A DNA stretch of 64,000 nucleotides. Origin: Bordetella genomosp. 1. Lineage in GTDB: Bacteria > Pseudomonadota > Gammaproteobacteria > Burkholderiales > Burkholderiaceae_B. The translations under genes and the position numbers were made by a program. Location of the stretch: positions 62,001-126,000 of the forward strand of contig NZ_NEVL01000004.1 of assembly GCF_002261335.1 (NCBI RefSeq), given 5' to 3'. This document shows, in pieces, positions 1 to 64,000 of this stretch (position 1 is its first letter; each line of letters starts with the position of its first letter). The notes beneath the pieces were generated by a model. It did not search any database. It saw nothing but the letters and a program-made list of their open reading frames with translations, and was not told the origin of the DNA.

Positions 1-64
1 AGCGCAGCAGCGGGCGCAGCAGCGAGCGCAGCCTCGGGCGCAAGCGCGCCCGCCGCGCCCCGCC

Positions 65-72
<8 letters not shown>
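1..72 (+). CDS. Possible C-terminal end of an upstream gene (Ala/Ser/Gly-rich tail), partial
   Basis: Reading from base 1 there is an open frame of 23 codons, almost all Ala, Ser, Gly or Pro, ending in TGA at 70-72. It would overlap the convergent aldo/keto reductase by 8 bp. Such low-complexity tails occur at the ends of real proteins, but GC-rich DNA also gives Ala-rich frames by chance. Only the left neighbour of this window can decide. The DNA shows an imperfect 12-nt repetition of the GCAGCAGCG type. Confidence 0.2.
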
Positions 73-1045
<973 letters not shown>

Positions 1046-1124
1046 GGTTTCTCTCGATCGGAGCCGGCGCGCGCGCCGGAAGGAACGCGGCCCCCGCAGG
1101 GGCCGCCGTGGCGTCGCGAGGGCC

Positions 1125-1952
1125 TCAGCCCTTGAAGCGCGCCGGATCGGGGCCGAGCCGGCCGCCTTCGGGGATGGCGTCGATCGCGGCCATGTCGGCC
1201 TCGCTCAGTTCGAAGCCGAACACGTCGATGTTGGCGCGGATGCGCGACGGCGTCACCGACTTGGGAATCACGATCAGGCCGCTCTGCAGGTGCCAGCGCA
1301 GGATGACCTGGGCCGGCGTCTTGTCGAGCCGCTGCGCGATGCCCGCGATCACGCCGTCATGCAGGGCCTCGCCCTGGCCCAGCGGGCTCCAGGATTCGGT
1401 GGCGATGCCGTGCTCGGCATGAAAGGCACGCAGCTCGCGCTGGGCAAAGCCCGGATGCAGCTCGACCTGGTTCACCGCCGGCACCACGCCGGTCTGGTCG
1501 ATCAGCAACTGCAGATTCTCGCGCGTGAAGTTGGACACCCCGATCGAGCGGGCGCGGCCGTCTTCCTTCATCTCGACCATGGCGCGCCAGGCGTCGAGGA
1601 ACTTGTCGCTGCCGGCCACCGGCCAATGGATCAGATACAGGTCGACATAGGCCAGGCCCAGCTTCTGCAGGCTTTCGTCCATCGCGCGCTGCGCGGCCTC
1701 GTAGTCGTGCTTGTCGTTCCACAGCTTGGTGGTCACGAACAGCTCGCGGCGGCCCACGCCCGCCGAACGCAGGCCCTCGCCCACGCCGGCCTCGTTGCCA
1801 TAGATCGCGGCGGTGTCGACCGAACGGTAGCCCGCGGCCAGCGCCTCTTTCACGGCCGCCGACGCCTGGTCGTTGGGCACCTGCCAGACACCCAGCCCCA
1901 GCTGCGGCATCTTGTTGCCATCGTTCAATGTGATTGCGGGGACTTTCGCCAT
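1125..1952 (-). CDS. Aldo/keto reductase (DkgA/DkgB-like, 275 aa)
   Basis: Aldo/keto reductase of the 2,5-diketo-D-gluconate reductase / methylglyoxal reductase type. Visible motifs are LGLGVWQ near the start, DTAAIYGNE (Asp and Tyr of the tetrad), TTKLWND (Lys), LIHWPV (His) and the NADP-binding IPKSVTPSRI near the C-terminus. I start at the ATG at 1952, giving MAKVPAITLNDG, rather than the ATG 33 bases further upstream, because family members begin close to this point. The preferred substrate is unknown; broad aldehyde detoxification is typical. Confidence 0.9.
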   Translation of the reverse strand: MAKVPAITLNDGNKMPQLGLGVWQVPNDQASAAVKEALAAGYRSVDTAAIYGNEAGVGEGLRSAGVGRRELFVTTKLWNDKHDYEAAQRAMDESLQKLGLAYVDLYLIHWPVAGSDKFLDAWRAMVEMKEDGRARSIGVSNFTRENLQLLIDQTGVVPAVNQVELHPGFAQRELRAFHAEHGIATESWSPLGQGEALHDGVIAGIAQRLDKTPAQVILRWHLQSGLIVIPKSVTPSRIRANIDVFGFELSEADMAAIDAIPEGGRLGPDPARFKG

Positions 1953-2154
1953 TACCACCTCCGGATGCAGTGAGACGCCGGGCACAAACGCTGTGCGGCG
2001 CGCTTGGGTCAGGGCCCCGGGCCGGTCGCGGGCGTCGCCGCCGCTCCGGGGACATGGGCTTGATGATACCGCCTGGGCGAAAATCGGGCCGCAATCTCCC
2101 CGCGCCGCGCCGGGAAACGCAGATTGCCCGGCGCGCGCAGGCCCTGCGCGAGCG

Positions 2155-3117
2155 TCACTCGATCTCGATGCCCGCTGCCTCGATCAGCGCGCCCCATTGC
2201 TTGCTGTCGCGGCGCACCACGTCGGCGAGCTGCTGCGGCGTGCTCGACACGAACGCCACGCCCTGCGACTCGAACTTCTGGTTGAGCTCGGGGTTGCGCA
2301 GGGTCTCCACCACCGCCTGGTTGAGCTTGTCCAGCACGGCCGGCGGCGTGCCCGCCTTGGCGAAGAGCGCGTACCAGGTGGTGTACGACATGCCCGGCAG
2401 CGTCTGCGAAATGAGCGGCAGCTTGCCGGTGTCGGCGCCCTGGCTCGGCGCGCTCATGGCCAGCGCCCGCACCGACCCCTTGTCGATCATGGGCTTGAGC
2501 GACGGCATGCTGGAGAACAGCGCCTGCACCTGGCCCGACGCGAGATCGGTCAGGACCTGCGAGGTGCCGCGATACGGCACGTGCACCACGTCGACCTTGG
2601 CCTGGTTCTTGAAGAGCTCCATGCCCAGATGCGCCACGCCGCCCACGCCGGCCGAACCGAAGTTGACCTTGCCGGGGTGCGCACGCGCGTAGTCGATCAG
2701 CTCCTGCACCGACTTGACCGGCAGCCCCGCGTTCACGACCAGCACGTGCGGGCTTTCGGTCAGCAGGCTCACCGGCGCCAGCAGCGTCAGCACGTCCTTG
2801 CCCTGCATGGCCTTGGACGGGATGGTCATGTTGCCCGAGGCCGGCATCAGCAGCGTGTAGCCATCGGCCTCTGCGCCCAGCACCTGGTTGAGGGCCGGCA
2901 CGCCATGGCCGCCGCCCGCATTGACCACCACGACCGGCTGGCCGAGCCTGTCGCCGAACAACTTCGCGAACTCGCGGCCGACCATGTCGGCCGGGCCGCC
3001 CGCCGCGAACGGCACGACGAGCCGGATCGGCCGCTCGGGATACTCGGCATGGGCCTGGCCCAGGGGCACGAGGCCCGCCATCAGGGCGATCGCCCCCACT
3101 GCGTGTTTCAGCAACAT
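2155..3117 (-). CDS. Bug/TctC-family periplasmic solute-binding receptor (320 aa)
   Basis: Tripartite tricarboxylate receptor (Bug) protein, expected in the periplasm binding a small carboxylate. A signal peptide covers about residues 1-24 and ends in AHAEYPERPI. The family hallmarks VVPFAAGGPADMVGRE and the later VPYRGTSQVLTDL are present. A good GGAGG ribosome site sits 5-6 bases before the ATG. No TctA/TctB membrane partners are near, which is usual for the many orphan Bug proteins of Bordetella. It precedes genes for a RraA-type aldolase and a PIG-L enzyme read in the same direction, so an aromatic-derived acid is a reasonable guess at the ligand. Confidence 0.92.
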   Translation of the reverse strand: MLLKHAVGAIALMAGLVPLGQAHAEYPERPIRLVVPFAAGGPADMVGREFAKLFGDRLGQPVVVVNAGGGHGVPALNQVLGAEADGYTLLMPASGNMTIPSKAMQGKDVLTLLAPVSLLTESPHVLVVNAGLPVKSVQELIDYARAHPGKVNFGSAGVGGVAHLGMELFKNQAKVDVVHVPYRGTSQVLTDLASGQVQALFSSMPSLKPMIDKGSVRALAMSAPSQGADTGKLPLISQTLPGMSYTTWYALFAKAGTPPAVLDKLNQAVVETLRNPELNQKFESQGVAFVSSTPQQLADVVRRDSKQWGALIEAAGIEIE

Positions 3118-3166
3118 TGTCTTCCTCCTGTTGGTTATCGCTGATTATTTTTCGTCGCCGCGCGCG

Positions 3167-3796
3167 TCAGCCGGCCGGCGCGATATCGATCTCGGCACCG
3201 GCCAGCGCCGCGTCGAGCCAGGCCGGCCGCAATTCGCCGCGCGCGATGGCCGCCATGCGGCGCGCCTCCAGCCCGCCCTTCGCCTGCGCCGCCGCGACCA
3301 GGGCGGCGCTCTCGACCGCGCCGAACACCACCACGCCGTCGTCGTCGCCCAGGATCCAGTCGCCCGGCGCGACGGTGACGCCGCCGCACTGGATCGGATG
3401 GTTGACCCGGCCGCCGCCGGCCTTGTGCGGACCGGCCGGCGACAGCGCCGCGGCAAACACGGGCAGGCCGCCGGCGCGCAGTTCGGCCGCGTCGCGCATG
3501 GCCCCGTCGATCACCACGCCGGCGATGCCGGTGGCCAGGGCCTGGGCGCACATGATGCCGCCCATCAGCGCCCGGTCGGCATAGCCCTGGCCGTCGATCA
3601 CGAGCACGTCGCCCGGACGCGCGAGGGCCAGCGCGGCATGGATCGCGAGGTTGTCACCGGCTGGCACCGCGACGGTGAGCGCGCGGCCGCGCAACAGCCA
3701 GCCCGGGCGCAGCGGCTTGATGGCCGCGCGCATCGTGCGTGCGCCCACGTCGGCCAGCAGCGTGCTGCACAGCCCTTCGGCAAAGACATCGGTCAT
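3167..3796 (-). CDS. RraA-family aldolase, probably 4-carboxy-4-hydroxy-2-oxoadipate aldolase (GalC/LigK-like)
   Basis: Class II pyruvate aldolase of the RraA fold, 209 aa. The conserved segments PAGDNLAIHAAL, GDVLVIDGQG and the active-site DGAMRDAAEL (Arg-Asp that binds substrate and metal) are all visible. In aromatic catabolism this fold splits 4-carboxy-4-hydroxy-2-oxoadipate into pyruvate and oxaloacetate. It starts 5 bp after the stop of the PIG-L gene 3802-4515, whose best family match is the hydratase acting just before this step. RraA-type proteins also regulate RNase E or degrade other hydroxy acids; the neighbour makes the aldolase role more likely. A frame extending upstream to 4468 is just open GC-rich sequence. 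Confidence 0.82.
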   Translation of the reverse strand: MTDVFAEGLCSTLLADVGARTMRAAIKPLRPGWLLRGRALTVAVPAGDNLAIHAALALARPGDVLVIDGQGYADRALMGGIMCAQALATGIAGVVIDGAMRDAAELRAGGLPVFAAALSPAGPHKAGGGRVNHPIQCGGVTVAPGDWILGDDDGVVVFGAVESAALVAAAQAKGGLEARRMAAIARGELRPAWLDAALAGAEIDIAPAG

Positions 3797-3801
3797 GGCG
3801 C

Positions 3802-4515
3802 TCACTCCACCAGGCTCGAGACGACGGCGGGAAAGATGCTCTGGTAGGCCTCGCCGTAGCGGTTGCCGGCGTGCTTGCCGCGGCGGCCGGCCTGCGCGCC
3901 GCGCTGCTGCGCGACCCGCTCGTAATAGGCCCACAGATTGCGCTGGGTCGGCATCGCCTGCATGGCCTGCCACTTCTGTTCCCACACCTCGGTAATGTCG
4001 AGCAGCACGTTGGGCTTGAAGCCGCACAGCTCGGTCTGGTGCGGCTCGAAGCACAGGATCTGGGGCGGCACCACGAAGTCGCTGCCGTGGCCCGGCGCCA
4101 TGGCCTGCATGCGCGCGCGCAGCGTCATTTCGAAGGTGCGGCAATGATCGAGGTTCGAGGGGTCGTGCTCGGGATGGGTCAACACCACCGAGGCCCGGGT
4201 CCGGCGCAGCACCTCGGAGATGCGGCGCACCGAGTCGGCCGACTCCGGCAGGGGATAGTCGCCCAGGTCGTGGAAATCGAGCGTCTGCACGCCCAAGATG
4301 CCGGCCGCGGCCTCGGCCTCGGCGCGCCGCTGCGCCTTGACCGCGTCGCGGCTGACGTCGCCCTGCCAGGCCGAATTGGACTCGCCGTTCTCGCCGTAGC
4401 TCAGGCACACAAGGTGTACCGCCACGCCACGACGCGCATGCAGCGCCATCGCGCCGCCGCAGCGCCACACGAAATCGCCCACATGGGCCGTCACCACCAG
4501 CATTGCACCCGACAT
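3802..4515 (-). CDS. PIG-L/LmbE-family hydrolase, likely 4-oxalomesaconate hydratase (GalB-like)
   Basis: 237-aa PIG-L (LmbE-like) zinc enzyme. Near the N-terminus it has AHVGDFVWRCGGA in place of the usual AHPDD; that variant, followed by SYGENGES, is characteristic of GalB, which hydrates 4-oxalomesaconate. A second zinc-site segment, THPEHDPSNLDH, lies mid-protein. I chose the ATG at 4515 (MSGAMLVVTAH) because the zinc motif then falls at residue 10. The upstream ATG at 4590 adds 25 unlikely residues and runs into the promoter. It is translated together with the RraA-type aldolase and faces an IclR regulator. Confidence 0.82.
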   Translation of the reverse strand: MSGAMLVVTAHVGDFVWRCGGAMALHARRGVAVHLVCLSYGENGESNSAWQGDVSRDAVKAQRRAEAEAAAGILGVQTLDFHDLGDYPLPESADSVRRISEVLRRTRASVVLTHPEHDPSNLDHCRTFEMTLRARMQAMAPGHGSDFVVPPQILCFEPHQTELCGFKPNVLLDITEVWEQKWQAMQAMPTQRNLWAYYERVAQQRGAQAGRRGKHAGNRYGEAYQSIFPAVVSSLVE

Positions 4516-4564
4516 TTCCGTCTCCAGCGTTCGAATGGCATCATTATATTTTTCCGAAACGTCG

Positions 4565-4579
4565 TTGTACTCAGTACAA
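4565..4579. promoter_or_regulatory. Palindromic operator candidate between galB-like gene and IclR gene
   Basis: TTGTACTCAGTACAA is a perfect 6-3-6 inverted repeat. It lies in the AT-rich 86-bp gap between the divergent PIG-L gene (ATG 4515) and the IclR gene (ATG 4602), the expected place for a site bound by the divergent IclR regulator. Binding is inferred. Confidence 0.5.
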
Positions 4580-4601
4580 TTAGCGAGCAAACAAGCGGAT
4601 C

Positions 4602-5333
4602 ATGGAGGTATGCGTGGGAAATGAAGGTGTCGTCGCCGTCGAACGGGCGCTGAGCGTGCTCGACTGTTTCCGCCCCGGAGCCGAGCATCTGTCGCTGGCC
4701 GATTTCACGGCGCGGCTGCCCTTGCACAAGACCACGATCTTCCGGCTGCTCAATTCGCTGGCGCGCTGCGGCTACGTGCTGCGCGAGGCCGACGGGCGCT
4801 ATGCGCTCGGGCCGCGCGTGCTCTACCTCGCGCGGGTGTACGAGCGCAGCTTCGATCTGTCGGCGGTGGTGATGCCCGTGCTGGAGCGGCTCTCGGCCGA
4901 GACCGGCGAGAGCGCGGCGTACTACGTCGAGGGCAAGCAGCCCGGCGAGCGCCTGTGCCTGTTCCGCCATCAGCCGCACGAGGGCCTGCACAGCCAGGTG
5001 CTGGCCGGCAGCGTGATGCCGCCCGACAAGTCCTCGACCGGCCGCGTCTTCGCCATCTGGGCCCAGGGCGGCCCGCGCGGCGACGACGCCCTGCCCTTTT
5101 TCTCGTGCGGCGCGCGCGATCCCTACACGTCGTCGTGGTCGGCGCCGATCGTGGGCAACGAAGATCTGTTCGTCGGCGCGCTGACCATCGCCGGGCCCTC
5201 CGTGCGCCTGAAGACGGTGGACGCGAAGCAGTTCGCGGCCATCATGCTGGCGCGCGCCGACGAGCTGGCGCGCCGCCTGGGCGCCTCGGCGGACGTGCGC
5301 GACATGCTGTACGGCCCGCAGAGCGCGCCGTAG
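4602..5333 (+). CDS. IclR-family transcriptional regulator (243 aa)
   Basis: The N-terminal winged helix runs from about residue 8 (VAVERALSVLDCF) to the wing at about residue 70, with recognition-helix sequence HKTTIFRLLNSL. An IclR effector-binding domain follows, including SSTGRVFAIWA and an SCGARDPYTSSWSAPI stretch typical of the ligand pocket region. It is transcribed away from the PIG-L/RraA/Bug genes, so it is likely their regulator with a pathway intermediate as effector. The length is a little short of the usual 250-270 aa. The effector is unknown. Confidence 0.9.
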   Translation: MEVCVGNEGVVAVERALSVLDCFRPGAEHLSLADFTARLPLHKTTIFRLLNSLARCGYVLREADGRYALGPRVLYLARVYERSFDLSAVVMPVLERLSAETGESAAYYVEGKQPGERLCLFRHQPHEGLHSQVLAGSVMPPDKSSTGRVFAIWAQGGPRGDDALPFFSCGARDPYTSSWSAPIVGNEDLFVGALTIAGPSVRLKTVDAKQFAAIMLARADELARRLGASADVRDMLYGPQSAP

Positions 5334-5343
5334 CGGCTGCCCG

Positions 5344-6720
5344 CTAGCGCGAGCCCGTCCTGATCCGGCTCATGCTCACCAGCGCCGCCAGCAAGGCAAA
5401 GCCGGCGCCCACATAGACGCTGGCCAGCGCGCCCGCGGTGCCGAACGCATGCAGGAGAAACGCCACCACGGCGGCCCCGGCCGATTGGCCCAGCAGCCGC
5501 GCCGTGCCCAGCATGCCGCTGGCCGCGCCGCTGCGGGTCTGCGGCGCGGCGCCGATCATGGCGCGATTGTTGGCCGGCTGGAACAGGCCGAAGCCCAGGC
5601 CGCACAGCGCCATGGGCAACAGCACGCTCGTGATCGAGGTGGCCGTCGGCAGCAGCGCCAACGCCAGCATGCCCACGCAAAGAATGGCCATCCCGGCCGC
5701 GCCGAGCACGCCGGCCGGATGGCGATCGGCGAGGCGGCCGGCGAAGGTGGCCGTGCAGGCCAGCATCAGCGGCCACGGCGACAGCATCAGGCCGGCGTCG
5801 ACCGCATTGAAGCCCAGCACCAGCTGGAAATAGAACGGCAGGCCGACGAAGGCCAGCATCTGGGCGCAGAACGAGCAGAGCGAGGTCAGCACCGACAGCC
5901 GGAAGATAGGGATGCGCAGCAGGTCCAGCGGCAGCAGCGGCGCGGCGTCGTGCCGCAGCCGGCGCACCAGCACCGTGCCGCAGGCCAGCGCCACGGCCAG
6001 CGGCAGCAGCACGGCCACCATGCCCAGGCCATGCGAGACGTTGACGATGGTGAGCATCCCGGCGCCGAACGTGGCGGCGCTCAGCAGCGCGCTGATTCCG
6101 TCGACCCGGACGTCGCGGCGATCGCTGTGCGGCAGCGCACGCCAGCCCAGCGCGGCGGCGGCGGCGGCCCCCGGCACGCCGATGGCGAACAGCCAGTGCC
6201 AGCTGCCCAGCGCCAGGATCACGCTGGCCGCGATCGGCGCGATGGTGGATGCCAGCGCCGCCACCGTCGCATTCACGCCGATGGCGCGGCCGAACAGCTC
6301 GCGCGGCACGGAATAGCGCAGCAGCGCCAGGTTCACGCTCAGCACCCCGGCCGCCGCGAGCCCCTGCAAGGCGCGCGCCACCGTCAGCAGCAGCAGGCTC
6401 GGCGCCAGCGCGCTGCACAGCGCCGCGAACGCGAACAGGCACAGGCCGGCCAGGTAGACGCGGCGGTAGCCCACGATCTCGCCCAGCGCGGCGAACGGCA
6501 GCAGCGCCATCACCACCGCCAGCTGATAGGCGTTGACGACCCACACCGACAGCGCCGCGTCCACGCCCAGATCCTGGGCGATGGTGGGCAGCGCCACCGC
6601 CGCGATCACCCCGTCCATCACCGTGAACAACACCCCGAGGGTGCAGGTCAGCACCGCCATGCGCCGGCGCGCCCCGTCCAGCCCGTTGGCCGCCACCCTA
6701 CTCTGTTGCATCGCTCTCAT
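5344..6720 (-). CDS. MFS drug exporter, DHA2 (EmrB/QacA-like) family, 458 aa
   Basis: Integral membrane proton-driven exporter. It begins with TCTLGVLFTVMDGVIAAVALP, the DHA2-type first helix with its conserved Asp. Helix 4-5 loops follow (GYRRVYLAGLCLFAFAALCSALAPS, ALQGLAAAGVLSVN). Hydrophobic segments recur along the whole length, consistent with the 14 helices of this family. It converges on the IclR gene with only 10 bp between the stops. No membrane-fusion or outer-membrane partner lies beside it, so export to the periplasm is most likely. Substrates cannot be inferred. Confidence 0.88.
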   Translation of the reverse strand: MRAMQQSRVAANGLDGARRRMAVLTCTLGVLFTVMDGVIAAVALPTIAQDLGVDAALSVWVVNAYQLAVVMALLPFAALGEIVGYRRVYLAGLCLFAFAALCSALAPSLLLLTVARALQGLAAAGVLSVNLALLRYSVPRELFGRAIGVNATVAALASTIAPIAASVILALGSWHWLFAIGVPGAAAAAALGWRALPHSDRRDVRVDGISALLSAATFGAGMLTIVNVSHGLGMVAVLLPLAVALACGTVLVRRLRHDAAPLLPLDLLRIPIFRLSVLTSLCSFCAQMLAFVGLPFYFQLVLGFNAVDAGLMLSPWPLMLACTATFAGRLADRHPAGVLGAAGMAILCVGMLALALLPTATSITSVLLPMALCGLGFGLFQPANNRAMIGAAPQTRSGAASGMLGTARLLGQSAGAAVVAFLLHAFGTAGALASVYVGAGFALLAALVSMSRIRTGSR

Positions 6721-6899
6721 CCACCCTGTCCGCCAAGCCCGGCATTATGCATTGGCCGGCCACGGGCGACGGGCGGGCGCCCTTCCCGACCGCACATTGC
6801 CGCGTGGGGGCATTCGACTGCCTGACAGCCGGGTGCTGGATAATGCTTCGGTTTCTTCCATCCTTGCCGCCGCCCGGCGCGCGGCGCGCATCCACCCCC

Positions 6900-8723
6900 A
6901 TGTCCGCCACCGATCCCACGCCACCCCGCAGCAACCTGGCCACGCTGCGCACCCTGCTGCCCTACCTCTGGCCCAAGGGCGAGACCGGACTGAAGCTGCG
7001 CGTCGTGCTGGCCGTGCTGAGCCTGCTCATCGCCAAGGCCGCGCTGGTCTACACCCCGATCCTCTACAAGTCGGCCATCGACGCGCTGAGCGCGGGCGCG
7101 CCGGGCGCGGTCACCGTGCCGCTGGGCCTGATCCTGGCCTACGGCGCGGCGCGGGTCCTGTCGCTGTTGTTTTCCGAATTGCGCGACGCGGTGTTCGCGC
7201 GGGTCGCGCAGCACGCGATCCGCGCGGTGGGCCTGCAGATCTTTCGCCACCTGCACGCGCTCGCCCTGCGCTTCCATCTCGCGCGCCAGACCGGCGGCCT
7301 GACCCGCGCCATCGAGCGCGGCACCAAGGGCATCCAGACGCTGCTCACGTTCCTGCTGTTCAACGTGCTGCCCACGTTCTTCGAGATCGGGCTGGTCTGC
7401 GTGGTGCTGTGGAAGCTGTTCGACGGCTGGCTCGCGCTCGCCACCGGCGCCACCGTGACCCTGTACCTGGCCTACACGCTGATCGTGACCGAGTGGCGCG
7501 CGAAGTTCCGCCGCGAGATGAACGAGATGGACTCGCAGGCCAACACCAAGGCCATCGAGAGCCTGCTCAACTACGAGACGGTCAAATACTTCGGCAACGA
7601 GGAACACGAGGCGCGCCGCTACGACACCTCGCTGCGCGCCTACGAACGCGCCGCCGTGCGCAGCCAGGTGAGCCTGTCGATCCTCAACATCGGTCAGGCC
7701 GTCATCATCTCGGTGGGCCTGACGCTCGTGATGTGGATGGCGGCACGCGGCATCGCCGACGGCCGCTACACGCTGGGCGATTTCGTGCTGGTGAACACCT
7801 ATCTGCTGCAGCTCTACGACCCCCTGTCGTTCTTCGGCTTCATCTATCGCGAGATCAAGCAGGCCCTGATCGACATGGAACGCATGTTCGAGCTGCTGGG
7901 CCAGGACCGCGAGGTGGCCGACGCGCCCGGCGCGAAGCCGCTGGTCACGCAGGGCGGCCGCATCGAATTCCGCGACGTCTCGTTCGGCTACGACCCGCGT
8001 CGCCCCATCCTGCAGGGCGTGAGCTTCACCATCGAGGCCGGCAAGACCGCGGCGGTGGTCGGGACGTCCGGCGCCGGCAAGTCCACCATCGCGCGCCTGA
8101 TGTTTCGCTTTTATGACGTGGACGGCGGCGCGATCCGGGTCGACGGCCAGGACCTGCGCGAGGTCACGCAGGCCAGCCTGCGCGCCGCCATCGGCGTGGT
8201 GCCGCAGGACACCGTGCTGTTCAACGACACGATCCGCTACAACATCGCCTATGGCCGGCCCGGCGCCACCCAGGAAGAGGTGGAGCAGGCGGCCCGCCTG
8301 GCGCACGTGCACGAGCTCATCATGAGCATGCCGGAGGGCTACGACACCATCGTGGGCGAGCGCGGCCTGAAGCTCTCGGGCGGCGAAAAGCAGCGCGTCG
8401 CGATCGCACGCACCATGCTGAAGAATCCCTGCATCTTCCTGTTCGACGAGGCGACCAGCGCGCTGGACACGCACACCGAACGCGAGATCCAGGCCAACCT
8501 GCGCGAGGTCAGCGCCGGGCGCAGCACCCTCATCATCGCGCACCGCCTGTCCACCATCGCCTATGCCGACGAGATCCTCGTGCTGGGCGGCGGGCAGATC
8601 CTGGAGCGCGGCCGCCACCACGAGCTGCTCGCCAGGAATGGCATCTACGCCGGAATGTGGGCGCGGCAGCAGGAAAACGCGCGTACGGGCAACGACGAGC
8701 CGGTGCCGGCCGACGAGGCCTGA
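6900..8723 (+). CDS. Atm1-type ABC half-transporter (607 aa)
   Basis: Fused membrane and ATPase exporter of the Atm1/HMT1 class. Six membrane helices occupy about residues 30-330. The ATPase domain has Walker A GTSGAGKSTIARL, signature LSGGEKQR and Walker B IFLFDEATSALD. Atm1-like traits in the membrane part include LNYETVKYFGNEEHE and NIGQAVIISVGLT. These exporters move glutathione-linked or metal-linked compounds out of the cytosol. I start at the ATG at 6900 (MSATDPTPP); the upstream frame to 6747 is Cys/Trp-containing promoter sequence. The Rieske gene follows 96 bp downstream. Confidence 0.92.
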   Translation: MSATDPTPPRSNLATLRTLLPYLWPKGETGLKLRVVLAVLSLLIAKAALVYTPILYKSAIDALSAGAPGAVTVPLGLILAYGAARVLSLLFSELRDAVFARVAQHAIRAVGLQIFRHLHALALRFHLARQTGGLTRAIERGTKGIQTLLTFLLFNVLPTFFEIGLVCVVLWKLFDGWLALATGATVTLYLAYTLIVTEWRAKFRREMNEMDSQANTKAIESLLNYETVKYFGNEEHEARRYDTSLRAYERAAVRSQVSLSILNIGQAVIISVGLTLVMWMAARGIADGRYTLGDFVLVNTYLLQLYDPLSFFGFIYREIKQALIDMERMFELLGQDREVADAPGAKPLVTQGGRIEFRDVSFGYDPRRPILQGVSFTIEAGKTAAVVGTSGAGKSTIARLMFRFYDVDGGAIRVDGQDLREVTQASLRAAIGVVPQDTVLFNDTIRYNIAYGRPGATQEEVEQAARLAHVHELIMSMPEGYDTIVGERGLKLSGGEKQRVAIARTMLKNPCIFLFDEATSALDTHTEREIQANLREVSAGRSTLIIAHRLSTIAYADEILVLGGGQILERGRHHELLARNGIYAGMWARQQENARTGNDEPVPADEA

Positions 8724-8819
8724 GGCCGCGCTCGCCAGAGGCGGCGCGCCCGGCCGGGACGCGCCGCATCATCCAGCCGGTACACTGGCGTCTGTTCCTT
8801 TTCCCACGCCGGTTTTGCC

Positions 8820-9236
8820 ATGTCCGATACCCCCGCCCAGCGCGTCTGTGCCGCCGCCGACCTCGTCAACGGCGGGCTCGGCGTGAAGGTGCCCGCCACC
8901 GACGGCACCCACGAAACCACGGTGTTCTTCGTGCGCTACCAGGATCGCGTGTTCGGCTATCTGAACCGCTGCACGCACGTCGGCGTCGAGATGGACTGGG
9001 AAAACAGCTTTTTCACGCGCGACGGCGCGCTCATCATGTGCGCCTGGCACGGCGCCACCTATCACCCCGACACCGGCCTGTGCGCCGGCGGGGCCTGCCG
9101 CGGCAGCAAGCTCACGGCACTGCAGGTCGAGGAACGCGACGAGGCCCAGGGCCGCGCCGTCTACTGGCTGCCCGCGGGCAAGATCCAGCCGGTCAAGGCC
9201 GACGCACCGGCGCCCGACGCGGCGGCGCCCGCCTGA
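8820..9236 (+). CDS. Rieske [2Fe-2S] domain protein (138 aa)
   Basis: Small soluble ferredoxin-like Rieske protein. Both cluster motifs are present: CTHVG (Cys-x-His) at about residues 52-56 and CAWHG (Cys-x-x-His) at about 74-78, with the proline loop replaced by ATYHPDTGLC. It has no signal peptide and no membrane helix, so it is a cytosolic electron-transfer or sensor protein rather than a bc1 subunit. It sits downstream of the Atm1-like exporter in the same direction; whether the two cooperate in iron-sulfur handling is speculation. Confidence 0.88.
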   Translation: MSDTPAQRVCAAADLVNGGLGVKVPATDGTHETTVFFVRYQDRVFGYLNRCTHVGVEMDWENSFFTRDGALIMCAWHGATYHPDTGLCAGGACRGSKLTALQVEERDEAQGRAVYWLPAGKIQPVKADAPAPDAAAPA

Positions 9237-9239
9237 CGT

Positions 9240-9569
9240 TCACTCGGGCAAGGGGTCGGGCACGCCCTCTTCGTCCACGCTGCGCACCCGGTCCAGCGCG
9301 TTGCGCGCGGCCGACATCGCCTCCACCGTGCTGCGAAAGCGCCGAGTGACGAAGATCTCGAACACCAGGGGCTCTTCCGGTTCGGGCGCGGCCACAAGTT
9401 CCGCGTCTTCCGCGGACTCGCCCTCCGCCGCTTCGGCCGCCTTCTGCGCCTTGGGATCGGCCTTGGGCGGCACGCGGCGGCTTTCGATGAAGGCACGCGG
9501 CGGCGATCCGTGCTCCGGCGGCACCGCATAGGCCACCAGTGCGAAATCGTTGATCACTTTCTCCGCCAT
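9240..9569 (-). CDS. Hypothetical protein with acidic linker (109 aa)
   Basis: I do not recognise this protein. It begins MAEKVINDFALVAY, has a central Ala/Glu/Pro-rich stretch (about residues 40-72), and ends with a more ordered LVFEIFVTRRFRSTVEAMSA segment. The start at 9569 is taken over the ATG 21 bases upstream because it begins the ordered N-terminal strand. It converges on the Rieske gene with 3 bp between stop codons. The codon pattern is that of the surrounding genes, so it is probably real. Confidence 0.65.
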   Translation of the reverse strand: MAEKVINDFALVAYAVPPEHGSPPRAFIESRRVPPKADPKAQKAAEAAEGESAEDAELVAAPEPEEPLVFEIFVTRRFRSTVEAMSAARNALDRVRSVDEEGVPDPLPE

Positions 9570-9817
9570 CACGCCCTCCGTCCACCACATGCCCGGCCAC
9601 GCCGTAATCCATGCTTAACGGCAGGCAGCCGGGCAAACTTAATGGCGCGCAGGCGAGCGGCCAACGACAATGCCGGCCCGACGCTTACGCGTGGCCGGCA
9701 GGCATGGATCATGGGGAGGGGGCTGGTTGCGCGGCGCGGATCGCGCGATGCGGTGGGCGCAACCCAAGCCGGATGCGATGGCAGCCCAACGTGCAAGCTG
9801 CCCGCGCATCAGGCTTG

Positions 9818-10033
9818 TCAGGGTGCCAGGCGAAAGCCCAGGTCCACGCCCCACTTGTCGGTTTCACGCAACCACTTCGCGCCGCACTCGATGCAACGGA
9901 AATGGTCTTCACGGTTTTCCTCGCGACCCTTCTGGGTCGGGCTGGTGAAACCTTGGTGCCCCATACGGTGGTGCGGCTGCACACCCGCTTGCCCAGGGTA
10001 AATCGCCTGGCACGCAGGACACATCACACTCAT
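9818..10033 (-). CDS. Small zinc-ribbon protein (71 aa)
   Basis: Small protein with two Cys pairs, CPAC at residues 5-8 and CIEC at about 47-50, separated by a basic loop with several His. This is the layout of a zinc ribbon. The C-terminal KWLRETDKWGVDLGF is aromatic and charged. No enzymatic motif is visible, and a role in nucleic-acid or protein binding is only a guess. The upstream region at 10040-10070 is AT-rich and could hold its promoter. Confidence 0.7.
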   Translation of the reverse strand: MSVMCPACQAIYPGQAGVQPHHRMGHQGFTSPTQKGREENREDHFRCIECGAKWLRETDKWGVDLGFRLAP

Positions 10034-10155
10034 GGCTCGCTCCCTTCACAATAATTGCCAAATTGTAAGGGATTTCGACCCATCAGCTGTTGCGGTAACG
10101 TTTTACGACCGCGAAAGTAACGCAGTGCGACTTTAAAGTAACAGTGCCGCCCGGC

Positions 10156-11259
10156 TCAGGGCAGCGCCGCGTATCCGGTCGCGAAGTGATAGGGCGTGGT
10201 CGCCGGCATGTCGGGGCGCACCACCTGCCCCGCCGCGTCCAGGCATTCGTGCCAGCCACGCGCATGCAGAAAGCGCGCGCGCAACGCGCCGAGTTGCGCC
10301 GTCAGCGCGTGCCCGTCGCCGATGAGCGCCAGGTAGCGCGTGTATTCGGTCTGGGCCCAGACGCGCTCGACCGGGTCGCGCACCGCGCCGTCCAGATCGA
10401 GGGCCGCCACCACCGCATGCGTGTCGGCGCGCACGCCATGCTGGCGCGCCCACGCCGCGCCGCGCGCGATCGCGGCCTCGAGCTCGAGCCCGGCAAACAC
10501 GTCGGGCGCGCTGTCGAGCAAGGCAAACCATTCGAACTGATGGCCCGGCTCGATGCGGTTGGACGGCGTGCCCAGCGGCGCCTCCGCCACGCACAGCGCG
10601 GGCGCGTGCAGATAGAGATCCGCCACGCCCTGCACCACGCGCCGCAGTTGCTGCGCGAACCAGGCCGGCTCCGCCACGGCGGCCGCGGCCAGATAAGCCT
10701 CGGTCAGGTGCATCACCGGGTTCTGCTCGGGCCCGCGCAGCACCGCGCGCCAGTCGGCCGACAGCGCCGCCACGTAATGGCCGTCGGCGCGCCGGAACTG
10801 CGCCTCGATGTTCTGCGCGGTGGCGAGCAGCAGCTCGCGCGCCGCGGGGTTCTGGCTGCGGGCCAGCCACGCGGCGCAGGCAAACACCACGAAGGCGTGG
10901 GTGTAGAGATCCTGCGTCGTATCCAGCGGCGCGCCCGCCGCATCGATGCTGTAGTACCAGCCGCCATCCTGCGGATTGCGAAAGCGCTGCTGCAGCGAGG
11001 CGAACAGCGTTGCCGCGTGCGCGGCGGCCGCGGCGCCGGGTGCCACCGCATGCACGTAGAGCTGGCGCGCGCAGGCCATGGCGCGATAACGGGTGTCGGG
11101 CAATGCGGCGCCGGTCACGCCATCGAGCGATTCGTGCGCCAGCCCGAGCGCGTCGTTCCATCCGGCCTGCTGCCAGACCGGCAGGATGATCTCGGCGTAG
11201 TGTTGGCGGAGCGCTGCCGCGAGCGGTGCAGCGGCGGAGAGGGGCAAGGCGGAAGGCAT
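10156..11259 (-). CDS. AGE-family epimerase/isomerase (N-acylglucosamine 2-epimerase-like, 367 aa)
   Basis: (alpha/alpha)6-barrel sugar epimerase or isomerase. Family features include DGGWYYSIDAAGAP, TQDLYTHAFVVFACA, NPVMHLTEAYLAA, EPGHQFEWFALL (the His-Glu active-site segment) and VWAQTEYTRYLAL. Known members interconvert N-acetylglucosamine and N-acetylmannosamine, or mannose and fructose, or cellobiose units; the sequence does not settle which. I start at the ATG at 11259 (MPSALPLSAAAP); the longer frame adds a Pro/Arg-rich leader out of keeping with the family. It stands alone, with no sugar transporter or kinase beside it. Confidence 0.88.
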   Translation of the reverse strand: MPSALPLSAAAPLAAALRQHYAEIILPVWQQAGWNDALGLAHESLDGVTGAALPDTRYRAMACARQLYVHAVAPGAAAAAHAATLFASLQQRFRNPQDGGWYYSIDAAGAPLDTTQDLYTHAFVVFACAAWLARSQNPAARELLLATAQNIEAQFRRADGHYVAALSADWRAVLRGPEQNPVMHLTEAYLAAAAVAEPAWFAQQLRRVVQGVADLYLHAPALCVAEAPLGTPSNRIEPGHQFEWFALLDSAPDVFAGLELEAAIARGAAWARQHGVRADTHAVVAALDLDGAVRDPVERVWAQTEYTRYLALIGDGHALTAQLGALRARFLHARGWHECLDAAGQVVRPDMPATTPYHFATGYAALP

Positions 11260-11437
11260 ACGAAGGCGCGACTCGCGAGGTTCGGGAACGACGGGCGCGG
11301 CCGCCAAAGGCGTGGGCGGCGCGCATACCCGGCACGATACCGCAGATCGCCGCGCACCGCCGGGCGCCGCGACTGGCGCCGGCCCAAAAGCAAGAATGCC
11401 GCGCGAACGCGGCATTCCTGATGGGGTGGGAAGATGG

Positions 11438-11650
11438 TCAGCGGTAGATGTTTTCGCGCAGCCAATCCTGCGCGAAGGCCTCGGCGCGATTGCGAGCCTC
11501 GTCGAGCGAGTCGCAGGCGCCCAGGTAAGAAAAGGCTGCGTCGACCTCGGTACCGCCCTCGGCGGTCACGGTGAGCAAGACCCCGTATCCGCCAGTGTCC
11601 ATGGCTGCCGTCGATACGTCGATCAGTACTTCCTGGTCACGATGCTGCAT
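11438..11650 (-). CDS. Small hypothetical protein (70 aa)
   Basis: 70-residue soluble, acidic protein of unknown function: MQHRDQEVLIDVSTAAMDTG followed by a strand-rich middle (GVLLTVTAEGG) and a helical C-terminus (LDEARNRAEAFAQDWLREN). A GGAGG-type ribosome site precedes the ATG on the minus strand. The alternating strand/helix pattern looks like a compact alpha-beta domain. I see no signal peptide, membrane helix or metal motif. Confidence 0.65.
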   Translation of the reverse strand: MQHRDQEVLIDVSTAAMDTGGYGVLLTVTAEGGTEVDAAFSYLGACDSLDEARNRAEAFAQDWLRENIYR

Positions 11651-11809
11651 GGCGTCCTCCCAGTCGAATTACTGCTGCACACGAGCCGGATGGCCCGCAT
11701 GTTCGTGGCGGTCAAATCGCCGCCATTACTACTTGGACTGTCCCAATGCCTGCAAGTTCAACCGCTATTGGCACGCAACCCGCAACAGTGTGTTCAGCGA
11801 TGCGTGAAC

Positions 11810-12034
11810 CTATTGCCGGTGGATTGCGCCCGGCCCCTCCATGTGCAATGCCAGCTTGCCTTTCTCCGTCAACACCAGCTGGCCGTCTTCGGATCTGCTT
11901 ATGCATCGCAGCGTAATCAGCGCTTCGATGAATTTCTCGGGCACCTCGGTTTCCAGGCCTCGCCCCTGTTGGTGCTCGGCCAGCACTTGCAGCCAATAGG
12001 CCAATTCACCTTGTTGAATCTGGGGGCTTGCCAT
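11810..12034 (-). CDS. Small hypothetical protein, winged-helix-like (74 aa)
   Basis: 74 residues with three predicted helices and a short hairpin: LAYWLQVLAEHQQ, EVPEKFIEALITLRCI, then SRSEDGQLVLTEKGKLALHM. The last segment resembles the wing of small winged-helix proteins. It reads in the same direction as the 70-aa gene 159 bp downstream. Function unknown. Base composition here is lower in GC than in most of the window, which could mean foreign origin or simply low expression. Confidence 0.65.
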   Translation of the reverse strand: MASPQIQQGELAYWLQVLAEHQQGRGLETEVPEKFIEALITLRCISRSEDGQLVLTEKGKLALHMEGPGAIHRQ

Positions 12035-12191
12035 GAACGCTTATACCTCTATGTGATCAGCGTAGAACATACCATGCCCCCGTCGCGCCGCTCGTGATCG
12101 GCTGAAACAATTTTCTGCTTGCACGCGCATGGCCACAGCAATAAATTGAACTTGCCGGAGCCGCTGACACCCAATGCGTGCGTGGGCCGGC

Positions 12192-12230
12192 AAGAGCGCC
12201 CCAGACTCATCCGCGAGCTGGGGCGCTCTT
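12192..12230. terminator. Strong hairpin, terminator or end of a small RNA
   Basis: A 13-bp perfect stem (AAGAGCGCCCCAG pairing with CTGGGGCGCTCTT) encloses a 13-base loop. The short T run on the plus strand is weak (CTTCATTT). No obvious gene ends immediately next to it, so it may terminate an unannotated small RNA from the 12060-12190 region. Confidence 0.55.
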
Positions 12231-12691
12231 CATTTGTGCCCCGCCTTCGCGCATCGATGGTCGCGCCCCGCGCACTGCCACGCATCGCTACCTCGTCACT
12301 CACCGCTCCAGCGCCCCCCCTTGGCCGTGTTCGCACGTCGCATGCCGGCATGCTTGCATCAACGGGCGCGACGCGGCCCCTTGTCTGGTCTACGGCAAGC
12401 CGCACGGCCTTCTTAATGCGGGTAAACGCACCGGCGCGCTACACGGGGCCTGCACACCCGTCGGGCCTGGCGCGCGTTGCCGTGTGCCGACACTCGCCCG
12501 TCGCCCTGACCGGCGCAACCCCATGCAAAGTGTGACCAGCCGTTGCCTCGCCGCGCGTTGCGCGGCGCACAAGCGCGTCCGCCTTCGTTGCCGCGCGAGC
12601 CCCGTCGCAGCTCGCGCGCCCGCCCGTGCTGCAGGGCAATGTTGCGGCCGCAACCGGTTTCTGCCACCCCGCCGCCCCCTGGAAAACCCTA

Positions 12692-12706
12692 GCGACAAAT
12701 TGTCGC
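12692..12706. promoter_or_regulatory. Palindrome upstream of the 60-aa membrane protein
   Basis: GCGACAAATTGTCGC is a perfect 7-1-7 inverted repeat about 100 bp before the ATG at 12808. Its size and position suit a dimeric repressor or activator site. The binding factor is unknown. Confidence 0.4.
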
Positions 12707-12807
12707 AGGGGGGCGTAGATTGGGTTCGACAGCAGCACAGCAGCACAAGCATCAGGCATCGATCCGCATCAGAACCATTCATCCCCTCGGGTGAAGTCGG
12801 AGGCAAC

Positions 12808-12990
12808 ATGACCTATGTCGCAGTCTGTTCGTTGTTGGTGATCCTGGCCATCGTGGCCCTGTTGGTGGCAACCATCCGGTTCGCCGGAAGCGAGACGCCA
12901 GCGCGCGTGTCGGCCGCATTGGGCGGATCCACGTTCGCCTTCCTGCTCATCCTGCCCGTGAGCATTCTGTTGATGCAAAGCTTCGAGTGA
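12808..12990 (+). CDS. Small two-helix membrane protein (60 aa)
   Basis: 60 residues with a strong ribosome site (GGAGG, 6 bases before ATG 12808). Two hydrophobic segments, about residues 2-24 (VAVCSLLVILAIVALLVATI) and 38-56 (GGSTFAFLLILPVSILLM), are joined by a short polar loop. The larger frame open from 12178 has no meaning upstream of this start. Function unknown; it is followed by a strong terminator at 13085-13112, so it is a self-contained transcription unit. Confidence 0.7.
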   Translation: MTYVAVCSLLVILAIVALLVATIRFAGSETPARVSAALGGSTFAFLLILPVSILLMQSFE

Positions 12991-13084
12991 GTCTGGCGGG
13001 GCCCCGAGCGCCCGCAACGCTGCGCATCGCGCACGGCTGGCGCTGCGCACCGCCCGCATCGCGGCGCCGTCCGTGGCCTCAACG

Positions 13085-13112
13085 AAAAAACCCGCCGGCT
13101 GGCGGGTTTTTT
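13085..13112. terminator. Bidirectional rho-independent terminator
   Basis: AAAAAACCCGCC and GGCGGGTTTTTT form a perfect 12-bp stem around GGCT, with T runs on both strands. It separates the convergent small membrane protein (ends 12990) and the CsbD-like gene (ends 13129). Confidence 0.92.
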
Positions 13113-13128
13113 CTTGCGTCGCGCGGGT

Positions 13129-13410
13129 TCAGTCGCGACCGAAGCTGCCGCGCACGCGGCCCAGCAGATAGGCCACCAGGCCCACGGCGAGCACGGCGCC
13201 CACGGGATGGCGGCGCACCAGCGTCGTCACCGAGTCGGCCACGTCATCGAGGTTGTTGGCCACGGCGCCGTAGGCGTTCTGCACCTTGCCCTCGACCTGG
13301 CGGGCCACGCCGCGCAGACGCGCGTCGGAATCGGAGAACGCATCTCCGAACGCTTCCTCACCGCGGCCCACGAGTTCTTTCACTTTTCCTGCTGCACGAT
13401 CCACGCTCAT
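13129..13410 (-). CDS. CsbD/DUF883-like stress protein with C-terminal membrane anchor (93 aa)
   Basis: The N-terminal half (MSVDRAAGKVKELVGRGEEA, then DARLRGVARQVEGKVQNAYG) is CsbD-like: amphipathic helices rich in Lys, Glu and Ala, seen in general-stress proteins. The C-terminal half (RRHPVGAVLAVGLVAYLLGRV) matches the DUF883/ElaB type membrane anchor of ribosome-associated proteins. Start at 13410 is preceded by GGAGAGATGCA; the longer frame is rejected. The role is probably stress-related at the membrane, but the molecular activity of CsbD proteins is unknown. Confidence 0.85.
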   Translation of the reverse strand: MSVDRAAGKVKELVGRGEEAFGDAFSDSDARLRGVARQVEGKVQNAYGAVANNLDDVADSVTTLVRRHPVGAVLAVGLVAYLLGRVRGSFGRD

Positions 13411-13526
13411 TGCATCTCTCCTTCTGGTCCCGCCCGGCGACGGGAGTGTTGCGACGGCGCGCCGGCGCGGCACGCCGCCCTTGCAAGCCGCCCGCCATGC
13501 GGACGGCTGTGGCGATCACAGGCCGA

Positions 13527-14120
13527 TCAGAGATCCAGCTTGTTGATCTTGGCGCCTTCGAGCGACACACCGGCCATCAGGCCCATGTTGTTCAGCACGA
13601 AGCCCACCACCGGCTGCTGCGCGGTGTTGGTGTCGATGCGGCCATTCGCACCGATGTTGGCCACGGCCACCGAAGCGTCGGCGCCGGCGGTCCAGCCATT
13701 GCTGTTGCGGAACTTGTCGAGCGCGTCCTGGGTCATGAAGAGCAGGATGACGGCCTTGGACTGGGCACCGGCCTGGAAGCCGACCGAACCGGCGGTGGTG
13801 CTGTAGTAGCCGGCGTTGGTGCCGCCCACGCGCAACACGCCCTTGCCGTGCTGGGCGCCGACCACGAAGCTGGCGCTCACGACCGACGGGAACACCAGGA
13901 CGCCCTTGGCGCGCTGGACCAGTTCCTTGGCCTGCGGCGAGGCTTGGTAGAGTTTGCTCAGTGCGGCGTCGGCGCTGGAGTTGATCTCCTGGCGCTGGCT
14001 GGTCGCCGTGCCGGTGTCGTGCGGCTTGGTGGTCGTGCAACCCGTGAAAACCAGCCCGGCGAGGGCAACGGTTGCGGCGGCGAGACCGCCACGGCGCAGA
14101 CCGGAATTGTGTTTGAACAT
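13527..14120 (-). CDS. YSC84-domain lipoprotein (197 aa)
   Basis: Exported lipoprotein: signal segment with lipobox LVFTGC at about residues 24-29 after a start at 14120 (MFKHNSGLRRGG). The mature part carries the YSC84/Las17-binding-like domain: RAKGVLVFPSVVSASFVVGAQHGKGVLRVGG, then QSKAVILLFMTQDALDKFRNS and a C-terminal GVSLEGAKINKLD. In bacteria these proteins bind lipids in envelope preparations, but the physiological role is not established. The start is chosen to place the signal peptide properly; the ATG at 14180 adds 20 polar residues. Confidence 0.88.
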   Translation of the reverse strand: MFKHNSGLRRGGLAAATVALAGLVFTGCTTTKPHDTGTATSQRQEINSSADAALSKLYQASPQAKELVQRAKGVLVFPSVVSASFVVGAQHGKGVLRVGGTNAGYYSTTAGSVGFQAGAQSKAVILLFMTQDALDKFRNSNGWTAGADASVAVANIGANGRIDTNTAQQPVVGFVLNNMGLMAGVSLEGAKINKLDL

Positions 14121-14310
14121 GGGGGCTCTCCCTGTGGTTGTGTGTGAAACAACCTTATCAAGCCCTTTGTGCCAATCCACTACAGCACGGCGACATTAGC
14201 GCTGCAAAAACTACCGGATGTGTCTGCAAGCCGCGTGCCTGCTACACGCGGGCACACTTTCCGGCCGTGTGCCGTCACATTCTGATGACATCCTGATGTA
14301 CAGCCGCCCG

Positions 14311-15231
14311 TCAGGCGGCGCTGCGCGCCAGCGCGCCGAGGCGCGGAAGGCGTCCGCCCAGCGCCGACACCAGCACACTGGCCGCGATCAGCGCGAGGCC
14401 GGCGATCAGGTCGCCCGACAGGCGCTCCTGAAACACCAGGGCGGAGATGAGCAGGCCGATGAGCGGCACGCACAGCATCGCAATCGAGGTGGCCACCGGC
14501 GGCATGCGCTGCGTCATGCCGAGCACCACGATGAAGGTCAGCGCGGTGGCGAGCGGCCCGGTGTAGGCGATCAGCGGCCACACCGCGGCGTCCGCGAGAA
14601 AGGCCGGCGCGCCGTCATGCAGCCAGGCCAGCGCCAGGAGCGGCACGGTGGCGACGGCGGTCTGCCACGGAATCATCTCCGCGCCGAGCCGCACATGCCG
14701 TTGTGCGCGCAACTGAATGATGTTGCAGGCCCAGGCGAACGACGCGCCCAGCAGCATGGCGAGCCCGACGACGAGCTGGGGCTGCCAGGGCGAGAACGCC
14801 GGCGCCACGATCACGCCGATGCCGGCATAGCTCAGCAGGGTGGCGACCCACTGCACGCCGTTGAGGCGTTCGCGCAGCAGCAGCGACGACAAAGGGATCA
14901 CCCAGATCGAGGTGGCGTAGGCAATGATGGACGCGCGGCCCGGCGGCACATACTGCAGCGCCCACAGCGCCAGGGCCGTGAAGGCCCCCATCTGCAGCAG
15001 GCCGACGCCCGCCACCAGCGGCCATTCGGCACGCGTGGGCCGGCGCAGCCGGCCCAGCACGGCGAGCACCACCACGCTCAGCAGCGCGGCCGACGCAAAG
15101 CGGCTGGCCGCCAGCCAGAGCGGGCTCATGTGGCCCAGCCCCAGTTTCATCACGGGCCAGTTGCCGCCCCAGATCGCCACGGCCCCGACCAACGGACCGA
15201 ACCTGCCCCACACACTTTGCTGCTGTGCCAT
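14311..15231 (-). CDS. EamA/DMT-family exporter (306 aa)
   Basis: Ten-helix drug/metabolite transporter made of two EamA repeats. Each repeat is visible: [17 protein letters not shown] with the following [18 protein letters not shown], and later [18 protein letters not shown] with [17 protein letters not shown]. Members often export amino acids or related metabolites. It is divergent from an Lrp/AsnC regulator 157 bp away, a pairing common for amino-acid exporters under substrate-responsive control. No substrate can be named. Confidence 0.9.
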
Positions 15232-15388
15232 CGAAGACTACCGAACGCGTTTGCGGACCGTCCGATACGGCCCAGGATACGAGCGCAAAGTCTATCGGGG
15301 GTGGCGCCGCACTTGTAGCTGCAATACACTGCCAGGCAGCCCTATAACAGCACAGCCGAATCGTTTTAACTCAATAGAAAGGCACGAT

Positions 15389-15859
15389 ATGCTGGACATC
15401 TCCCTGGATGCCACCGACATACGAATCCTGAACGAACTCCAGCGCGACGCCCGCCTCACCAATGTCGAGCTGGCGCAGCGGGTCAATCTGTCGCCCTCGC
15501 CCTGCCTGGCGCGGGTCCGCAAGCTCGAGGCCGACGGCCTGATCGACCGTCGCGTCACGCTGCTCAACGCGCGCAAGCTCGGCCTGAAGGTCAACGTCTT
15601 CATTTCGATCTCGCTGGACAAGCAGCGCAAGGCCGCGCTCGACGTGTTCGAACGCGAGATCGCGGTGCTGCCGGAGATCATGGAGTGCTATCTGATGTCG
15701 GGCGACGCCGATTATCTGGTGCGCGCGCTGGTGCCCGACGTGGACGCGCTCGAGCGGCTGATCGTGGAGCACATCACGCGCATTCCCGGCGTGGCGAGCA
15801 TCCGGTCGAGCTTCGCGCTCAAGCAGGTGCTCTATACCACCGCCGTGCCGCTGTCCTGA
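15389..15859 (+). CDS. Lrp/AsnC-family transcriptional regulator (156 aa)
   Basis: The N-terminal helix-turn-helix [42 protein letters not shown] is typical of the family, followed by a RAM ligand-binding domain ([35 protein letters not shown], with the GDADY ligand loop). Start at 15389 follows GAAAGGCACG. It is divergent from the EamA exporter and likely controls it in response to an amino acid. It converges on the iron-permease homologue with 6 bp between stops. Confidence 0.93.
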
Positions 15860-15865
15860 ACGCGC

Positions 15866-16477
15866 TCAGTCGGCGCCGCGCTCCGGCTCGCCGCCCAGGC
15901 GCGCCAGCCGGCCCTGCACGTGGCGCGACATCTGCTCGTAGTGGCTGGCGAGCCGCCGCAGCTCGTCCTCGTCGAGGTCCTCCGCGTCCACCAGGCTGTC
16001 GTCGGCGCCGCGTAGCGCCAGCAGCAGCTCGTCGAGCTTGAGGTGCACGGCCTGGCTGTCCTTGTTCTGGCTCTGCTGGATCAGGAACACCATCAGGAAG
16101 GTGATGATCGTGGTGCCGGTGTTGACCACCAGTTGCCAGGTCTCCGAATAGCCGAAGACCGGACCGGTCACACACCACACCACGATCGCGGCCAGCGCCA
16201 GGCCGAAGGCAATCGGCGAACCCGTCCAGCGCGTGACGGTCCGCGCGAACCGGTCGAAGAAGTGGCCGTGCTTGCGCTGGCCGCCCGCGGCCGGCGCGGT
16301 GCGATCGCCGTTGCCCTGCCCTTCGCCCGGCGCGTCGCGCCTGGTCTCGCGACCGCCTCGCCCCCGTGCGGGGGCCCGGCAGGCCGGCCCACGCGATGCC
16401 TTGCGTCCGCGCAGCACGCGCACAGGGTCGGGACGGCTCGGCGGCTGCGGTTCTCCATTGGGATTTGGGCGGTTCAT
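15866..16477 (-). CDS. Low-affinity iron permease family membrane protein (203 aa)
   Basis: Contains the low-affinity iron permease domain: HFFDRFARTVTRWTGSPIAFGLALAAIVVW, then a second helix WQLVVNTGTTIITFLMVFLIQQSQNKD and LDELL, all signature stretches. The first 60 residues are Pro/Arg/Gly-rich and poorly conserved. Acidic C-terminal region DAEDLDEDELRRL. Start at 16477 is supported by a GGAGG site 8 bases upstream. Despite the family name, direct iron transport by the bacterial members is doubtful; a membrane or cation-related role is safer. Confidence 0.85.
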   Translation of the reverse strand: MNRPNPNGEPQPPSRPDPVRVLRGRKASRGPACRAPARGRGGRETRRDAPGEGQGNGDRTAPAAGGQRKHGHFFDRFARTVTRWTGSPIAFGLALAAIVVWCVTGPVFGYSETWQLVVNTGTTIITFLMVFLIQQSQNKDSQAVHLKLDELLLALRGADDSLVDAEDLDEDELRRLASHYEQMSRHVQGRLARLGGEPERGAD

Positions 16478-16642
16478 GGGGCTCCTCCGTGGCGGCACGA
16501 CGGCCTCCAACATAGCCATCGGCATCCCCCTGCACAAGCATCCGGCGTGCCCGGGCCGAAAGCCCGGTCCGGCCCGGCAGGTCGTCTCCCTGCCGCCCAA
16601 GCCCTCCCGCCGGCTCGACCAGCGGGGTGCATGCCACCCGGC

Positions 16643-17311
16643 TCATTCGGCCGCCGCACCCTTCCCGCGCGATACGCCGTTCAAGAACGCATCCACCCGG
16701 TGGCCGATGACTTCGTCCAGATCGTCGGGTACCGGCAACTGGTAGACCCACTTGCGCACGCCCATATAGAAGAAACTGCTGTGGAAGCCCCAAAGCACCT
16801 CGGTGTCCAGCATCCTCTGCCGCGTGCCCAGCCGGCCGGTCTCGCCATTGTGGTGGCGCAGCTCCTTGATGATGAGCGCGAACACGCGCTCATGGAGCAG
16901 CTTCAGGTAGCGCTGGTTGAGCGTGGGATCCTGCAGCCCCGCATACAGGAAGATGCGCACCCACTCGCCATGCAGGATGGCCCGCGTGTAATCCGTCAGG
17001 TAACTCACCAGCCGTTGCCGCAACGGCACGCTGCGATCTGCCAGCATCCGTTCCCAGGCCGGATCCCAGCGGCTCAGGAATACGCGCTCGTAGACCTTCT
17101 CGATCAATAACTGCTTGCTCGGAAAGTAGCGGTACAGCAGCGGCTGGGTGACGTTCAGGCCGGCGGCGAGCTCGCGCGTCGTGAGGGCAAACCCCTTTTG
17201 CGCAAACAGCGTGATCGCGCGGTCAACGATCTGAGTCTCCCGGTCCGCCGCGGACAGGTTCACGCGGCGGGTCACCGCATCGACTCGGTCCGAATTCTTG
17301 GTGACTTTCAT
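16643..17311 (-). CDS. TetR-family repressor (222 aa)
   Basis: TetR helix-turn-helix at about residues 22-65: RETQIVDRAITLFAQKGFALTTRELAAGLNVTQPLLYRYFPSKQLLIEKVY. The rest is an all-helical ligand domain with LHGEWVRIFLYAGLQDP. Adjacent ATGs at 17314 and 17311 are both possible; AGGGGA spacing favours 17311. It faces the VOC/OpuAC/RidA/MFS operon across two tandem palindromes at 17357-17389, which are very likely its operators, so it is expected to repress both itself and that operon until an unknown ligand appears. Confidence 0.92.
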   Translation of the reverse strand: MKVTKNSDRVDAVTRRVNLSAADRETQIVDRAITLFAQKGFALTTRELAAGLNVTQPLLYRYFPSKQLLIEKVYERVFLSRWDPAWERMLADRSVPLRQRLVSYLTDYTRAILHGEWVRIFLYAGLQDPTLNQRYLKLLHERVFALIIKELRHHNGETGRLGTRQRMLDTEVLWGFHSSFFYMGVRKWVYQLPVPDDLDEVIGHRVDAFLNGVSRGKGAAAE

Positions 17312-17356
17312 CATGCTTTCCCCTGGCGCCACTGCCGGCCCATTGATGGTAGCAAT

Positions 17357-17389
17357 TTATCAACTGATAATTTTTTTATCACTCGATAA
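17357..17389. promoter_or_regulatory. Two tandem TetR operators (TTATCA-NN-TGATAA type)
   Basis: Site 1, 17357-17370, is TTATCAACTGATAA, a perfect 6-2-6 palindrome. Site 2, 17376-17389, is TTATCACTCGATAA, the same with one change. Their centres are 19 bp apart, about two helical turns, so two dimers could bind one face. They lie between the divergent TetR gene and the VOC gene in an AT-rich stretch. Confidence 0.8.
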
Positions 17390-17468
17390 ATAAGGCCCGG
17401 TTCGACGCGCGTCTGCCGACCGGCCGCCACACCCCCCGCGCTCGAGTGATTTCTTCTGGAGACATCAC

Positions 17469-17948
17469 ATGACAATCCTCGGCATCGATCATTTCACCAT
17501 CCGCACGCCGGACGTCGAGCTCAGCGCCAGGTTCTATCACGAGGTCGTTGGCCTGGCGCATGGGCAGCGTCCCGGATTCGCGTTCCCCGGCGCCTGGCTG
17601 TACGCGGACGGCCGCCCGATCCTGCACCTGGTCGGCGCGCCGGAAGGCCAGGCCGAACTGATCGCCTACCTCGGGCAGCGCGATACGGGCAACGGCGCCG
17701 GCAAGGGCACCTGCAAGGGCGCAGGCCGCCTGGATCACATCTCGCTGCGGGCGAGCGGACTGGCCTCGATGCAAGAGAGGTTGTTGGCGTGCGGGCAGCC
17801 CTTCCGCGAACGGGTCGTGCCCGACGTGGCGGAGCACCAGGTGTTCCTCGAGGATCCCAACGGCATCACGATCGAGCTCATCTTCCCCTTCTCGCCCGAC
17901 GACCGGGTCGTGGGCGAACGACTCGATGCGCCGGAGATGACGGCATGA
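17469..17948 (+). CDS. VOC-family protein (glyoxalase/dioxygenase fold, 159 aa)
   Basis: Single-chain VOC protein with two beta-alpha-beta-beta-beta halves. Likely metal ligands are His in GIDHFTIRT (residue 7-8), His in GRLDHISLRA (about residue 91) and Glu in ITIELIFPF (about 139). Family members include glyoxalases, dioxygenases and resistance proteins. The length suits a dimeric small-molecule lyase or isomerase. First gene of a four-gene operon; its stop overlaps the next start (ATGA). Confidence 0.88.
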   Translation: MTILGIDHFTIRTPDVELSARFYHEVVGLAHGQRPGFAFPGAWLYADGRPILHLVGAPEGQAELIAYLGQRDTGNGAGKGTCKGAGRLDHISLRASGLASMQERLLACGQPFRERVVPDVAEHQVFLEDPNGITIELIFPFSPDDRVVGERLDAPEMTA

Positions 17949-18874
17949 ACGGCCCGCGTCCCACCCAGGCCCCCCCGGGAGCCGCGCCGCGGCCGATCCA
18001 CCTCGGCGTCATCGACTTGTCCTTCCACCGAGCCACCGCCGCCGTGGTCTGCGCGGTCCTGCGCCGGCTCGGCCACGAGGTGAGCCGCAGTTTCGCGCCG
18101 CACGAGGAGGCGTTTGCGCAACTGCGCAGCGGTGCCGTCGACATGGTGGCATCCGCCTGGCTGCCGTCCAGCCACGGCGTCTACCGGCAGCGCGTCGAAG
18201 AAGTGGTGCGCACCCGCGCGTTCGGCCTGCACTACGAACCCTACGCCCTCTGGGGCGTGCCCGATTACGTGCCCGCCGAGGTCGTTGCAGCGGTGGCGGA
18301 CCTGCTCAAGCCGGAGGTGCGCAGCCGCATGATCCCGTTGATCCAGGGCATCGGCCCGGGCGCCGGCATCACCCGCTTCTCGATCCGGATGATGCAGGCG
18401 TATGGCCTGAGCGACGCCGGCTACCGTTTCCAGACCGGCACCCAGGAGGAATGCTTCACCGCCTTCGAGCGTGCCAGCGCGGCCGGGCAATGGATCGTGG
18501 TGCCTTTATGGCACCCACAGTTCCTGCACGCCCGCCACAGCATCCGCGAGCTGCGCGATCCGCTCGGCCTGCTCGGCGGCACCGACCGTGCGGTGCTGCT
18601 GGCCCGCGAAGACCGCGTGGCGGCCCTGCCCGCCGCGCACCTGGCCGTGCTCGACCGCATCCGGCTGTCGAATCCCATCGTGGCCCAGCTCGACCATGCG
18701 ATCAGCCGCGAGGCGAAGACGGCCGACCAGGCCGCCGCAGCCTGGCTCGCAGCCCATCCCGAGCTCCTCGCCGCGTGGCTATCTGCAGACGCGCCTGACG
18801 GGGCGGCCACGCCTGCCGCCCTCCGTCCGCCCGCGCCCGCCCACCGGCTGCAAGACCAAGGAGGTCTGCGATGA
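17945..18874 (+). CDS. OpuAC-like substrate-binding protein lacking a signal peptide (309 aa)
   Basis: The fold matches glycine-betaine/choline-type substrate-binding proteins: IHLGVIDLSFHRATAAVVCAVLRRLGHEV, then HEEAFAQLRSGAVDMVASAWLPSSHGVY, and ALWGVPDYVPAEVV. The first 17 residues are Pro/Gly/Arg-rich without a hydrophobic core, so I see no export signal, and no ABC permease or ATPase lies beside it. It is translationally coupled on both sides (ATGA overlaps). It may act as a cytosolic binding or sensing protein, or the real start may differ. What it binds is unknown. Confidence 0.82.
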   Translation: MNGPRPTQAPPGAAPRPIHLGVIDLSFHRATAAVVCAVLRRLGHEVSRSFAPHEEAFAQLRSGAVDMVASAWLPSSHGVYRQRVEEVVRTRAFGLHYEPYALWGVPDYVPAEVVAAVADLLKPEVRSRMIPLIQGIGPGAGITRFSIRMMQAYGLSDAGYRFQTGTQEECFTAFERASAAGQWIVVPLWHPQFLHARHSIRELRDPLGLLGGTDRAVLLAREDRVAALPAAHLAVLDRIRLSNPIVAQLDHAISREAKTADQAAAAWLAAHPELLAAWLSADAPDGAATPAALRPPAPAHRLQDQGGLR

Positions 18875-19359
18875 ACACCCCCGTCTCCCCTGAAACCCGG
18901 CTCGCGGCGCTATCGCTGCAATTGCCCCCGCTCGCGCCGCCCCTGGGGCACTACCTGCCCTGGACCATCGTCGGCGACACCTTCATGACCTCCGGGCAAT
19001 TCCCATGGCTGGGCGGCGACCTGCAGTACCGGGGCCGGCTCGGCCGCGAGCTCGACCACGCGCAGGGCTACGCGGCGTGCCGCCTGGCCGCACTCAATGC
19101 GATCGCGCAGTTGAAAGACGCGGTGGGCGACCTGTGGCGGGTGCGGCAGATCTACCGCCTGGAGGGCGTGCTGAATGTCGTGGACGGCTACACCCGCCAT
19201 CCCGAAGCGCTGGACGGCGCTTCCGACCTGATCGCCGCCGTGTTCGCGGAACGCGGCCGCCACACCCGCATGATCTGGACCAATCCGGTCATGCCGCTGG
19301 ACAGTGTTTGCCTGGTGTACCTGTTTGCCCAGATCGATCCCGCCCCGGAGGCCCAATGA
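18871..19359 (+). CDS. RidA-family (YjgF-like) protein (162 aa)
   Basis: RidA/chorismate-mutase-like trimer-forming fold: VGDTFMTSGQFPWLGG, then AARL-type helix HAQGYAACRLAALNAIAQLKDAVGDL, YRLEGVLNVVDGYTRHPEALDGASDLIAAVF and the C-terminal GRHTRMIWTNPVMPLDS, which keeps the Arg used for carboxylate binding but changes the usual Ala-Val-Gly context. These enzymes hydrolyse reactive imines or enamines, or act on related intermediates. The gene is ATGA-coupled to both neighbours, which suggests the pathway generates an imine or 2-amino acrylate type intermediate. Confidence 0.85.
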   Translation: MNTPVSPETRLAALSLQLPPLAPPLGHYLPWTIVGDTFMTSGQFPWLGGDLQYRGRLGRELDHAQGYAACRLAALNAIAQLKDAVGDLWRVRQIYRLEGVLNVVDGYTRHPEALDGASDLIAAVFAERGRHTRMIWTNPVMPLDSVCLVYLFAQIDPAPEAQ

Positions 19360-20606
19360 CCAGCTCCCACCGTCTCTTCATCGCCAGCTGCCTGTCCATC
19401 ATGACCACCTCGATGATGTTCTCGATCCGGGCCGACGTGCTGCAACCCGTCGCCGACGCGTACCATCTGTCGAACGCCATGATCGGCATGACCATGTCCT
19501 CCGCATTCTGGGGCTTCACGCTCGGCATCATCGCAAGCGGCCTGATCGTGGATCTCGTCGGCATGAAACGGCTGCACGTGTTTTCGGCGGCCGCATATCT
19601 GGCGGGGATCGCGCTGATCCTGTGGGCGCCGGCGCCGGCCGTCGGCGCCGCCTCACCCGTCCATGTCTTCGACGCTCCCGGCCCCACCCTGCTGTATTTC
19701 GGGTTTCTGGTGACCGGCATCGCGCAGGGGGCCGTCGAAGGCGTGACCAACCCGCTCGTCGCCACGCTATTTCGCCACGACAAGCGGCGCATGCTCCACA
19801 AGCTGCACGCGTGGTGGCCCTGCGGTCTGATCGTGGGTGGGCTCACGGCCTGGACGCTCGCCCGGCTCGGGCTCGGCTGGCAGGTCCGCCTGGCGAGCGT
19901 CGCTTTGCCCGTCCTGGCTTATCTCTACCTGATCCTGCCCCTGCGGTATCCGGCCTCCGAGCGCGTCCATGCGCAGATCAGCGGCATGCAGATGCTGCGC
20001 GAGGCGCGCCGTCCGGCCTTCATCCTGCTGTTCGCGGTGATGTGGCTGACCGCCGCGACCGAGCTCGCGCCCGACCAGTGGTTCGCGAAGATCATGGCCG
20101 ACATATTGCCCGCGCTGAGCCATGGGTCGATCCTGTTCCTGGTCTACACCGCGGGCCTGATGTTCGTGCTGCGCCAGTACGCGGCCGGCTGGCTGTTGCA
20201 CCGGCTCTCGCCGTTCTCGGTGCTGACCTGCAGCGCGGCGCTGGCGCTGGCGGGCCTGATGACGCTCGCGCTGCTCGATCCGAACAGCCTGCAGGCCGGC
20301 GCCATCGCGCTGCTGGGCGCAACCCTGTTCGGCGTCGGCAAAACCTTCTTCTGGCCGACGATGCTGGCGCTCACGAGCGAACAGTTCCCCCGCGGCGGCG
20401 CGTTGCTGCTCAATCTCGTCGGCGGCGCCGGCATGCTGTCGGTGATGGTCGCGATGCCGGTGCTGGGGCGCATCATGGACCGCTCGGACACGCAGCAGGC
20501 ACTCCTGCAGTTCAGCGTGCTGCCGGCGCTCCTGATCCTGATCTTCGGCGCGGTGTGGGCTTGGCAGCGCCGCGGCGGTGGCTACGCGCCGCAGACGCTG
20601 CAATGA
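19356..20606 (+). CDS. MFS transporter (416 aa)
   Basis: Twelve-helix major facilitator. Starts MTSSHRLFIASCLSIMTTSM; helix 2-3 loop GLIVDLVGMKRLHVF resembles the MFS motif A (G-x-x-x-D-x-x-G-R/K-K). Further helices run through to GAVWAWQRR. Last gene of the VOC/OpuAC-like/RidA operon, ATGA-coupled to the RidA gene, so it is probably the importer or exporter for the compound handled by the operon. Ends in a perfect 19-bp hairpin. Confidence 0.88.
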   Translation: MTSSHRLFIASCLSIMTTSMMFSIRADVLQPVADAYHLSNAMIGMTMSSAFWGFTLGIIASGLIVDLVGMKRLHVFSAAAYLAGIALILWAPAPAVGAASPVHVFDAPGPTLLYFGFLVTGIAQGAVEGVTNPLVATLFRHDKRRMLHKLHAWWPCGLIVGGLTAWTLARLGLGWQVRLASVALPVLAYLYLILPLRYPASERVHAQISGMQMLREARRPAFILLFAVMWLTAATELAPDQWFAKIMADILPALSHGSILFLVYTAGLMFVLRQYAAGWLLHRLSPFSVLTCSAALALAGLMTLALLDPNSLQAGAIALLGATLFGVGKTFFWPTMLALTSEQFPRGGALLLNLVGGAGMLSVMVAMPVLGRIMDRSDTQQALLQFSVLPALLILIFGAVWAWQRRGGGYAPQTLQ

Positions 20607-20642
20607 GCCGCACGGGGCGGGCGGCCCGCCCCGTGCGGCTCA
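20604..20642. terminator. Perfect 19-bp inverted repeat holding both convergent stop codons
   Basis: TGAGCCGCACGGGGCGGGC pairs perfectly with GCCCGCCCCGTGCGGCTCA around one base. The stem contains the TGA of the MFS gene and the TGA of the ABC gene on the other strand. No long T run follows on either side, so it could act as a bidirectional terminator or as an mRNA 3-prime end stabiliser. Confidence 0.8.
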
Positions 20643-22517
20643 ACGATTCCAGGGCGCGGGCCCGCTCACCGGTTCCGCCAGGTCTTCGGCGTCGAGCTCG
20701 TCCTCGCCGTCGGCCAGCGCCAGGCCGCGCGTGAGCTCGAGCGCCTGGCGCTCGAACAGGCGGCGATACAGGCCCTGGTCGCGCCGCACCAGCTCGGCGT
20801 GGGTGCCCTCCTCGATCACGCGGCCGTGCGCCATGACCAGCAGGCGGTCGAGCGCCCGCACGGTCGAGAGCCGGTGCGCGATCACCAGCGTGGTGCGGCC
20901 TTCCATCAGGCGCTCCATGGCCTGCTGGATCAGCATCTCGCTTTCGCTGTCCAGGCTCGAGGTGGCCTCGTCCAGGATCAGGATCGGCGCGTCGGCCAGG
21001 AAGGCGCGGGCGATCGCCACGCGCTGGCGCTCGCCGCCGGACAGCTTGACGCCGCGCTCGCCCACCAGCGTGTCGTAGCCCTGCGGCAGGCGCGCGATGA
21101 ACTCATGCGCGCTGGCCAGGCGCGCCGCGCCCTCGATCTCGGCGCGCGAGGCGCCGGGCCGGGCATAGGCGATGTTCTCGGCCAGGGTGCGGTGAAACAG
21201 CACCGGCTCCTGCTGCACGATCGCGATCTGGCTGCGCAAGGAGCCCTGCCGCACGGTGGCGATGTCCTGGCCGTCGATCAGGATGCGGCCGCCGTCGATG
21301 TCGTAGAGGCGCTGGATCAGCTTGACGAAGGTGGTCTTGCCGGAGCCCGAATGGCCCACCAGCCCGACCCGCTCGCCGGGCGCGATGCGCATCGAGAAAT
21401 TCTCGTAGAGGGGCGAGCTGCGCGGACCATAGCGGAACGTGACGTTCTCGAACCGGATCTCGCCGGCGCCGATGCGGATCGCCGTCGCGCCGGGCGCGTC
21501 TTCGACGCCCAGCGGCTGGCGCTCCAGGGCCACCAGTTCTTCCATGTCGTTGACCGAACGCTGCAGGTTGCGGATGTGCATGCCCACGTCGCGCAGATAG
21601 CCCTCGAGCACGAAGAACATGGTGAGCGCGAAGGTGATGTCGCCCACGCTGGCCTGCTTCGAGGCCCAGAGATAGAGCGCGGCGCCCAGCATGCCGACCT
21701 GCATCAGCACCAGCATCAGCCCCTGCACGCCGCCGTTGAGCGTGCCGCGCACCCAGGTGCGTTGGGTGCGCGCGCGCCACTTGCCGACCACCCAGCCCAG
21801 GCGGCGCTGCTCGCGGTCTTCGGCACCGAAGGCCTTGACCACCGCGTTGCAGCTGATGGCGTCGGCCAGCGCGCCGCCCATGCGGGTATCCCAGGCGTTG
21901 GCCAGGCGCGCCGCCGGCGCCACGTAGGCGAGCGACAGAAACACGGTGACGCTCACGTACACCACCGAGCCCAGTCCCACCACGACGCCCATGATGGGCC
22001 AGTGCGCGCCCAGCATCAGCGTGGCGCCCACCAGCATCGCCACCGAGGGCAGCAAGGCGATCAGCAAGGTGTCGTTGAGCAGGTCGAGCGACCACATGCC
22101 GCGCGTGATCTTGCGCACCGTGGAGCCGGCGAAGCTGTTGGCGTGCCAGTCGCTGGAAAAGCGCTGCACCCGGTAGAACGCGTGCGAGGCGATGTCGCTC
22201 ATCATCTTCAGCGTGAGCCGGATGATGTTCATGTAGACGCCCTGGCGCAGCAGCGTGCCGGTGAGCCCGAGCGCGGCCAGCGTCATGAACGCCGTCAGCG
22301 CCGCCTGCCAGGCGAGCTCGTCGGCCGCCACGCCCGAGGCGACCGCGTCGACCAGGCGTCCGGCGAACAGCGGCGTCGCCACGTCGGCGGCGGCGGCGGC
22401 CAGCGCCAGCAGCGCGATCGCGACAATGCGCAACGGCTGGCGCGCCCAGTGTTTGAAGGTGAAGCCCAGGACCTCCTTGAAGGCCTGGCCGCGGAACATC
22501 GATTGTTTACTGGCCAT
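20640..22517 (-). CDS. ABC exporter, fused membrane and ATPase domains (625 aa)
   Basis: MsbA-like half-transporter. Six membrane helices fall at about residues 25-320 (start IVAIALLALAAAAADVATPLFAG). The ATPase domain has Walker A GHSGSGKTTFVK, signature LSGGERQR and Walker B ILILDEATSSLD, with EQRRLGWVVGKWRARTQRTW in the coupling region. C-terminal ALADGEDELDAEDLAE is an unusual acidic tail. Start at 22517 (MASKQSMF) is chosen because upstream residues are Gly/Pro/Arg-rich with no likely function. Cargo unknown. Confidence 0.9.
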   Translation of the reverse strand: MASKQSMFRGQAFKEVLGFTFKHWARQPLRIVAIALLALAAAAADVATPLFAGRLVDAVASGVAADELAWQAALTAFMTLAALGLTGTLLRQGVYMNIIRLTLKMMSDIASHAFYRVQRFSSDWHANSFAGSTVRKITRGMWSLDLLNDTLLIALLPSVAMLVGATLMLGAHWPIMGVVVGLGSVVYVSVTVFLSLAYVAPAARLANAWDTRMGGALADAISCNAVVKAFGAEDREQRRLGWVVGKWRARTQRTWVRGTLNGGVQGLMLVLMQVGMLGAALYLWASKQASVGDITFALTMFFVLEGYLRDVGMHIRNLQRSVNDMEELVALERQPLGVEDAPGATAIRIGAGEIRFENVTFRYGPRSSPLYENFSMRIAPGERVGLVGHSGSGKTTFVKLIQRLYDIDGGRILIDGQDIATVRQGSLRSQIAIVQQEPVLFHRTLAENIAYARPGASRAEIEGAARLASAHEFIARLPQGYDTLVGERGVKLSGGERQRVAIARAFLADAPILILDEATSSLDSESEMLIQQAMERLMEGRTTLVIAHRLSTVRALDRLLVMAHGRVIEEGTHAELVRRDQGLYRRLFERQALELTRGLALADGEDELDAEDLAEPVSGPAPWNR

Positions 22518-22689
22518 ATGACTGCTGGCCGCGCCACGCGCGGCACTCTCCATTGCGCAGGGATCCTGCCCTGCGGATTGCGGGGCCCCGGGGCCCCGGC
22601 CCGATGCACGGCGCGGACGCGGAAGGCGGCCTTGCCCGTACACTCGGGTTTTCGTTTTCAACTATGCGCCGCGCAGGCGCGGGATCACC

Positions 22690-22965
22690 ATGGATAACCA
22701 GGAAGTACTCATCGCCCTTGCACAGGCCATCCAGAGCATCGCGGCCAAGCAGGCCGTGGCCGAAGCCGTGCTGCAAAGCCTGATCGCCACCCAGCCCGCC
22801 GAACAGCGCGAACAGTTCGTGGCGACCTTTCTGCAGTCCACCGAAGGCCTGATGGTGAGCGGTGATGGGCAGCCCCTGACCGGCGCCACGCTGGCGCAGG
22901 TGACGCTGGCGGTCAATGCCTACCTGGAAACGGCGGGCAGCAAGCCGCTGGCGCCGCGCAACTGA
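22690..22965 (+). CDS. Small helical hypothetical protein (91 aa)
   Basis: 91 residues, soluble and mostly helical: DNQEVLIALAQAIQSIAAKQAVAEAVLQSLIA, then EQREQFVATFLQSTEGL and ATLAQVTLAVNAYLETAG. No metal or nucleotide motif. It is divergent from the ABC exporter 172 bp away and ends just before a minus-strand small frame. Codon use matches the neighbours, so the gene is probably real; function unknown. Confidence 0.65.
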   Translation: MDNQEVLIALAQAIQSIAAKQAVAEAVLQSLIATQPAEQREQFVATFLQSTEGLMVSGDGQPLTGATLAQVTLAVNAYLETAGSKPLAPRN

Positions 22966-22980
22966 TCCCTGCCTCGGGAT

Positions 22981-23112
22981 TTACGTTTTACGGCCCCGAC
23001 GCACTGGGGCCGGCGACGGTCGCGGCGCGACCGTCGCATGAGGCAGCAGGAGTCCGCGCACCAGATGCACCGGCGACAGCGTCGCGGCACGATTGTTGGT
23101 TGTGATGGGCAT
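22981..23112 (-). CDS. Candidate 43-aa microprotein with strong ribosome site
   Basis: A start at 23112 is preceded by AAAGGAGGT, a near-perfect ribosome site with ideal spacing. The product begins MPITTNNRAATLSPVHLVRG and ends in a basic Pro/Arg tail (VRRGRKT). The second half of the gene contains a 10-bp perfect stem (23013-23022 with 23028-23037, GCGACGGTCG/CGACCGTCGC). It may be a real small basic protein or a leader peptide. Nothing lies on this strand immediately downstream that it could obviously control. Confidence 0.4.
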   Translation of the reverse strand: MPITTNNRAATLSPVHLVRGLLLPHATVAPRPSPAPVRRGRKT

Positions 23113-23202
23113 CGCGGACCTCCTTTGCGGCAAATGGCGGCAAGCCTGCATTCTAGCGGCAAGCGCGCCCGCTTGCCGAGCCCCGCGTGCCGCGTGCGGG
23201 GT

Positions 23203-23760
23203 TCACTTGCCCAGGTCGACCTGATCCTGCAAGGCCTGCGCCGCCTTGAGCTGCGCCTCCAGCGCCGGCATGCGCTCCTGCGCATAGGCCCGCACCTCGG
23301 CATCCTTGCCCTGCAGCGCGGTGCGTGCGAACAGCGTCAATGCATCCTGGTGCGCCACCACGCCAAAGCGCAGGGCGTAGGCCCGGTCGAACTCCACGCC
23401 CTCCTGTTCGGCCAGCGCAGCCAGCTTGCCGTTGCCGCTGAACGAGGGCGCGTCGGGCACCGTCACGCCCTTGCGCTTGCCCAGTGCGTCCAGGCCGTCG
23501 AGCGCCTGCGTGAGCGTCTGACGCGTCTGCTCGGCATAGGCCTTGACGGCCGCACTCTGCGCCCGCTCGCTGGCGAGCTGGCTGCCGGCCAGTTCGGCCC
23601 GCGCACCCTGGGCGGCGCGTTCGATGAAGTCCCGGTCGGCGGCGTCCAGCGCGTCGGCGGCCGCCGCCGGCGCCACCATCGTGGTCGATAAGGCCCCTAC
23701 CGCTCCGGCCAGCACGCCCGCCAGCGTCAGCGCGCGCCAATGTCGTCCAAACCTGTTCAT
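23203..23760 (-). CDS. DUF4142-family exported protein (185 aa)
   Basis: Exported protein with signal peptide at about residues 1-35 (LTLAGVLAGAVGALSTTMVAPAAAAD). The mature part is a DUF4142 ferritin-like helical domain: DRDFIERAAQGARAELAGSQLASERAQSAAVKAYAEQ, then ALRFGVVAHQDALTLFARTALQGKDAEVRAYAQERMPALEAQL, keeping the H-Q-D pair of the family. Start at 23760 gives a proper signal; the longer frame adds polar residues. A GGAGG site sits 8 bases before it. Function of the family is unknown. Confidence 0.88.
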   Translation of the reverse strand: MNRFGRHWRALTLAGVLAGAVGALSTTMVAPAAAADALDAADRDFIERAAQGARAELAGSQLASERAQSAAVKAYAEQTRQTLTQALDGLDALGKRKGVTVPDAPSFSGNGKLAALAEQEGVEFDRAYALRFGVVAHQDALTLFARTALQGKDAEVRAYAQERMPALEAQLKAAQALQDQVDLGK

Positions 23761-24156
23761 GGTTGCTGCCTCCTTTCTTGCACCAGAGGGATGTCGAAGC
23801 GCGCCGGCAGGCACGCAATGAGGACCAGCTTAGCGCCCTGCGCGGGCCGGGGCGGTGACAGATCGTCGCCGTCGGTGCCCGGCGTGGGGATGTCCAATTT
23901 TGTCCCCAATTTTTGACGGGATCAATCGTGACGTGTCAACCGATTGAAACATAAGGACACCACTTTGCCATACAATGGAGCTTAATGACTTATTCTTCTG
24001 ATTACATCGTCTGGTGGAATAATCTTTTCAGGAATACCGGGTTTATCCCTAGTCAATGCACATGCACAATGCAGTCATTGGGAAACACACAACGAACTGC
24101 GACGGATGTACCGCCGGGTCCGGATCCCAGATCCAAGAGAAACGGAGGAATAAACC
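23761..24156. other. Intergenic region of about 400 bp with lowered GC
   Basis: Distinctly AT-richer than its surroundings, especially 23895-24090. It must hold promoters for the divergent DUF4142 and DUF4148 genes. TACAAT at 23971-23976 is a plausible -10 box for the rightward gene, but no well-spaced -35 box is seen. An open frame from 23985 overlaps the DUF4148 start and lacks a ribosome site; I do not call it. Confidence 0.5.
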
Positions 24157-24489
24157 ATGAAGACCCTTACCAGCGCCCTTTTCCTATCGATGGCTGTCCT
24201 GAGCACCGGTGCTCTGGCCTCGCAAAACATCGAGCCGAACAACGTCCCGTTCCAGGGCGTGTACGGCCAGGTCGACGCCAGCGCCGCCAGCCGTGACCAA
24301 GTGCAGGCCGAGCTGGCCCAGTCGAAGGCCAACGGCACCTACACCTTCGGCGAAAGCGAAGCCTACCCGGCCGTCCAGGCCGACCGCGGCACCGCGGTGA
24401 CCCGCGAGCAAGTGCGCGCCGAACTGGCCCAGGCCAAGGCGAACGGCACCTACACCTTCGGCGAGCTGGACTACCCGCCCGTCAAGTAA
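24157..24489 (+). CDS. DUF4148 exported protein with two repeats (110 aa)
   Basis: Signal peptide at residues 1-21 (LTSALFLSMAVLSTGALA). The mature part contains two copies of a DUF4148 unit: SRDQVQAELAQSKANGTYTF at about residues 45-64 and TREQVRAELAQAKANGTYTF at about 82-101. A ribosome site GGAGGAATAAACC precedes the ATG. The family is widespread in Bordetella and Burkholderia and probably periplasmic; no function is known. A strong terminator follows at 24624-24657. Confidence 0.88.
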   Translation: MKTLTSALFLSMAVLSTGALASQNIEPNNVPFQGVYGQVDASAASRDQVQAELAQSKANGTYTFGESEAYPAVQADRGTAVTREQVRAELAQAKANGTYTFGELDYPPVK

Positions 24490-24623
24490 GCAGGAACCGG
24501 ATCCCGCCGTATCGGGGGTCCGGGCAGGAACCGGGAAGGCAGCACGCGCCCGGGGCAGTGACCCAGGTCCGCTGTATACCTGGGGGCAAGAGCCGGGTCT
24601 CGCAACACACCCGGTGCGGTACG

Positions 24624-24657
24624 AACGCCGGCGCCCTGCGCCGGCGTTTCCTTTTTT
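24624..24657 (+). terminator. Rho-independent terminator after the DUF4148 gene
   Basis: AACGCCGGCGC and GCGCCGGCGTT form a perfect 11-bp stem with a 3-base loop, followed by TCCTTTTTT. It lies 135 bp after the DUF4148 stop and before the HD-domain gene. Confidence 0.88.
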
Positions 24658-24711
24658 GCGCGCGGATGAGGCGTGCCGTAAGCTGGGCGCCCGCCACAGG
24701 AGTTTCGCTCG

Positions 24712-25386
24712 ATGCAAGATACCGCCGCCCTGCTCGCCCACTGGGAGCCCGTGCTGCGCCGCCTCGCCGCGGCCGAGCCCGACGGCGACGCCGCGCATGA
24801 CATCACCCACCTCACACGCGTGTGGGGCAATGCCCGCGCGCTCCTCGACCACCATGCCGAGGCCGACGCGCTCGTGGTGATGGCGGCCGCCTATCTGCAC
24901 GACCTCGTGAACCTGCCGAAGAACCATCCGGATCGCGCCCGCGCATCGACGCTTGCGGCGGACAAGGCCTGTGCGGCGTTGCGCGACGCGGGCTTTCCGG
25001 CGTCGCGGCTCGATGCGGTCGGACACGCCATCGCGGCCCACAGTTTCTCGGCCGGCATCGCGCCGCGCACCCTCGAAGCCAGGATCGTGCAGGATGCCGA
25101 CCGGCTCGATGCGCTCGGCCCGGTGGGCCTGGCGCGCATGCTGCACATCGGCGCGACGCTCGGCCGCGCGATCGCGCATCCCGACGATCCGCTGGCGCGC
25201 GACCGCCCGCTCGACGACGCCCGCTACACGCTGGATCATATCGAGGTCAAGCTGGCACGCCTGCCGGCCACCATGCAGACCGAGGCCGCGCGCACGCTCG
25301 GCCAGGCGCGGCTCGACTGGATGCAGGCATTCCGCCACGGCTTCGCCGCCCAGTGGACCGGCGCCGCCCCCGACCTGCCGACCTGA
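24712..25386 (+). CDS. HD-domain phosphohydrolase (224 aa)
   Basis: Metal-dependent hydrolase of the HD superfamily, YedJ-like. Metal ligands: His-Asp in HDITHLTRVW (about residue 26), His-Asp in AAYLHDLVNLPKNHP (about 63) and a later Asp in RIVQDADRLDALGPVGLARM (about 131). The last motif is characteristic of the YedJ/uncharacterised HD group. Likely substrates are nucleotides or phosphate esters. Start at 24712 follows a GGAG site. No regulatory or kinase domain is attached. Confidence 0.88.
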   Translation: MQDTAALLAHWEPVLRRLAAAEPDGDAAHDITHLTRVWGNARALLDHHAEADALVVMAAAYLHDLVNLPKNHPDRARASTLAADKACAALRDAGFPASRLDAVGHAIAAHSFSAGIAPRTLEARIVQDADRLDALGPVGLARMLHIGATLGRAIAHPDDPLARDRPLDDARYTLDHIEVKLARLPATMQTEAARTLGQARLDWMQAFRHGFAAQWTGAAPDLPT

Positions 25387-25507
25387 ATCCTGCGCCCGAG
25401 CGGCTCGACCGGCCGTCGCGCCTGCTCGGCCGGCCCCTGCCGCGCGGCGATTTGGCCGCGGCCCCGACCGGGCGCACAATGACGGTTTGCCCGCCGTGCC
25501 CCGCGCC

Positions 25508-26299
25508 ATGCCGCTCCTGAAAATTCGTTGTGTCCGCAACCCGTCGACCTGCAACCCGTCGACCTGCAACCGATTGACCTGCAACCCATCGCCCCGCAAG
25601 ACCGCCACCGCCACGCTGGCCGCCGCCCTGACCCTCTTGCTGACCGTCCCGCCCGGCGCGCGCCCGGCCCTGGCGCAGGCCGCGCCGGCCGCCGCGGGCG
25701 CCCCGGGCCAGCCCGGGGCCGAGCGTCCCCACCGGCCCGAGCCGCATATGGCGCCGTTCAATGCGGTCAACGCCTCGGCCGACGTGCTGGTCAATGCCCG
25801 CGACGCGGCCGCGTTCCTGCACGCCGACGCCAAGGACGCGCTGCCTGCGCTGGAGCAGGGCAAGGTCGAGGTCAACGACGTGCGCGAGAACTGGCCGCCC
25901 GATGGCGGCCCCTACACGCTGAACTACGCCTACCAGAACACCGGCGGCCTCATCCTCGTCTCCGGCGTGATCGTCAACCGCGACGCCACCCAGGCCCGCG
26001 CGCGCTTCCGCCAGACCGGCACCGAGCTGCGCGACGACTCGCTCAAGCAGGCCCTGCAGCTCAAGCCGCTCGACGGGCTGAAGGGCTGGCAGGAAGAGGT
26101 GCAGGCCTGGTCGGCGGCCGAGGGCGAACGCGAGACCCATCCGGCCGGCATCGTTGCCGTGATGCGACGCGGCCCCAACGTGGCCTACGTGATCGTGCTG
26201 GGCAAGGCGGCGCCCAAGACCGCCGCGGCCTTCAAATCGTTCATGGGCCAGAAGGCCGACCGCATGCTGACCTTCACGCCCGACCTGCCCGCGCGCTGA
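25508..26299 (+). CDS. Exported hypothetical protein with pentapeptide-repeat leader (263 aa)
   Basis: The most likely start at 25508 gives a long N-terminal region containing four copies of a five-residue unit (residues 10-29, RNPST, CNPST, CNRLT, CNPSP) before the hydrophobic core of a signal peptide (ATLAAALTLLLTVPPGARPALAQA, about residues 34-57). The mature domain begins PHMAPFNAVNASADVLVNARDAAAFLH and is mixed alpha-beta; I do not recognise it. A TTG inside the repeat (25571) could be the real start and would give a normal signal peptide. Confidence 0.65.
   Translation: MPLLKIRCVRNPSTCNPSTCNRLTCNPSPRKTATATLAAALTLLLTVPPGARPALAQAAPAAAGAPGQPGAERPHRPEPHMAPFNAVNASADVLVNARDAAAFLHADAKDALPALEQGKVEVNDVRENWPPDGGPYTLNYAYQNTGGLILVSGVIVNRDATQARARFRQTGTELRDDSLKQALQLKPLDGLKGWQEEVQAWSAAEGERETHPAGIVAVMRRGPNVAYVIVLGKAAPKTAAAFKSFMGQKADRMLTFTPDLPAR
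25535..25594. repeat. Four tandem 15-bp repeats in the leader of the exported protein
   Basis: The unit is close to CGCAACCCGTCGACC, repeated at 25535, 25550, 25565 and 25580; the first two copies differ by one base and the last two are more divergent. The unit is a multiple of three, so changes in copy number alter length but not frame. Confidence 0.85.
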
Positions 26300-26355
26300 A
26301 CCTCACCCGCCGCGCCTGGCCGGCCGTACCTCACCGGCCGCGCCTCACCAGCCCC

Positions 26356-26389
26356 GCCTGACCGGCCGGTCAGGGACGGCCGGTCAGGC
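26356..26389. terminator. GC-rich hairpin between exported protein and diguanylate cyclase genes
   Basis: GCCTGACCGGCC pairs with GGCCGGTCAGGC (12 bp); the left side is itself a 16-bp palindrome, CTGACCGGCCGGTCAG at 26358-26373. There is no T run, so termination is uncertain. Confidence 0.5.
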
Positions 26390-26473
26390 ACGGAAAATGC
26401 GTGCAAGCCGGCCGGGATGCCCTTTATCATGAGGGCGCCTTTTCCCCGACACACATAGCGAGGACGCGTGCCG

Positions 26474-28069
26474 ATGCGCCTGAAGTCGCTGTTCCGTCTG
26501 GACCTGCTGCGACTGATCCTGGCGCTCGCCGTGGTCAGCGCCGTGCTCACCCTCATCAATGGCGTGCAGGCCACGTACCGCATCCAGCGCGACGTGCTGC
26601 TGCAGGCCACCCTCGAGGCCAACCGCAGCTACGCGGCCAAGCTCGCCGAAAACACCCAACAGTTCCTCACCACCGCGCAGCAGCGGCTGGCCTACAGCGC
26701 CGGCCTGCTGGGCGATACGATGGACGACGGCGCGCGCCTGAACGAAGAGGTGGCGCGGCTGCGCGACGCGCAGCAGGCCTTCAATTCCACCATCGTGGTG
26801 GGCTCCGACGGGCGCGTGCGCGCCGCCATGCCGGAGAGCATTTCGCAGCGCCTGGTGGGCACCCTGCTCTCCACCGTTGGCGCGCGCGAGGCGCTCGACG
26901 CGCAGGCGCCGGTCATCAGCCGCCCCTACATGTCGGCCGCCGGCAACCTCCTCATCCACATCAGTTACCCGATCCGCGGCGGCGACGGCAGCTACCAGGG
27001 CTACGTGGCCGGCACCATCTACCTGCAGCAGAACAGCGTGCTCCAGACCCTGCTCGGCGTGCACTATTACCGCGACGGCTCGTATCTCTACGTCGTGGAC
27101 CAGGACCACCGCATCCTCTACCACGCGCAGCAGGACCGCGTGGGCGAGGTGGTCAACGGCAACGTGGTGATCGAGGCCGTGCTGCGCGGCGAGGCCGGCG
27201 CGCGCGAACTGATCAACAGCCGCGGTGTGCCCATGCTCGCGGGCTACGCGCCGGTGGGCGTCTCCGGCTGGGGCGTCGTGGCGCAGCGGCCGGTGGCGGC
27301 CGCGCTGGCGCCGGCCGGCGCGCTGATGGGCACGATGTTCCTGCATCTCCTGCCCATGACCATCGTGGCGTTGGCCCTGATCTGGTGGCTGGCCTACCTG
27401 ATTTCCAAGCCGCTGCGCGATCTCGCCAACGCCGTGCAGGCCGCCGAGGCGCCGGAGGTCCCCCAGCAGGTCAAGGGCGTGCGCGCCTGGTACTTCGAGG
27501 TGCGCCAGCTGCGCCGCGCCGCCCTCACCGCCCTGACCGTGCTGCACGAACGCATCGGCTCGCTCAATCGCGTCACCCTCACCGACGGCCTGACCGGCCT
27601 GCTCAACCGGCGCGGCCTGCAGGCCACGCTGCGCGAGTGGCAGACGATGCGGCGGCCGTTCTCGGTGCTCGCGATCGACGCCGACCGGTTCAAGGCGGTC
27701 AATGACACCTACGGCCACGCCGAGGGCGACGAGGTGCTGCGGCGGCTGGCCCGCATCATGGTCAACCTGGTGCGCGGCGGCGACCTCTGCTGCCGCACCG
27801 GCGGCGAGGAGTTCCTGATCCTGCTGCCCGAGACCGGCCTGCAGGAGGCGTGCCAGCTGGCCGAGCGGCTGCGCAAGGCGGTCGAGGCGCAGGCGCCGGG
27901 CGCCGGCCGGGTCACGATTTCGGTGGGCGTGGCCTATTGCGACGGCGCCGCCGACCATCAGGGCCGCACCCTGCGTTGCGCCGATGCCGCACTCTATCGG
28001 GCCAAACAGCTCGGCCGCAACCGAATCGAGTGCGAGCCCACCACGGAAAGCGAGGCGGCAATACACTAG
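26474..28069 (+). CDS. Diguanylate cyclase with extracytoplasmic sensor domain (about 531 aa)
   Basis: Makes cyclic di-GMP from GTP. One N-terminal membrane helix (LILALAVVSAVLTLI), a large extracytoplasmic region of dCache type (about residues 35-280), a second helix near 290-310 (LHLLPMTIVALALIWWLAYLI), and a GGDEF domain at about 375-530. The catalytic motif is GGEEF (residues about 442-446), an active variant, with an RxxD inhibitory site (RGGD) nine residues upstream, so product feedback is likely. GTG at 26468 is an alternative start with better spacing to AGGA. Confidence 0.92.
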   Translation: MRLKSLFRLDLLRLILALAVVSAVLTLINGVQATYRIQRDVLLQATLEANRSYAAKLAENTQQFLTTAQQRLAYSAGLLGDTMDDGARLNEEVARLRDAQQAFNSTIVVGSDGRVRAAMPESISQRLVGTLLSTVGAREALDAQAPVISRPYMSAAGNLLIHISYPIRGGDGSYQGYVAGTIYLQQNSVLQTLLGVHYYRDGSYLYVVDQDHRILYHAQQDRVGEVVNGNVVIEAVLRGEAGARELINSRGVPMLAGYAPVGVSGWGVVAQRPVAAALAPAGALMGTMFLHLLPMTIVALALIWWLAYLISKPLRDLANAVQAAEAPEVPQQVKGVRAWYFEVRQLRRAALTALTVLHERIGSLNRVTLTDGLTGLLNRRGLQATLREWQTMRRPFSVLAIDADRFKAVNDTYGHAEGDEVLRRLARIMVNLVRGGDLCCRTGGEEFLILLPETGLQEACQLAERLRKAVEAQAPGAGRVTISVGVAYCDGAADHQGRTLRCADAALYRAKQLGRNRIECEPTTESEAAIH

Positions 28070-28164
28070 CGCCGGTGCGCGGCGCCCTTCAGTGTGAACC
28101 GGCCCTGTGCGCACCCCACAGCAGGGCCGCCTCGCGCAGCACCGGCAGGCCCCACGGAGACGCC

Positions 28165-28992
28165 ATGTCCGCGAGTCTGCAAGCCGCCGTGTTTCGCCAG
28201 CTGCACCAGCAAGCCCAACCGCTGCGCCTGCCCAACGTCTGGGATGCCGGCAGCGCCGCGCAGATCGAGAGCCTGGGCGCCCAGGCGGTGGCCACCAGCA
28301 GCGCCGCCGTGGCCTGGTCGCTGGGCTACCCCGACAGCAATACCGTGCCGATGCACCTCTACCTGGCCCAGGTGGCGCTGATCGCGCGCGTGATCCGGAT
28401 CCCGATCTCGGTCGACATCGAAAGCGGCTACTCCCGCACGCCCGAAGAAGTGGGCGAGGCGGTGGCCCGCTTCATCGACCTCGGCGCGATCGCGATCAAC
28501 ATCCAGGACGGCACCAGCGAGCCCGACCTGCTGGCGCGCAAGATCGAAGCCGCGCGCCATGCCGGCGAGACGCGCGGCGTGCCCCTGTTCATCAACGCCC
28601 GCACCGATGTCTATGCGCGCGACCTGGTCCCGCAGGGCGAGCGCGTGGCCGAGGTGCTGCGCCGCGCGGCGCAATACGAGGCCGCCGGCGCCGATGGCCT
28701 GTTCGTGCTGGGGCTGACCGACACCTTCGAGATGCGCAGCGTGGCCGACGGCACGCCGCTCGCGCTGTCTCTGGCCGCGACGCCCGGGCTGCCGCCGGTC
28801 GGCGAACTGGGCGCCTTCGGCGTGCGGCGCGTGAGCATGGGATCATTGGTGCCGCAGGCGCTCTGGCTGCAGGCGGGTGCGCTGGTGTCGGCCTTCCTGG
28901 CCGATGGTCGCAGCGAACCGCTGGTGCGCGGCGCGGGCGCCTACGAAGAGATCAACAGCCTGTTCAGAACCGCAACGGAGAACGCCCGATGA
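28165..28992 (+). CDS. Isocitrate lyase/PEP mutase superfamily enzyme (275 aa)
   Basis: TIM-barrel carbon-carbon or phosphorus-carbon lyase of the PEP mutase type. Visible: LRLPNVWDAGSAAQIESLGAQAVATSSAAVAWSLGYPD, metal-binding ISVDIESGYSR (Asp-Ile-Glu), INIQDGT, and FINARTDVYAR. The hydrolase or lyase reaction is not determined; the KKCGH loop of true isocitrate lyases is missing. It lies 96 bp after the cyclase gene and overlaps the next start by ATGA. Confidence 0.9.
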   Translation: MSASLQAAVFRQLHQQAQPLRLPNVWDAGSAAQIESLGAQAVATSSAAVAWSLGYPDSNTVPMHLYLAQVALIARVIRIPISVDIESGYSRTPEEVGEAVARFIDLGAIAINIQDGTSEPDLLARKIEAARHAGETRGVPLFINARTDVYARDLVPQGERVAEVLRRAAQYEAAGADGLFVLGLTDTFEMRSVADGTPLALSLAATPGLPPVGELGAFGVRRVSMGSLVPQALWLQAGALVSAFLADGRSEPLVRGAGAYEEINSLFRTATENAR

Positions 28993-29351
28993 CGATAGTG
29001 GTGCACACCGCCGACGCCCGCGCCCTGTGGCAGACCATCCGCGACAACATGGGCCGGATCGACGACGGCGCCGTGGCCGGCGACGGCACCTGGAAGAAAG
29101 ACGACAGCGAACGCGCCACCAAGGTCTTCTACGCCCCCAAGACCGGCGAGTACGACAAGCGCGCCTATTTCGTGGGCACGATGCGCACCGGCCAACTGCT
29201 GCTGCTCGATCTGCTGCCGGGCAACGAGCCGCTCAACTGGCAGCTGTTCGGCATCCTGCACGGCCGCATGGTCAGCCTGCTCATGACCGCGCACCCCGAC
29301 GAGATCCTCTCGCTCAACGTGTTCCCGAACCGCCCCGTGCCCGCGGCCTGA
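28989..29351 (+). CDS. Hypothetical protein coupled to the PEP mutase-like enzyme (120 aa)
   Basis: 120 residues, soluble: MTIVVHTADARALWQTIRDN, DSERATKVFYAPKTGEYDKRAYFVGTMRTGQLLLLDLLPG, and a hydrophobic C-terminal half. The start overlaps the stop of the preceding enzyme (ATGA), so the two proteins are probably made in equal amounts and work together. I do not recognise the family. Confidence 0.7.
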   Translation: MTIVVHTADARALWQTIRDNMGRIDDGAVAGDGTWKKDDSERATKVFYAPKTGEYDKRAYFVGTMRTGQLLLLDLLPGNEPLNWQLFGILHGRMVSLLMTAHPDEILSLNVFPNRPVPAA

Positions 29352-29371
29352 GCCGCGCGGCGCCGGCTCAG
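29348..29371. terminator. Hairpin containing both stop codons of a convergent gene pair
   Basis: CTGAGCCG and CGGCTCAG form an 8-bp stem with an 8-base loop. It holds the TGA of the rightward 120-aa gene and the TGA of the leftward YIP1 gene, the same design as at 20604-20642. Confidence 0.6.
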
Positions 29372-29949
29372 CCGGCCATGTTCTGCATCATGCTGCCGGC
29401 CACGCCCATGGCCAGCACCGCCACGACCATGGCGGGCAGCAGCGACAGCAGCGCGCCCACCAGCGCATACTTGCGCGCGACCTGTGGCAGCGCGCCCGCG
29501 ACGGCGTTCGCAAGCACCCAGACCGAATACAGCAGCAGCACGAGCACCACCTTGGCGGGCAGGCCCAGCGCGGTCAGCGCGATCGCGATGACCTCGATCA
29601 CGATCGATGAGGCGGCGATGAGGTTGAACAGGCTGCCCTCGCCGTTCCAGCGGCCGCCCACGCGCAGCCAGCCATACATCACCAGCCAGATCATCAGCGT
29701 CGCGCCCCACGATGCCGCCAGCTCCGTGGCCGTGAAATACGGCAGCAGGCTCGCGTGCTCCGCCAGCGCCGCCGCCGGCACGCCGCGCTGCGCGGCCGCC
29801 TCGAGGCCGGCCTGGGTTTCGTTCACGGCGCTCAGGAACGCCGTCAGGCTGACCGCCAGCACCGAGTACACCGGCGAGTAGTCGTAGCCCTGCATGGGCA
29901 AGGGCTTGAGAACGAAGGCGCGCCAGGCGGCGCGAAGCATGGCAATCAT
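29368..29949 (-). CDS. YIP1-family membrane protein (193 aa)
   Basis: Multi-helix inner-membrane protein of the YIP1 superfamily: LRAAWRAFVLKPLPMQGYDYSPVYSVLAVSLTAFLSAVNE, LMIWLVMYGWLRVGGRWNGEG, LIAASSIVIEVIAIALTAL, GALLSLLPAMVVAVLAMGVAG. About five hydrophobic segments. Start at 29949 (MIAMLRAAWRAF) is favoured over the upstream ATG at 30033, which adds a Pro-rich stretch. No known bacterial function. Confidence 0.82.
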   Translation of the reverse strand: MIAMLRAAWRAFVLKPLPMQGYDYSPVYSVLAVSLTAFLSAVNETQAGLEAAAQRGVPAAALAEHASLLPYFTATELAASWGATLMIWLVMYGWLRVGGRWNGEGSLFNLIAASSIVIEVIAIALTALGLPAKVVLVLLLYSVWVLANAVAGALPQVARKYALVGALLSLLPAMVVAVLAMGVAGSMMQNMAG

Positions 29950-30098
29950 CGGAGGCAGAGGCGGGAGGAAGGTGGACGCGCCCGCGCCATGGCGCGGCGG
30001 CGGGCAGAGAGGGGCAAGCATACCCGCGCTCATGCGCCCGGATCAAACCGGCGCGGCGCTGTGCGAAAATGCGGTGTTCTCTCCACGCGCAGGCCATC

Positions 30099-30503
30099 AT
30101 GTCGACCAACGTCTTTCTCGAACGCTTCTCCGGCGCGCCCGTCGCGGCCCTGACCGACGTGCTGGCGCTGTTCGCGCCCTATGGCGAGATCACGCACATC
30201 GACGACCGCTTCGAGGTCCTGTTTGCCGACGGCAACGTGGCGCGCCTGGCCTGGATCGACAGCGCCGACGGCATGGCCGTCGACACCATCGGCTTCGAGG
30301 CCGCCGAGCTCGACGACCCGCTGCGTCACCTGGTCTACACCGCGCTGCAGCGCTTCGGCTTCGTGGCGCTCGACGACGAGGGTCGCCAGGCCTATGTGCG
30401 CGTGGGCCTGGCCCAGGCCGTGCCCGCGGCCCTGCGCGACGACCTCAAGGGCGGCGTGATCGAGGTCGGCCACCCCAACGAGCTCTGGCCCGACCTGCAC
30501 TGA
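30099..30503 (+). CDS. Hypothetical acidic protein (134 aa)
   Basis: Small soluble acidic protein: MSTNVFLERFSGAPVAALTDVLALF, ITHIDDRFEVLFADGNVARLAWIDSADGM, and LVYTALQRFGFVALDDEGRQAYVR. Compact alternation of strands and helices; no recognised motif. Start at 30099 is preferred because the reading frame from 30069 begins with an unlikely Cys/His/Gln stretch. It converges on the DUF1275 gene. Confidence 0.7.
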   Translation: MSTNVFLERFSGAPVAALTDVLALFAPYGEITHIDDRFEVLFADGNVARLAWIDSADGMAVDTIGFEAAELDDPLRHLVYTALQRFGFVALDDEGRQAYVRVGLAQAVPAALRDDLKGGVIEVGHPNELWPDLH

Positions 30504-30521
30504 GCCCGGACCGGCCGCCCG

Positions 30522-31319
30522 CTAGCGGCGACCCCAGCGCCAGCCCTGGCGCAGGTCGTCGGCCATCGGCACCGCGGCCAGCAGCGCCAGCGCGCCGGCC
30601 AGCGGCAGGGTCGCGCCAAAGCCGAAATGCGCAAAGGCGTACGCACCGCCCACGCCACCCGCGAAAAACAGCATCACCAGCGTGGTCAGCACCCGCAGCT
30701 TGGCCCGGTCGGCGCGCACGTGCAGCGCCGGGTCGTCCACCTGCGCCACGTTCCAGTAGCAGAGTTTGCCGAGCTCGATGCCGATGTCGGTGACCATGCC
30801 CGTGATGTGCGTGGTGCGGATCTCGGCGCGAGAGACCTTGGTGATCATTGCGTTCTGCAGACCCATGATGAAGCACAGCAGCATCACGGTGACGGGCAGA
30901 TAGAGCCAGCGATGCTGCTCCAGATTGGCGCCCAGCAAGCCGAACGCGAGCAGCAGCGCCGCCTCGAAGGCCAGCGGCAGCGCATAGCCGCTGCTCAGGT
31001 GCGCGCGCCGGCCCAGGTTGATGAGAAACGCCGAGGCGGCCGCGCCGGCCACGAAGGACATCAGCGCCCCCGCCCCCTGCAACACCACGATCAGGCTGCC
31101 CAGCGCGAGGTAATCGGCCATGCTCGATACGATGCCCGACATGTGCGAGGTGTATTGCTGCACGGCCAGGAAACCGCCCGCGTTGACGGCGCCCGCGACC
31201 GTGCTCAGGATGTAGGCGAGATGGCGGTTGGCCTCGGGACTGCGCTGCAGGGCGGTCAGCGCTCGCAGATAGGGTATCGCCACGTTGCCGTTCCGGATCG
31301 GTTGAGTAAGCCGCGTCAT
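30522..31319 (-). CDS. DUF1275 (YoaK-like) membrane protein (265 aa)
   Basis: Six-helix inner-membrane protein of the YoaK/DUF1275 family. Hallmarks: AGAVNAGGFLAVQQYTSHMSGIVSSMADYLALG at the first repeat and IMGLQNAMITKVSRAEIRTTHITGMVTDIGIELGKL in the second. The conserved T-H-x-T-G motif is present. Transport function is suspected but unproven. The gene stands alone; the upstream region at 31320-31420 is shared with the divergent HigA-like gene. Confidence 0.9.
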   Translation of the reverse strand: MTRLTQPIRNGNVAIPYLRALTALQRSPEANRHLAYILSTVAGAVNAGGFLAVQQYTSHMSGIVSSMADYLALGSLIVVLQGAGALMSFVAGAAASAFLINLGRRAHLSSGYALPLAFEAALLLAFGLLGANLEQHRWLYLPVTVMLLCFIMGLQNAMITKVSRAEIRTTHITGMVTDIGIELGKLCYWNVAQVDDPALHVRADRAKLRVLTTLVMLFFAGGVGGAYAFAHFGFGATLPLAGALALLAAVPMADDLRQGWRWGRR

Positions 31320-31423
31320 GATTGAAAACGCCGTCTCATTCTAGTCCCGCCAGGCGCGCGTCCCGACAAACTGTCGGGACACGACGAAAACCGCACCGTT
31401 TCCTTTCCAGGAGCCGCTTGCCC

Positions 31424-31705
31424 ATGCACAGTCCCGTCCATCCCGGCGAAACCCTGCGTGTCGAAGTGATCGAGCCCGCCGCCCTGTCCGTCACGGACGC
31501 GGCCGGGCGATTGGGCATGTCGCGGGTCGCCCTTTCGCGCGTGCTCAACGGCAAGGCCGGAATCAGCGCCGAGCTCGCGTTGCGGCTCGAGCAGGCCGGC
31601 GCGGGCGCGGCGCGCGACTGGCTGGCGCGCCAGGCCGACCACGACCTCTGGCAACTGCGACAGCAGGCCGCGCCCGCGGTGCGGCCCCTGCTGCCCGCCA
31701 CCTGA
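31424..31705 (+). CDS. Orphan HigA-like helix-turn-helix antitoxin/repressor (93 aa)
   Basis: HigA/VapI-type antitoxin: MHSPVHPGETLRVEVIEPAALSVTDAAGRLGMSRVALSRVLNGKAGISAELALRLEQA, the standard HTH with the family PGE start. No HigB ribonuclease gene is seen beside it: upstream is the divergent DUF1275 gene, downstream a terminator. It may be a solitary regulator or the remnant of a decayed module. Start at 31424 is set by the family PVHPGE opening. Confidence 0.88.
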   Translation: MHSPVHPGETLRVEVIEPAALSVTDAAGRLGMSRVALSRVLNGKAGISAELALRLEQAGAGAARDWLARQADHDLWQLRQQAAPAVRPLLPAT

Positions 31706-31719
31706 TTCCCGCAAGCACG

Positions 31720-31742
31720 ACGGCCATCCCGAGGATGGCCGT
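31720..31742 (+). terminator. Hairpin terminator after the HigA-like gene
   Basis: ACGGCCATCC and GGATGGCCGT form a perfect 10-bp stem with a CGA loop, 15 bp after the stop. It also lies 33 bp from the end of the convergent chemoreceptor gene. T run weak. Confidence 0.7.
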
Positions 31743-31774
31743 TGCGGCCGCAACCGCCGCGCCTTGGGTCGCGC

Positions 31775-33457
31775 TCAGTCGCGCGCGGGCGATGCCAGGG
31801 CGAGCCGGTTGCCTGCGCCGGGCGCGAGCCGCGCCGTGCGGGCCTGCGTGCGCAAGGCCACCGCATCGGGCGCCTGGCGGCTGGCCGGCGTGCGGAACAC
31901 CCCGATGGCCTGTGCCAGCGCGGCGGACTCCTCGCCCAGGTGCTCGGCCACGTGCGAGAGCTCGCCCACCAGCGACACGTTCTGCTGCACCACGCCGTCC
32001 ATCTCGTTGACGGCCGAGCTGATGCGGTCCACGCCCTGCGCCTGCTCCTGCGAGGCGGTCGAGATCTCCTCCATCAGCGTGGTCACGCGCTCCACCGATT
32101 GCAGGATGTCCTGCATGGTGTCGCCGGCCTGGCTGGCCTGCTGCGAGCCCGCCGACATGCGGCCCACCGACTCCTCGATCAGGCCCTTCACTTCCTTGGC
32201 GGCCTGGGTGGTGCGCTGCGCCAGGCTGCGCACCTCGCCCGCGACCACGGCGAAGCCCTTGCCCTGGTCACCGGCGCGCGCCGCCTCCACCGCGGCATTG
32301 AGCGCGAGGATGTTGGTCTGGAACGCGATGCCCTCGATCACCGACACGATGTCGGCGATCTTGCGCGAGCTCTCGTCGATGCCGTGCATGGTGGTCACCA
32401 GCTGGCTCACGATCTCGCCGCCCTGTCCCACGATCGTGCGGCTTTCCTGGGTCAGCGCGGCCGCCGTGCGGGCGCTCTCCGCATTGCGCGCCACGGTCGC
32501 GGCCAGTTGCTCGACGCTGGCGGCCGTGTCCTGCAGCGAGCCGGCCTGCGCCTCGGTCCGGTCGGCCAGGCCCTGGCTGTCGGTATGCAGCTTGGCGATG
32601 GTGCGCACGTGATCGCTGGTCTTGCCGATCACCTCGCTCGAGATCCCGATCAGGCTCTTGCGCATGATGTCGAGATAGAAATACAGATTGCGCAGTTCGC
32701 CGCGCGCGTCGTTGCTGACCTCGTTCACGAGGTTGCCCGCCGCGATCTGGCGCGCGGCCTCTTCCGCGTTGACCAGCTGGCGGCCGAAGTTGCCCGCCAC
32801 GCGCTGGCTGGCCAGCAGCAACGCCAGCACCGCCACGCCATAGCCGCCCCAGTACCACGGCAGTTGCGCCGCCGGCGCCGCCTGCGCGGCCAGCCAGGTC
32901 GGCACGGCGCCCAGCGCCGCCGCACCCGCGACGAGACGCAGCATGGCCGGCCGCAGGCCGCCACGCAGCGGCAGGCCCAGGGCAGCGACGACGCGGCGCC
33001 AGCCGGCCGGCACGCGGCGGCCGTGCTTGAGCGCATAACCGCCGAGACGCTCTTCGGCCACCTGGCGATAGAAGGCGTCGGCCGCGCGGATCTGGTCTGC
33101 GCTCGCCTTGACGCGCACCGAGGCAAAGCCCGTGACCTCGCCGTTCTCGATCACCGGGCTGGCATTGGCCAGCACCCAGTAATACCCACCGGACTTGTGG
33201 CGGTTCTTCACCACCGCGAGCCAGGGCTTGCCCGACTCCAGCGTCTGCCACATGTCCTCGAATACCGCAGGCGGCATGTCGGGATGGCGCACGATATTGT
33301 GCGGCTGGCCCAGCAGCTCTTCGCGCGTGAAACCGCTGATCGCCACGAAAGCGGGATTGCAATAAGTGATCCGGCCTTTCAGGTCGGTCTTGGAGATCAG
33401 GTACTGGTCGTCCTGCAGCACGAATTCCTGATCCGTTATCGGCAAATTCTTGCGCAT
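31775..33457 (-). CDS. Aer-like methyl-accepting chemotaxis protein with PAS domain (560 aa)
   Basis: PAS sensor at residues about 13-120 ([39 protein letters not shown]), two closely spaced membrane helices at about 175-225, a HAMP region, then a full MCP signalling domain with the tip sequence [41 protein letters not shown]. This is the layout of Aer, which senses redox or energy state through FAD bound in PAS. No C-terminal NWETF-type tether. CheW/CheA are not in this window. Confidence 0.93.
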
Positions 33458-33663
33458 GGATGGTGTCTCGCCCGTATTGATTGACGGCCGGCGCGAATGC
33501 GCACGGCTGAATAATCAATGTAGAGAAAAGCCCTTCCTGCGGCACACGCAAATAGCGGGCTGTTGATACCGTTATTCCCCAGGTATTGAAATAATGGGAA
33601 ACAAAGCGCGCAACCGATTCCCGCCGCCGTGGGATTGATTATCTTTCTGCGCAAAAAATAACA

Positions 33664-33708
33664 ACGCGGCGACGGATCCGGACGTTTCGGTCCGGCCCGT
33701 CGCCGCGT
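33664..33708 (-). terminator. Two-tier hairpin terminator for kdsA
   Basis: ACGCGGCGACGG pairs with CCGTCGCCGCGT, and inside it CCGGAC pairs with GTCCGG. Read on the minus strand, the hairpin ends in TTGTTATTTTTTG, a good T run, 19 bp after the kdsA stop. Confidence 0.85.
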
Positions 33709-33726
33709 CGCATATAAACGAATTCG

Positions 33727-36431
<2,705 letters not shown>

Positions 36432-36451
<20 letters not shown>

Positions 36452-37268
36452 AAGCCGTCTCCTTGAGCGTGCGCAGCGCCAGGGGCAGCCGCGGTCCCAC
36501 GCCCAATGCCAGCAGATCGTCCATCACGACGATGCAGCCGCGCCGCGCGGCCGGGGTGGCGGCCACGCCCGGCCAGGTCTGCACCTGTGCCACGCCGGCC
36601 GCGCCCGCGACCGAGGCCGCAGTCACCACGATCACGTCTGGCGCGTACGCCGCCAGGCTCTCGGCGTTCAGCGGCTTGTAGCCCGCGTGACCGGCCATCG
36701 CGTTGCGCAATCCGGCCAGGCGCAGCACCAGGTCGGCCGCGGTGCCGCCGCCCGCCGCCTGCGCGCCGGCGCCGCGGTTGGTGAGCAGGACCGCGCTGCG
36801 GTTCGAGGCGGGCAGCGCGTCGGCCTGCGCCAGGGCATCGCGCACCTCCTGCGCCAGCGCGGCGCCCCGCTCGGCCACGCCCAGCGCGGATGCCACCTGG
36901 GCGATGCGGTCGTAGAGCGACTGCACCGTGGGCGCGTCGGACACGCGCGTGACGGTGAGGCCGACGGAGGCCAGGCGCGCCAGCGCATCGGGCGGCCCCG
37001 CCTGTTCGGAGGCGAGCACCAGATCGGGCGCCAGCGCCAGCACGCCCTCGACCGGCACCGCGCGGTAATAGCCGACGCGCGGCAGCCGCGTGGCAGCCTC
37101 CGGATAGAGGCTGGACTGATCGTCGGCCACCACGCGATGGCCCTCGCCCAGCGCGTAGACGATCTCGGTCACGCTGCCGCCCAGCGTGACGATGCGCTGC
37201 GGCCCGGCCGCGGCGGCACTCAGCGGAATCAGCGCCGCCAGCGCGGCAATGCAACCGAGCCGCATCAT
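36432..37268 (-). CDS. bhuT: Periplasmic heme-binding protein BhuT/HmuT
   Basis: 278-aa periplasmic binding protein. Signal peptide at residues 1-22 (MRLGCIAALAALIPLSAAAAG). Mature features: RIVTLGGSVTEIVYALGEGHRVVADDQSSLYP, then RVGYYRAVPVEGVLALAPDLVLAS (the Tyr used for heme iron in HmuT proteins lies in this stretch) and PDVIVVTA. Start at 37268 overlaps the bhuS stop (ATGA); ATG at 37265 follows in-frame. Hands heme from BhuR to BhuUV. Confidence 0.94.
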
Positions 37269-38311
37269 TGCGCCAGCGGCTGCGTGCAGTAACCGGACAG
37301 CAGCGCGCGCCACGCGGCCAGCTCGGGCACGCCGGGCTTGCGCGCGCCGAAGAACTGCACGATCAGCTCGCCGCTGGCGGCGTAGAGCTCCAGCGAGGTG
37401 ACCCAGCCGTCCTCGGTGGGCTTGTTGACGATCCAGGCCTGGTCGATGGCCGTGGTGTCGAGGTGCAGATTGAAGCGCGGGTCCAGCACGTTGAACCACG
37501 GGCCGGTGCGGCGCAGGTTGTCGACCGGGCCGGTGTGGATCTGGATCATGCCGCGATTGCCCACGAAACACATGATCGAGAGCTGCTCGGCCGCCGCCTG
37601 CGTCAGCATGCGTTCGGCGGTCTCGGCGGGCACGCGCTGTGCCAGGTCGCCGCCGGCCGCGCGCAGCGCGCCGAGCCGCGACACCTTGTTCTTGCGCAGC
37701 AGCGGGAAGAACTGGTGCGTGTCGGTCATGGCGAGCCAGGCCGCGCGGAATGCGGCCGCGTCGGCCACCTCGGCCTGCTCCTCGGCGGCCGCGATCGGCT
37801 GCGGCGCGGGCCACACCGGCGCCACCGTGAAGCGCGCCACCAAGGCGGCCCAGGCGTCGCCATCGGTGGCCTCGGTGCGGTAGACCTTGTGCACGGCGAC
37901 GCCGGCGCGGTCGAAGAACTGGATGCTGTCGCGGCCATCGTGGCTCACAGCCCAGGCGCTCTGCCAGCAGTCAAAGAACACGCGCAGGTCGATGTCGGGC
38001 CCGAGCACGATGCCGACGGCGCCGGTGGCGTTGATGCCCTCGTAGCGGCCGTGGCGCTCATGCACGCACCAGTCGTTGCGCGTGAGCGCCATGACCTCGC
38101 CCAGCGTGCCCAGCTCGCGGAACAGGGCCTGAATCTCGCCGCCCAGCGGCGTGACGCGGGCCCCGCCACAGCCGGCGGCCACCAGCTCGGCCTCGCTCAC
38201 GCCCAGCGCCTGCGCCTGATTGCGCGCGCGCAGCTTGGGCTCGCGCTGGGCCAGCTCGGCGGCCCGGGCCCGCAGCGCCTCGGCGCGGGCTTCGAAATTC
38301 GATTCGGTCAT
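37265..38311 (-). CDS. bhuS: Heme-degrading/trafficking protein BhuS (HemS/HmuS)
   Basis: 348-aa cytosolic heme-handling protein with two HemS repeats. N-terminal repeat contains LGEVMALTRNDWCVHERHGRYEGI (heme-ligand His region); C-terminal repeat contains AAEQLSIMCFVGNRGMIQIHTGPVDNLRRTGPWFNVLDPRFNLHLDTTAI. Members bind heme and pass it to degradation or release iron. Located between bhuR and bhuT as in Bordetella; separated from bhuR by 61 bp holding a hairpin. Confidence 0.94.
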   Translation of the reverse strand: MTESNFEARAEALRARAAELAQREPKLRARNQAQALGVSEAELVAAGCGGARVTPLGGEIQALFRELGTLGEVMALTRNDWCVHERHGRYEGINATGAVGIVLGPDIDLRVFFDCWQSAWAVSHDGRDSIQFFDRAGVAVHKVYRTEATDGDAWAALVARFTVAPVWPAPQPIAAAEEQAEVADAAAFRAAWLAMTDTHQFFPLLRKNKVSRLGALRAAGGDLAQRVPAETAERMLTQAAAEQLSIMCFVGNRGMIQIHTGPVDNLRRTGPWFNVLDPRFNLHLDTTAIDQAWIVNKPTEDGWVTSLELYAASGELIVQFFGARKPGVPELAAWRALLSGYCTQPLAQ

Positions 38312-38331
38312 GACGACTCTCCTGGAGGATT

Positions 38332-38355
38332 GGCGGCCGGAGGCATCCGGCCGCC
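38332..38355 (-). promoter_or_regulatory. Hairpin between bhuR and bhuS
   Basis: GGCGGCCGG and CCGGCCGCC form a 9-bp perfect stem with a 6-base loop in the 61-bp gap between the two genes. Without a T run it is more likely to protect or partly attenuate the transcript, giving more receptor than ABC proteins, than to end it. Confidence 0.5.
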
Positions 38356-38372
38356 GATGACGGCCGATGGCC

Positions 38373-40967
38373 TCAATATTGATAGGTGAAGGTCACGCGC
38401 AGGCTGCGGCCCGGTTCGGTGTACCAGTCGACGGGCCGCACGGTCTGCGCGGCCCCGGCCGTCGGCACGTTGATCGCCTCCCAGTACTTCTTGTCGAACA
38501 GGTTGTACACGCCCACCTGGAATTGCATGCCCTTGACGGTGGCGGGACGCCAGTAGGCGGACAGATCGACCACACCATACCCCGGCGCCTTGAAATCGGC
38601 ATCCGGTTGTTCGGCGGTGCCTTGCGGATACTCGACCTTGGTGCGGCGCATGGCGGCGGTGAACATGGCGTCGACGCCCCACTGCTCGCGCTCGTAACCC
38701 AGACCGATGATGCCCTTGAGCGCGGGCACCGAGTTCAGGTATTGCCGCGTGTCCTGGTCGCGGCCCACGGCCCAGGCCACCGAACCCCAGGTGCGCCAGC
38801 CCGGCGCGAAACGCCACTGCCCCGCCGCCTCGGCGCCATAGATGCGCACGCGCGCGCGATTGACCGCGCCCGTCACGCCCAGCGGATACTGCGCCGCCCA
38901 GCCCGGCTGCCACTGCGGCGAGCCGGCATCGAGCGGCACCTGCTTGTCGATGAAGTTCTGGTAGCGGTTGTCGAAGAACGAGAGCGAGCCGCCCAGCGCG
39001 TCGTCGCCGAACTTGCCGCCCAGCTCCCAGCCCTTGCTGGTCTCGGGCTTGAGGTAGGGGTTGCCCACGCGCAGATAGGTGCCCGCGCCGCCATAGTTGG
39101 TGTAGAGCTCGCTGGCCGAGGGCGCGCGGTAGGCGTAGCCATATTGCGCGTACAGCGTGACCGCCTCAGCCGCCTTCCACGCGCCCAGCAGCCGGGGCGA
39201 GAAGCGGCCGCCCGACGACGAGGGCGGCAGGCCGCTCGACGCATTCACGTTGCTGTCGTACGACTCGCTGCCCTGCGGCTTCTGCTCGTAATGGTCGTAG
39301 CGCAGCGCGGGCGTGAGCGTGTAGCGGCCATCGGCAAAGGCAAACTCATCCTGCGCCCACAAGGCAAACTGGCTGCCCTTCACATGCGGCATGTCCGACT
39401 GGTTGGTGTGCAGCATGTCGCACGAGCGCGGGCCGAACGGCGCGGGCAGGCCGGCCGGGATGGTCGGGCAGTTGTCGTAGCCATCGGAATACTGGCGCGT
39501 GCGGTTGCCGACCCACTCCGCGCCCAGCGTCACCGTCTGCGCCACCGCGCCGTCGAACCGCCGCTGCGCCTCGCCGCTCACGCCGAACAGCGACTCCTGG
39601 ATCGAGTTGCTGCGGCCGTAGTCGCCCGAAGGAAAGCCGTAGCGGAACGGGTCGCCGGGGATGATGCTGGCCCGCGCGTCGCGGCCGCGCACGCCCTCGA
39701 GCGAGTTCTCGAGCTGCATGCGCTGCCAGTAGACCACCGCCGTGGCGCGGTCGACCAGGCCGCCCGCCTCCGGCGCCACATACGAGTAGTCGAGCGAGAC
39801 GCGCTCGCGGCGGGTGTTCTTGATGGTGGAATTCTGGCCGTACAGATAGCTGGTGCCGGCGCCCTGCTCCCACATGCTGTCCTGGTCGACATGGCGCTTG
39901 AAGTACTCGCCGGTCAGGCCGAAGCGATGCCCGCCATCCACCTTCTGCTGCAGCTTGAACAGGAAGTTGGTCTGCAGATAGTCCTCGGGCGTGGGCTCGC
40001 TGCGCGAGGCGCCGTAGCCGCCCTTGTCCGCCCGGTTGTCCAGCGCATGGCCGCGCCGCATGCCGGCCTGCAACAGCCACGAGGTGTTGTCCTGCACCAG
40101 ACCGGCAAGCGCGGCGGTGCTGCCCCAGCTGCTGTCGGCCGTGTCGTAGTCGGTCTTGGTGAGCGCGCCGAAGCGGCGGCCGTCGGACAGCAGGTCCGAG
40201 GGATTGAGCGTGCTCAGGTTGGCGGCCCCGCCCAGCGCGCCGCTGCCCGCGGAGGTGGAATCGGCGCCGCGCACGATGTCCAGGCGCGACAGCGTGTTGA
40301 AGTCCACGGCGTCGAGCCCGCCCTTCACGCCGCGCGCGCCGTCATCCAGGTACGGCAGGCGGATGCCGTCGATGCGGGTCACCACGCGGTTCTCGTCGAG
40401 GCCGCGGATGTTGATGCTGTTGTTCTGGCGGTTGAAGCTCACGCCGGGATCGAGCCGCTTGCCCACGTCGCTCCAGCTGCGCGACTGCGTCGCGTCGAGC
40501 TGCCGGCGCGTGGTGGCGCTCACCCAGGCGGGCTCCTGGCGCGGCGCCGCGCCCTCCACCATGACCGGCGCGAGCTGCGTGACCGCGCCGTCGCCGGCCG
40601 GCTGCACCACGAACGTGCCGTCGCCCTGTTGGCGCGCGCTCAGGTCGCTGCCGGCGAGCAGGCGCCGCAGCCCTTCGGCCACCCCGAAGCTGCCGGACAG
40701 CCCCGGGCTCCGGCGGCCGGCCACGCTTTCGGGCTGGTACAGCACCGTCACGCCCGCCGCGTCGGCAAAGCGCGCCAGCGCCTCGCCCACTTCGCCGGCC
40801 GGAATCTGGAAGCTGCGTGCCGCATCGGCCGCGGCCGGCTGCGCCTGCGCGGCGGCGCCGAACACCAGCAGCGGCGCGGCCAGCGCCACCGCATAGAGCG
40901 CGGCGCCCAGCGCCTGGGGCAGCGCGCGGCGCGCGCCGGGGAGGACAGTGATAGGTGCGTGAGCCAT
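38373..40967 (-). CDS. bhuR: TonB-dependent heme receptor BhuR with signalling domain
   Basis: Outer-membrane heme receptor, 864 aa. Signal peptide about residues 1-45. A STN secretin/TonB short domain at about 52-105 (FQIPAGEVGEALARFADAAGVTVLYQPESVAG) passes the signal to HurR. The plug has DVGKRLDPGVSFNRQNNSINIRGLDENRVVTRIDGIRLPYLDDG; the barrel ends LRVTFTYQY, with terminal aromatic residue. The heme-receptor segments appear as YRAPSASELY and NPYLKPE, but no His lies between them. Start at 40967 (MAHAPITVLPG); the frame continuing to 41600 overlaps hurR antisense-free sequence and is rejected. Confidence 0.94.
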   Translation of the reverse strand: MAHAPITVLPGARRALPQALGAALYAVALAAPLLVFGAAAQAQPAAADAARSFQIPAGEVGEALARFADAAGVTVLYQPESVAGRRSPGLSGSFGVAEGLRRLLAGSDLSARQQGDGTFVVQPAGDGAVTQLAPVMVEGAAPRQEPAWVSATTRRQLDATQSRSWSDVGKRLDPGVSFNRQNNSINIRGLDENRVVTRIDGIRLPYLDDGARGVKGGLDAVDFNTLSRLDIVRGADSTSAGSGALGGAANLSTLNPSDLLSDGRRFGALTKTDYDTADSSWGSTAALAGLVQDNTSWLLQAGMRRGHALDNRADKGGYGASRSEPTPEDYLQTNFLFKLQQKVDGGHRFGLTGEYFKRHVDQDSMWEQGAGTSYLYGQNSTIKNTRRERVSLDYSYVAPEAGGLVDRATAVVYWQRMQLENSLEGVRGRDARASIIPGDPFRYGFPSGDYGRSNSIQESLFGVSGEAQRRFDGAVAQTVTLGAEWVGNRTRQYSDGYDNCPTIPAGLPAPFGPRSCDMLHTNQSDMPHVKGSQFALWAQDEFAFADGRYTLTPALRYDHYEQKPQGSESYDSNVNASSGLPPSSSGGRFSPRLLGAWKAAEAVTLYAQYGYAYRAPSASELYTNYGGAGTYLRVGNPYLKPETSKGWELGGKFGDDALGGSLSFFDNRYQNFIDKQVPLDAGSPQWQPGWAAQYPLGVTGAVNRARVRIYGAEAAGQWRFAPGWRTWGSVAWAVGRDQDTRQYLNSVPALKGIIGLGYEREQWGVDAMFTAAMRRTKVEYPQGTAEQPDADFKAPGYGVVDLSAYWRPATVKGMQFQVGVYNLFDKKYWEAINVPTAGAAQTVRPVDWYTEPGRSLRVTFTYQY

Positions 40968-41079
40968 GGGGTCTTTCCGATCAGGTAGGGGTCGGCAATT
41001 GCTTGCCACTGCTACCCATGACCCGCCACGACGAGAAACCGGACACCCTGCGACAGCCTTTTTTGTAACCGCGCGCCGA

Positions 41080-42099
41080 TCAGGCCGACTGCTCGCGCGG
41101 GCCCACCACCACCCACCACGCCGTGCGGGTGCGCACCTGCACCGGCAGCAGGGCCGGCAGCGCCTGCAGGATGCCGTCGATGTTGTCGAGCTGGAACGTG
41201 CCCGACAGCCGCAGATGCGCCACCTCGGGGTCGCAGCGCAGCACGCCGGGCCGGTAGCGCGCGAGCTCCGCCACGAAGGCGTCGAGCCGCAGATCGCGCG
41301 CCTGCAGCACGCCGCGCAGCCAGTCCGGCGCCGGCGCGTCCGACGCGCCGGCGCCCGCCGCGGCGAGCGCGTGCACGCCCTGGGCATCGAGCCGCACCCG
41401 TGCCGGCGCCCGTGCCGGCGCGGACAGGCGTCGCGGCGGCGCCGTGGCGAGCTCGGCGTAGGCCGGCCGCAGCGACACCTCACCCTGCGACACGTCCACC
41501 AGGCATTGCTCGGCCTCCTGGCGCACGTTGAAGTGGGCAGCCCGCGCGGCGACGCTGCCCTGGCGCGTGCGCACCGTGCAGGCCGCCAGCGCCTCGACAT
41601 AGATCTCGCCGGCGCGCAGTTGCACCAGCGTGGCGCCGCCCTCGGCCCAGTCGCGATACGACACGTCGACCGCGCTGCCGGTGTTCAGATGCACCCGGGT
41701 GCCGTCGGCCAGCGTGATCGCGCGCCGAGCGCCGGCCGCGGTGCGGTACTCGGCCAGCCAGCCCTGGTCGCGCGCCGAGCGCCAGCCCGCCCAGCCGAGC
41801 GGACCGGCCGCGATCAGCAGCGCCAGCGCCTTGAGCGCGCCGCGCCGGCCGGCATTCGGTCGCGCCAGCGCGCCACGTGCGAGGTCGGCCGGCACCTGGC
41901 CGAACAGGGTGTTGATGCGCTGTGCCCGCTGCCAGGCGCGCTCGTGCATCTGGCTGCGGGCGCGCCAGTCGGCGCAGGCCGCCTGCATGGCCGCGTCGCT
42001 GCCGCCCTCGCCCATGCGCATCAGCCACAGCGCGGCCTCGCGCGCGATGCGGCGATCGATCGGGTCGGCGCCCAGGGCATGTTCGGCAGCCTGGGTCAT
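41080..42099 (-). CDS. hurR: FecR-type anti-sigma regulator HurR
   Basis: 339-aa inner-membrane anti-sigma factor. N-terminal sigma-binding region IAREAALWLMRMGEGGSDAAMQAACADWRARSQMHERAWQRAQ; one membrane helix near residue 90-107 (ALKALALLIAAGPLGWAGW); FecR periplasmic domain with TLADGTRVHLNTGSAVDVSYRD and RAGEIYVE; C-terminal STN-binding part. It holds HurI until BhuR, loaded with heme, signals. Coupled to hurI by ATGA overlap. Confidence 0.93.
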   Translation of the reverse strand: MTQAAEHALGADPIDRRIAREAALWLMRMGEGGSDAAMQAACADWRARSQMHERAWQRAQRINTLFGQVPADLARGALARPNAGRRGALKALALLIAAGPLGWAGWRSARDQGWLAEYRTAAGARRAITLADGTRVHLNTGSAVDVSYRDWAEGGATLVQLRAGEIYVEALAACTVRTRQGSVAARAAHFNVRQEAEQCLVDVSQGEVSLRPAYAELATAPPRRLSAPARAPARVRLDAQGVHALAAAGAGASDAPAPDWLRGVLQARDLRLDAFVAELARYRPGVLRCDPEVAHLRLSGTFQLDNIDGILQALPALLPVQVRTRTAWWVVVGPREQSA

Positions 42100-42602
42100 G
42101 GCGCGGCCAGGATGATCTGTTCGTAGGCGCGCACGATATGGCGCTGCACGGTGCGCACCGACACCCCCATGCGCGCGGCGATGTCGGCATACGGCATCTG
42201 CTCGAGCTGCGCCAGCAGGAAGGCGTCGCGCACGCCGGCCGGCATGGCGTTGAGCAGGCGGTCGATCTCGTCGAGCGCCTCGAGGATCAGCAGTTGCTGT
42301 TCGGGCGACGGCGCCAGCGGCTCGGGCATGGCGGCGAGCGCCTCCTCGAATGCCCGCTCCAGCGAGCGGCGGCGATACAGGTTGGTGACCAGCCGGCCCG
42401 CGATGGTCACGAGGTAGGCGCGCGGCTCGCGCACCGACGGCAGTTCACGCCGATGCCGCAGCACCCGCACGAAGGTGTCCTGCACGAGGTCGGCGGCGTC
42501 GAACGTGCTGTCGAGCTTCTTGCGCAGCCAGCCGTGCAGCCAGCCCTGGTGTTCGGCGTAGAGGTCGCGGACGACGTCCGGCGTGGCAGTGGATGACGGC
42601 AC
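42096..42602 (-). CDS. hurI: ECF sigma factor HurI
   Basis: 168-aa extracytoplasmic-function sigma factor of the FecI group. Region 2: FDAADLVQDTFVRVLRHR; region 4: EQMPYADIAARMGVSVRTVQRHIVRAYEQI. The start is a GTG at 42602 with a GGGG ribosome site 6 bases upstream; no ATG fits. The Fur box lies 20-38 bp upstream. HurI is expected to direct RNA polymerase to the bhuR promoter in the 112-bp gap 40968-41079. Confidence 0.93.
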   Translation of the reverse strand: MPSSTATPDVVRDLYAEHQGWLHGWLRKKLDSTFDAADLVQDTFVRVLRHRRELPSVREPRAYLVTIAGRLVTNLYRRRSLERAFEEALAAMPEPLAPSPEQQLLILEALDEIDRLLNAMPAGVRDAFLLAQLEQMPYADIAARMGVSVRTVQRHIVRAYEQIILAAP

Positions 42603-42621
42603 GATAGCCCCAATCAGTGCA

Positions 42622-42640
42622 AATGAGATTGGCTATCATT
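42622..42640 (-). promoter_or_regulatory. Fur box at hurI
   Basis: On the minus strand AATGATAGCCAATCTCATT matches the extended Fur consensus AATGATAATCATTCTCATT at 16 of 19 positions and is itself a near palindrome. It lies 20 bp before the hurI start, so iron-loaded Fur should block the whole heme regulon. Confidence 0.85.
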
Positions 42641-42888
42641 CTAGATTAAAACCCGGAATGTTCAAGATTGTTGTTACACATGAGGTCGTATGCACGTATG
42701 GCGCCAACGCCTGGACCTCGAGCCAACGCACGCTTGTTCGCAGTTTTGCGAGCACTTCGATGCCTGTCGGCCGGGCGTCAGCGCTGTCATCGTCAAGCCT
42801 GGTAAAGCCGCTGCGCCAGGCGGCGTGACGCTTGATAGAGTGCCTCGCATCGGGCCGTCGTTGCGCACGGCCTCCTCGGAGGAAATCC

Positions 42889-43149
42889 ATGACCGCCACC
42901 CTGTTGCGCCTCGACGATGTGATCGTGCAAGACCCCGCCGGCCAGGCCCGCCGCGTGGAGCGCTACCTGCTGGCCAGCGCGCTGCTGACCTTCGGCAGTC
43001 CGGCGTTCGAACCCGCCTCGGACTGCCTGTGCCGGGTGCCCGACGGCTCGGACACCTTGACCTGGCTGGGCGCCGACCTGTACCGCGACGCGGCCGGCAG
43101 CCCGTGGCGCGCCGCGCCCGCGGGCGCGGCCCGTGCCGCTCAATACTGA
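42889..43149 (+). CDS. Small hypothetical protein (86 aa)
   Basis: 86 residues: MTATLLRLDDVIVQDPAGQARRVERYLLASALLTFGSP and a middle with two Cys (ASDCLCRVPDGSDTLTWLG). An ATCCATG start context with GGAGG 7 bases upstream supports it. Divergent from hurI; its stop overlaps the end of the adjacent TonB-receptor remnant. Possibly a small heme- or iron-linked protein, but nothing in the sequence shows it. Confidence 0.6.
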   Translation: MTATLLRLDDVIVQDPAGQARRVERYLLASALLTFGSPAFEPASDCLCRVPDGSDTLTWLGADLYRDAAGSPWRAAPAGAARAAQY

Positions 43150-43421
43150 TAGCGCACGTTCAACATCACGCCGCGCGGTTGGCCGTAGTCGTTCTGCCGC
43201 GCCGCCGAGCTTCTCGTAGTGCTTGCGATCGAACAGGTTGTCGACCGTGAGCGTGGTCTCGAGATGGCGATCGAAGCGATAGCCCACCTGCGCCGACACC
43301 GTGGTGTCGCCGCCATGGTCCCAGCGCACGTCGCCGCTCCGGAAGTCGTTGCCGCTCCGGAAGTCGTTGCCGCTGCTGAACCGCAGTCCGCCCCCGGCGC
43401 AGAAGCCGGCCAGCCTCCCGA
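43140..43421 (-). pseudogene. Remnant of a TonB-dependent siderophore receptor (C-terminal barrel strands)
   Basis: On the minus strand one frame reads GGGLRFSSGNDF, then YRFDRHLETTLTVDNLFDRKHYEKLGG, and a second frame supplies the end QNDYGQPRGVMLNVRYQY. Together they make the last four strands of a FhuE/FoxA-like receptor, including the terminal aromatic residue. The frame changes near 43200-43212, and everything N-terminal of about 43421 is missing. It is therefore a truncated and frameshifted relic. Confidence 0.85.
43333..43368. repeat. Two exact 18-bp tandem repeats in the receptor remnant
   Basis: GCCGCTCCGGAAGTCGTT occurs at 43333-43350 and again at 43351-43368, followed by a partial third copy. 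In the remnant reading frame the unit reads as NDFRSG. Confidence 0.9.
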
Positions 43422-43671
43422 CAGCCACAGCGCCCCTCGCAACGCACCCGCGGCACATGCACCAGCCCGCGCCTGCGGCCATTCCCCTGCGTCAGAAACC
43501 TTCACTCGGCCCCCTGATCTGCGTGCCCGACGGCATGCTGGATGGACCGCGTCTGGCGGCATCCACGCCGTCCGTCCAGGCCCGGCATCTCCGACCCATC
43601 CTGACTTGGCGCTCGCAGACAGCGTAAACATAAATGTGTACTATCCATTTGACGCATTGCCGAGGCAGGCG

Positions 43672-43857
43672 ATGAAGCAGAGCGCGTTCAGGCGATGGCT
43701 TGCCGCGCGCGGCGCGGTGTTCGTCGAAGGCGCGCGCCACACCCGGGTCTATCTGAACGGGCGCCAGTCCACCCTGCCCCGGCATGGCGGCCATGAGATC
43801 GGCGAAGGCTTGCGGCGGGCGATCCTGAAACAGCTCGGGTTCGAGCCCGAACGTTGA
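43672..43857 (+). CDS. hicA: HicA-family mRNA interferase toxin (61 aa)
   Basis: 61-residue toxin with a double-stranded-RNA-binding-like fold: MKQSAFRRWLAARGAVFVEGARHTRVYLNGRQSTLPRHGGHEIGEGLRRAILKQLG. The family Gly-His (GARH) active region and the TLPRHGGHEI stretch are intact, so it looks active. Start at 43672; a longer reading frame from 43219 has no support. HicB follows 102 bp downstream, further than usual for this family. Confidence 0.93.
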   Translation: MKQSAFRRWLAARGAVFVEGARHTRVYLNGRQSTLPRHGGHEIGEGLRRAILKQLGFEPER

Positions 43858-43959
43858 CGGTTCGTCGGCTTCCCCCCGCCACCCTCGGCCGATCCGGCCG
43901 CCGCCGGTTTTTCGCCGGTTTTTCCGACCTCTGGCATCCCCTTTTCACGGCCCGACATC

Positions 43960-44376
43960 ATGCTCAGATACCCCGCCACGATCGCACCCGACGGCGCCGG
44001 CTTCATGGCCTCGTTCCGCGACATCCCCGAGGCCCTCACCGGCGCAGCCACGCGCGAGGCCACGTTGCACATGGCCGCCGACGCCCTGGTCACGGCGCTC
44101 GATTTCTACTTCGACGACGGCCGCGCCATCCCCGCGCCGTCCAGGGCGCGGCCGGGCGAGGTGCTGGTGGCGCTGCCGGCCAGCGTGCAGGCCAAGGTGC
44201 TGCTGCTCAATGAGATGGTGAGCCAGGGCGTGTCGCGCGCGGAGCTGGCGCGCCGGCTCGGCACGCACAAGCAGGAAATCACGCGGCTGGTGAATCTGCA
44301 CCACGCCACCAAGATCGACACGCTCGCCGACGCGCTGCGCGCGCTCGGCCGCGAGCTCGACATGCGTCTGTGCTGA
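43960..44376 (+). CDS. hicB: HicB-family antitoxin (138 aa)
   Basis: 138-aa antitoxin. N-terminal partial RNase-H-like HicB domain (YPATIAPDGAGFMASFRDIPEALTGAATREATLHMAADALVTALDFYFDDGRAIP) and C-terminal HTH (VSRAELARRLGTHKQEITRLVNLHHATKI) that binds its own promoter. It should neutralise the HicA toxin immediately upstream. The pair follows the usual hicA-hicB order and reads into a region that ends before AdoMet decarboxylase on the other strand. Confidence 0.93.
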   Translation: MLRYPATIAPDGAGFMASFRDIPEALTGAATREATLHMAADALVTALDFYFDDGRAIPAPSRARPGEVLVALPASVQAKVLLLNEMVSQGVSRAELARRLGTHKQEITRLVNLHHATKIDTLADALRALGRELDMRLC

Positions 44377-44438
44377 TGCGCCGCGACGAGCGGTGAGAGA
44401 AAAGTTGCGCGCGCAACGCCTTGCGGGCGGCGCCTGCT

Positions 44439-44852
44439 TCAGCCGCGTTCGACCAGGGTCACGCGCGCGTCGGCCGGCGCCAGCGCCTCGCGCACGTGCG
44501 CCAGCGCGATGCGCGGGTCGGCGGCGCCGCACATGAACACGTCCAGCGCCGCGTAGCCCACCTCGGGCCAGGTGTGGATGCTGATATGCGATTCGCTCAG
44601 CATCACCACGCCGGTCACGCCGTTGCCGGCCGGGCCATCGTGGGCCGGGCTGCCGTCATCGAAACGATGGAAGTGCGCGCCCAGCACCTGCGCGCCGGCC
44701 ACCACGGCTGCGGCCACCAGCACGCTTTCCAGGCGCGCGGCATCGGCCAGAAGCGCCGGCGCGATGCCGTCGAGATCGGCCAGCACGTGGCGCCCTCGCG
44801 TGGTGTGGCGGGCCCGGGCGGCCTGCGCCGTGCGCTCCAGCACCTCGCTCAT
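44439..44852 (-). CDS. S-adenosylmethionine decarboxylase proenzyme, SpeH type (137 aa)
   Basis: Makes decarboxylated AdoMet, the aminopropyl donor. Self-cleaves at Glu87-Ser88 in SESHIS; Ser88, His93 and Cys108 match the catalytic Ser63, His68 and Cys83 of the Thermotoga enzyme. Length is right for the SpeH class. The start at 44852 overlaps the stop of the 48-aa gene (ATGA); the frame open from 44930 adds Gln/Gly-rich residues that belong to that gene. It sits in the DUF350/SPFH/DUF4178 unit, not beside a normal speE, so it likely feeds the membrane aminopropyltransferase. Confidence 0.92.
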   Translation of the reverse strand: MSEVLERTAQAARARHTTRGRHVLADLDGIAPALLADAARLESVLVAAAVVAGAQVLGAHFHRFDDGSPAHDGPAGNGVTGVVMLSESHISIHTWPEVGYAALDVFMCGAADPRIALAHVREALAPADARVTLVERG

Positions 44853-44995
44853 TTGTGCGATCCGCCCGAAGACCAGCCCGAGTGGCTGGAGCTGCTGCCC
44901 CAACTGCCGCTGCCGCCCGTGCTCGAGCATGAGCCCACGCTGGACGACAGCATGATCACGAACAGCGCATAGAACGCATACAGAAAGCGGCCCAC
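44849..44995 (-). CDS. Gly/Ser-rich single-helix membrane microprotein (48 aa)
   Basis: Starts at GTG 44995, one base after the stop of the DUF4178 gene (TGA-G-GTG), with GGGAG upstream, and its stop overlaps the AdoMet decarboxylase start (ATGA). One hydrophobic N-terminal helix (VGRFLYAFYALFVIMLSSSVG) is followed by a tail made almost wholly of Gly, Ser, Trp, His and Lys (28 of the last 28 residues fall in Ser, Gly, Trp, His, Thr, Lys, Cys). The coupled junctions on both sides make chance unlikely. Function unknown; the tail could be a flexible linker or a target for modification. Confidence 0.75.
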   Translation of the reverse strand: MGRFLYAFYALFVIMLSSSVGSCSSTGGSGSWGSSSSHSGWSSGGSHK

Positions 44996-44996
44996 C

Positions 44997-46454
44997 TCAT
45001 TCTCCCTTCTCGATGCGATCGGCGACCAGCGCCGGCACCCACAACGCGATCACGCCGATGATCATCGACAGGATGGCGCCGCCGCTCATGAGCCACAGCG
45101 CGATCGATCCGAACAGCGCCATGTTGGTGTACTTCACGCGCTTGCCCGATCCGCCGCCGCTCCCGCCGTGCCTGGCGAGCTCCGGACGGTTGAACCATTG
45201 CGCGATCTCGGCGCCGCTCACCTTCTGGCTGGCCGACCAGCCGAGCTCCTGTTCGGCGAGCTCGCTCGACAGCTTGCTCCCCTGCGTCGCCTCGTAGTCG
45301 GTGATGAGCGTCTTGTCGCCCACCTGCACGCGCCAGTTGAACGCGCCCAGCGCCACGTCCACGCGCGAGGTGTAGTCCCATTGCTTGCGATACACCTTGC
45401 CCTGGTAGCGCATGCCCTGCCCGGCGGCGACCGGCCAGGTGTCGCACACGCGCACCCGCTCCCAGCCCTCGTCGGTCTCCACCAGCCAGAGGAAGCCGGG
45501 CTTGGGCGCGTACAGCAGATACTCGATCCAGGTCGAGCCGTCCTCGGGATCCGGGTCGGTGCACTTGAGCATGCCGATCACGGTGTACTGCGCACCCGTG
45601 ATCGTGGCGGTCTGGCCGAGCGCCAGCGTGCCGCGGATCTTGTCCACCCGCTTGCTGGCGTCGATCACGACGGCGGTGTCGCCCGCGCAATCCACGGTCG
45701 AGCCGCAGCTCGGGCAGACCACCTGTGTGGCCATCGCCGCCACGATGCTGATCGTGCCGCCGCAATTCGGGCAGGCCAGCGCGCTGATCCGGCCGCGCAC
45801 GCGGCCCGCCTGGTCCAGCACCTGCTCGCGCGTGAGCAGCGTGGCCGCGTCCATGCCGGCCAGGTCGTAGGCCTTGCCGATATAGATCTCGGGTGTGTCG
45901 GCGTCGGAATAATCCAGCGTGAGGAACGCGTCGACGCTGCGGTAGTCGGCCACGCGGGCCGTCCAGCCCTGGCCGAACGTGAACGGCAACTCGCCTTCGG
46001 CCGAGGTCGCCGCGCAGGTCCGGATGTCGGCCGCGATGTACTCCTGGCCTTCCAGCTTGAACACCGAGCCCGGCTTGATCGCCTCGAACTGCGGCACCTT
46101 GGGCTTGCTGCTCTGCGCGCGGCGGCGATGCGTGATCGCATACTGGCCGCTCGCGTCCGACAGCCAGCCGGTCTGGCCGTCGTCGAACGCGATGAACCAT
46201 TCGTTCCAGAAGCCCGCCTCGTAGCGCAACTGGATGCGCCCCACCACCGTGAAGCGCAGGCGCTCGTAGGTGCCGGCCGCGCCCAGGCAGATCGGGCTGT
46301 AGTCTTCGAGCAGATCGCCGACCTCGCCGATGCGGCGCACCGTCTCGGCGTCTTTCATGAGCGTGCTGCGGCAGGCGCCGCACACCGCCATCACGGACGC
46401 GGTCGACTGGAAGCTGACCGGCGCGCCACACTGCGGACACAGGACCTGCATCAT
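44997..46454 (-). CDS. Double zinc-ribbon, double DUF4178 protein with C-terminal membrane anchor (485 aa)
   Basis: N-terminal zinc ribbon CPQC...CGAC (residues about 6-28), first DUF4178 domain (about 60-230) with FWNEWFIAFDDGQTGWLSDASGQY, second zinc ribbon CPNC...CPSC (about 231-255), second DUF4178 domain (about 275-410) with YLLYAPKPGFLWLVETDEGWERV, and two membrane helices near the C-terminus (MALFGSIALWLMSGGAILSMIIGVIALWVPALV). It follows the SPFH gene by 16 bp. Likely a membrane-attached scaffold or binding protein; no catalytic residues seen. Confidence 0.88.
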   Translation of the reverse strand: MMQVLCPQCGAPVSFQSTASVMAVCGACRSTLMKDAETVRRIGEVGDLLEDYSPICLGAAGTYERLRFTVVGRIQLRYEAGFWNEWFIAFDDGQTGWLSDASGQYAITHRRRAQSSKPKVPQFEAIKPGSVFKLEGQEYIAADIRTCAATSAEGELPFTFGQGWTARVADYRSVDAFLTLDYSDADTPEIYIGKAYDLAGMDAATLLTREQVLDQAGRVRGRISALACPNCGGTISIVAAMATQVVCPSCGSTVDCAGDTAVVIDASKRVDKIRGTLALGQTATITGAQYTVIGMLKCTDPDPEDGSTWIEYLLYAPKPGFLWLVETDEGWERVRVCDTWPVAAGQGMRYQGKVYRKQWDYTSRVDVALGAFNWRVQVGDKTLITDYEATQGSKLSSELAEQELGWSASQKVSGAEIAQWFNRPELARHGGSGGGSGKRVKYTNMALFGSIALWLMSGGAILSMIIGVIALWVPALVADRIEKGE

Positions 46455-46470
46455 CGGGTTCTGCGCCGCC

Positions 46471-47508
46471 TCAGCTCGTCAGTTTCTTCAGGATTTCGGC
46501 CTTGGCAGCCTCATACTCGGCGGCCGTGATCAGGTTCTGATCGGCCAGCGCCTTGAGCTGCTGCAGGCGCTGCACCGGATCGGCAGACGCGGCGCCCCCG
46601 GCCGCACCGGCAGCACCCACCGCTGCGGCCCCGGGCACGAGCGGCGCCGCCGCCTGCCCCAGCCCCTGCGCCATGGTCTGGCCTAGCGCCGCGCCGGCCG
46701 CCAGGCCCGCGCCGATGCCGGCGATGCCGCCTTCGTTCTGCGCCGCCAACGGAATCGAGCTCGCGGTCTGGTACTGCGTGAACTTGCCCAGGTCGCCCGC
46801 CATGCCCAGCGAAATGCGGGTGTCGAGCGCCTTCTGCAGCTCTTCCGGCAGCGACACGCTTTCCACGGTGAAGTTGTCGAGCTTCACGCCGTAGCGCTCG
46901 AACACGGGCGCCAGGGCCTGGCCGATGCGCTCGGACATCAGCCCCTGGTTGGCGGCCATGTCGATGAACGGCACGTTCGCGTTGCCCAGCGCCGATGCCA
47001 TCGAGGCCACCACCATGTTGCGCAGCTGGGCTTCGAGATCATCGACCGTGTAGACGTCGCGCGTGCCGCTGATCTCGCGATAGAACAGACCCGGGTCGGC
47101 GATCTGGTAGGAGTACACGCCGAAGGCGCGCACGCGCACCATGCCGAACTCGGCATCGCGCACCGTGACCGGCTGCGCCGTGCCCCAGCGCCGTCCCAGC
47201 TGCAGGCGGGTGCTGAAGAACACCACGTCCGACTTGAAGGGCGACTCGAACAGCTTGTCCCAGTTCTTCAGGTACGTGAGCACCGGCAGCGTCTGGGTCG
47301 TGAGCTTGTACATGCCGGGGCCGAACACATCGGCCACCTTGCCCTCGTTGATGAACACCGCCATCTGCGACTCGCGCACGGTCAGGCTGGCGCCATACTG
47401 GATTTCGAAGTCCTCCATGGGATGACGCCAGGCGAGCACGCCGTCGCCTTCCTCATTCCATTGGAGGATGTCTATGAACTGCTTGCGAATAAAAGAGCCC
47501 AGGCCCAT
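46471..47508 (-). CDS. SPFH-domain protein with C-terminal SHOCT (YdjI/virion-core-like, 345 aa)
   Basis: Stomatin/prohibitin/flotillin domain at about residues 50-230 (ESQMAVFINEGKVADVFGPGMYKLTTQTLPVLTYLKNW, then FSTRLQLGRRWGTAQPVTVRDAEFGMVRVRAFGVYSYQI). A Gly/Ala-rich linker follows, then a SHOCT helix pair (DPVQRLQQLKALADQNLITAAEYEAAKAEILKKL). Such proteins form membrane-associated oligomers. Start at 47508 follows CGGAGAACC. 16 bp before the DUF4178 gene and 34 bp after DUF350, so one transcript. Confidence 0.9.
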   Translation of the reverse strand: MGLGSFIRKQFIDILQWNEEGDGVLAWRHPMEDFEIQYGASLTVRESQMAVFINEGKVADVFGPGMYKLTTQTLPVLTYLKNWDKLFESPFKSDVVFFSTRLQLGRRWGTAQPVTVRDAEFGMVRVRAFGVYSYQIADPGLFYREISGTRDVYTVDDLEAQLRNMVVASMASALGNANVPFIDMAANQGLMSERIGQALAPVFERYGVKLDNFTVESVSLPEELQKALDTRISLGMAGDLGKFTQYQTASSIPLAAQNEGGIAGIGAGLAAGAALGQTMAQGLGQAAAPLVPGAAAVGAAGAAGGAASADPVQRLQQLKALADQNLITAAEYEAAKAEILKKLTS

Positions 47509-47542
47509 GACGGTTCTCCGGTGATCGGTTCGTGTCTACGGT

Positions 47543-47929
47543 TCAGGTCAGGCAGCCGGCATTCACGACGCCGGCGGCCAGCGAGATGGCGCCCAACAGC
47601 GCTCCCATGGCGAGATTGTTTTCCTCGATGGCCTCGTTCATGCCGCGCACGCAGAAGCTGAGCAGCGCATAGACCAGGATCTGGACGGCCATCGCGGCCA
47701 CGCCCCAGACGAGGAACATCGTGAAGGTGGCGTGCACGGCGATGCCCACGCCCACGGTGAAGCTGAAGCCCACCAGCGCGCCGCCGAACGACAGGGCCGC
47801 GGCCATGTTGCCCGCGCGGATGAGGTCGAACTCCTTGTGGCGGGTCACCGCAGTATAGATGGCGCTGAACGCGCCGAGCATGATCAGGCCAGTGACGATG
47901 TAGAGCAGATATGCCAATGCAGGATGCAT
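47543..47929 (-). CDS. DUF350 (YjfL-like) membrane protein (128 aa)
   Basis: Small inner-membrane protein with two DUF350-type helix pairs: ALAYLLYIVTGLIMLGAFSAIYTAVTRHKEFDLIRAGNMAAALSFGGALVGFSFTVGVGIAVHA, and VAAMAVQILVYALLSFCVRGMNEAIEENNLAMGALLGAISLAAGVVNAGC. The Glu-rich E-E-N-N motif between helices is family-specific. Start at 47929 (MHPALAYL). First gene of the leftward unit and 74 bp from the divergent aminopropyltransferase start. Function unknown; the family recurs beside polyamine and PspA-like genes. Confidence 0.88.
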   Translation of the reverse strand: MHPALAYLLYIVTGLIMLGAFSAIYTAVTRHKEFDLIRAGNMAAALSFGGALVGFSFTVGVGIAVHATFTMFLVWGVAAMAVQILVYALLSFCVRGMNEAIEENNLAMGALLGAISLAAGVVNAGCLT

Positions 47930-47951
47930 AAAGTCTCTCCAAAGAGTGGCG

Positions 47952-47980
47952 GCAGTATATAGCCTCGTTCGATATACTGC
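47952..47980. promoter_or_regulatory. Symmetric divergent promoter/operator
   Basis: GCAGTATAT (47952-47960) and ATATACTGC (47972-47980) are perfect inverted arms with an 11-base spacer. Each arm contains a TATACT -10 box facing outward, towards DUF350 on the minus strand and the aminopropyltransferase on the plus strand. No good -35 boxes are visible, so an activator is likely. Confidence 0.7.
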
Positions 47981-48003
47981 GCGCACTTGTCACGAGCACT
48001 TTC

Positions 48004-49515
48004 ATGCGCGACCGCGTCCTCATCCTTTCGGTTCTGATCGTCGCTTCCTGCGGCCTGGGCTACGAGCTGGTCAGCAGCGCGCTGGCCAGCTACCTGCTCG
48101 GCGATTCGATCCTGCAGTTCTCGTCGGTGATCGGCTGCTACCTGTTCGCGATGGGGATCGGCTCGTGGCTGTCCAAGTATATTCCCGACGACCAGGTGCT
48201 CGAACGCTTCATCGACGTGGAGCTGCTGGTGGCGCTGCTGGGCGGCGTCTCGGCCGCCGCGCTGTTCATGGTGTTTGCCTGGCTGGCCGCGCCGTTCCGC
48301 GCCGCGCTCTATGCCGGCGTGTTCCTGATCGGCATGATGGTGGGCATGGAGATACCGCTGGTCATGCGCGTGTTCCATCAGCGCCGCGCCGAGTTCCGCG
48401 ACATCGTGAGCCGCGTGCTGACCTTCGACTATCTCGGCGCCCTGGCCGTGTCGCTGGTGTTTCCGCTGCTGCTCGCGCCGCGCCTGGGCCTGTTGCGCAC
48501 CTCGTTCCTGTTCGGCATGCTGAACGCCGGCGTGGCGCTCTGGACCACCTGGCTATTTCGTAACGAAGTGCGACGCCCGGGCGAGCGCGCGATCCGCGCA
48601 GGCATCGTCATGGGCCTGCTCAGCCTGGGGTTCGCCTATTCCGGCCACATGACAGGCTGGGCCGAGAAAGGCCTCTACGGCGACGACGTGATCCATGCCG
48701 AGACCACGCCCTACCAGCGGCTGGTCGTGACGCGCTGGCACGACGACATGCGGCTCTACATCAACGGCAACCTGCAGTTCTCCTCGCACGACGAGCATCG
48801 CTACCACGAGTCGCTGGTGCATCCGGGCCTGGCCGCCCTGCCCTGGGCCCGCCGCGTCCTGGTGCTGGGCGGCGGCGACGGGCTCGCCGTGCGCGAGATC
48901 CTCAAGTATCCGCAGATCGAACACGTCACGCTGGTGGACCTGGATCCGGCCATGACCGGATTGTTCTCGACCTCCGAGCCGCTGGTCGCGCTCAACCAGG
49001 GCTCGCTCAAGGATCCGCGCGTCACGGTCGTCAACACCGACGCCGGCCGCTGGCTCGAGGAGCATGCCGAGGTCTACGACTTCATCGTGGTCGACTTCCC
49101 CGACCCGTCGAACTTCGGCCTGGGCCGGCTCTACTCGGTGCCGGTCTATCACCTGATGAGCCGCCACCTGGCCGAGAAGGGCTACATCGTGGTGCAGTCG
49201 ACCTCGCCGTATTTCGCGCCGCGCTCGTTCTGGAGCATCGACGCGACGCTCAAGGAGGCCGGCCTGCATACCTGGCCGTATCACGCCTACGTCCCGTCGT
49301 TCGGCGACTGGGGCTTCATCCTGGCCGGCAAGCGCGACGACTACGCCGTGCCCGCCAAGGTGCCGGTGGCCACGCGCTATCTCGACCCCGTGACCACGCG
49401 CGAGCTGTTCCACTTCCCGGCCGACATGCCGGCGCTCGCCATGCCGCCCAACCGCCTGAACGAACAGTCGCTGGTGCGTTACTTCGACGAAGACTGGCGC
49501 AAGGTCATCCGCTAA
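48004..49515 (+). CDS. Membrane-embedded spermidine-synthase-like aminopropyltransferase (503 aa)
   Basis: Six or seven membrane helices at about residues 5-230 (LILSVLIVASCGLGYELVSSALASYLLG, VIGCYLFAMGIGSWLSKYIP, GVFLIGMMVGMEIPLVMRVF), then a soluble aminopropyltransferase domain. It has the nucleotide loop VLGGGDGLAVREIL (about 287-300), acidic strand HVTLVDLDP, and the catalytic Asp in VVDFPDPSNFGLGRLYS (about 361-377). Predicted to transfer the aminopropyl group of decarboxylated AdoMet to a membrane-accessible amine. Shares one base (TAATG) with the next gene. Confidence 0.93.
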   Translation: MRDRVLILSVLIVASCGLGYELVSSALASYLLGDSILQFSSVIGCYLFAMGIGSWLSKYIPDDQVLERFIDVELLVALLGGVSAAALFMVFAWLAAPFRAALYAGVFLIGMMVGMEIPLVMRVFHQRRAEFRDIVSRVLTFDYLGALAVSLVFPLLLAPRLGLLRTSFLFGMLNAGVALWTTWLFRNEVRRPGERAIRAGIVMGLLSLGFAYSGHMTGWAEKGLYGDDVIHAETTPYQRLVVTRWHDDMRLYINGNLQFSSHDEHRYHESLVHPGLAALPWARRVLVLGGGDGLAVREILKYPQIEHVTLVDLDPAMTGLFSTSEPLVALNQGSLKDPRVTVVNTDAGRWLEEHAEVYDFIVVDFPDPSNFGLGRLYSVPVYHLMSRHLAEKGYIVVQSTSPYFAPRSFWSIDATLKEAGLHTWPYHAYVPSFGDWGFILAGKRDDYAVPAKVPVATRYLDPVTTRELFHFPADMPALAMPPNRLNEQSLVRYFDEDWRKVIR

Positions 49516-51149
49516 TGGACCGCCGCCGCCTGCTGCTGGGCGCGGCCGGCGCCGCCACCGTGGCGCTGGGCGGCGCCATCGGCTGGCACCGCCGCCGCAT
49601 CGTGCAGCCCGCCGCGCAACTGCGATATCCCGGCATGGAGGCCGGCCACGCCCTGCGCGACGGCGCGGCGCTGCCGCCCGCCGCCGGCACCCATCGCACC
49701 GGCATCGCCATCCTGGGCGCTGGCGTGGCGGGCCTGAGCTGCGCCTGGAAGCTGGCGCGCGAGGGCCGGCACGATTTCGTCGTGGTGAGCGGCCCCGAGT
49801 TCGGCGGCAATGCCGACGCGGGCCTGTACGGCGGCCTGGCCTATCCCCGCGGCGCCCACTACCTGCCGCTGCCCTCGCGCGAGTCGGGCCACGTGCGCGA
49901 GATGCTGGCCGACTTCGGCCTGATCCAGCGCGGCGCCGACAGCGCCGAGCCGTACTACGACGAGCGCGTGCTGGTGCACTCGCCGCAGGAGCGGCTGCTG
50001 CGCAACGGACGCTGGGAAGAGGCGCTGCTGCCGCTGCACGACGTGCCGCCCGAAGACCTGCGCCAGCACCAGCGCTTCGAGGCACTGGTCGACCGGTTGC
50101 GCACGCAACGGGGCAGCGACGGACGGCGCCTGTTCGCCGTCCCGCTCACGCTCTCCTCGGCCGACCCCGAGTGGCGCGCGCTGGACGCGCTCACGTTCAG
50201 CGCCTGGCTCGACCGCGAAGGCTATCGCGCGCCCACCCTGCGCTGGTATCTGGACTACTGCTGCCGCGACGACTACGGCGCCGGCACCGACACGGTGTCG
50301 GCCTGGGCGGGCCTGCACTACTTCGCCAGCCGCGACGGCCATGCCGCCAACGCCGCCGGCGGCGCGGTGCTCACCTGGCCGGGCGGCCTGGCGCCCCTGG
50401 TCAGCATGATGTGCGACGCGATCAGCGCCGCGCTCGGGCATCGCGACTGGCTGCTCGACGGCCTGGCGGCGCGCGCCGAGGTCGGCGATCGCGGCGCCCG
50501 CGTGCATTGCGTGGACGGCGCGCGCGGCTATGCGATCGAGGCCGCGCGCCTGGTGAGCGCCATGCCGCTGGCCGTGGCCGCGCGCGTGCTGCCGCCGCTG
50601 CGGCGCTGGGGCTACGACGTGCGCGACCACGCCAGCCCGCACGCCGCTTGGCTGGTGTCCAGCTTCATGATGCAGAGCTACCCCGTGGAGCAGCCGGGCG
50701 AGCCGCTGGCATGGGACAACGTGGTCTACGAAGGCCAGGCGCTCGGCTATGTCGTGTCCACCCACCAGTTGCTGCGCGTGGCGCCCTCGCCGCGCACGGT
50801 GTTCACCGCCTACCAGGCCCTCTCGAAGATGAGCCCGGGCGTGGCGCGGCAGTGGCTGCTCGCGGCCGACGCCGAGACGCTGCGCGAGGCGGCCTCGGCC
50901 GACCTGATCGCCGCCTACGGCGAGGCGTTCTGGCGCCACGCCGACGCGCTCGAAATCACCGCGCGCGGCCACGCCATGGCCACGCCGGCGCCGGGCTATC
51001 TCTCCAACCCCGGCCTGGCCGCGCTGCGCGAGGCCGACGGCGTGGTGCAGTTCGCCCACGCCGACCTGTCGGGCTACTCCGTGTTCGAAGAGGCGGCGTG
51101 GTGGGGCGTGCGTGCCGCGCACCGCCTGCTGGACGCGCCGGCCGGCTAG
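49515..51149 (+). CDS. Tat-type FAD-dependent oxidoreductase, amine-oxidase-like (544 aa)
   Basis: Twin-arginine signal MDRRRLLLGAAGAATVALGGA, then the FAD-binding GAGVAGLSCAWKLA (about residues 71-84) and a later flavin-binding-fold stretch ending HADLSGYSVFEEAAWWGVRAAHRLLD, typical of flavin amine oxidases. Export folded with FAD to the periplasm is likely. Overlaps the aminopropyltransferase stop by one base, so translation is coupled. It may oxidise the polyamine made by that enzyme. Its stop shares the CTAG with the convergent gene. Confidence 0.88.
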   Translation: MDRRRLLLGAAGAATVALGGAIGWHRRRIVQPAAQLRYPGMEAGHALRDGAALPPAAGTHRTGIAILGAGVAGLSCAWKLAREGRHDFVVVSGPEFGGNADAGLYGGLAYPRGAHYLPLPSRESGHVREMLADFGLIQRGADSAEPYYDERVLVHSPQERLLRNGRWEEALLPLHDVPPEDLRQHQRFEALVDRLRTQRGSDGRRLFAVPLTLSSADPEWRALDALTFSAWLDREGYRAPTLRWYLDYCCRDDYGAGTDTVSAWAGLHYFASRDGHAANAAGGAVLTWPGGLAPLVSMMCDAISAALGHRDWLLDGLAARAEVGDRGARVHCVDGARGYAIEAARLVSAMPLAVAARVLPPLRRWGYDVRDHASPHAAWLVSSFMMQSYPVEQPGEPLAWDNVVYEGQALGYVVSTHQLLRVAPSPRTVFTAYQALSKMSPGVARQWLLAADAETLREAASADLIAAYGEAFWRHADALEITARGHAMATPAPGYLSNPGLAALREADGVVQFAHADLSGYSVFEEAAWWGVRAAHRLLDAPAG

Positions 51150-52144
51150 CCCGCCACGCCGTTGGCGAGTGCGGCGGCCAGCGTCAGCCACATCACGCTG
51201 GAGGCGGCGAGCGCGAATTGCCAGCCGCGCTCGCGGCCCTGCGCCTCCTGCCCCTCGGGTTCCTTCGGCTCGGCCGGCGCCTCCGGCGCACACGCGGCTG
51301 AAAGCTCGGCCGGCCACGCCGGATGCGGCGCGCGGCGCCGAAAGCCGTATTCCAGCGCGAACGGCAGCGCCAGCACGGCCACCAGCGCCCGGCCCGCGTG
51401 ATGAAGCAGGCGCTTGAGCAGACCGGGCGGCCGCGCGATCGAGGGCGCGCCGCCCGCCAGCGCGGCGGCCTGCGATTCGAACCAGGCGGCCAGCGTGGCC
51501 GCCGAATGCGGTTGCGCCCGCAACGGTGCGGGATCGACCTCGCCCGCCATGAACGCGCGCAGCCAGGCCCAGCGCGCCGCGCAGGCCTGCGCCGAGCCCA
51601 GCCCCGCGCCCAGCAGCAACACCCCGTCGACGGTGCCCGGCACTTCGACGGTCAGCATGTCGTGGATCACGGCGCCATACGGCCCGGGCTGGCTGATGCG
51701 GCGCACGCTGGGCCGGGCGGTATCGAAGTCGACGCGGGTCCAGCCATGCTTGCGCGACCAGGAGTAGAACGCCCGCAGCCTGCGGCTCGCGATCAGCGCG
51801 TCGATCACCGGCGCCCGGGCCGACAGGCGCGCCCCCAGCGCGCTCAGCACCGCGAGCGCGGTCAGCAGCGCCACCATGCCCCATTGCGACGCGTCGGGCG
51901 CGGCAAGACGCGCCACCGCGACGGCGCTGCCGATCGCCAGCGCCAGCAAGGCGCCGCTCAGGAGCCACAGCGTCGCCCCCAGGAAATGCCCCGGCTCCGG
52001 CACGGGCAGCGGCAGCACCAGGCAGTCGGCATCGCAGCGGGTCGGCACGGCGTGCAGGACGGGCGCCACGTCCATCGGCGCACCCGCCGCCGGCAAGGGC
52101 GTCACGTCGAGCTCGCGCATCAGGGCGACGCGTTCCAGCCTCAT
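51146..52144 (-). CDS. Membrane protein of unknown function, possibly DUF6708-like (332 aa)
   Basis: Two closely spaced hydrophobic helices at about residues 55-105 (FLGATLWLLSGALLALAIGSAVAVARL, WGMVALLTALAVLSALGARL), then a soluble segment RRLRAFYSWSRKHGWTRVDFDTARPSVRR and WAWLRAFMAGE that recalls DUF6708, and further hydrophobic stretches near the C-terminus (LVAVLALPFALEYGF, FALAASSVMWLTLAAALANGV). Start at 52144 (MRLERVALMREL) is preferred to the Pro/Arg/Cys-rich upstream extension. Whether it belongs to the polyamine system is unclear. Confidence 0.72.
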   Translation of the reverse strand: MRLERVALMRELDVTPLPAAGAPMDVAPVLHAVPTRCDADCLVLPLPVPEPGHFLGATLWLLSGALLALAIGSAVAVARLAAPDASQWGMVALLTALAVLSALGARLSARAPVIDALIASRRLRAFYSWSRKHGWTRVDFDTARPSVRRISQPGPYGAVIHDMLTVEVPGTVDGVLLLGAGLGSAQACAARWAWLRAFMAGEVDPAPLRAQPHSAATLAAWFESQAAALAGGAPSIARPPGLLKRLLHHAGRALVAVLALPFALEYGFRRRAPHPAWPAELSAACAPEAPAEPKEPEGQEAQGRERGWQFALAASSVMWLTLAAALANGVAG

Positions 52145-52309
52145 TGCGGCTGCCTCCAGGCAAGGGGACACGCGTGCACGGCGGGGGACGGCAGGAACAG
52201 CGGCATGGGCGCAGGCGCGGCGAGGGAAGAAGCCGATCATTTTGCGCGAGAACGCGCGGGCTCGCCACCCGGCGGTGAATCGCCGCCCGCGCCGCGACGC
52301 GCCGGCGGC

Positions 52310-52912
52310 TCAGACGTGGCGCTTGCGCGCAAACAGATAGACGTGCGGACAGGCATCGTCGACGCGATGCCAGGGCGCATTGACGCCGTCGATGGCCGGC
52401 ACCACCGCCTCGAAGCCCTCGCCCAGCTCGACCGGAACAGGCGCACGCCGCGGCGTGTCCTGGTAGCCCAGCACCAGCACCCCGCCGGGTTTCATCACCT
52501 CGCAGGCCTGGCGCAGCATGTGCGCGGCCTCCTCCGGCGAATTCACGCCCTGGCCCAGGACGCGGTCGATGATGACGAAGTCGAAGGCGTGCGGCGCGTA
52601 GTAGCGCGCCATCCGCAGCACCGAGCCCACGCGATGACGGCCCGGCACGCCGTAGACGGCGCGCGCCGGCATCCCGTCGAGGGTGTGCAGCTCGGGACGC
52701 AGCAGGCGCGCGTAGTGCCAATTGTGTCGGTCGACGCCAACCAGCAGACAGCGCGCGCCGGGCTGGGCGCGCCGGTTGATGTAGTCGAAGATCCCGGTTT
52801 CGAGAAAGGCCCGGCCCGGCGTATCCAGCACGAACGCCACGCCCAGGCGCGCCGCCCAGCGGGGTGAAAATCTGAACAGTGCCCGCTTGACGCCATAGAG
52901 AAATCCGGCCAT
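52310..52912 (-). CDS. Class I SAM-dependent methyltransferase-like protein (200 aa)
   Basis: Rossmann-like segments: GARCLLVGVDRHNWHYARLL (degenerate AdoMet loop), FDFVIIDRVLGQGVNSPEEAAHMLRQACEVMKPGGVLVLGYQ (post-motif III). The usual E/DxGxGxG loop is weak, so the enzyme may be diverged or inactive. Start at 52912 (MAGFLYGVKRAL). The substrate is unknown; it lies outside the divergent polyamine unit on the opposite strand from the FAD gene. Confidence 0.72.
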   Translation of the reverse strand: MAGFLYGVKRALFRFSPRWAARLGVAFVLDTPGRAFLETGIFDYINRRAQPGARCLLVGVDRHNWHYARLLRPELHTLDGMPARAVYGVPGRHRVGSVLRMARYYAPHAFDFVIIDRVLGQGVNSPEEAAHMLRQACEVMKPGGVLVLGYQDTPRRAPVPVELGEGFEAVVPAIDGVNAPWHRVDDACPHVYLFARKRHV

Positions 52913-53018
52913 TTCGTTCGCGCTCCGAAGACAGAAGGTGCGAACGATATCGGCCCGCGTGCCGTCCCACGCACGCCGCCCCGCTTTCAGGACCAACGCC
53001 CCAGGAACGCCCTGGCCG

Positions 53019-53318
53019 TCACGCGATGACGGCCACGTCGATCAGCGTGATGGGCCCCTGCATCAGGGGCCCGCTCAGCGCGAGAAACCGCTGAAAATGC
53101 GCGGCGTTGCCATGGGCCGCGAAGGCCGCGTCATCCTGGAACACCTCGCGCACGTAGAAGTCGTCGGTATTCACGGTGTCCCGCAGCAACACGTATTCGA
53201 GATTGCCGGGCTCGGCGCGCGTATCGCGCACGAGCGGCAACAGGGCCTGCTTGAGCGCTTCGCCCTGGCCCGGCCGGGCCTTGAGCACCGCGATCTTGCT
53301 GACGAGAGATGAGGTCAT
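53019..53318 (-). CDS. ABM-domain antibiotic-biosynthesis-type monooxygenase (99 aa)
   Basis: 99-residue ferredoxin-like dimer of the ABM/YgiN group: VSKIAVLKARPGQGEALKQALLPLVRDTRAEPGNLEYVLLRD, then FYVREVFQDDAAFAAHGNAAHFQRFLA with the conserved A-H-x-x-x-x-H-F. Members act as quinol monooxygenases or heme/quinone oxidising proteins. Start at 53318 (MTSSLVSK). It lies 79 bp after the nitroreductase gene, same strand, so a quinone or nitro-aromatic link is possible. Confidence 0.87.
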   Translation of the reverse strand: MTSSLVSKIAVLKARPGQGEALKQALLPLVRDTRAEPGNLEYVLLRDTVNTDDFYVREVFQDDAAFAAHGNAAHFQRFLALSGPLMQGPITLIDVAVIA

Positions 53319-53397
53319 GATGTGACTCCTGGCCGTCAAGGCCGAAACGACGCGCCGGGCAACGGCCCGGCGGTCGGCATGGAAGAAGAACGGCGGG

Positions 53398-54051
53398 TCA
53401 GAGACGCGTGAGGATCTGATCGAGCGGCAGGCGCGACTTCGGCAGGTGCGCGTTGAAGTCTTCCGGGCTGTGATAGCCCAGCGAGACGATCACCGATCCG
53501 ACCAGCCCGCGCTCGCGCAGCCCCAGCGCCTGGTCGAGCGCGTCGGCATCGAACCCTTCCATCGGGCAGGCATCGATGCCGAGGGCGGCCGCCCCGAGCA
53601 GCAGCGTGCCCACCGCCAGATAGACCTGCTTCTCCATCCAGTGGGTGGCGTCGCGCAGTGCGTAGCGATGCGCATTGACGAAGTGGGCCCTGCCGCGCTG
53701 CTGCCCGGCGCGTGCCTCGGCGCTGGCGAAGCGCGCGTCGCGCTGCTCCTGGTCGAGCAACTGCTCGAGATAGGCGTCGTCGATCGCCGCCCGGGTGCAG
53801 AACACCACCACGTGCGAGGCGTTGCGGATCTTGGGCTCGTTGAAGGCGTAGAAGCCGCTGGCCCCCCGCGCGACCGCCGCCCTGCCCTCTTCGGTGCCTG
53901 CAATGAAGAAATGCCAGGGCTGGACATTGGTGGATGACGGGCTGTAGTGCAGCAGCGCCTCGATCTGCGCCACGTGCTCGGCGCTGAGCTTGCGGGCCGG
54001 ATCGAAGGATTTGGTGGTGTAGCGCTTTTGCGCGAGTTCGGCGATGTTCAT
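53398..54051 (-). CDS. NfsB-type nitroreductase / dihydropteridine reductase (217 aa)
   Basis: FMN-dependent nitroreductase of the NfsB group: AELAQKRYTTKSFDPARKLS, then LLHYSPSSTNVQPWHFFIAGT, FYAFNEPKIRNASHVVVFCT, and C-terminal GIDACPMEGFDADALDQAL and SVIVSLGYHSPEDFNAHLPKSR. Reduces nitroaromatics, quinones or pterins with NAD(P)H. Start at 54051 fits the family N-terminus; the frame to 54261 is intergenic. Confidence 0.93.
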   Translation of the reverse strand: MNIAELAQKRYTTKSFDPARKLSAEHVAQIEALLHYSPSSTNVQPWHFFIAGTEEGRAAVARGASGFYAFNEPKIRNASHVVVFCTRAAIDDAYLEQLLDQEQRDARFASAEARAGQQRGRAHFVNAHRYALRDATHWMEKQVYLAVGTLLLGAAALGIDACPMEGFDADALDQALGLRERGLVGSVIVSLGYHSPEDFNAHLPKSRLPLDQILTRL

Positions 54052-54315
54052 GTGCGGGGTCCGAAGAGGGCCAGGAGGCGCGCCGCGATCGACTGCCACG
54101 GCGCAAGAAGCCCAGTATCCGCGCGGCGTCCGGCCCGATAAACGGGAGCGCCCAAGAAACAGTCTCGCCGCGCAATTGATAATGCGCTTGTCCGGCGCCC
54201 GAGCCCGCAAGCGAAATGGCCGGGGGTCAGCGCACCGCCCCCCGGCCATTCCTGGATTCATGCACGCCGCCTGCCGCCCCGCTCGATCAGCCGGACGCCG
54301 CGGCCCCGCGTCGCG

Positions 54316-54531
54316 TCAGGGCATGCGCCGCTGCTGCTGCTTGTTCAGCCGCCGCGCCTCTTCCTCGGCATACTGCTCCTCGCCCTGCTCGTAGCTGCCC
54401 TCATACATGCAACCGCTGCGATTCCAGGTGCATTCATTGAACAAGCGGCTGCCGCCCGGCCCGCCGCAGCCCGCCAGGACCGCGCCAAACGCCAACATCG
54501 CACCGCACCGAACCAAGGTTTGAACCAGCAT
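54316..54531 (-). CDS. Small lipoprotein (71 aa)
   Basis: Lipobox VLAGCGG at about residues 18-24 after a short hydrophobic signal; the mature part is Cys-containing and acidic (NECTWNRSGCMYEGSYEQGEEQYAEEEARRLNKQQQRR). Anchored to a membrane, probably the outer one. Start at 54531 (MLVQTLV) or 54546. No partner is evident; function unknown. Confidence 0.7.
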   Translation of the reverse strand: MLVQTLVRCGAMLAFGAVLAGCGGPGGSRLFNECTWNRSGCMYEGSYEQGEEQYAEEEARRLNKQQQRRMP

Positions 54532-54637
54532 GCCACCCGCCTCCACTGAATTTGCGCCAGACCTATTTATATCAAGCGGACAAGGGGCAAACCACGTTTT
54601 GCGGCGCCGGCGTGGTTATCGATTGTTGCGGCGCGCC

Positions 54638-54964
54638 TCACCGCACGGGTTCGGGCACGGCGGGCGGATAGGCGGCATCGAGATATTCCACGATGCCCGG
54701 CAACTGCTCGGCGGACAGGGGCGCGCCGTAGGCATCCACCATCTTCCTCACCTCCGCCTGCCAGAATCCGGGCAGCATGGGCGGCTGGGTGGAGAGATAG
54801 TCCACCGAATGGCACATCATGCACGGCGCCGCGGCGTCCGCGCCTGTCGCCGCGGGCCTCAGCATGGCCGTCTCGGTGGGCAACTGGATTTCCAGCGCGC
54901 CGGCCGACGCCACCGGCAGCAGCAGCGCGAGCACGATACCGGCCCTGCGCAAAGAGAATCGCAT
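54638..54964 (-). CDS. sorB: SorB-like c-type cytochrome, sulfite dehydrogenase subunit (108 aa)
   Basis: Small periplasmic cytochrome c: signal peptide at residues 1-22, heme motif CMMCH at residues 48-52, and a downstream Met candidate ligand within PPMLPGFWQAEVRKMVDAYG. The start lies 10 bp after the sorA stop on the same strand, as in SorAB of other bacteria. It takes electrons from the molybdenum subunit when sulfite is oxidised to sulfate. Confidence 0.9.
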   Translation of the reverse strand: MRFSLRRAGIVLALLLPVASAGALEIQLPTETAMLRPAATGADAAAPCMMCHSVDYLSTQPPMLPGFWQAEVRKMVDAYGAPLSAEQLPGIVEYLDAAYPPAVPEPVR

Positions 54965-54974
54965 GGCAGCCTCC

Positions 54975-56210
54975 TCAGCTCGCGATGACGCGTACGGTCT
55001 CGACCACGTTGCGCAGATAACCGGCGCTGTTCCATGAGGGCGTCAGCGGCTGGATCTCGCCGGCGTTGCTGATCGCGCGCACCTTCAGCGTATGGATGCC
55101 GGCCCGGGTCGGCATGAAGGTGGCGCGCCACTCGCGAAACGAATAGCCGCCCAGGTCTTCGCCCAGCGTGGTGCCGAGCCAGCGCTTGCCCCCATCCACG
55201 GAGAGCCGCACCTCGCGGATGCCGTGGCCGCCGTCGAACGCGATGCCGCGCACCGGCACCGCGCGGCCGACCGCCAGCGTGTCGCCGTCGGCCAGGCTGG
55301 TAATGAAGCTGCGCACGTTGTAGCGGCCGATCGGCCGGGTGCTGTCCGGCGCCTGGCCAGGCAGGGAACACTGGCAGGCGTTGTCGGGCACGCGATAGGC
55401 CTTGGCCATCCAGAATCCCTCGAAGGGCGTGTCCCGCACGACGATGTCGGCCAGATGCTTGACCCAGTAGGTGCCGTAATGGCCCGGCACCACGAGCCGC
55501 AAGGGGTAGCCGTTGAGCATGGGGAGGTCGGCGCCGTTCATGGCATAAGCCAGCATCACCTCGCCATCGAGCGCGTGCGCCACGTCCAGCGCCTTGACGA
55601 ATTCGGGGGTGCCCGGCAGCACCGGCCGGTCCAGCCCCTCGAACGTAATCTGGCGGGCGCCCGCCCGGACGCCCGCGCGTGCCAGCACACGACTGAGCGG
55701 CACGCCGCGCCAGCGCGCATTGCCCATGGCGCCATTGGCGAGCTGCCCGCCCGCCACGCGCGGCTCGAAGAAGCCCCGGCTGTTACCCGAGCACTGGGTG
55801 ACCGCCACGAGCTCGACCGCGGCGCCGAACTCCTGCTTCAGCTCGGCCAGCGACAATTCGAGCGGACGCGCGACGTGGCCGCGCACGCGCAGGCGGTAGC
55901 GGTCAGGATCGATTGCGGTCGGCACGCCGCCCAGGTGATAGCGCACGAAGAACGCGTCGTTGGGCGTGAGCAGCCCCTCGTCGAACACCGCGAACGGGGT
56001 TTCCAGCTGCGGCGGCCGGGCGGTCAGGCGGATCAGCGGGCGCTTCTGCGGATACGCGACCAGCTCGCGCTCGCCGTTGGCAAAGGGCAGCGTGGTCGTG
56101 GCCGGCGCCGCGAGCGCCGCCAGCCCGTGGCCACCGAGACCGCCGGCCGCGCCGAGCGCAAGCGCCTGCCGCAGAAAGCGGCGCCGCCGCTCCATGTCGT
56201 TCGAGCTCAT
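54975..56210 (-). CDS. sorA: SorA-like sulfite dehydrogenase, molybdenum subunit (411 aa)
   Basis: Periplasmic sulfite:cytochrome c oxidoreductase. Tat signal MERRRRFLRQALALGAAGG; molybdopterin fold with the single Mo-ligand Cys140 in VTQCSGNSRGFFEP; C-terminal dimerisation domain (IREVRLSVDGGKRWLGTTLGEDLGGYSFREWRATF). Length is normal. Start at 56210; ATG at 56195 (MERRRR) is also possible. Detoxifies or uses sulfite, with SorB as electron acceptor. Confidence 0.93.
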   Translation of the reverse strand: MSSNDMERRRRFLRQALALGAAGGLGGHGLAALAAPATTTLPFANGERELVAYPQKRPLIRLTARPPQLETPFAVFDEGLLTPNDAFFVRYHLGGVPTAIDPDRYRLRVRGHVARPLELSLAELKQEFGAAVELVAVTQCSGNSRGFFEPRVAGGQLANGAMGNARWRGVPLSRVLARAGVRAGARQITFEGLDRPVLPGTPEFVKALDVAHALDGEVMLAYAMNGADLPMLNGYPLRLVVPGHYGTYWVKHLADIVVRDTPFEGFWMAKAYRVPDNACQCSLPGQAPDSTRPIGRYNVRSFITSLADGDTLAVGRAVPVRGIAFDGGHGIREVRLSVDGGKRWLGTTLGEDLGGYSFREWRATFMPTRAGIHTLKVRAISNAGEIQPLTPSWNSAGYLRNVVETVRVIAS

Positions 56211-56426
56211 AGGTGTTTCCTCATCGGCCCATGCGCGGCACGTCCGCGCACGAAGACGAGCACGCTAGGCCGCACCCGGCCCGAACTCAAGACACCCGGC
56301 CCGAGACTGCATCCGAATCGACAGCGCCCCGCGCGGACGGGCGCGGCCGGACTAGGACGATGACGTATCCGTCAGGCATCGAACCCGACCGCCCGTGAGT
56401 TCCGCAGCCGCTTGCCTGAACAGCCC

Positions 56427-57104
56427 CTATATCTCGGCCCATTCGCGCAGCAGATTGTGATAACACTGGCTCAGCGCCAAGGTCTGCTCGCTCTCGCCGT
56501 GGCGCGCGCGCAGGGCCTGGATCGCACGGTCGAGGTCGAACAGGATCTGGCGCCGGTCATGCTCGCGCACCATGCTCTGAATCCAGAAGAAGGCGGCCAC
56601 GCGCTCGCCGCGGGTCACGGGCGTGACGCAGTGCAAGCTGTCGGCCCGGTACAGCACCATGTCGCCCGCCGGCAGCTTCACCAGATGCTCGCCATAGGTG
56701 TCCTGCACCACCAGCTCGCCGCCGTCGTACTGTTCGGGATCGCTCAAGAACAGCGTGGCGGACAGGTCGGTGCGCAGCCACCCCGGCGACGCCGACTGGC
56801 TGCGCACCGCGCCATCGACGTGAAATCCATACGTCTCCGTGCACGCGTAGCGATTGAACTGCGGTGGCACCGTCCGCAGCGGCAACGCCGCCGCGAAGTA
56901 GGTGGGATGGCGGGCCAGGGCGCGCAGGATGGCCGCCCCCAGTTCGGCCGCCTCCGCCGACCCGTCGGGCAGCTGGCGATTGCGTTTGACCGCCGCGCCC
57001 TGGCTGCCGGCGCTGACCCGACCGTCCACCCACCGCGCCGCGTCGAGCCGCGCACGCATCCGCGCGACCTCATCGGCGCTCAGTATGTTTTGGAGATGAA
57101 TCAT
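56427..57104 (-). CDS. Fe(II)/2-oxoglutarate dioxygenase PiuC/YbiX
   Basis: 225-aa PKHD-type dioxygenase. Iron ligands: His and Asp in [12 protein letters not shown] and distal His in [20 protein letters not shown], where the Arg binds 2-oxoglutarate. Start at 57104 (MIHLQNIL) fits the family opening. It follows the TonB-dependent receptor 57150-59453 by 45 bp on the same strand, the classic YbiX-Fiu/PiuC-PiuA pair. Thought to act in iron-siderophore handling under iron limitation. Confidence 0.93.
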
Positions 57105-57149
57105 GCCGATCCCGAGAGGGCTGGCGGCCCCGGCCGCCAGCAAGAGCCA

Positions 57150-59453
57150 TCAATAGCGAAGTTTGGCGGTCAGCAGGAACGAGCGCGGCGCACCCGGGAA
57201 GTACCGGTAGCCGCTCTTGTTGATCGAGGCCACGTATGCCGTGTCGAACAGGTTGTAGACGTTGAGCTGGAAGTCCAGGTGCTTGCTGACCGCGTAGCCG
57301 GCCATTGCGTCGAACACCCAGTAGGCCCGGGCATAATCCGGCGTGCCGATCGCGCCGTCGCGCCCGCGCTCACGCGTGCCCACATACCGCACGCCGGCGC
57401 CGATGCGAAAGCCGTGCGGCAGGCGATACTGCGTCCAGCCCGAGAAGGCATGGCGCGGGGTGTAGCCGATGTTGCGGGATCCATCGTTCGCGACGGCCGG
57501 ACCCTTGTCCACCGTCGCGTCCTGCACCGTGAAGCCGGCGTTCACCGACCAGTCGTCGGTGAGATTGCCGCTGGCGCTCAGCTCCAGGCCCTGGACGCGC
57601 TTCTCCCCATTCTGGCTGTAGGTGCCGTCGGACTCCGCCACGACCTCATTGAAGACGCGCGTTCGAAACACGGCTGCCGTCAGCAGCAAGCGGCGCTCGA
57701 GCACGTCCCATTTGGTTCCCAGTTCGACCGTCTGCGCTTTCTGTGGCGCGAAGTCCGTTCGATTGGCACTGTTGCCGGCGTGCGCCAGCTGGAAATTCGC
57801 GCCGCCCGGCGGCTGCTGCGACACCGCGAAATTCGCATAGACGTTGCCCACCGGGGTGAGGCGATACATGGCGCCCAGCTTCCAGTTCAGCAGCGTGCCC
57901 GAGATGCGCTCGTCGACGTTGGTGACCGGCGTGCCGGTCCGCAGGCCGTGGCACGCGACCGCCCCTCGGCCCGTGCCGCCGCACCCCATGGCGCTGCGAT
58001 AGGCGGTGCGATAACGATCCAGCCGCACGCCCCCGTTGATCTGCCACGCGGGCGACAGGGTGATGGTATCGAACGCGTAGAGGGCGTAGGTGTCCGTGGT
58101 GCCGCGCCCGTCCGCGCCCGTGCGCGTCCCGCGCGGCACATGGGGGCTGCTGTCCGGCTGGTACACGCTGACCGGGATGGGGTTCGGCGTCGTCCTGCCA
58201 TAGCTGACCTGCCGTTCGCGCGTGAACTCGACCCCCGCGCTCAGGTCATGCACGAGCGCGCCCGTCGATATCCGCGCCGTGAGGTTGGTCTGGTTGGAGA
58301 GCAGGCGGTTGACGAGGTCCTTCTGATTGAACATGCGTGTCATCGTCCACGACGGGCGGTCCGAATCCGGATCGATGACGAGGTTGCGCACGCCCGCCAT
58401 GAAGGAACTCACCACGTAATCCTGTTGCGTGCGCGACCAGCGCGTGATGTTGCGCACCGTGGCATCGGCGCCGATCGCGTGCTCCAGGCGCAGCGTCAGC
58501 CGATCCGTCGTGGACCGGTCCCTGTCGGAAGCCAGCCCATAGAAGTTCGTGCTGGGCGCGGGCGCTTCCTCGTCGAGAAACCGCAGCGCCCTGCCCGGGG
58601 CGCGGTAACCCGGCAGGCCCACCGTCACCACGCCGCCATCGGGCCGGTTGTCCTGCTTGACGTGCAGCACGTCGAGGTAGACGCGCGTATCGGTGCCCAG
58701 TCCCCATCCCAGCGCGGCCGCGACGCCCCAGCGCCGCTCCTCGACGCGGTCGCGCCCGGGCTTGCCCGCGTCCAGGCCCATCAGGTTCACGCGCACGGCC
58801 GAGGTCTCGCCGATGCGGCGATTCCAGTCGAGCGTCGACCGCTTGCGCCGGGCGCTGCCGATCCCCAAGGTGGCGTCGAAGCTGTCCTCCAGCCTGGGCT
58901 GCTTGCTCACCACATTGATGGAGCCGCTGGGCGCGCCTCGCCCGTAGTCCGACCCTGACGGACCCTTGATGACCTCCACCTGCTGGGTGGTGAACGTATC
59001 GCGATGCACGGTCCCGCTGTCGCGGATGCCATCGACGAAAATGCTGTTCGAGGTATTGAAGCCGCGCAGGAGGATATCGTCGCCCATGGACGTGCTGCCG
59101 TTCTCGCCGGCAAAGAAAGTGCCCGCGCCCGCCACGTTGCCGACCGCATCGCTGAGCGTCTCCGCCTGCTGATCCTGGATCAGGGTGTCGGTGATCACCT
59201 GGACGGTCTGCGTGGTGTCGACCAGCGGCTGGGTGAACTTCGGTGACTCGAGCCGCTGCGCCTTGTAGGGGCTGGCCTGGCCGCCGATCACCCTGACGGG
59301 CGCCAGCGTGTGGACGTCGGCCGGCACATCCTGCGCCTGCACGGCCGTGCCCAGCATCGCGGTTGCCAGCATCGAGACGGCCGCGCCGCCTCGCAACGGT
59401 CGGGCATCGCCTGAACGAACGGGATCCGTCTTTCGGTTCTTGATATAGGACAT
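57150..59453 (-). CDS. TonB-dependent siderophore receptor, Fiu/PiuA-like (767 aa)
   Basis: Outer-membrane receptor with signal peptide (about residues 1-40, ending AVQAQDVP), TonB box region near VRVIG, plug domain with SVNGAGVG-type TFFAGENGSTSMGDDILLRGFNTSNSIFVDGIRDSGTVHRDTF and VIKGPSGSDYGRGAPSGSINVVSKQP, and a barrel ending with terminal aromatic residue (FLLTAKLRY). The pairing with PiuC points to catecholate or monomeric catechol iron complexes. A Fur-box-like site lies 126 bp upstream. No STN domain, so it does not signal through an ECF sigma. Confidence 0.93.
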   Translation of the reverse strand: MSYIKNRKTDPVRSGDARPLRGGAAVSMLATAMLGTAVQAQDVPADVHTLAPVRVIGGQASPYKAQRLESPKFTQPLVDTTQTVQVITDTLIQDQQAETLSDAVGNVAGAGTFFAGENGSTSMGDDILLRGFNTSNSIFVDGIRDSGTVHRDTFTTQQVEVIKGPSGSDYGRGAPSGSINVVSKQPRLEDSFDATLGIGSARRKRSTLDWNRRIGETSAVRVNLMGLDAGKPGRDRVEERRWGVAAALGWGLGTDTRVYLDVLHVKQDNRPDGGVVTVGLPGYRAPGRALRFLDEEAPAPSTNFYGLASDRDRSTTDRLTLRLEHAIGADATVRNITRWSRTQQDYVVSSFMAGVRNLVIDPDSDRPSWTMTRMFNQKDLVNRLLSNQTNLTARISTGALVHDLSAGVEFTRERQVSYGRTTPNPIPVSVYQPDSSPHVPRGTRTGADGRGTTDTYALYAFDTITLSPAWQINGGVRLDRYRTAYRSAMGCGGTGRGAVACHGLRTGTPVTNVDERISGTLLNWKLGAMYRLTPVGNVYANFAVSQQPPGGANFQLAHAGNSANRTDFAPQKAQTVELGTKWDVLERRLLLTAAVFRTRVFNEVVAESDGTYSQNGEKRVQGLELSASGNLTDDWSVNAGFTVQDATVDKGPAVANDGSRNIGYTPRHAFSGWTQYRLPHGFRIGAGVRYVGTRERGRDGAIGTPDYARAYWVFDAMAGYAVSKHLDFQLNVYNLFDTAYVASINKSGYRYFPGAPRSFLLTAKLRY

Positions 59454-59578
59454 TTACGCGCCTCTTGGAGTCGGAGCGCGTCGGCGTCTCGTCACCGCGC
59501 CGCTCCCCCGATGAGGCGGCGTCATCATCCACCGCCCCGCTGCCCCGGCTGCGTCAGCATGGCTGCCGCGGCAACGAC

Positions 59579-59591
59579 AACGAGAATTATT
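59579..59591 (-). promoter_or_regulatory. Fur-box-like site upstream of the Fiu-like receptor
   Basis: On the minus strand AATAATTCTCGTT matches 11 of 13 positions of the right half of the Fur consensus (AATGATTCTCATT). It is 126 bp upstream of the receptor start, in an AT-rich patch. Confidence 0.6.
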
Positions 59592-59766
59592 ACGTTTTGC
59601 CGGTGCACCGCGAGGATAGGTGAATCGCGAGCGATATTGCGGCAGCGCGTGCCGAGATAGGACTGAAGCCCGAGCGGCCTCGTCCCCGCGCGTGGCGCAA
59701 ACAGCGTGGCCCGCCTGGGGCGGGCCACGTTGCACTACGGCGCAGGGCTCGGCCCTCGATCGGCCG

Positions 59767-60831
59767 TCAATCGGCCGACATCTTCGCGGCGCGCGCGACG
59801 CCGCCCAGGCGCTCGTATTCGCGCGCCGTGAGCGCGGCGAAGTCCGCGGCGCTGGAGGCGCGCGGCGAGAACCCGGCGGCGATCAGCTTTTCCTTCACGG
59901 CCGGATCGCCCAGCGCCTGCTGCAGCGCCGCTTCCAGACGCTGCACCACCGGCGCGGGCATGCCGGCCGGGCCATACACGCCAAACCACGGTTCGACCGC
60001 GTAACCCTTGAGCCCGGCCTCGCTCAGCGTGGGCACGTCGGGCAGGACCGGCGAGCGCTGCTCACCGGCCACGGCCAGCGCCCGCAGCTTGCCCGACTGG
60101 ATATGCGGCAGCGACGCCGGCAGGTTGTCGAACGCCACCGAGACCTGGTTGCCGATCACGTCGGTCAGCAGCGCCGCGCTGCCCTTGTACGGCACGTGCG
60201 TGAGCGTGGTGTCGCTCATCTGGCCGAACAGCACGCCCGCCAGGTGCATCGACGTGCCCGCGCCGGCGGTGGCATACGGCAGGCCGGGATGCTGCTTTGC
60301 ATACTCGATCAGCTCCGCCACGCTCTTGACCGGTAGCGCGGGGTTGACCTCCAGCACGATGGTGGAATTGCCGAGCAGGCCGATCGCGGTGAAATCGCTG
60401 CGCGGATCGAACGCCATCTTCTTGTAGATGTGCGGGTTGAGCGCGTTGGTGGAAATCGCGCCCATGCCCACCGTGTAGCCGTCGGGCGCCGCCTTCGCCA
60501 CCGCGTCCATGCCGATGTTGCCGCCCGCGCCGCCGCGATTCTCCACCACCACCGGCTGGCCCAGCGTCTGCGCCATGTGCGCGCCCACCGCGCGCGCCAC
60601 CAGGTCGGTCGTGCCGCCGGCCGAGTACGGCACGATGAAATGCACCGGCTTGGCGGGATAGGCCTGCTGCGCGCTCGCGCCGTGCGGGGCCAGTCCGGCA
60701 GCCAGTGCGGCAGCGAGCGCAGCGGCGGTTGCGGTGGCCCGCCGGGTCGCTCGCCCGTCAGCCTGCGGCAGCGAGCGCTGCCCGGGAAGGCAACCCATGA
60801 CACGCGACAAGGGTTTGCGTTGATTCGACAT
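59767..60831 (-). CDS. Bug/TctC-family periplasmic solute-binding receptor (354 aa)
   Basis: Second orphan Bug protein of the window. Family motifs VHFIVPYSAGGTTDLVARAVGAHMAQTLGQPVVVENRGGAGGNIGMDAV and THVPYKGSAALLTDVIGNQVSVAFDNLPASLPHIQSGKLRALAV. An unusually long n-region precedes the hydrophobic signal core (ATAAALAAALAAGLAPHGASAQQ); ATG at 60798 would shorten it. No TctA/B partners or enzyme genes nearby, so the ligand is unknown. It sits between two TonB-dependent receptor genes but is not obviously related to iron. Confidence 0.92.
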   Translation of the reverse strand: MSNQRKPLSRVMGCLPGQRSLPQADGRATRRATATAAALAAALAAGLAPHGASAQQAYPAKPVHFIVPYSAGGTTDLVARAVGAHMAQTLGQPVVVENRGGAGGNIGMDAVAKAAPDGYTVGMGAISTNALNPHIYKKMAFDPRSDFTAIGLLGNSTIVLEVNPALPVKSVAELIEYAKQHPGLPYATAGAGTSMHLAGVLFGQMSDTTLTHVPYKGSAALLTDVIGNQVSVAFDNLPASLPHIQSGKLRALAVAGEQRSPVLPDVPTLSEAGLKGYAVEPWFGVYGPAGMPAPVVQRLEAALQQALGDPAVKEKLIAAGFSPRASSAADFAALTAREYERLGGVARAAKMSAD

Positions 60832-61123
60832 TGCAATGGTCTCCACCAGGATTTTTATAAGACTTGTTCTGCGGGGTTTGGTCCGAAATCCGCTCATGCG
60901 GCGTCGCCCTCCCCGGCTCGAGCACTCTACTGCAGGCCATGCCCGGTCGTCACGCATCGTGTCATGCGTCGCGATTGCCCGCGCGTCGCCATGCCGTGCG
61001 TTTGCCGTGGTCCGAATGGCGGCCGGATCCGGACTTTGACGCGTGACATCGGGGCATACTCGACGGGCTTCCGGGCCTTCGCGTGCGGCACACTGCACGT
61101 ACCGCACGCTCCCGGAGCGAGAC

Positions 61124-61357
61124 ATGGAGAAAGCCTTGGACATTGCAAAGATCGAGGCCGAGATATCGAAGCTCGTCGCCGAAAGCTTGAAGCTGCACGC
61201 CGAAGGTCTGAAGCTGCACGCCGAAGACATGAAGCTGCACGCCGAAGTCGCGAAGATGACGCGCGAGCGCACCTGGTATCCCTTCGTGGTCATCACCGCG
61301 GGGCTCACGTCGACATTCGCCGCGGGCGCGGTCATCGCCAAGCTCATCTGGCCCTGA
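61124..61357 (+). CDS. Small membrane protein with three heptad repeats (77 aa)
   Basis: 77 residues. N-terminal coiled-coil-like helix with a seven-residue unit repeated three times (SLKLHAEG, LKLHAED, MKLHAEV) at about residues 23-45, then TRERTWYPFVVITAGLTSTFAAGAVIAKLIW, one membrane helix at the C-terminus. The DNA has three near-exact 21-bp copies. Start at 61124 follows GGAG. Probably forms helical bundles at the inner membrane; function unknown. Confidence 0.7.
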   Translation: MEKALDIAKIEAEISKLVAESLKLHAEGLKLHAEDMKLHAEVAKMTRERTWYPFVVITAGLTSTFAAGAVIAKLIWP

Positions 61358-61441
61358 GCGCTTCGTTGCAGGCGCTGCGCGAAGCCCCCTCGGGCCGGCC
61401 CCACACCGACCCTCGGGCACCTCGCACGGCCGCCGTACTTT

Positions 61442-63601
61442 TCAGAATCGCGTTTCCACCGACGCCGTGATGGTGCGGGCGAGGCCCAGCGTCGCGATCG
61501 GCGTGGAGTCGCTGAAGATCCCGGCGTAATAGTGCCGGTCAAATACGTTGTTGACGTTCAGGCGCAGCACGACGTCCCGCCCCGCCACCGCCACGGCGTA
61601 GCGCGCGCCGAGATCCAGCTGCCCCCACCCCGGGATCGTGAGCCGATTGGCGGCATCGACATATTGCTTCGAGGTCAGCTGCACGCGGCCGCTCAGGGTC
61701 AGGCCGCGAATCCATGGCGTGTCCCACTCCAGCCCCATGTTGGCTTGCCAGCGCGGCGTGCCGACGGTGGACTTGCCGTCGTACCGGCCGAAGGAGGTCC
61801 GGGTCTGCGTGCCGCGCGTGTAGGCCAGGCCACCCAGCACGCGCAGGGTGGTGCCGAGCTCGCCGAACGCATTCCATTCGAGGCCGCGCATGTGCTTCTC
61901 GCCCTTGTCGGAATAACTCGGCGCGGCGGCGGTGCCTTCGACGATCATCGTGGGCGAGCTGATATCGAAGTAGGCCAGCGTGTTCGTGAAGGTGCCCGCA
62001 TCCCATTTGCCGCCCACCTCCCGCTGCACGGTTTTGTAGGGCGCGAAGACGGCGCCGTAGTTCGTGGCGGCAAGGTCCGTGACCCTGCCGCCCTGCCGCA
62101 GGCCCTGCACATAGTTCGCGTACAGCGACACATCGCCTCCCCACGGTTTCACGACGACGGCCAGCGCCGGCGTCAGCGCGCTCTCGTCGTAGGAATCGCC
62201 GCGGCCCGATGGTTTGAAACTGCGGGTTCGCACGTTCTGATGGCGCACCCCGGCGGTCAGCCTCAGGCTGTCGCCCAGCATCGAGACCGTGTCGATGAGC
62301 GCAACGCTGGTGAGCACGCTCTCGCCGGTCTTGGGCGCGCTGGCGGGCGGCGCAAGCACCACGGTTCGCGTCGGGGTATGGATGTTCGACCTGAACGTCG
62401 ATGCCCTGCCCCTTGCCATGGCGTCTTCGGTGTCGAGCCGCGACCCTTGAACGACGAGCTCGTGCCCCACGCCACCGGTCATGAACCGGGTGCGAACGCC
62501 CAGCTCGGCGGACGTCGCGTCTTCGCGGGCGCGCTGCGGGACGGTCATGCCGGTGAAGTTGCCCCGCGCATCGATCCTGCGGGCATGGGTGCCGTTGATG
62601 AGACCCAGCTGGCGGCTATCCCGCTTGCCGATCGCGCCGAACGCGGTCGTGGCATCGTCGAGCCGATACTCGACGCGGCCGATGATGGCATTGCTCTGGA
62701 TCGAGCCGTAGCCGGAACCGAACAGGTTGGTGCGGGGATCGGGCGCTTCGGGCACGGCCGCGGCGCCGAACCAATACATGGCCGGCGTGCCGCCCTTGAA
62801 CGACTCCTGGCTGTGATAAAGATCGACGGAGGCGCGCAGGTCGGCATTGCGATAATCGATTGCGGCGGACAGCCATTCACGCTTCTTGCGCTGGCCGTCC
62901 AGTGTGCCGGCGCCATCCGAAAACGATCCGTTGATGCGCGCGCCCCACGCGCCCCCCTCGCCGAATCGCCGCCCCATGTCGACGGAGGTCCCCAACTGGC
63001 CGTCGGATTGCCAGTTCATGCCGACCCGGGCCTCCGGCAGGTCGCCGGCGCGCTCGGGCACCAGGTTGATCGTCCCGCCCACCGCGCCGCTGGGCGCCAT
63101 GCCGCTGAACAGCGCGCTGGGGCCTTTGAGCACCTCGACACGCTCGATGAACTCGGTGGGAACGCGCCCCATCGGCGCGAGCCCGTACATCCCTTCGATC
63201 GCCACGTCGTTCTGGTTCAGATCGAAGCCGCGCAGACGAAAGTTCTCGTAGGGGTGGCCATTGGAGGTGGTGAATCTCACGCCGGGATCGTTGGCCATGA
63301 CGTCCGCCAGCGTGCGCGCCTGCTGGTTGCGCAGCAGCTCGGCCGTGTAGCTGACGACATTGAAGGGCGTGTCCATGAGCGATTGGTTTCCGAGGGCGCC
63401 CAGCCGCGCGCCGCTGGCCACGGCGCCGCCCGCATAGGCGGGGGCAAGCTCCTGCCCGCCCGATATACCGATCACGGTGACCGGGCGCAGCGTGGCGACG
63501 GGATCGGCGGCTGCCGCATCGGCGGTCTGCACAGCCAGCAGCGCCGACAACGCCCACCCCAGCGCGGACGCCCGACCTCGGACTCGCGAACGTGATTGCA
63601 T
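61442..63601 (-). CDS. TonB-dependent siderophore receptor (719 aa)
   Basis: Signal peptide at about residues 1-32 (ALGWALSALLAVQTADAAAAD), plug with TSNGHPYENFRLRGFDLNQNDVAIEGMYGLAPMGRVPTEFIERVEVLKGPSALFSGMAPSGAVGGTINLVPERA, barrel ending ITASVETRF with terminal Phe. Typical of ferric-siderophore receptors; the ligand is not deducible. Start at 63601 (MQSRSRVRG); the frame continuing to 63973 lacks a ribosome site. A weak Fur-like site is 32 bp upstream. Confidence 0.92.
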   Translation of the reverse strand: MQSRSRVRGRASALGWALSALLAVQTADAAAADPVATLRPVTVIGISGGQELAPAYAGGAVASGARLGALGNQSLMDTPFNVVSYTAELLRNQQARTLADVMANDPGVRFTTSNGHPYENFRLRGFDLNQNDVAIEGMYGLAPMGRVPTEFIERVEVLKGPSALFSGMAPSGAVGGTINLVPERAGDLPEARVGMNWQSDGQLGTSVDMGRRFGEGGAWGARINGSFSDGAGTLDGQRKKREWLSAAIDYRNADLRASVDLYHSQESFKGGTPAMYWFGAAAVPEAPDPRTNLFGSGYGSIQSNAIIGRVEYRLDDATTAFGAIGKRDSRQLGLINGTHARRIDARGNFTGMTVPQRAREDATSAELGVRTRFMTGGVGHELVVQGSRLDTEDAMARGRASTFRSNIHTPTRTVVLAPPASAPKTGESVLTSVALIDTVSMLGDSLRLTAGVRHQNVRTRSFKPSGRGDSYDESALTPALAVVVKPWGGDVSLYANYVQGLRQGGRVTDLAATNYGAVFAPYKTVQREVGGKWDAGTFTNTLAYFDISSPTMIVEGTAAAPSYSDKGEKHMRGLEWNAFGELGTTLRVLGGLAYTRGTQTRTSFGRYDGKSTVGTPRWQANMGLEWDTPWIRGLTLSGRVQLTSKQYVDAANRLTIPGWGQLDLGARYAVAVAGRDVVLRLNVNNVFDRHYYAGIFSDSTPIATLGLARTITASVETRF

Positions 63602-63993
63602 GAAGAAAGACAAAACGCGCCCTCCCAAACAAGAATAAGAATCGATTGAGAATCCTATTTGGGGAGCGATGCGTGCGGCAGTGCGATTGGTCTGATACCT
63701 GTGACGACAACGTCGATCCGCACAGCAAACTAAGACCGATTCACTGACTTTGAGACGGGGCGTCACGCGGATGGCGATTCGCAGGCGCGCCGCGCGCGAG
63801 CAATCACCGCGCGTCGCGGCGTGCCGGCACAGGTCGTGGGCAGCCAGGAGCACGGCGCGGTCGACTCGACGAGAACGGCGCCGGCCCAAGGCGGGATTCA
63901 GGGAGAAAGCCGGCTGCGTTTGCGCTCCATCAATGCCGCGATCGGAGATCCGCGTAGGCTGGACTGGTGTCACAGCAATTGATAGGAGCGCGA
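63602..63993. other. Intergenic region of about 390 bp
   Basis: Contains the promoter and possible Fur site of the receptor (63633-63653). The stretch 63880-63990 has codon-like composition on both strands but no intact frame with a ribosome site, so it could include remnant coding sequence. I see no repeat ends or tRNA. Confidence 0.5.
63633..63653 (-). promoter_or_regulatory. Weak Fur-box-like site
   Basis: On the minus strand the site reads ATTCTCAATCGATTCTTATTC. ATTCTTATT matches 8 of 9 bases of the consensus right half, but the left half matches poorly. Located 32 bp upstream of the receptor start. Confidence 0.4.
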
Positions 63994-64000
63994 ATGGCCC
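63994..64000 (+). CDS. First codons of a rightward gene running out of the window
   Basis: ATGGCCC begins at 63994, with TAGGAG 6 bases upstream, a good ribosome site. Only the start is visible, so the product cannot be named. Regulators of the AraC or similar type often sit here beside siderophore receptors, but that is a guess. Confidence 0.5.

Follow-up and report, generated by a model that had tools for sequence, protein, structure and literature searches.

A conserved membrane aminopropyltransferase cluster in Bordetella genomosp. 1 and a lysine-ended tail protein as its candidate acceptor

Introduction

What the widespread membrane-fused spermidine-synthase-like enzymes use as their acceptor is an open question, judging from what is reported of Li et al. 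(2019) and from Ravi et al. (2024). We examined it at a locus in a 64,000-nt window of Bordetella genomosp. 1 (GCF_002261335.1, NZ_NEVL01000004.1, positions 62,001-126,000 of the forward strand), to which all coordinates refer. The 2019 work by Li et al. reportedly dealt with a polyamine-independent S-adenosylmethionine (AdoMet) decarboxylase, a membrane-bound fusion with a spermidine synthase (SpdSyn)-like domain, and DUF350. Spermidine was reportedly not detected, a speE mutant was reportedly not complemented, and an acceptor other than putrescine is said to have been proposed and left unnamed. The Bordetella cluster shares the decarboxylase, the membrane-fused SpdSyn-like domain and DUF350 with that system, and a candidate acceptor is added here.

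The available part of Ravi et al. 2024 (PMC11237479) describes operons combining SpdSyn-7TM, DUF350 and DUF4178, as well as band-7 variants that carry an AdoMet decarboxylase and a polyamine oxidase. Membrane structure is suggested there to change with polyamine levels or with the aminopropylation of other substrates. That part makes no mention of a final lysine in a tail protein or of an outside catalytic domain. The Bordetella cluster likewise has the SpdSyn-7TM fusion, DUF350 and DUF4178 together. As far as the available part goes, the shared components are a TM-fused spermidine-synthase-like protein, DUF350, DUF4178, a band-7 protein with SHOCT, AdoMet decarboxylase and an oxidase. The DUF4178 group described there includes PspA and CesT, whereas neither Pfam nor NCBIfam matched either of them in the six larger Bordetella proteins or the 48-aa protein. 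The band-7 variant described there belongs to an ATP-grasp group, whereas the Bordetella cluster has no ATP-grasp gene, and PF03738 (glutathionylspermidine-synthetase-like ATP-grasp) had no match in the Bordetella genome. Without the CesT/Tir-PspA dyad, the cluster is a variant of the published group and not a member as described. The broad reading that AdoMet decarboxylase, a membrane aminopropyltransferase (APT) and DUF350 together serve something else than routine spermidine formation has been published before (Ravi 2024; reportedly also Li 2019). What is new is the product of the seventh gene, 48 residues long with one helix and a Gly/Ser tail ending -HK.

Results

The cluster is a conserved unit of two divergent gene groups

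The seven genes predicted at 44439-51149 were confirmed as two divergent units, and Pfam and NCBIfam placed the domains as claimed. The features are as follows.

44439..44852, minus strand: speD, encoding a 137-aa S-adenosylmethionine decarboxylase of class 1b (Pfam, NCBIfam)
44849..44995, minus strand: 48-aa single-helix tail protein with a Gly/Ser-rich tail ending -GGSHK (GTG-started ORF, translation)
44997..46454, minus strand: DUF4178 protein with zinc-ribbon-like segments and, by eye, C-terminal hydrophobic segment(s) (Pfam)
46471..47508, minus strand: SPFH/band-7 (Band_7_1) protein with a SHOCT-like C-terminus (Pfam)
47543..47929, minus strand: DUF350 membrane protein, the sole DUF350 match in the genome (Pfam)
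47953..47979, no strand assigned: inverted repeat with 8-base arms and an 11-base spacer (sequence)
48004..49515, plus strand: membrane APT (NF002956/PRK03612) with seven helices and a spermidine-synthase-fold domain (NCBIfam, fold search, AlphaFold)
49515..51149, plus strand: Tat-signal FAD enzyme with an amine-oxidase fold (Pfam, alignment, fold search)

Domain matches bore out the three membrane-associated proteins of the original prediction: DUF4178, Band_7_1 (247.9 bits) and DUF350 (104.6 bits), with the zinc-ribbon matches of the DUF4178 protein falling below their own cut-offs (Pfam/NCBIfam) and the SHOCT match of the SPFH protein slightly under its cut-off. The gene set is kept together elsewhere, since speD, DUF4178, SPFH, DUF350 and FAD genes accompany the APT gene in 68 of the 72 named loci of sufficient length to judge. 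This co-occurrence is above chance and defines a conserved unit.

The two units had been proposed to diverge from a symmetric control site. The inverted repeat itself, CAGTATAT-11-ATATACTG at 47953-47979, is present, but its role as a symmetric operator became doubtful on comparison by eye with 20 relatives: the repeat was perfect with 9-10-base arms in 6/20 and had 7-base arms in 1/20, and relatives retained one half or the other, so that a symmetric operator is disfavoured. From its sequence, the repeat probably represents two back-to-back, divergent -10 elements.

SpeD is predicted to supply an aminopropyl donor

The speD product scored 112.5 bits with AdoMet_dc/TIGR03330 (cut-off 75.65) and is the sole PF02675 match in the genome. 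With the start at 44852, its translation contains the catalytic residues Ser88, His93 and Cys108 exactly as predicted. Family, residues and co-occurrence together predict AdoMet decarboxylase activity; no signal peptide was apparent by eye. An AdoMet decarboxylase was found in 45/48 genomes with an APT (class 1 in 38, class 2 in 7 of the 10 remaining), against a class-1 background of 46/200 genomes. SpeD homologs with other substrates do exist, according to the available part of PMC10407285.

The APT carries a spermidine-synthase-type active site, probably outside the membrane

The APT matched Spermine_synth/NF002956, a family named polyamine aminopropyltransferase, with 703 bits (cut-off 472; model positions 19-521 of 522). 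Six or seven fused membrane helices had been predicted; the AlphaFold model (pTM 0.77) has seven long N-terminal helices, and there are seven hydrophobic segments. A fold search with the whole protein returned 1uir and 3anx as best matches, and the 50 matches listed were soluble aminopropyltransferases only, with none classifying the helical domain. Y267, D292, D346, D364, D367 and Q398 are invariant in 48 APTs, and Q238 and Y426 nearly so; these are the usual donor and acceptor residues of spermidine-synthase-type catalysis. The protein thus has the fold and active-site residues of an aminopropyltransferase, and it might make a polyamine. Because the acceptor pocket retains the spermidine-synthase residues, small amines are a possible substrate.

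An excess of K+R in the loops of the N-terminal side was found in 48/48 APTs. This charge rule and the one structure model indicate that the catalytic domain probably lies on the outer face of the inner membrane, alongside the tail and the Tat oxidase. Cys content (0.09% in the catalytic domain versus 0.0% in the SPFH protein) is weak topological evidence, as the SPFH protein also lacks Cys. An outer catalytic domain means that decarboxylated AdoMet needs to cross the membrane, and we know of no route for it.

As predicted, a Tat-type FAD oxidoreductase is coupled to the APT, the stop and start sharing one base at 49515. It matches NAD_binding_8 and Amino_oxidase, and the twin Arg of its Tat signal is invariant in 36/36 aligned proteins, the window's included. 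Its fold places it in the flavin amine oxidase fold family, and it may act as an amine oxidase; the same fold also includes putrescine oxidase, protoporphyrinogen oxidase and phytoene desaturase. Profiles made from close relatives did not detect the FAD enzyme in most distant clusters.

Housekeeping spermidine synthesis leaves the tail pattern unexplained

The cluster contains no ordinary speE, in line with the original prediction: the partner of speD carries seven helices and is not a soluble SpeE. The predicted absence of ornithine and arginine decarboxylases holds for the cluster but not for the genome, which encodes one OKR-type decarboxylase outside the window. Two further Spermine_synth matches also lie outside the window; one (C3) reads DGYVVGG in place of the cluster enzyme's DFPDP, and the other (C4) is an 856 aa frame with 29.7 bits. 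Housekeeping synthesis as the sole role was rejected and kept as a rival only, because it leaves the tail pattern unexplained.

The seventh gene encodes a conserved lysine-ended tail protein

The stop codon of the tail-protein gene overlaps the ATG of speD. The original prediction counted this gene but left its nature undescribed. An ORF ending HK occupies its position in 73/73 assessable divergent-type loci, and the final Lys is the sole Lys of the last 25 residues in 72/74 tail sequences, the window's included. The pN/pS ratio was 0.25-0.37 in three genus groups and 0.515 between the window and L020. The tail proteins tried matched no Pfam or NCBIfam family over cut-off. We infer that the 48-aa protein is the best acceptor candidate.

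Lysine-ended tails recur near APT genes and were not seen at 20 ATP-grasp loci

In L117, L118, L120, L121, L122, L129 and L133 the DUF4178 protein itself carries this tail as a fusion, and other APT clusters encode lipoproteins or small membrane proteins with GK, VK or IK at the end. Stripped of their tails, the carriers (n=14 tried) formed several groups with no mutual similarity detected. By a filter drawn up after the first examples, and among loci partly related and thus not independent, Lys-ended tails were found in 34/38 loci of a broad set (35/38 with L123, by eye) and in 12/18 of a held-out set (13/18 with L185, by eye), compared with 1/38 and 0/18 on the opposite strand. The broad set is without L126, a short contig. 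Also left out of it were L020-L025, L115 and L116, divergent-type loci in which APT and tail lie on different strands; their tails, too, end in HK. Among plasmid records, 6/8 read had a Lys-ended tail, including one of another phylum (Gemmatirosa), the single cross-phylum case; L160 is an APT fragment only, and L162, with its tail beyond the inspected range, was left unjudged. A looser threshold gave three more Lys-ended ORFs (L157, L158 and L159), chance-like in appearance.

At 20 ATP-grasp loci, 0/33 tails end in Lys (Fisher p 9.5e-12); they end mostly in Gly or Ser.

The tail search, which covered the APT surroundings, found no Lys-ended tail near the APT in L119, L143, L144, L189, L191, L192, L193 and L195, although the contig or stretch stops within 6 kb in L189, L192, L193 and L195. 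We considered that these APTs might be stray single genes, which was wrong: 5/8 have CesT or PspA neighbours (homologs of both in L144, L189, L191 and L195, and of CesT in L193). Such loci slightly lower our confidence in lysine aminopropylation, its bolder form below included.

Discussion

Our best explanation, based on sequence and offered tentatively at a little less than an even chance, is a membrane system that aminopropylates the C-terminal Lys of the tail protein, perhaps with oxidation next. SpeD would provide decarboxylated AdoMet as aminopropyl donor. On the outer face, the APT would transfer the aminopropyl group to the side-chain amine of the final Lys, the same four-carbon amine as in putrescine; in Bordetella genomosp. 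1 the 48-aa protein (44849-44995) would provide the acceptor with its flexible Gly/Ser tail. The Tat-exported enzyme of amine-oxidase fold may then oxidize or trim the product, and SPFH, DUF4178 and DUF350 may hold or gate the membrane site. A bolder form of this proposal, which we regard as rather doubtful, is an undescribed modification in which a transporter-like APT carries decarboxylated AdoMet across the membrane and, at its outer face, aminopropylates the C-terminal Lys of envelope tail proteins, the oxidase perhaps yielding a reactive aldehyde. In sister ATP-grasp systems it would be the carboxylate at the tail's C-terminus that is modified, and whether a tail ends in Lys or in Gly/Ser would then reveal the chemistry in use.

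The enzyme might instead be a membrane-anchored synthase of spermidine or another small polyamine acting at the envelope, with the oxidase setting its level and the tail docking or sensing. The NF002956 name, a catalytic fold and residues matching solved enzymes, the OKR-type decarboxylase as a possible putrescine source, the putrescine oxidase within the oxidase fold and the APT-CesT-PspA loci with no nearby tail all fit such a synthase. We nevertheless consider it somewhat unlikely: it leaves unexplained why differently built tails share a final Lys that ATP-grasp tails lack, and Li et al. (2019) reportedly saw neither spermidine nor complementation of the speE mutant. The pocket residues, which match enzymes acting on linear amines, speak against a different amine of the membrane or envelope as acceptor (an aminophospholipid or a wall amine, for instance), with the tail protein recruiting or activating the enzyme; our analysis, directed at other questions, also brought up no positive sign of a lipid acceptor. 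This is an unlikely reading, even though a membrane-bound APT in an SPFH and DUF350 context agrees with it, as does the suggestion on aminopropylation and membrane structure in the available part of Ravi et al. 2024 (PMC11237479).

Least probable to us is a cytoplasmic system, in which helix 7 does not span the membrane and the enzyme acts on the tail either ahead of its export or from the inner side. SpeD shows no signal peptide by eye and would make the donor inside, no donor route across the membrane is known to us, and the APT model has a pTM of 0.77. The seven hydrophobic segments, the charge pattern in 48/48 and the placement of lipoprotein-type tails and the Tat oxidase on the outer side argue the other way.

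If lysine aminopropylation were true, it would be a bacterial protein modification akin in chemistry to hypusine, and it would give decarboxylated AdoMet a role beyond polyamine synthesis, possibly with donor passage across the membrane. In hypusine and silaffins a lysine side chain bears a group derived from a polyamine, and silaffin peptides are Ser-rich; other enzymes are involved there, whereas the proposed system is at a bacterial membrane and uses a C-terminal lysine. A literature search, mostly of papers outside subscription and of main texts, found no paper dealing with the aminopropylation of lysine or with an APT partner that ends in Lys. With a Lys-ended partner in most APT clusters and in none of the 20 ATP-grasp loci read, the acceptor question is reduced to mass spectrometry.

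A further parallel is with YjfC and YgiC, peptide-spermidine ligases that work with YjfM and YgiB according to the available part of Pederick et al. (2023). As in the APT cluster, a polyamine enzyme adjoins an exported protein whose tail is of low complexity; unlike it, YjfC and YgiC use ATP-grasp chemistry. YjfM and YgiB end GG, and yjfC shares one gene run with the DUF350 gene yjfL.

Gene content and conservation of the cluster

All seven genes placed at 44439-51149 by the original prediction were found there, six of them by Pfam and NCBIfam matches. The families are AdoMet decarboxylase (SpeD), DUF4178, band-7 (SPFH), DUF350, a spermidine-synthase-type protein (the membrane aminopropyltransferase, APT) and an FAD protein; the DUF4178 protein has zinc-ribbon-like segments and the band-7 protein a SHOCT-like end. 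On translation, the catalytic residues Ser88, His93 and Cys108 of SpeD are correctly numbered if its start is 44852. The seventh gene, which had been counted but left undescribed, is a lysine-ended ORF whose stop overlaps the speD start. The features discussed most are as follows.

44849-44995, minus strand: 48-residue ORF (seventh gene), GTG start, one hydrophobic helix, Gly/Ser tail, end -GGSHK
48004-49515, plus strand: APT
49515-51149, plus strand: FAD enzyme

We scanned named genomes for the APT and listed the best 80 loci (each designated L plus a number), among which the closest named relatives were Achromobacter, with one Bordetella also present. An FAD homolog lay downstream of APT in 80/80 of these. 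The proposal that the genes are kept together elsewhere was borne out, as speD, DUF4178, SPFH, DUF350 and FAD were found in 68 of the 72 listed loci whose sequence reaches beyond 3.7 kb toward the other unit; only speD was absent nearby in the other four (L041, L058, L070 and L105). An AdoMet decarboxylase of class 1 was present anywhere in 38 of 48 APT-bearing genomes and one of class 2 (eukaryote-type) in 7 of the 10 without class 1, giving 45/48 for either class; the background for class 1 alone was 46/200 genomes, with APT-bearing ones among those sampled. Within a sample of the genus, 4 of 15 genomes, own genome counted, had a high-identity APT, indicating that the unit is accessory. In a variant locus (L026:8180-13685), SPFH and DUF4178 are on the APT strand, DUF350 and speD were not found nearby, and the lysine-ended tail is encoded by a small ORF of its own (10039-10233, end LSHK).

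The Bordetella genomosp. 1 genome (G000) has one AdoMet decarboxylase, one DUF350 and three Spermine_synth matches, including the cluster APT. Of the other two, one (G000:C3:352525-352950, L003) has an altered acidic motif, DGYVVGG in place of DFPDP, and one (G000:C4:489041-490324; L004, L019) lies in an 856-aa frame and scores 29.7 bits. No ornithine or arginine decarboxylase accompanies the cluster, as predicted, but one OKR-type decarboxylase sits elsewhere in the genome. The single PF02784 match looks by eye like a diaminopimelate decarboxylase.

The transferase and the oxidase

The catalytic part of APT resembles solved aminopropyltransferases by sequence and predicted fold. Y267, D292, D346, D364, D367 and Q398 are invariant in 48 diverse members and Q238 and Y426 nearly so; we take these residues to bind donor and acceptor, as in spermidine synthase. 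E116 and D142, also invariant in the 48, are located in predicted helices, where they would suit a cationic ligand. The six or seven membrane helices predicted for APT appear as seven long helices in the model (mean pLDDT 91.4, pTM 0.77). Positive residues are commoner in the N-terminal-side loops in 48/48 sequences, and this charge pattern suggests that the N-terminus is inside and the catalytic domain, after helix seven, outside.

The FAD enzyme had been described as Tat-type, in agreement with a twin Arg that is invariant in 36 aligned proteins. RR occurs within the first 20 residues in 98/98 FAD proteins, and a lipoprotein-like Cys in 36/98; the start assigned to the L087 protein is probably wrong. 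The closest fold to its model (mean pLDDT 92.9) is putrescine oxidase; further amine oxidases lie nearby, as do protoporphyrinogen oxidase and phytoene desaturase. The predicted fold thus suits an amine substrate without proving one, since its neighbors include enzymes other than amine oxidases. With profiles from close relatives, the FAD enzyme was not found in most distant clusters.

A tail protein ending in lysine

The ORF directly after DUF4178 ends in HK in 73/73 divergent-type loci with DUF4178, and the final Lys is the sole one within the last 25 residues in 72/74 sequences, window included. Its substitution rates (pN/pS 0.254, 0.274 and 0.370 in three genus groups, and 0.515 for the window versus L020) indicate a real gene.

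Lys-ended tails also occur on differently built carriers. The tail is fused to the C-terminal end of DUF4178 in L117, L118, L120, L121, L122, L129 and L133; in other architectures the carrier is a small membrane protein ending in VK, IK or GK, or a signal-peptide lipoprotein with a Ser/Arg/Gly-rich tail ending in GK. We compared 14 carriers after removing their tails. The large lipoproteins of L141, L145, L151, L188 and L201 form one family, weakly similar to the L159 protein, and L190/L198 and L131/L137 pair by similarity. No similarity to the remaining carriers was seen for those of L125 and L127, the DUF4178 fusion or the window protein; for the window protein, the short query weakens this result. 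The L159 locus (L159:7944-14602), a cluster on an Alteromonas mediterranea plasmid, carries APT, speD, DUF4178 and DUF350 along with genes for a toxic anion resistance protein and for a 510-aa coiled-coil-like protein ending in SSGK.

To count tails, we kept ORFs that lay no more than 6 kb from APT and on its strand, had a hydrophobic segment and drew at least 15 of their final 25 residues from the set GSRNTKHQ. In a broad set of 38 loci, 35/50 filtered ORFs ended in Lys on the APT strand versus 1/47 on the opposite strand; by locus, the filter gave 34/38 and 1/38, and inspection by eye added L123 to the 34. As the filter was devised after the first examples were known, a second sample was drawn with the filter unchanged, giving 12/18 loci versus 0/18 (the tail of L185 falls slightly below threshold). 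Thirteen plasmid records matched and eight were read; six of these, among them Gemmatirosa from another phylum, have Lys-ended tails, three meeting or clearly passing the threshold and the others recognized by eye.

As a specificity control, we took 20 loci of the sister ATP-grasp systems, chosen by PF03738. None of their 33 tails on the ATP-grasp strand ended in Lys, with 14 ending in Gly and 10 in Ser (Fisher p 9.5e-12 against APT loci, a value that overstates the evidence because related loci are not independent). More persuasive is that the Lys end recurs on carriers of different build. Escherichia coli YjfM and YgiB, which adjoin genes named peptide-spermidine ligases by RefSeq, both end in GG. 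Gly or Ser is the usual last residue of tail proteins in ATP-grasp polyamine-ligase loci (L165-L184; E. coli K-12 L163:8388-9026 and L164:745-1416), and many of these proteins share an internal RGGFG-like motif that precedes the end.

L119, L143 and L144 of the broad set and L189, L191, L192, L193 and L195 of the second, held-out set yielded no Lys-ended tail in the vicinity of APT; for L189, L192, L193 and L195, the contig or stretch stops less than 6 kb from APT. PspA and CesT homologs are encoded in L144, L189, L191 and L195, and a CesT homolog without PspA in L193; the system thus has a form in which no tail lies within the next few genes. In these five loci, neither the DUF350 nor the lipoprotein queries used found a match.

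Proposed mechanism and relation to known systems

SpeD would produce decarboxylated AdoMet, which would cross the membrane to reach the catalytic domain of APT, and APT would move the aminopropyl group onto the side-chain amine of the tail's C-terminal lysine. This lysine is a candidate acceptor because its side chain has putrescine's four-carbon amine, and a terminal residue would suit a narrow pocket. The oxidase may then act outside on the aminopropylated product, and SPFH, DUF4178 and DUF350 may organize or gate the membrane site.

Li et al. in 2019 reportedly described a functional AdoMetDC and a membrane SpdSyn-like fusion with DUF350, with no spermidine and no complementation. The original interpretation is partly supported, and its main claim is already in print: a section of Ravi et al. 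2024 (PMC11237479) suggests that polyamines are sensed or that other substrates are aminopropylated. Unlike the DUF4178 group described in that section, the window cluster has no match to PspA or CesT among its proteins, and unlike the ATP-grasp group its genome has no PF03738 match; it is thus a variant of the described groups. In the literature searched, we found no published description of the Lys-ended tail partner or of the contrast with ATP-grasp loci, which together make the acceptor question testable.

Control site and flanking genes

The inverted repeat at 47953-47979 (8-base arms, 11-base spacer) had been read as one symmetric control site. By eye, 20 relatives showed a perfect form with 9-10-base arms in six, a 7-base form in one, mainly the APT-side half in four, the other half in three and neither in six. 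This half-site pattern fits two divergent -10 elements better than a single symmetric operator.

After the FAD gene, a 364-aa ORF (51146-52240) has a weak DUF6708 match (19 bits, cut-off 27) and no homolog among the best 80 named loci scanned. Just outside the cluster, 43960-44376 encodes a HicB-like protein with a helix-turn-helix.
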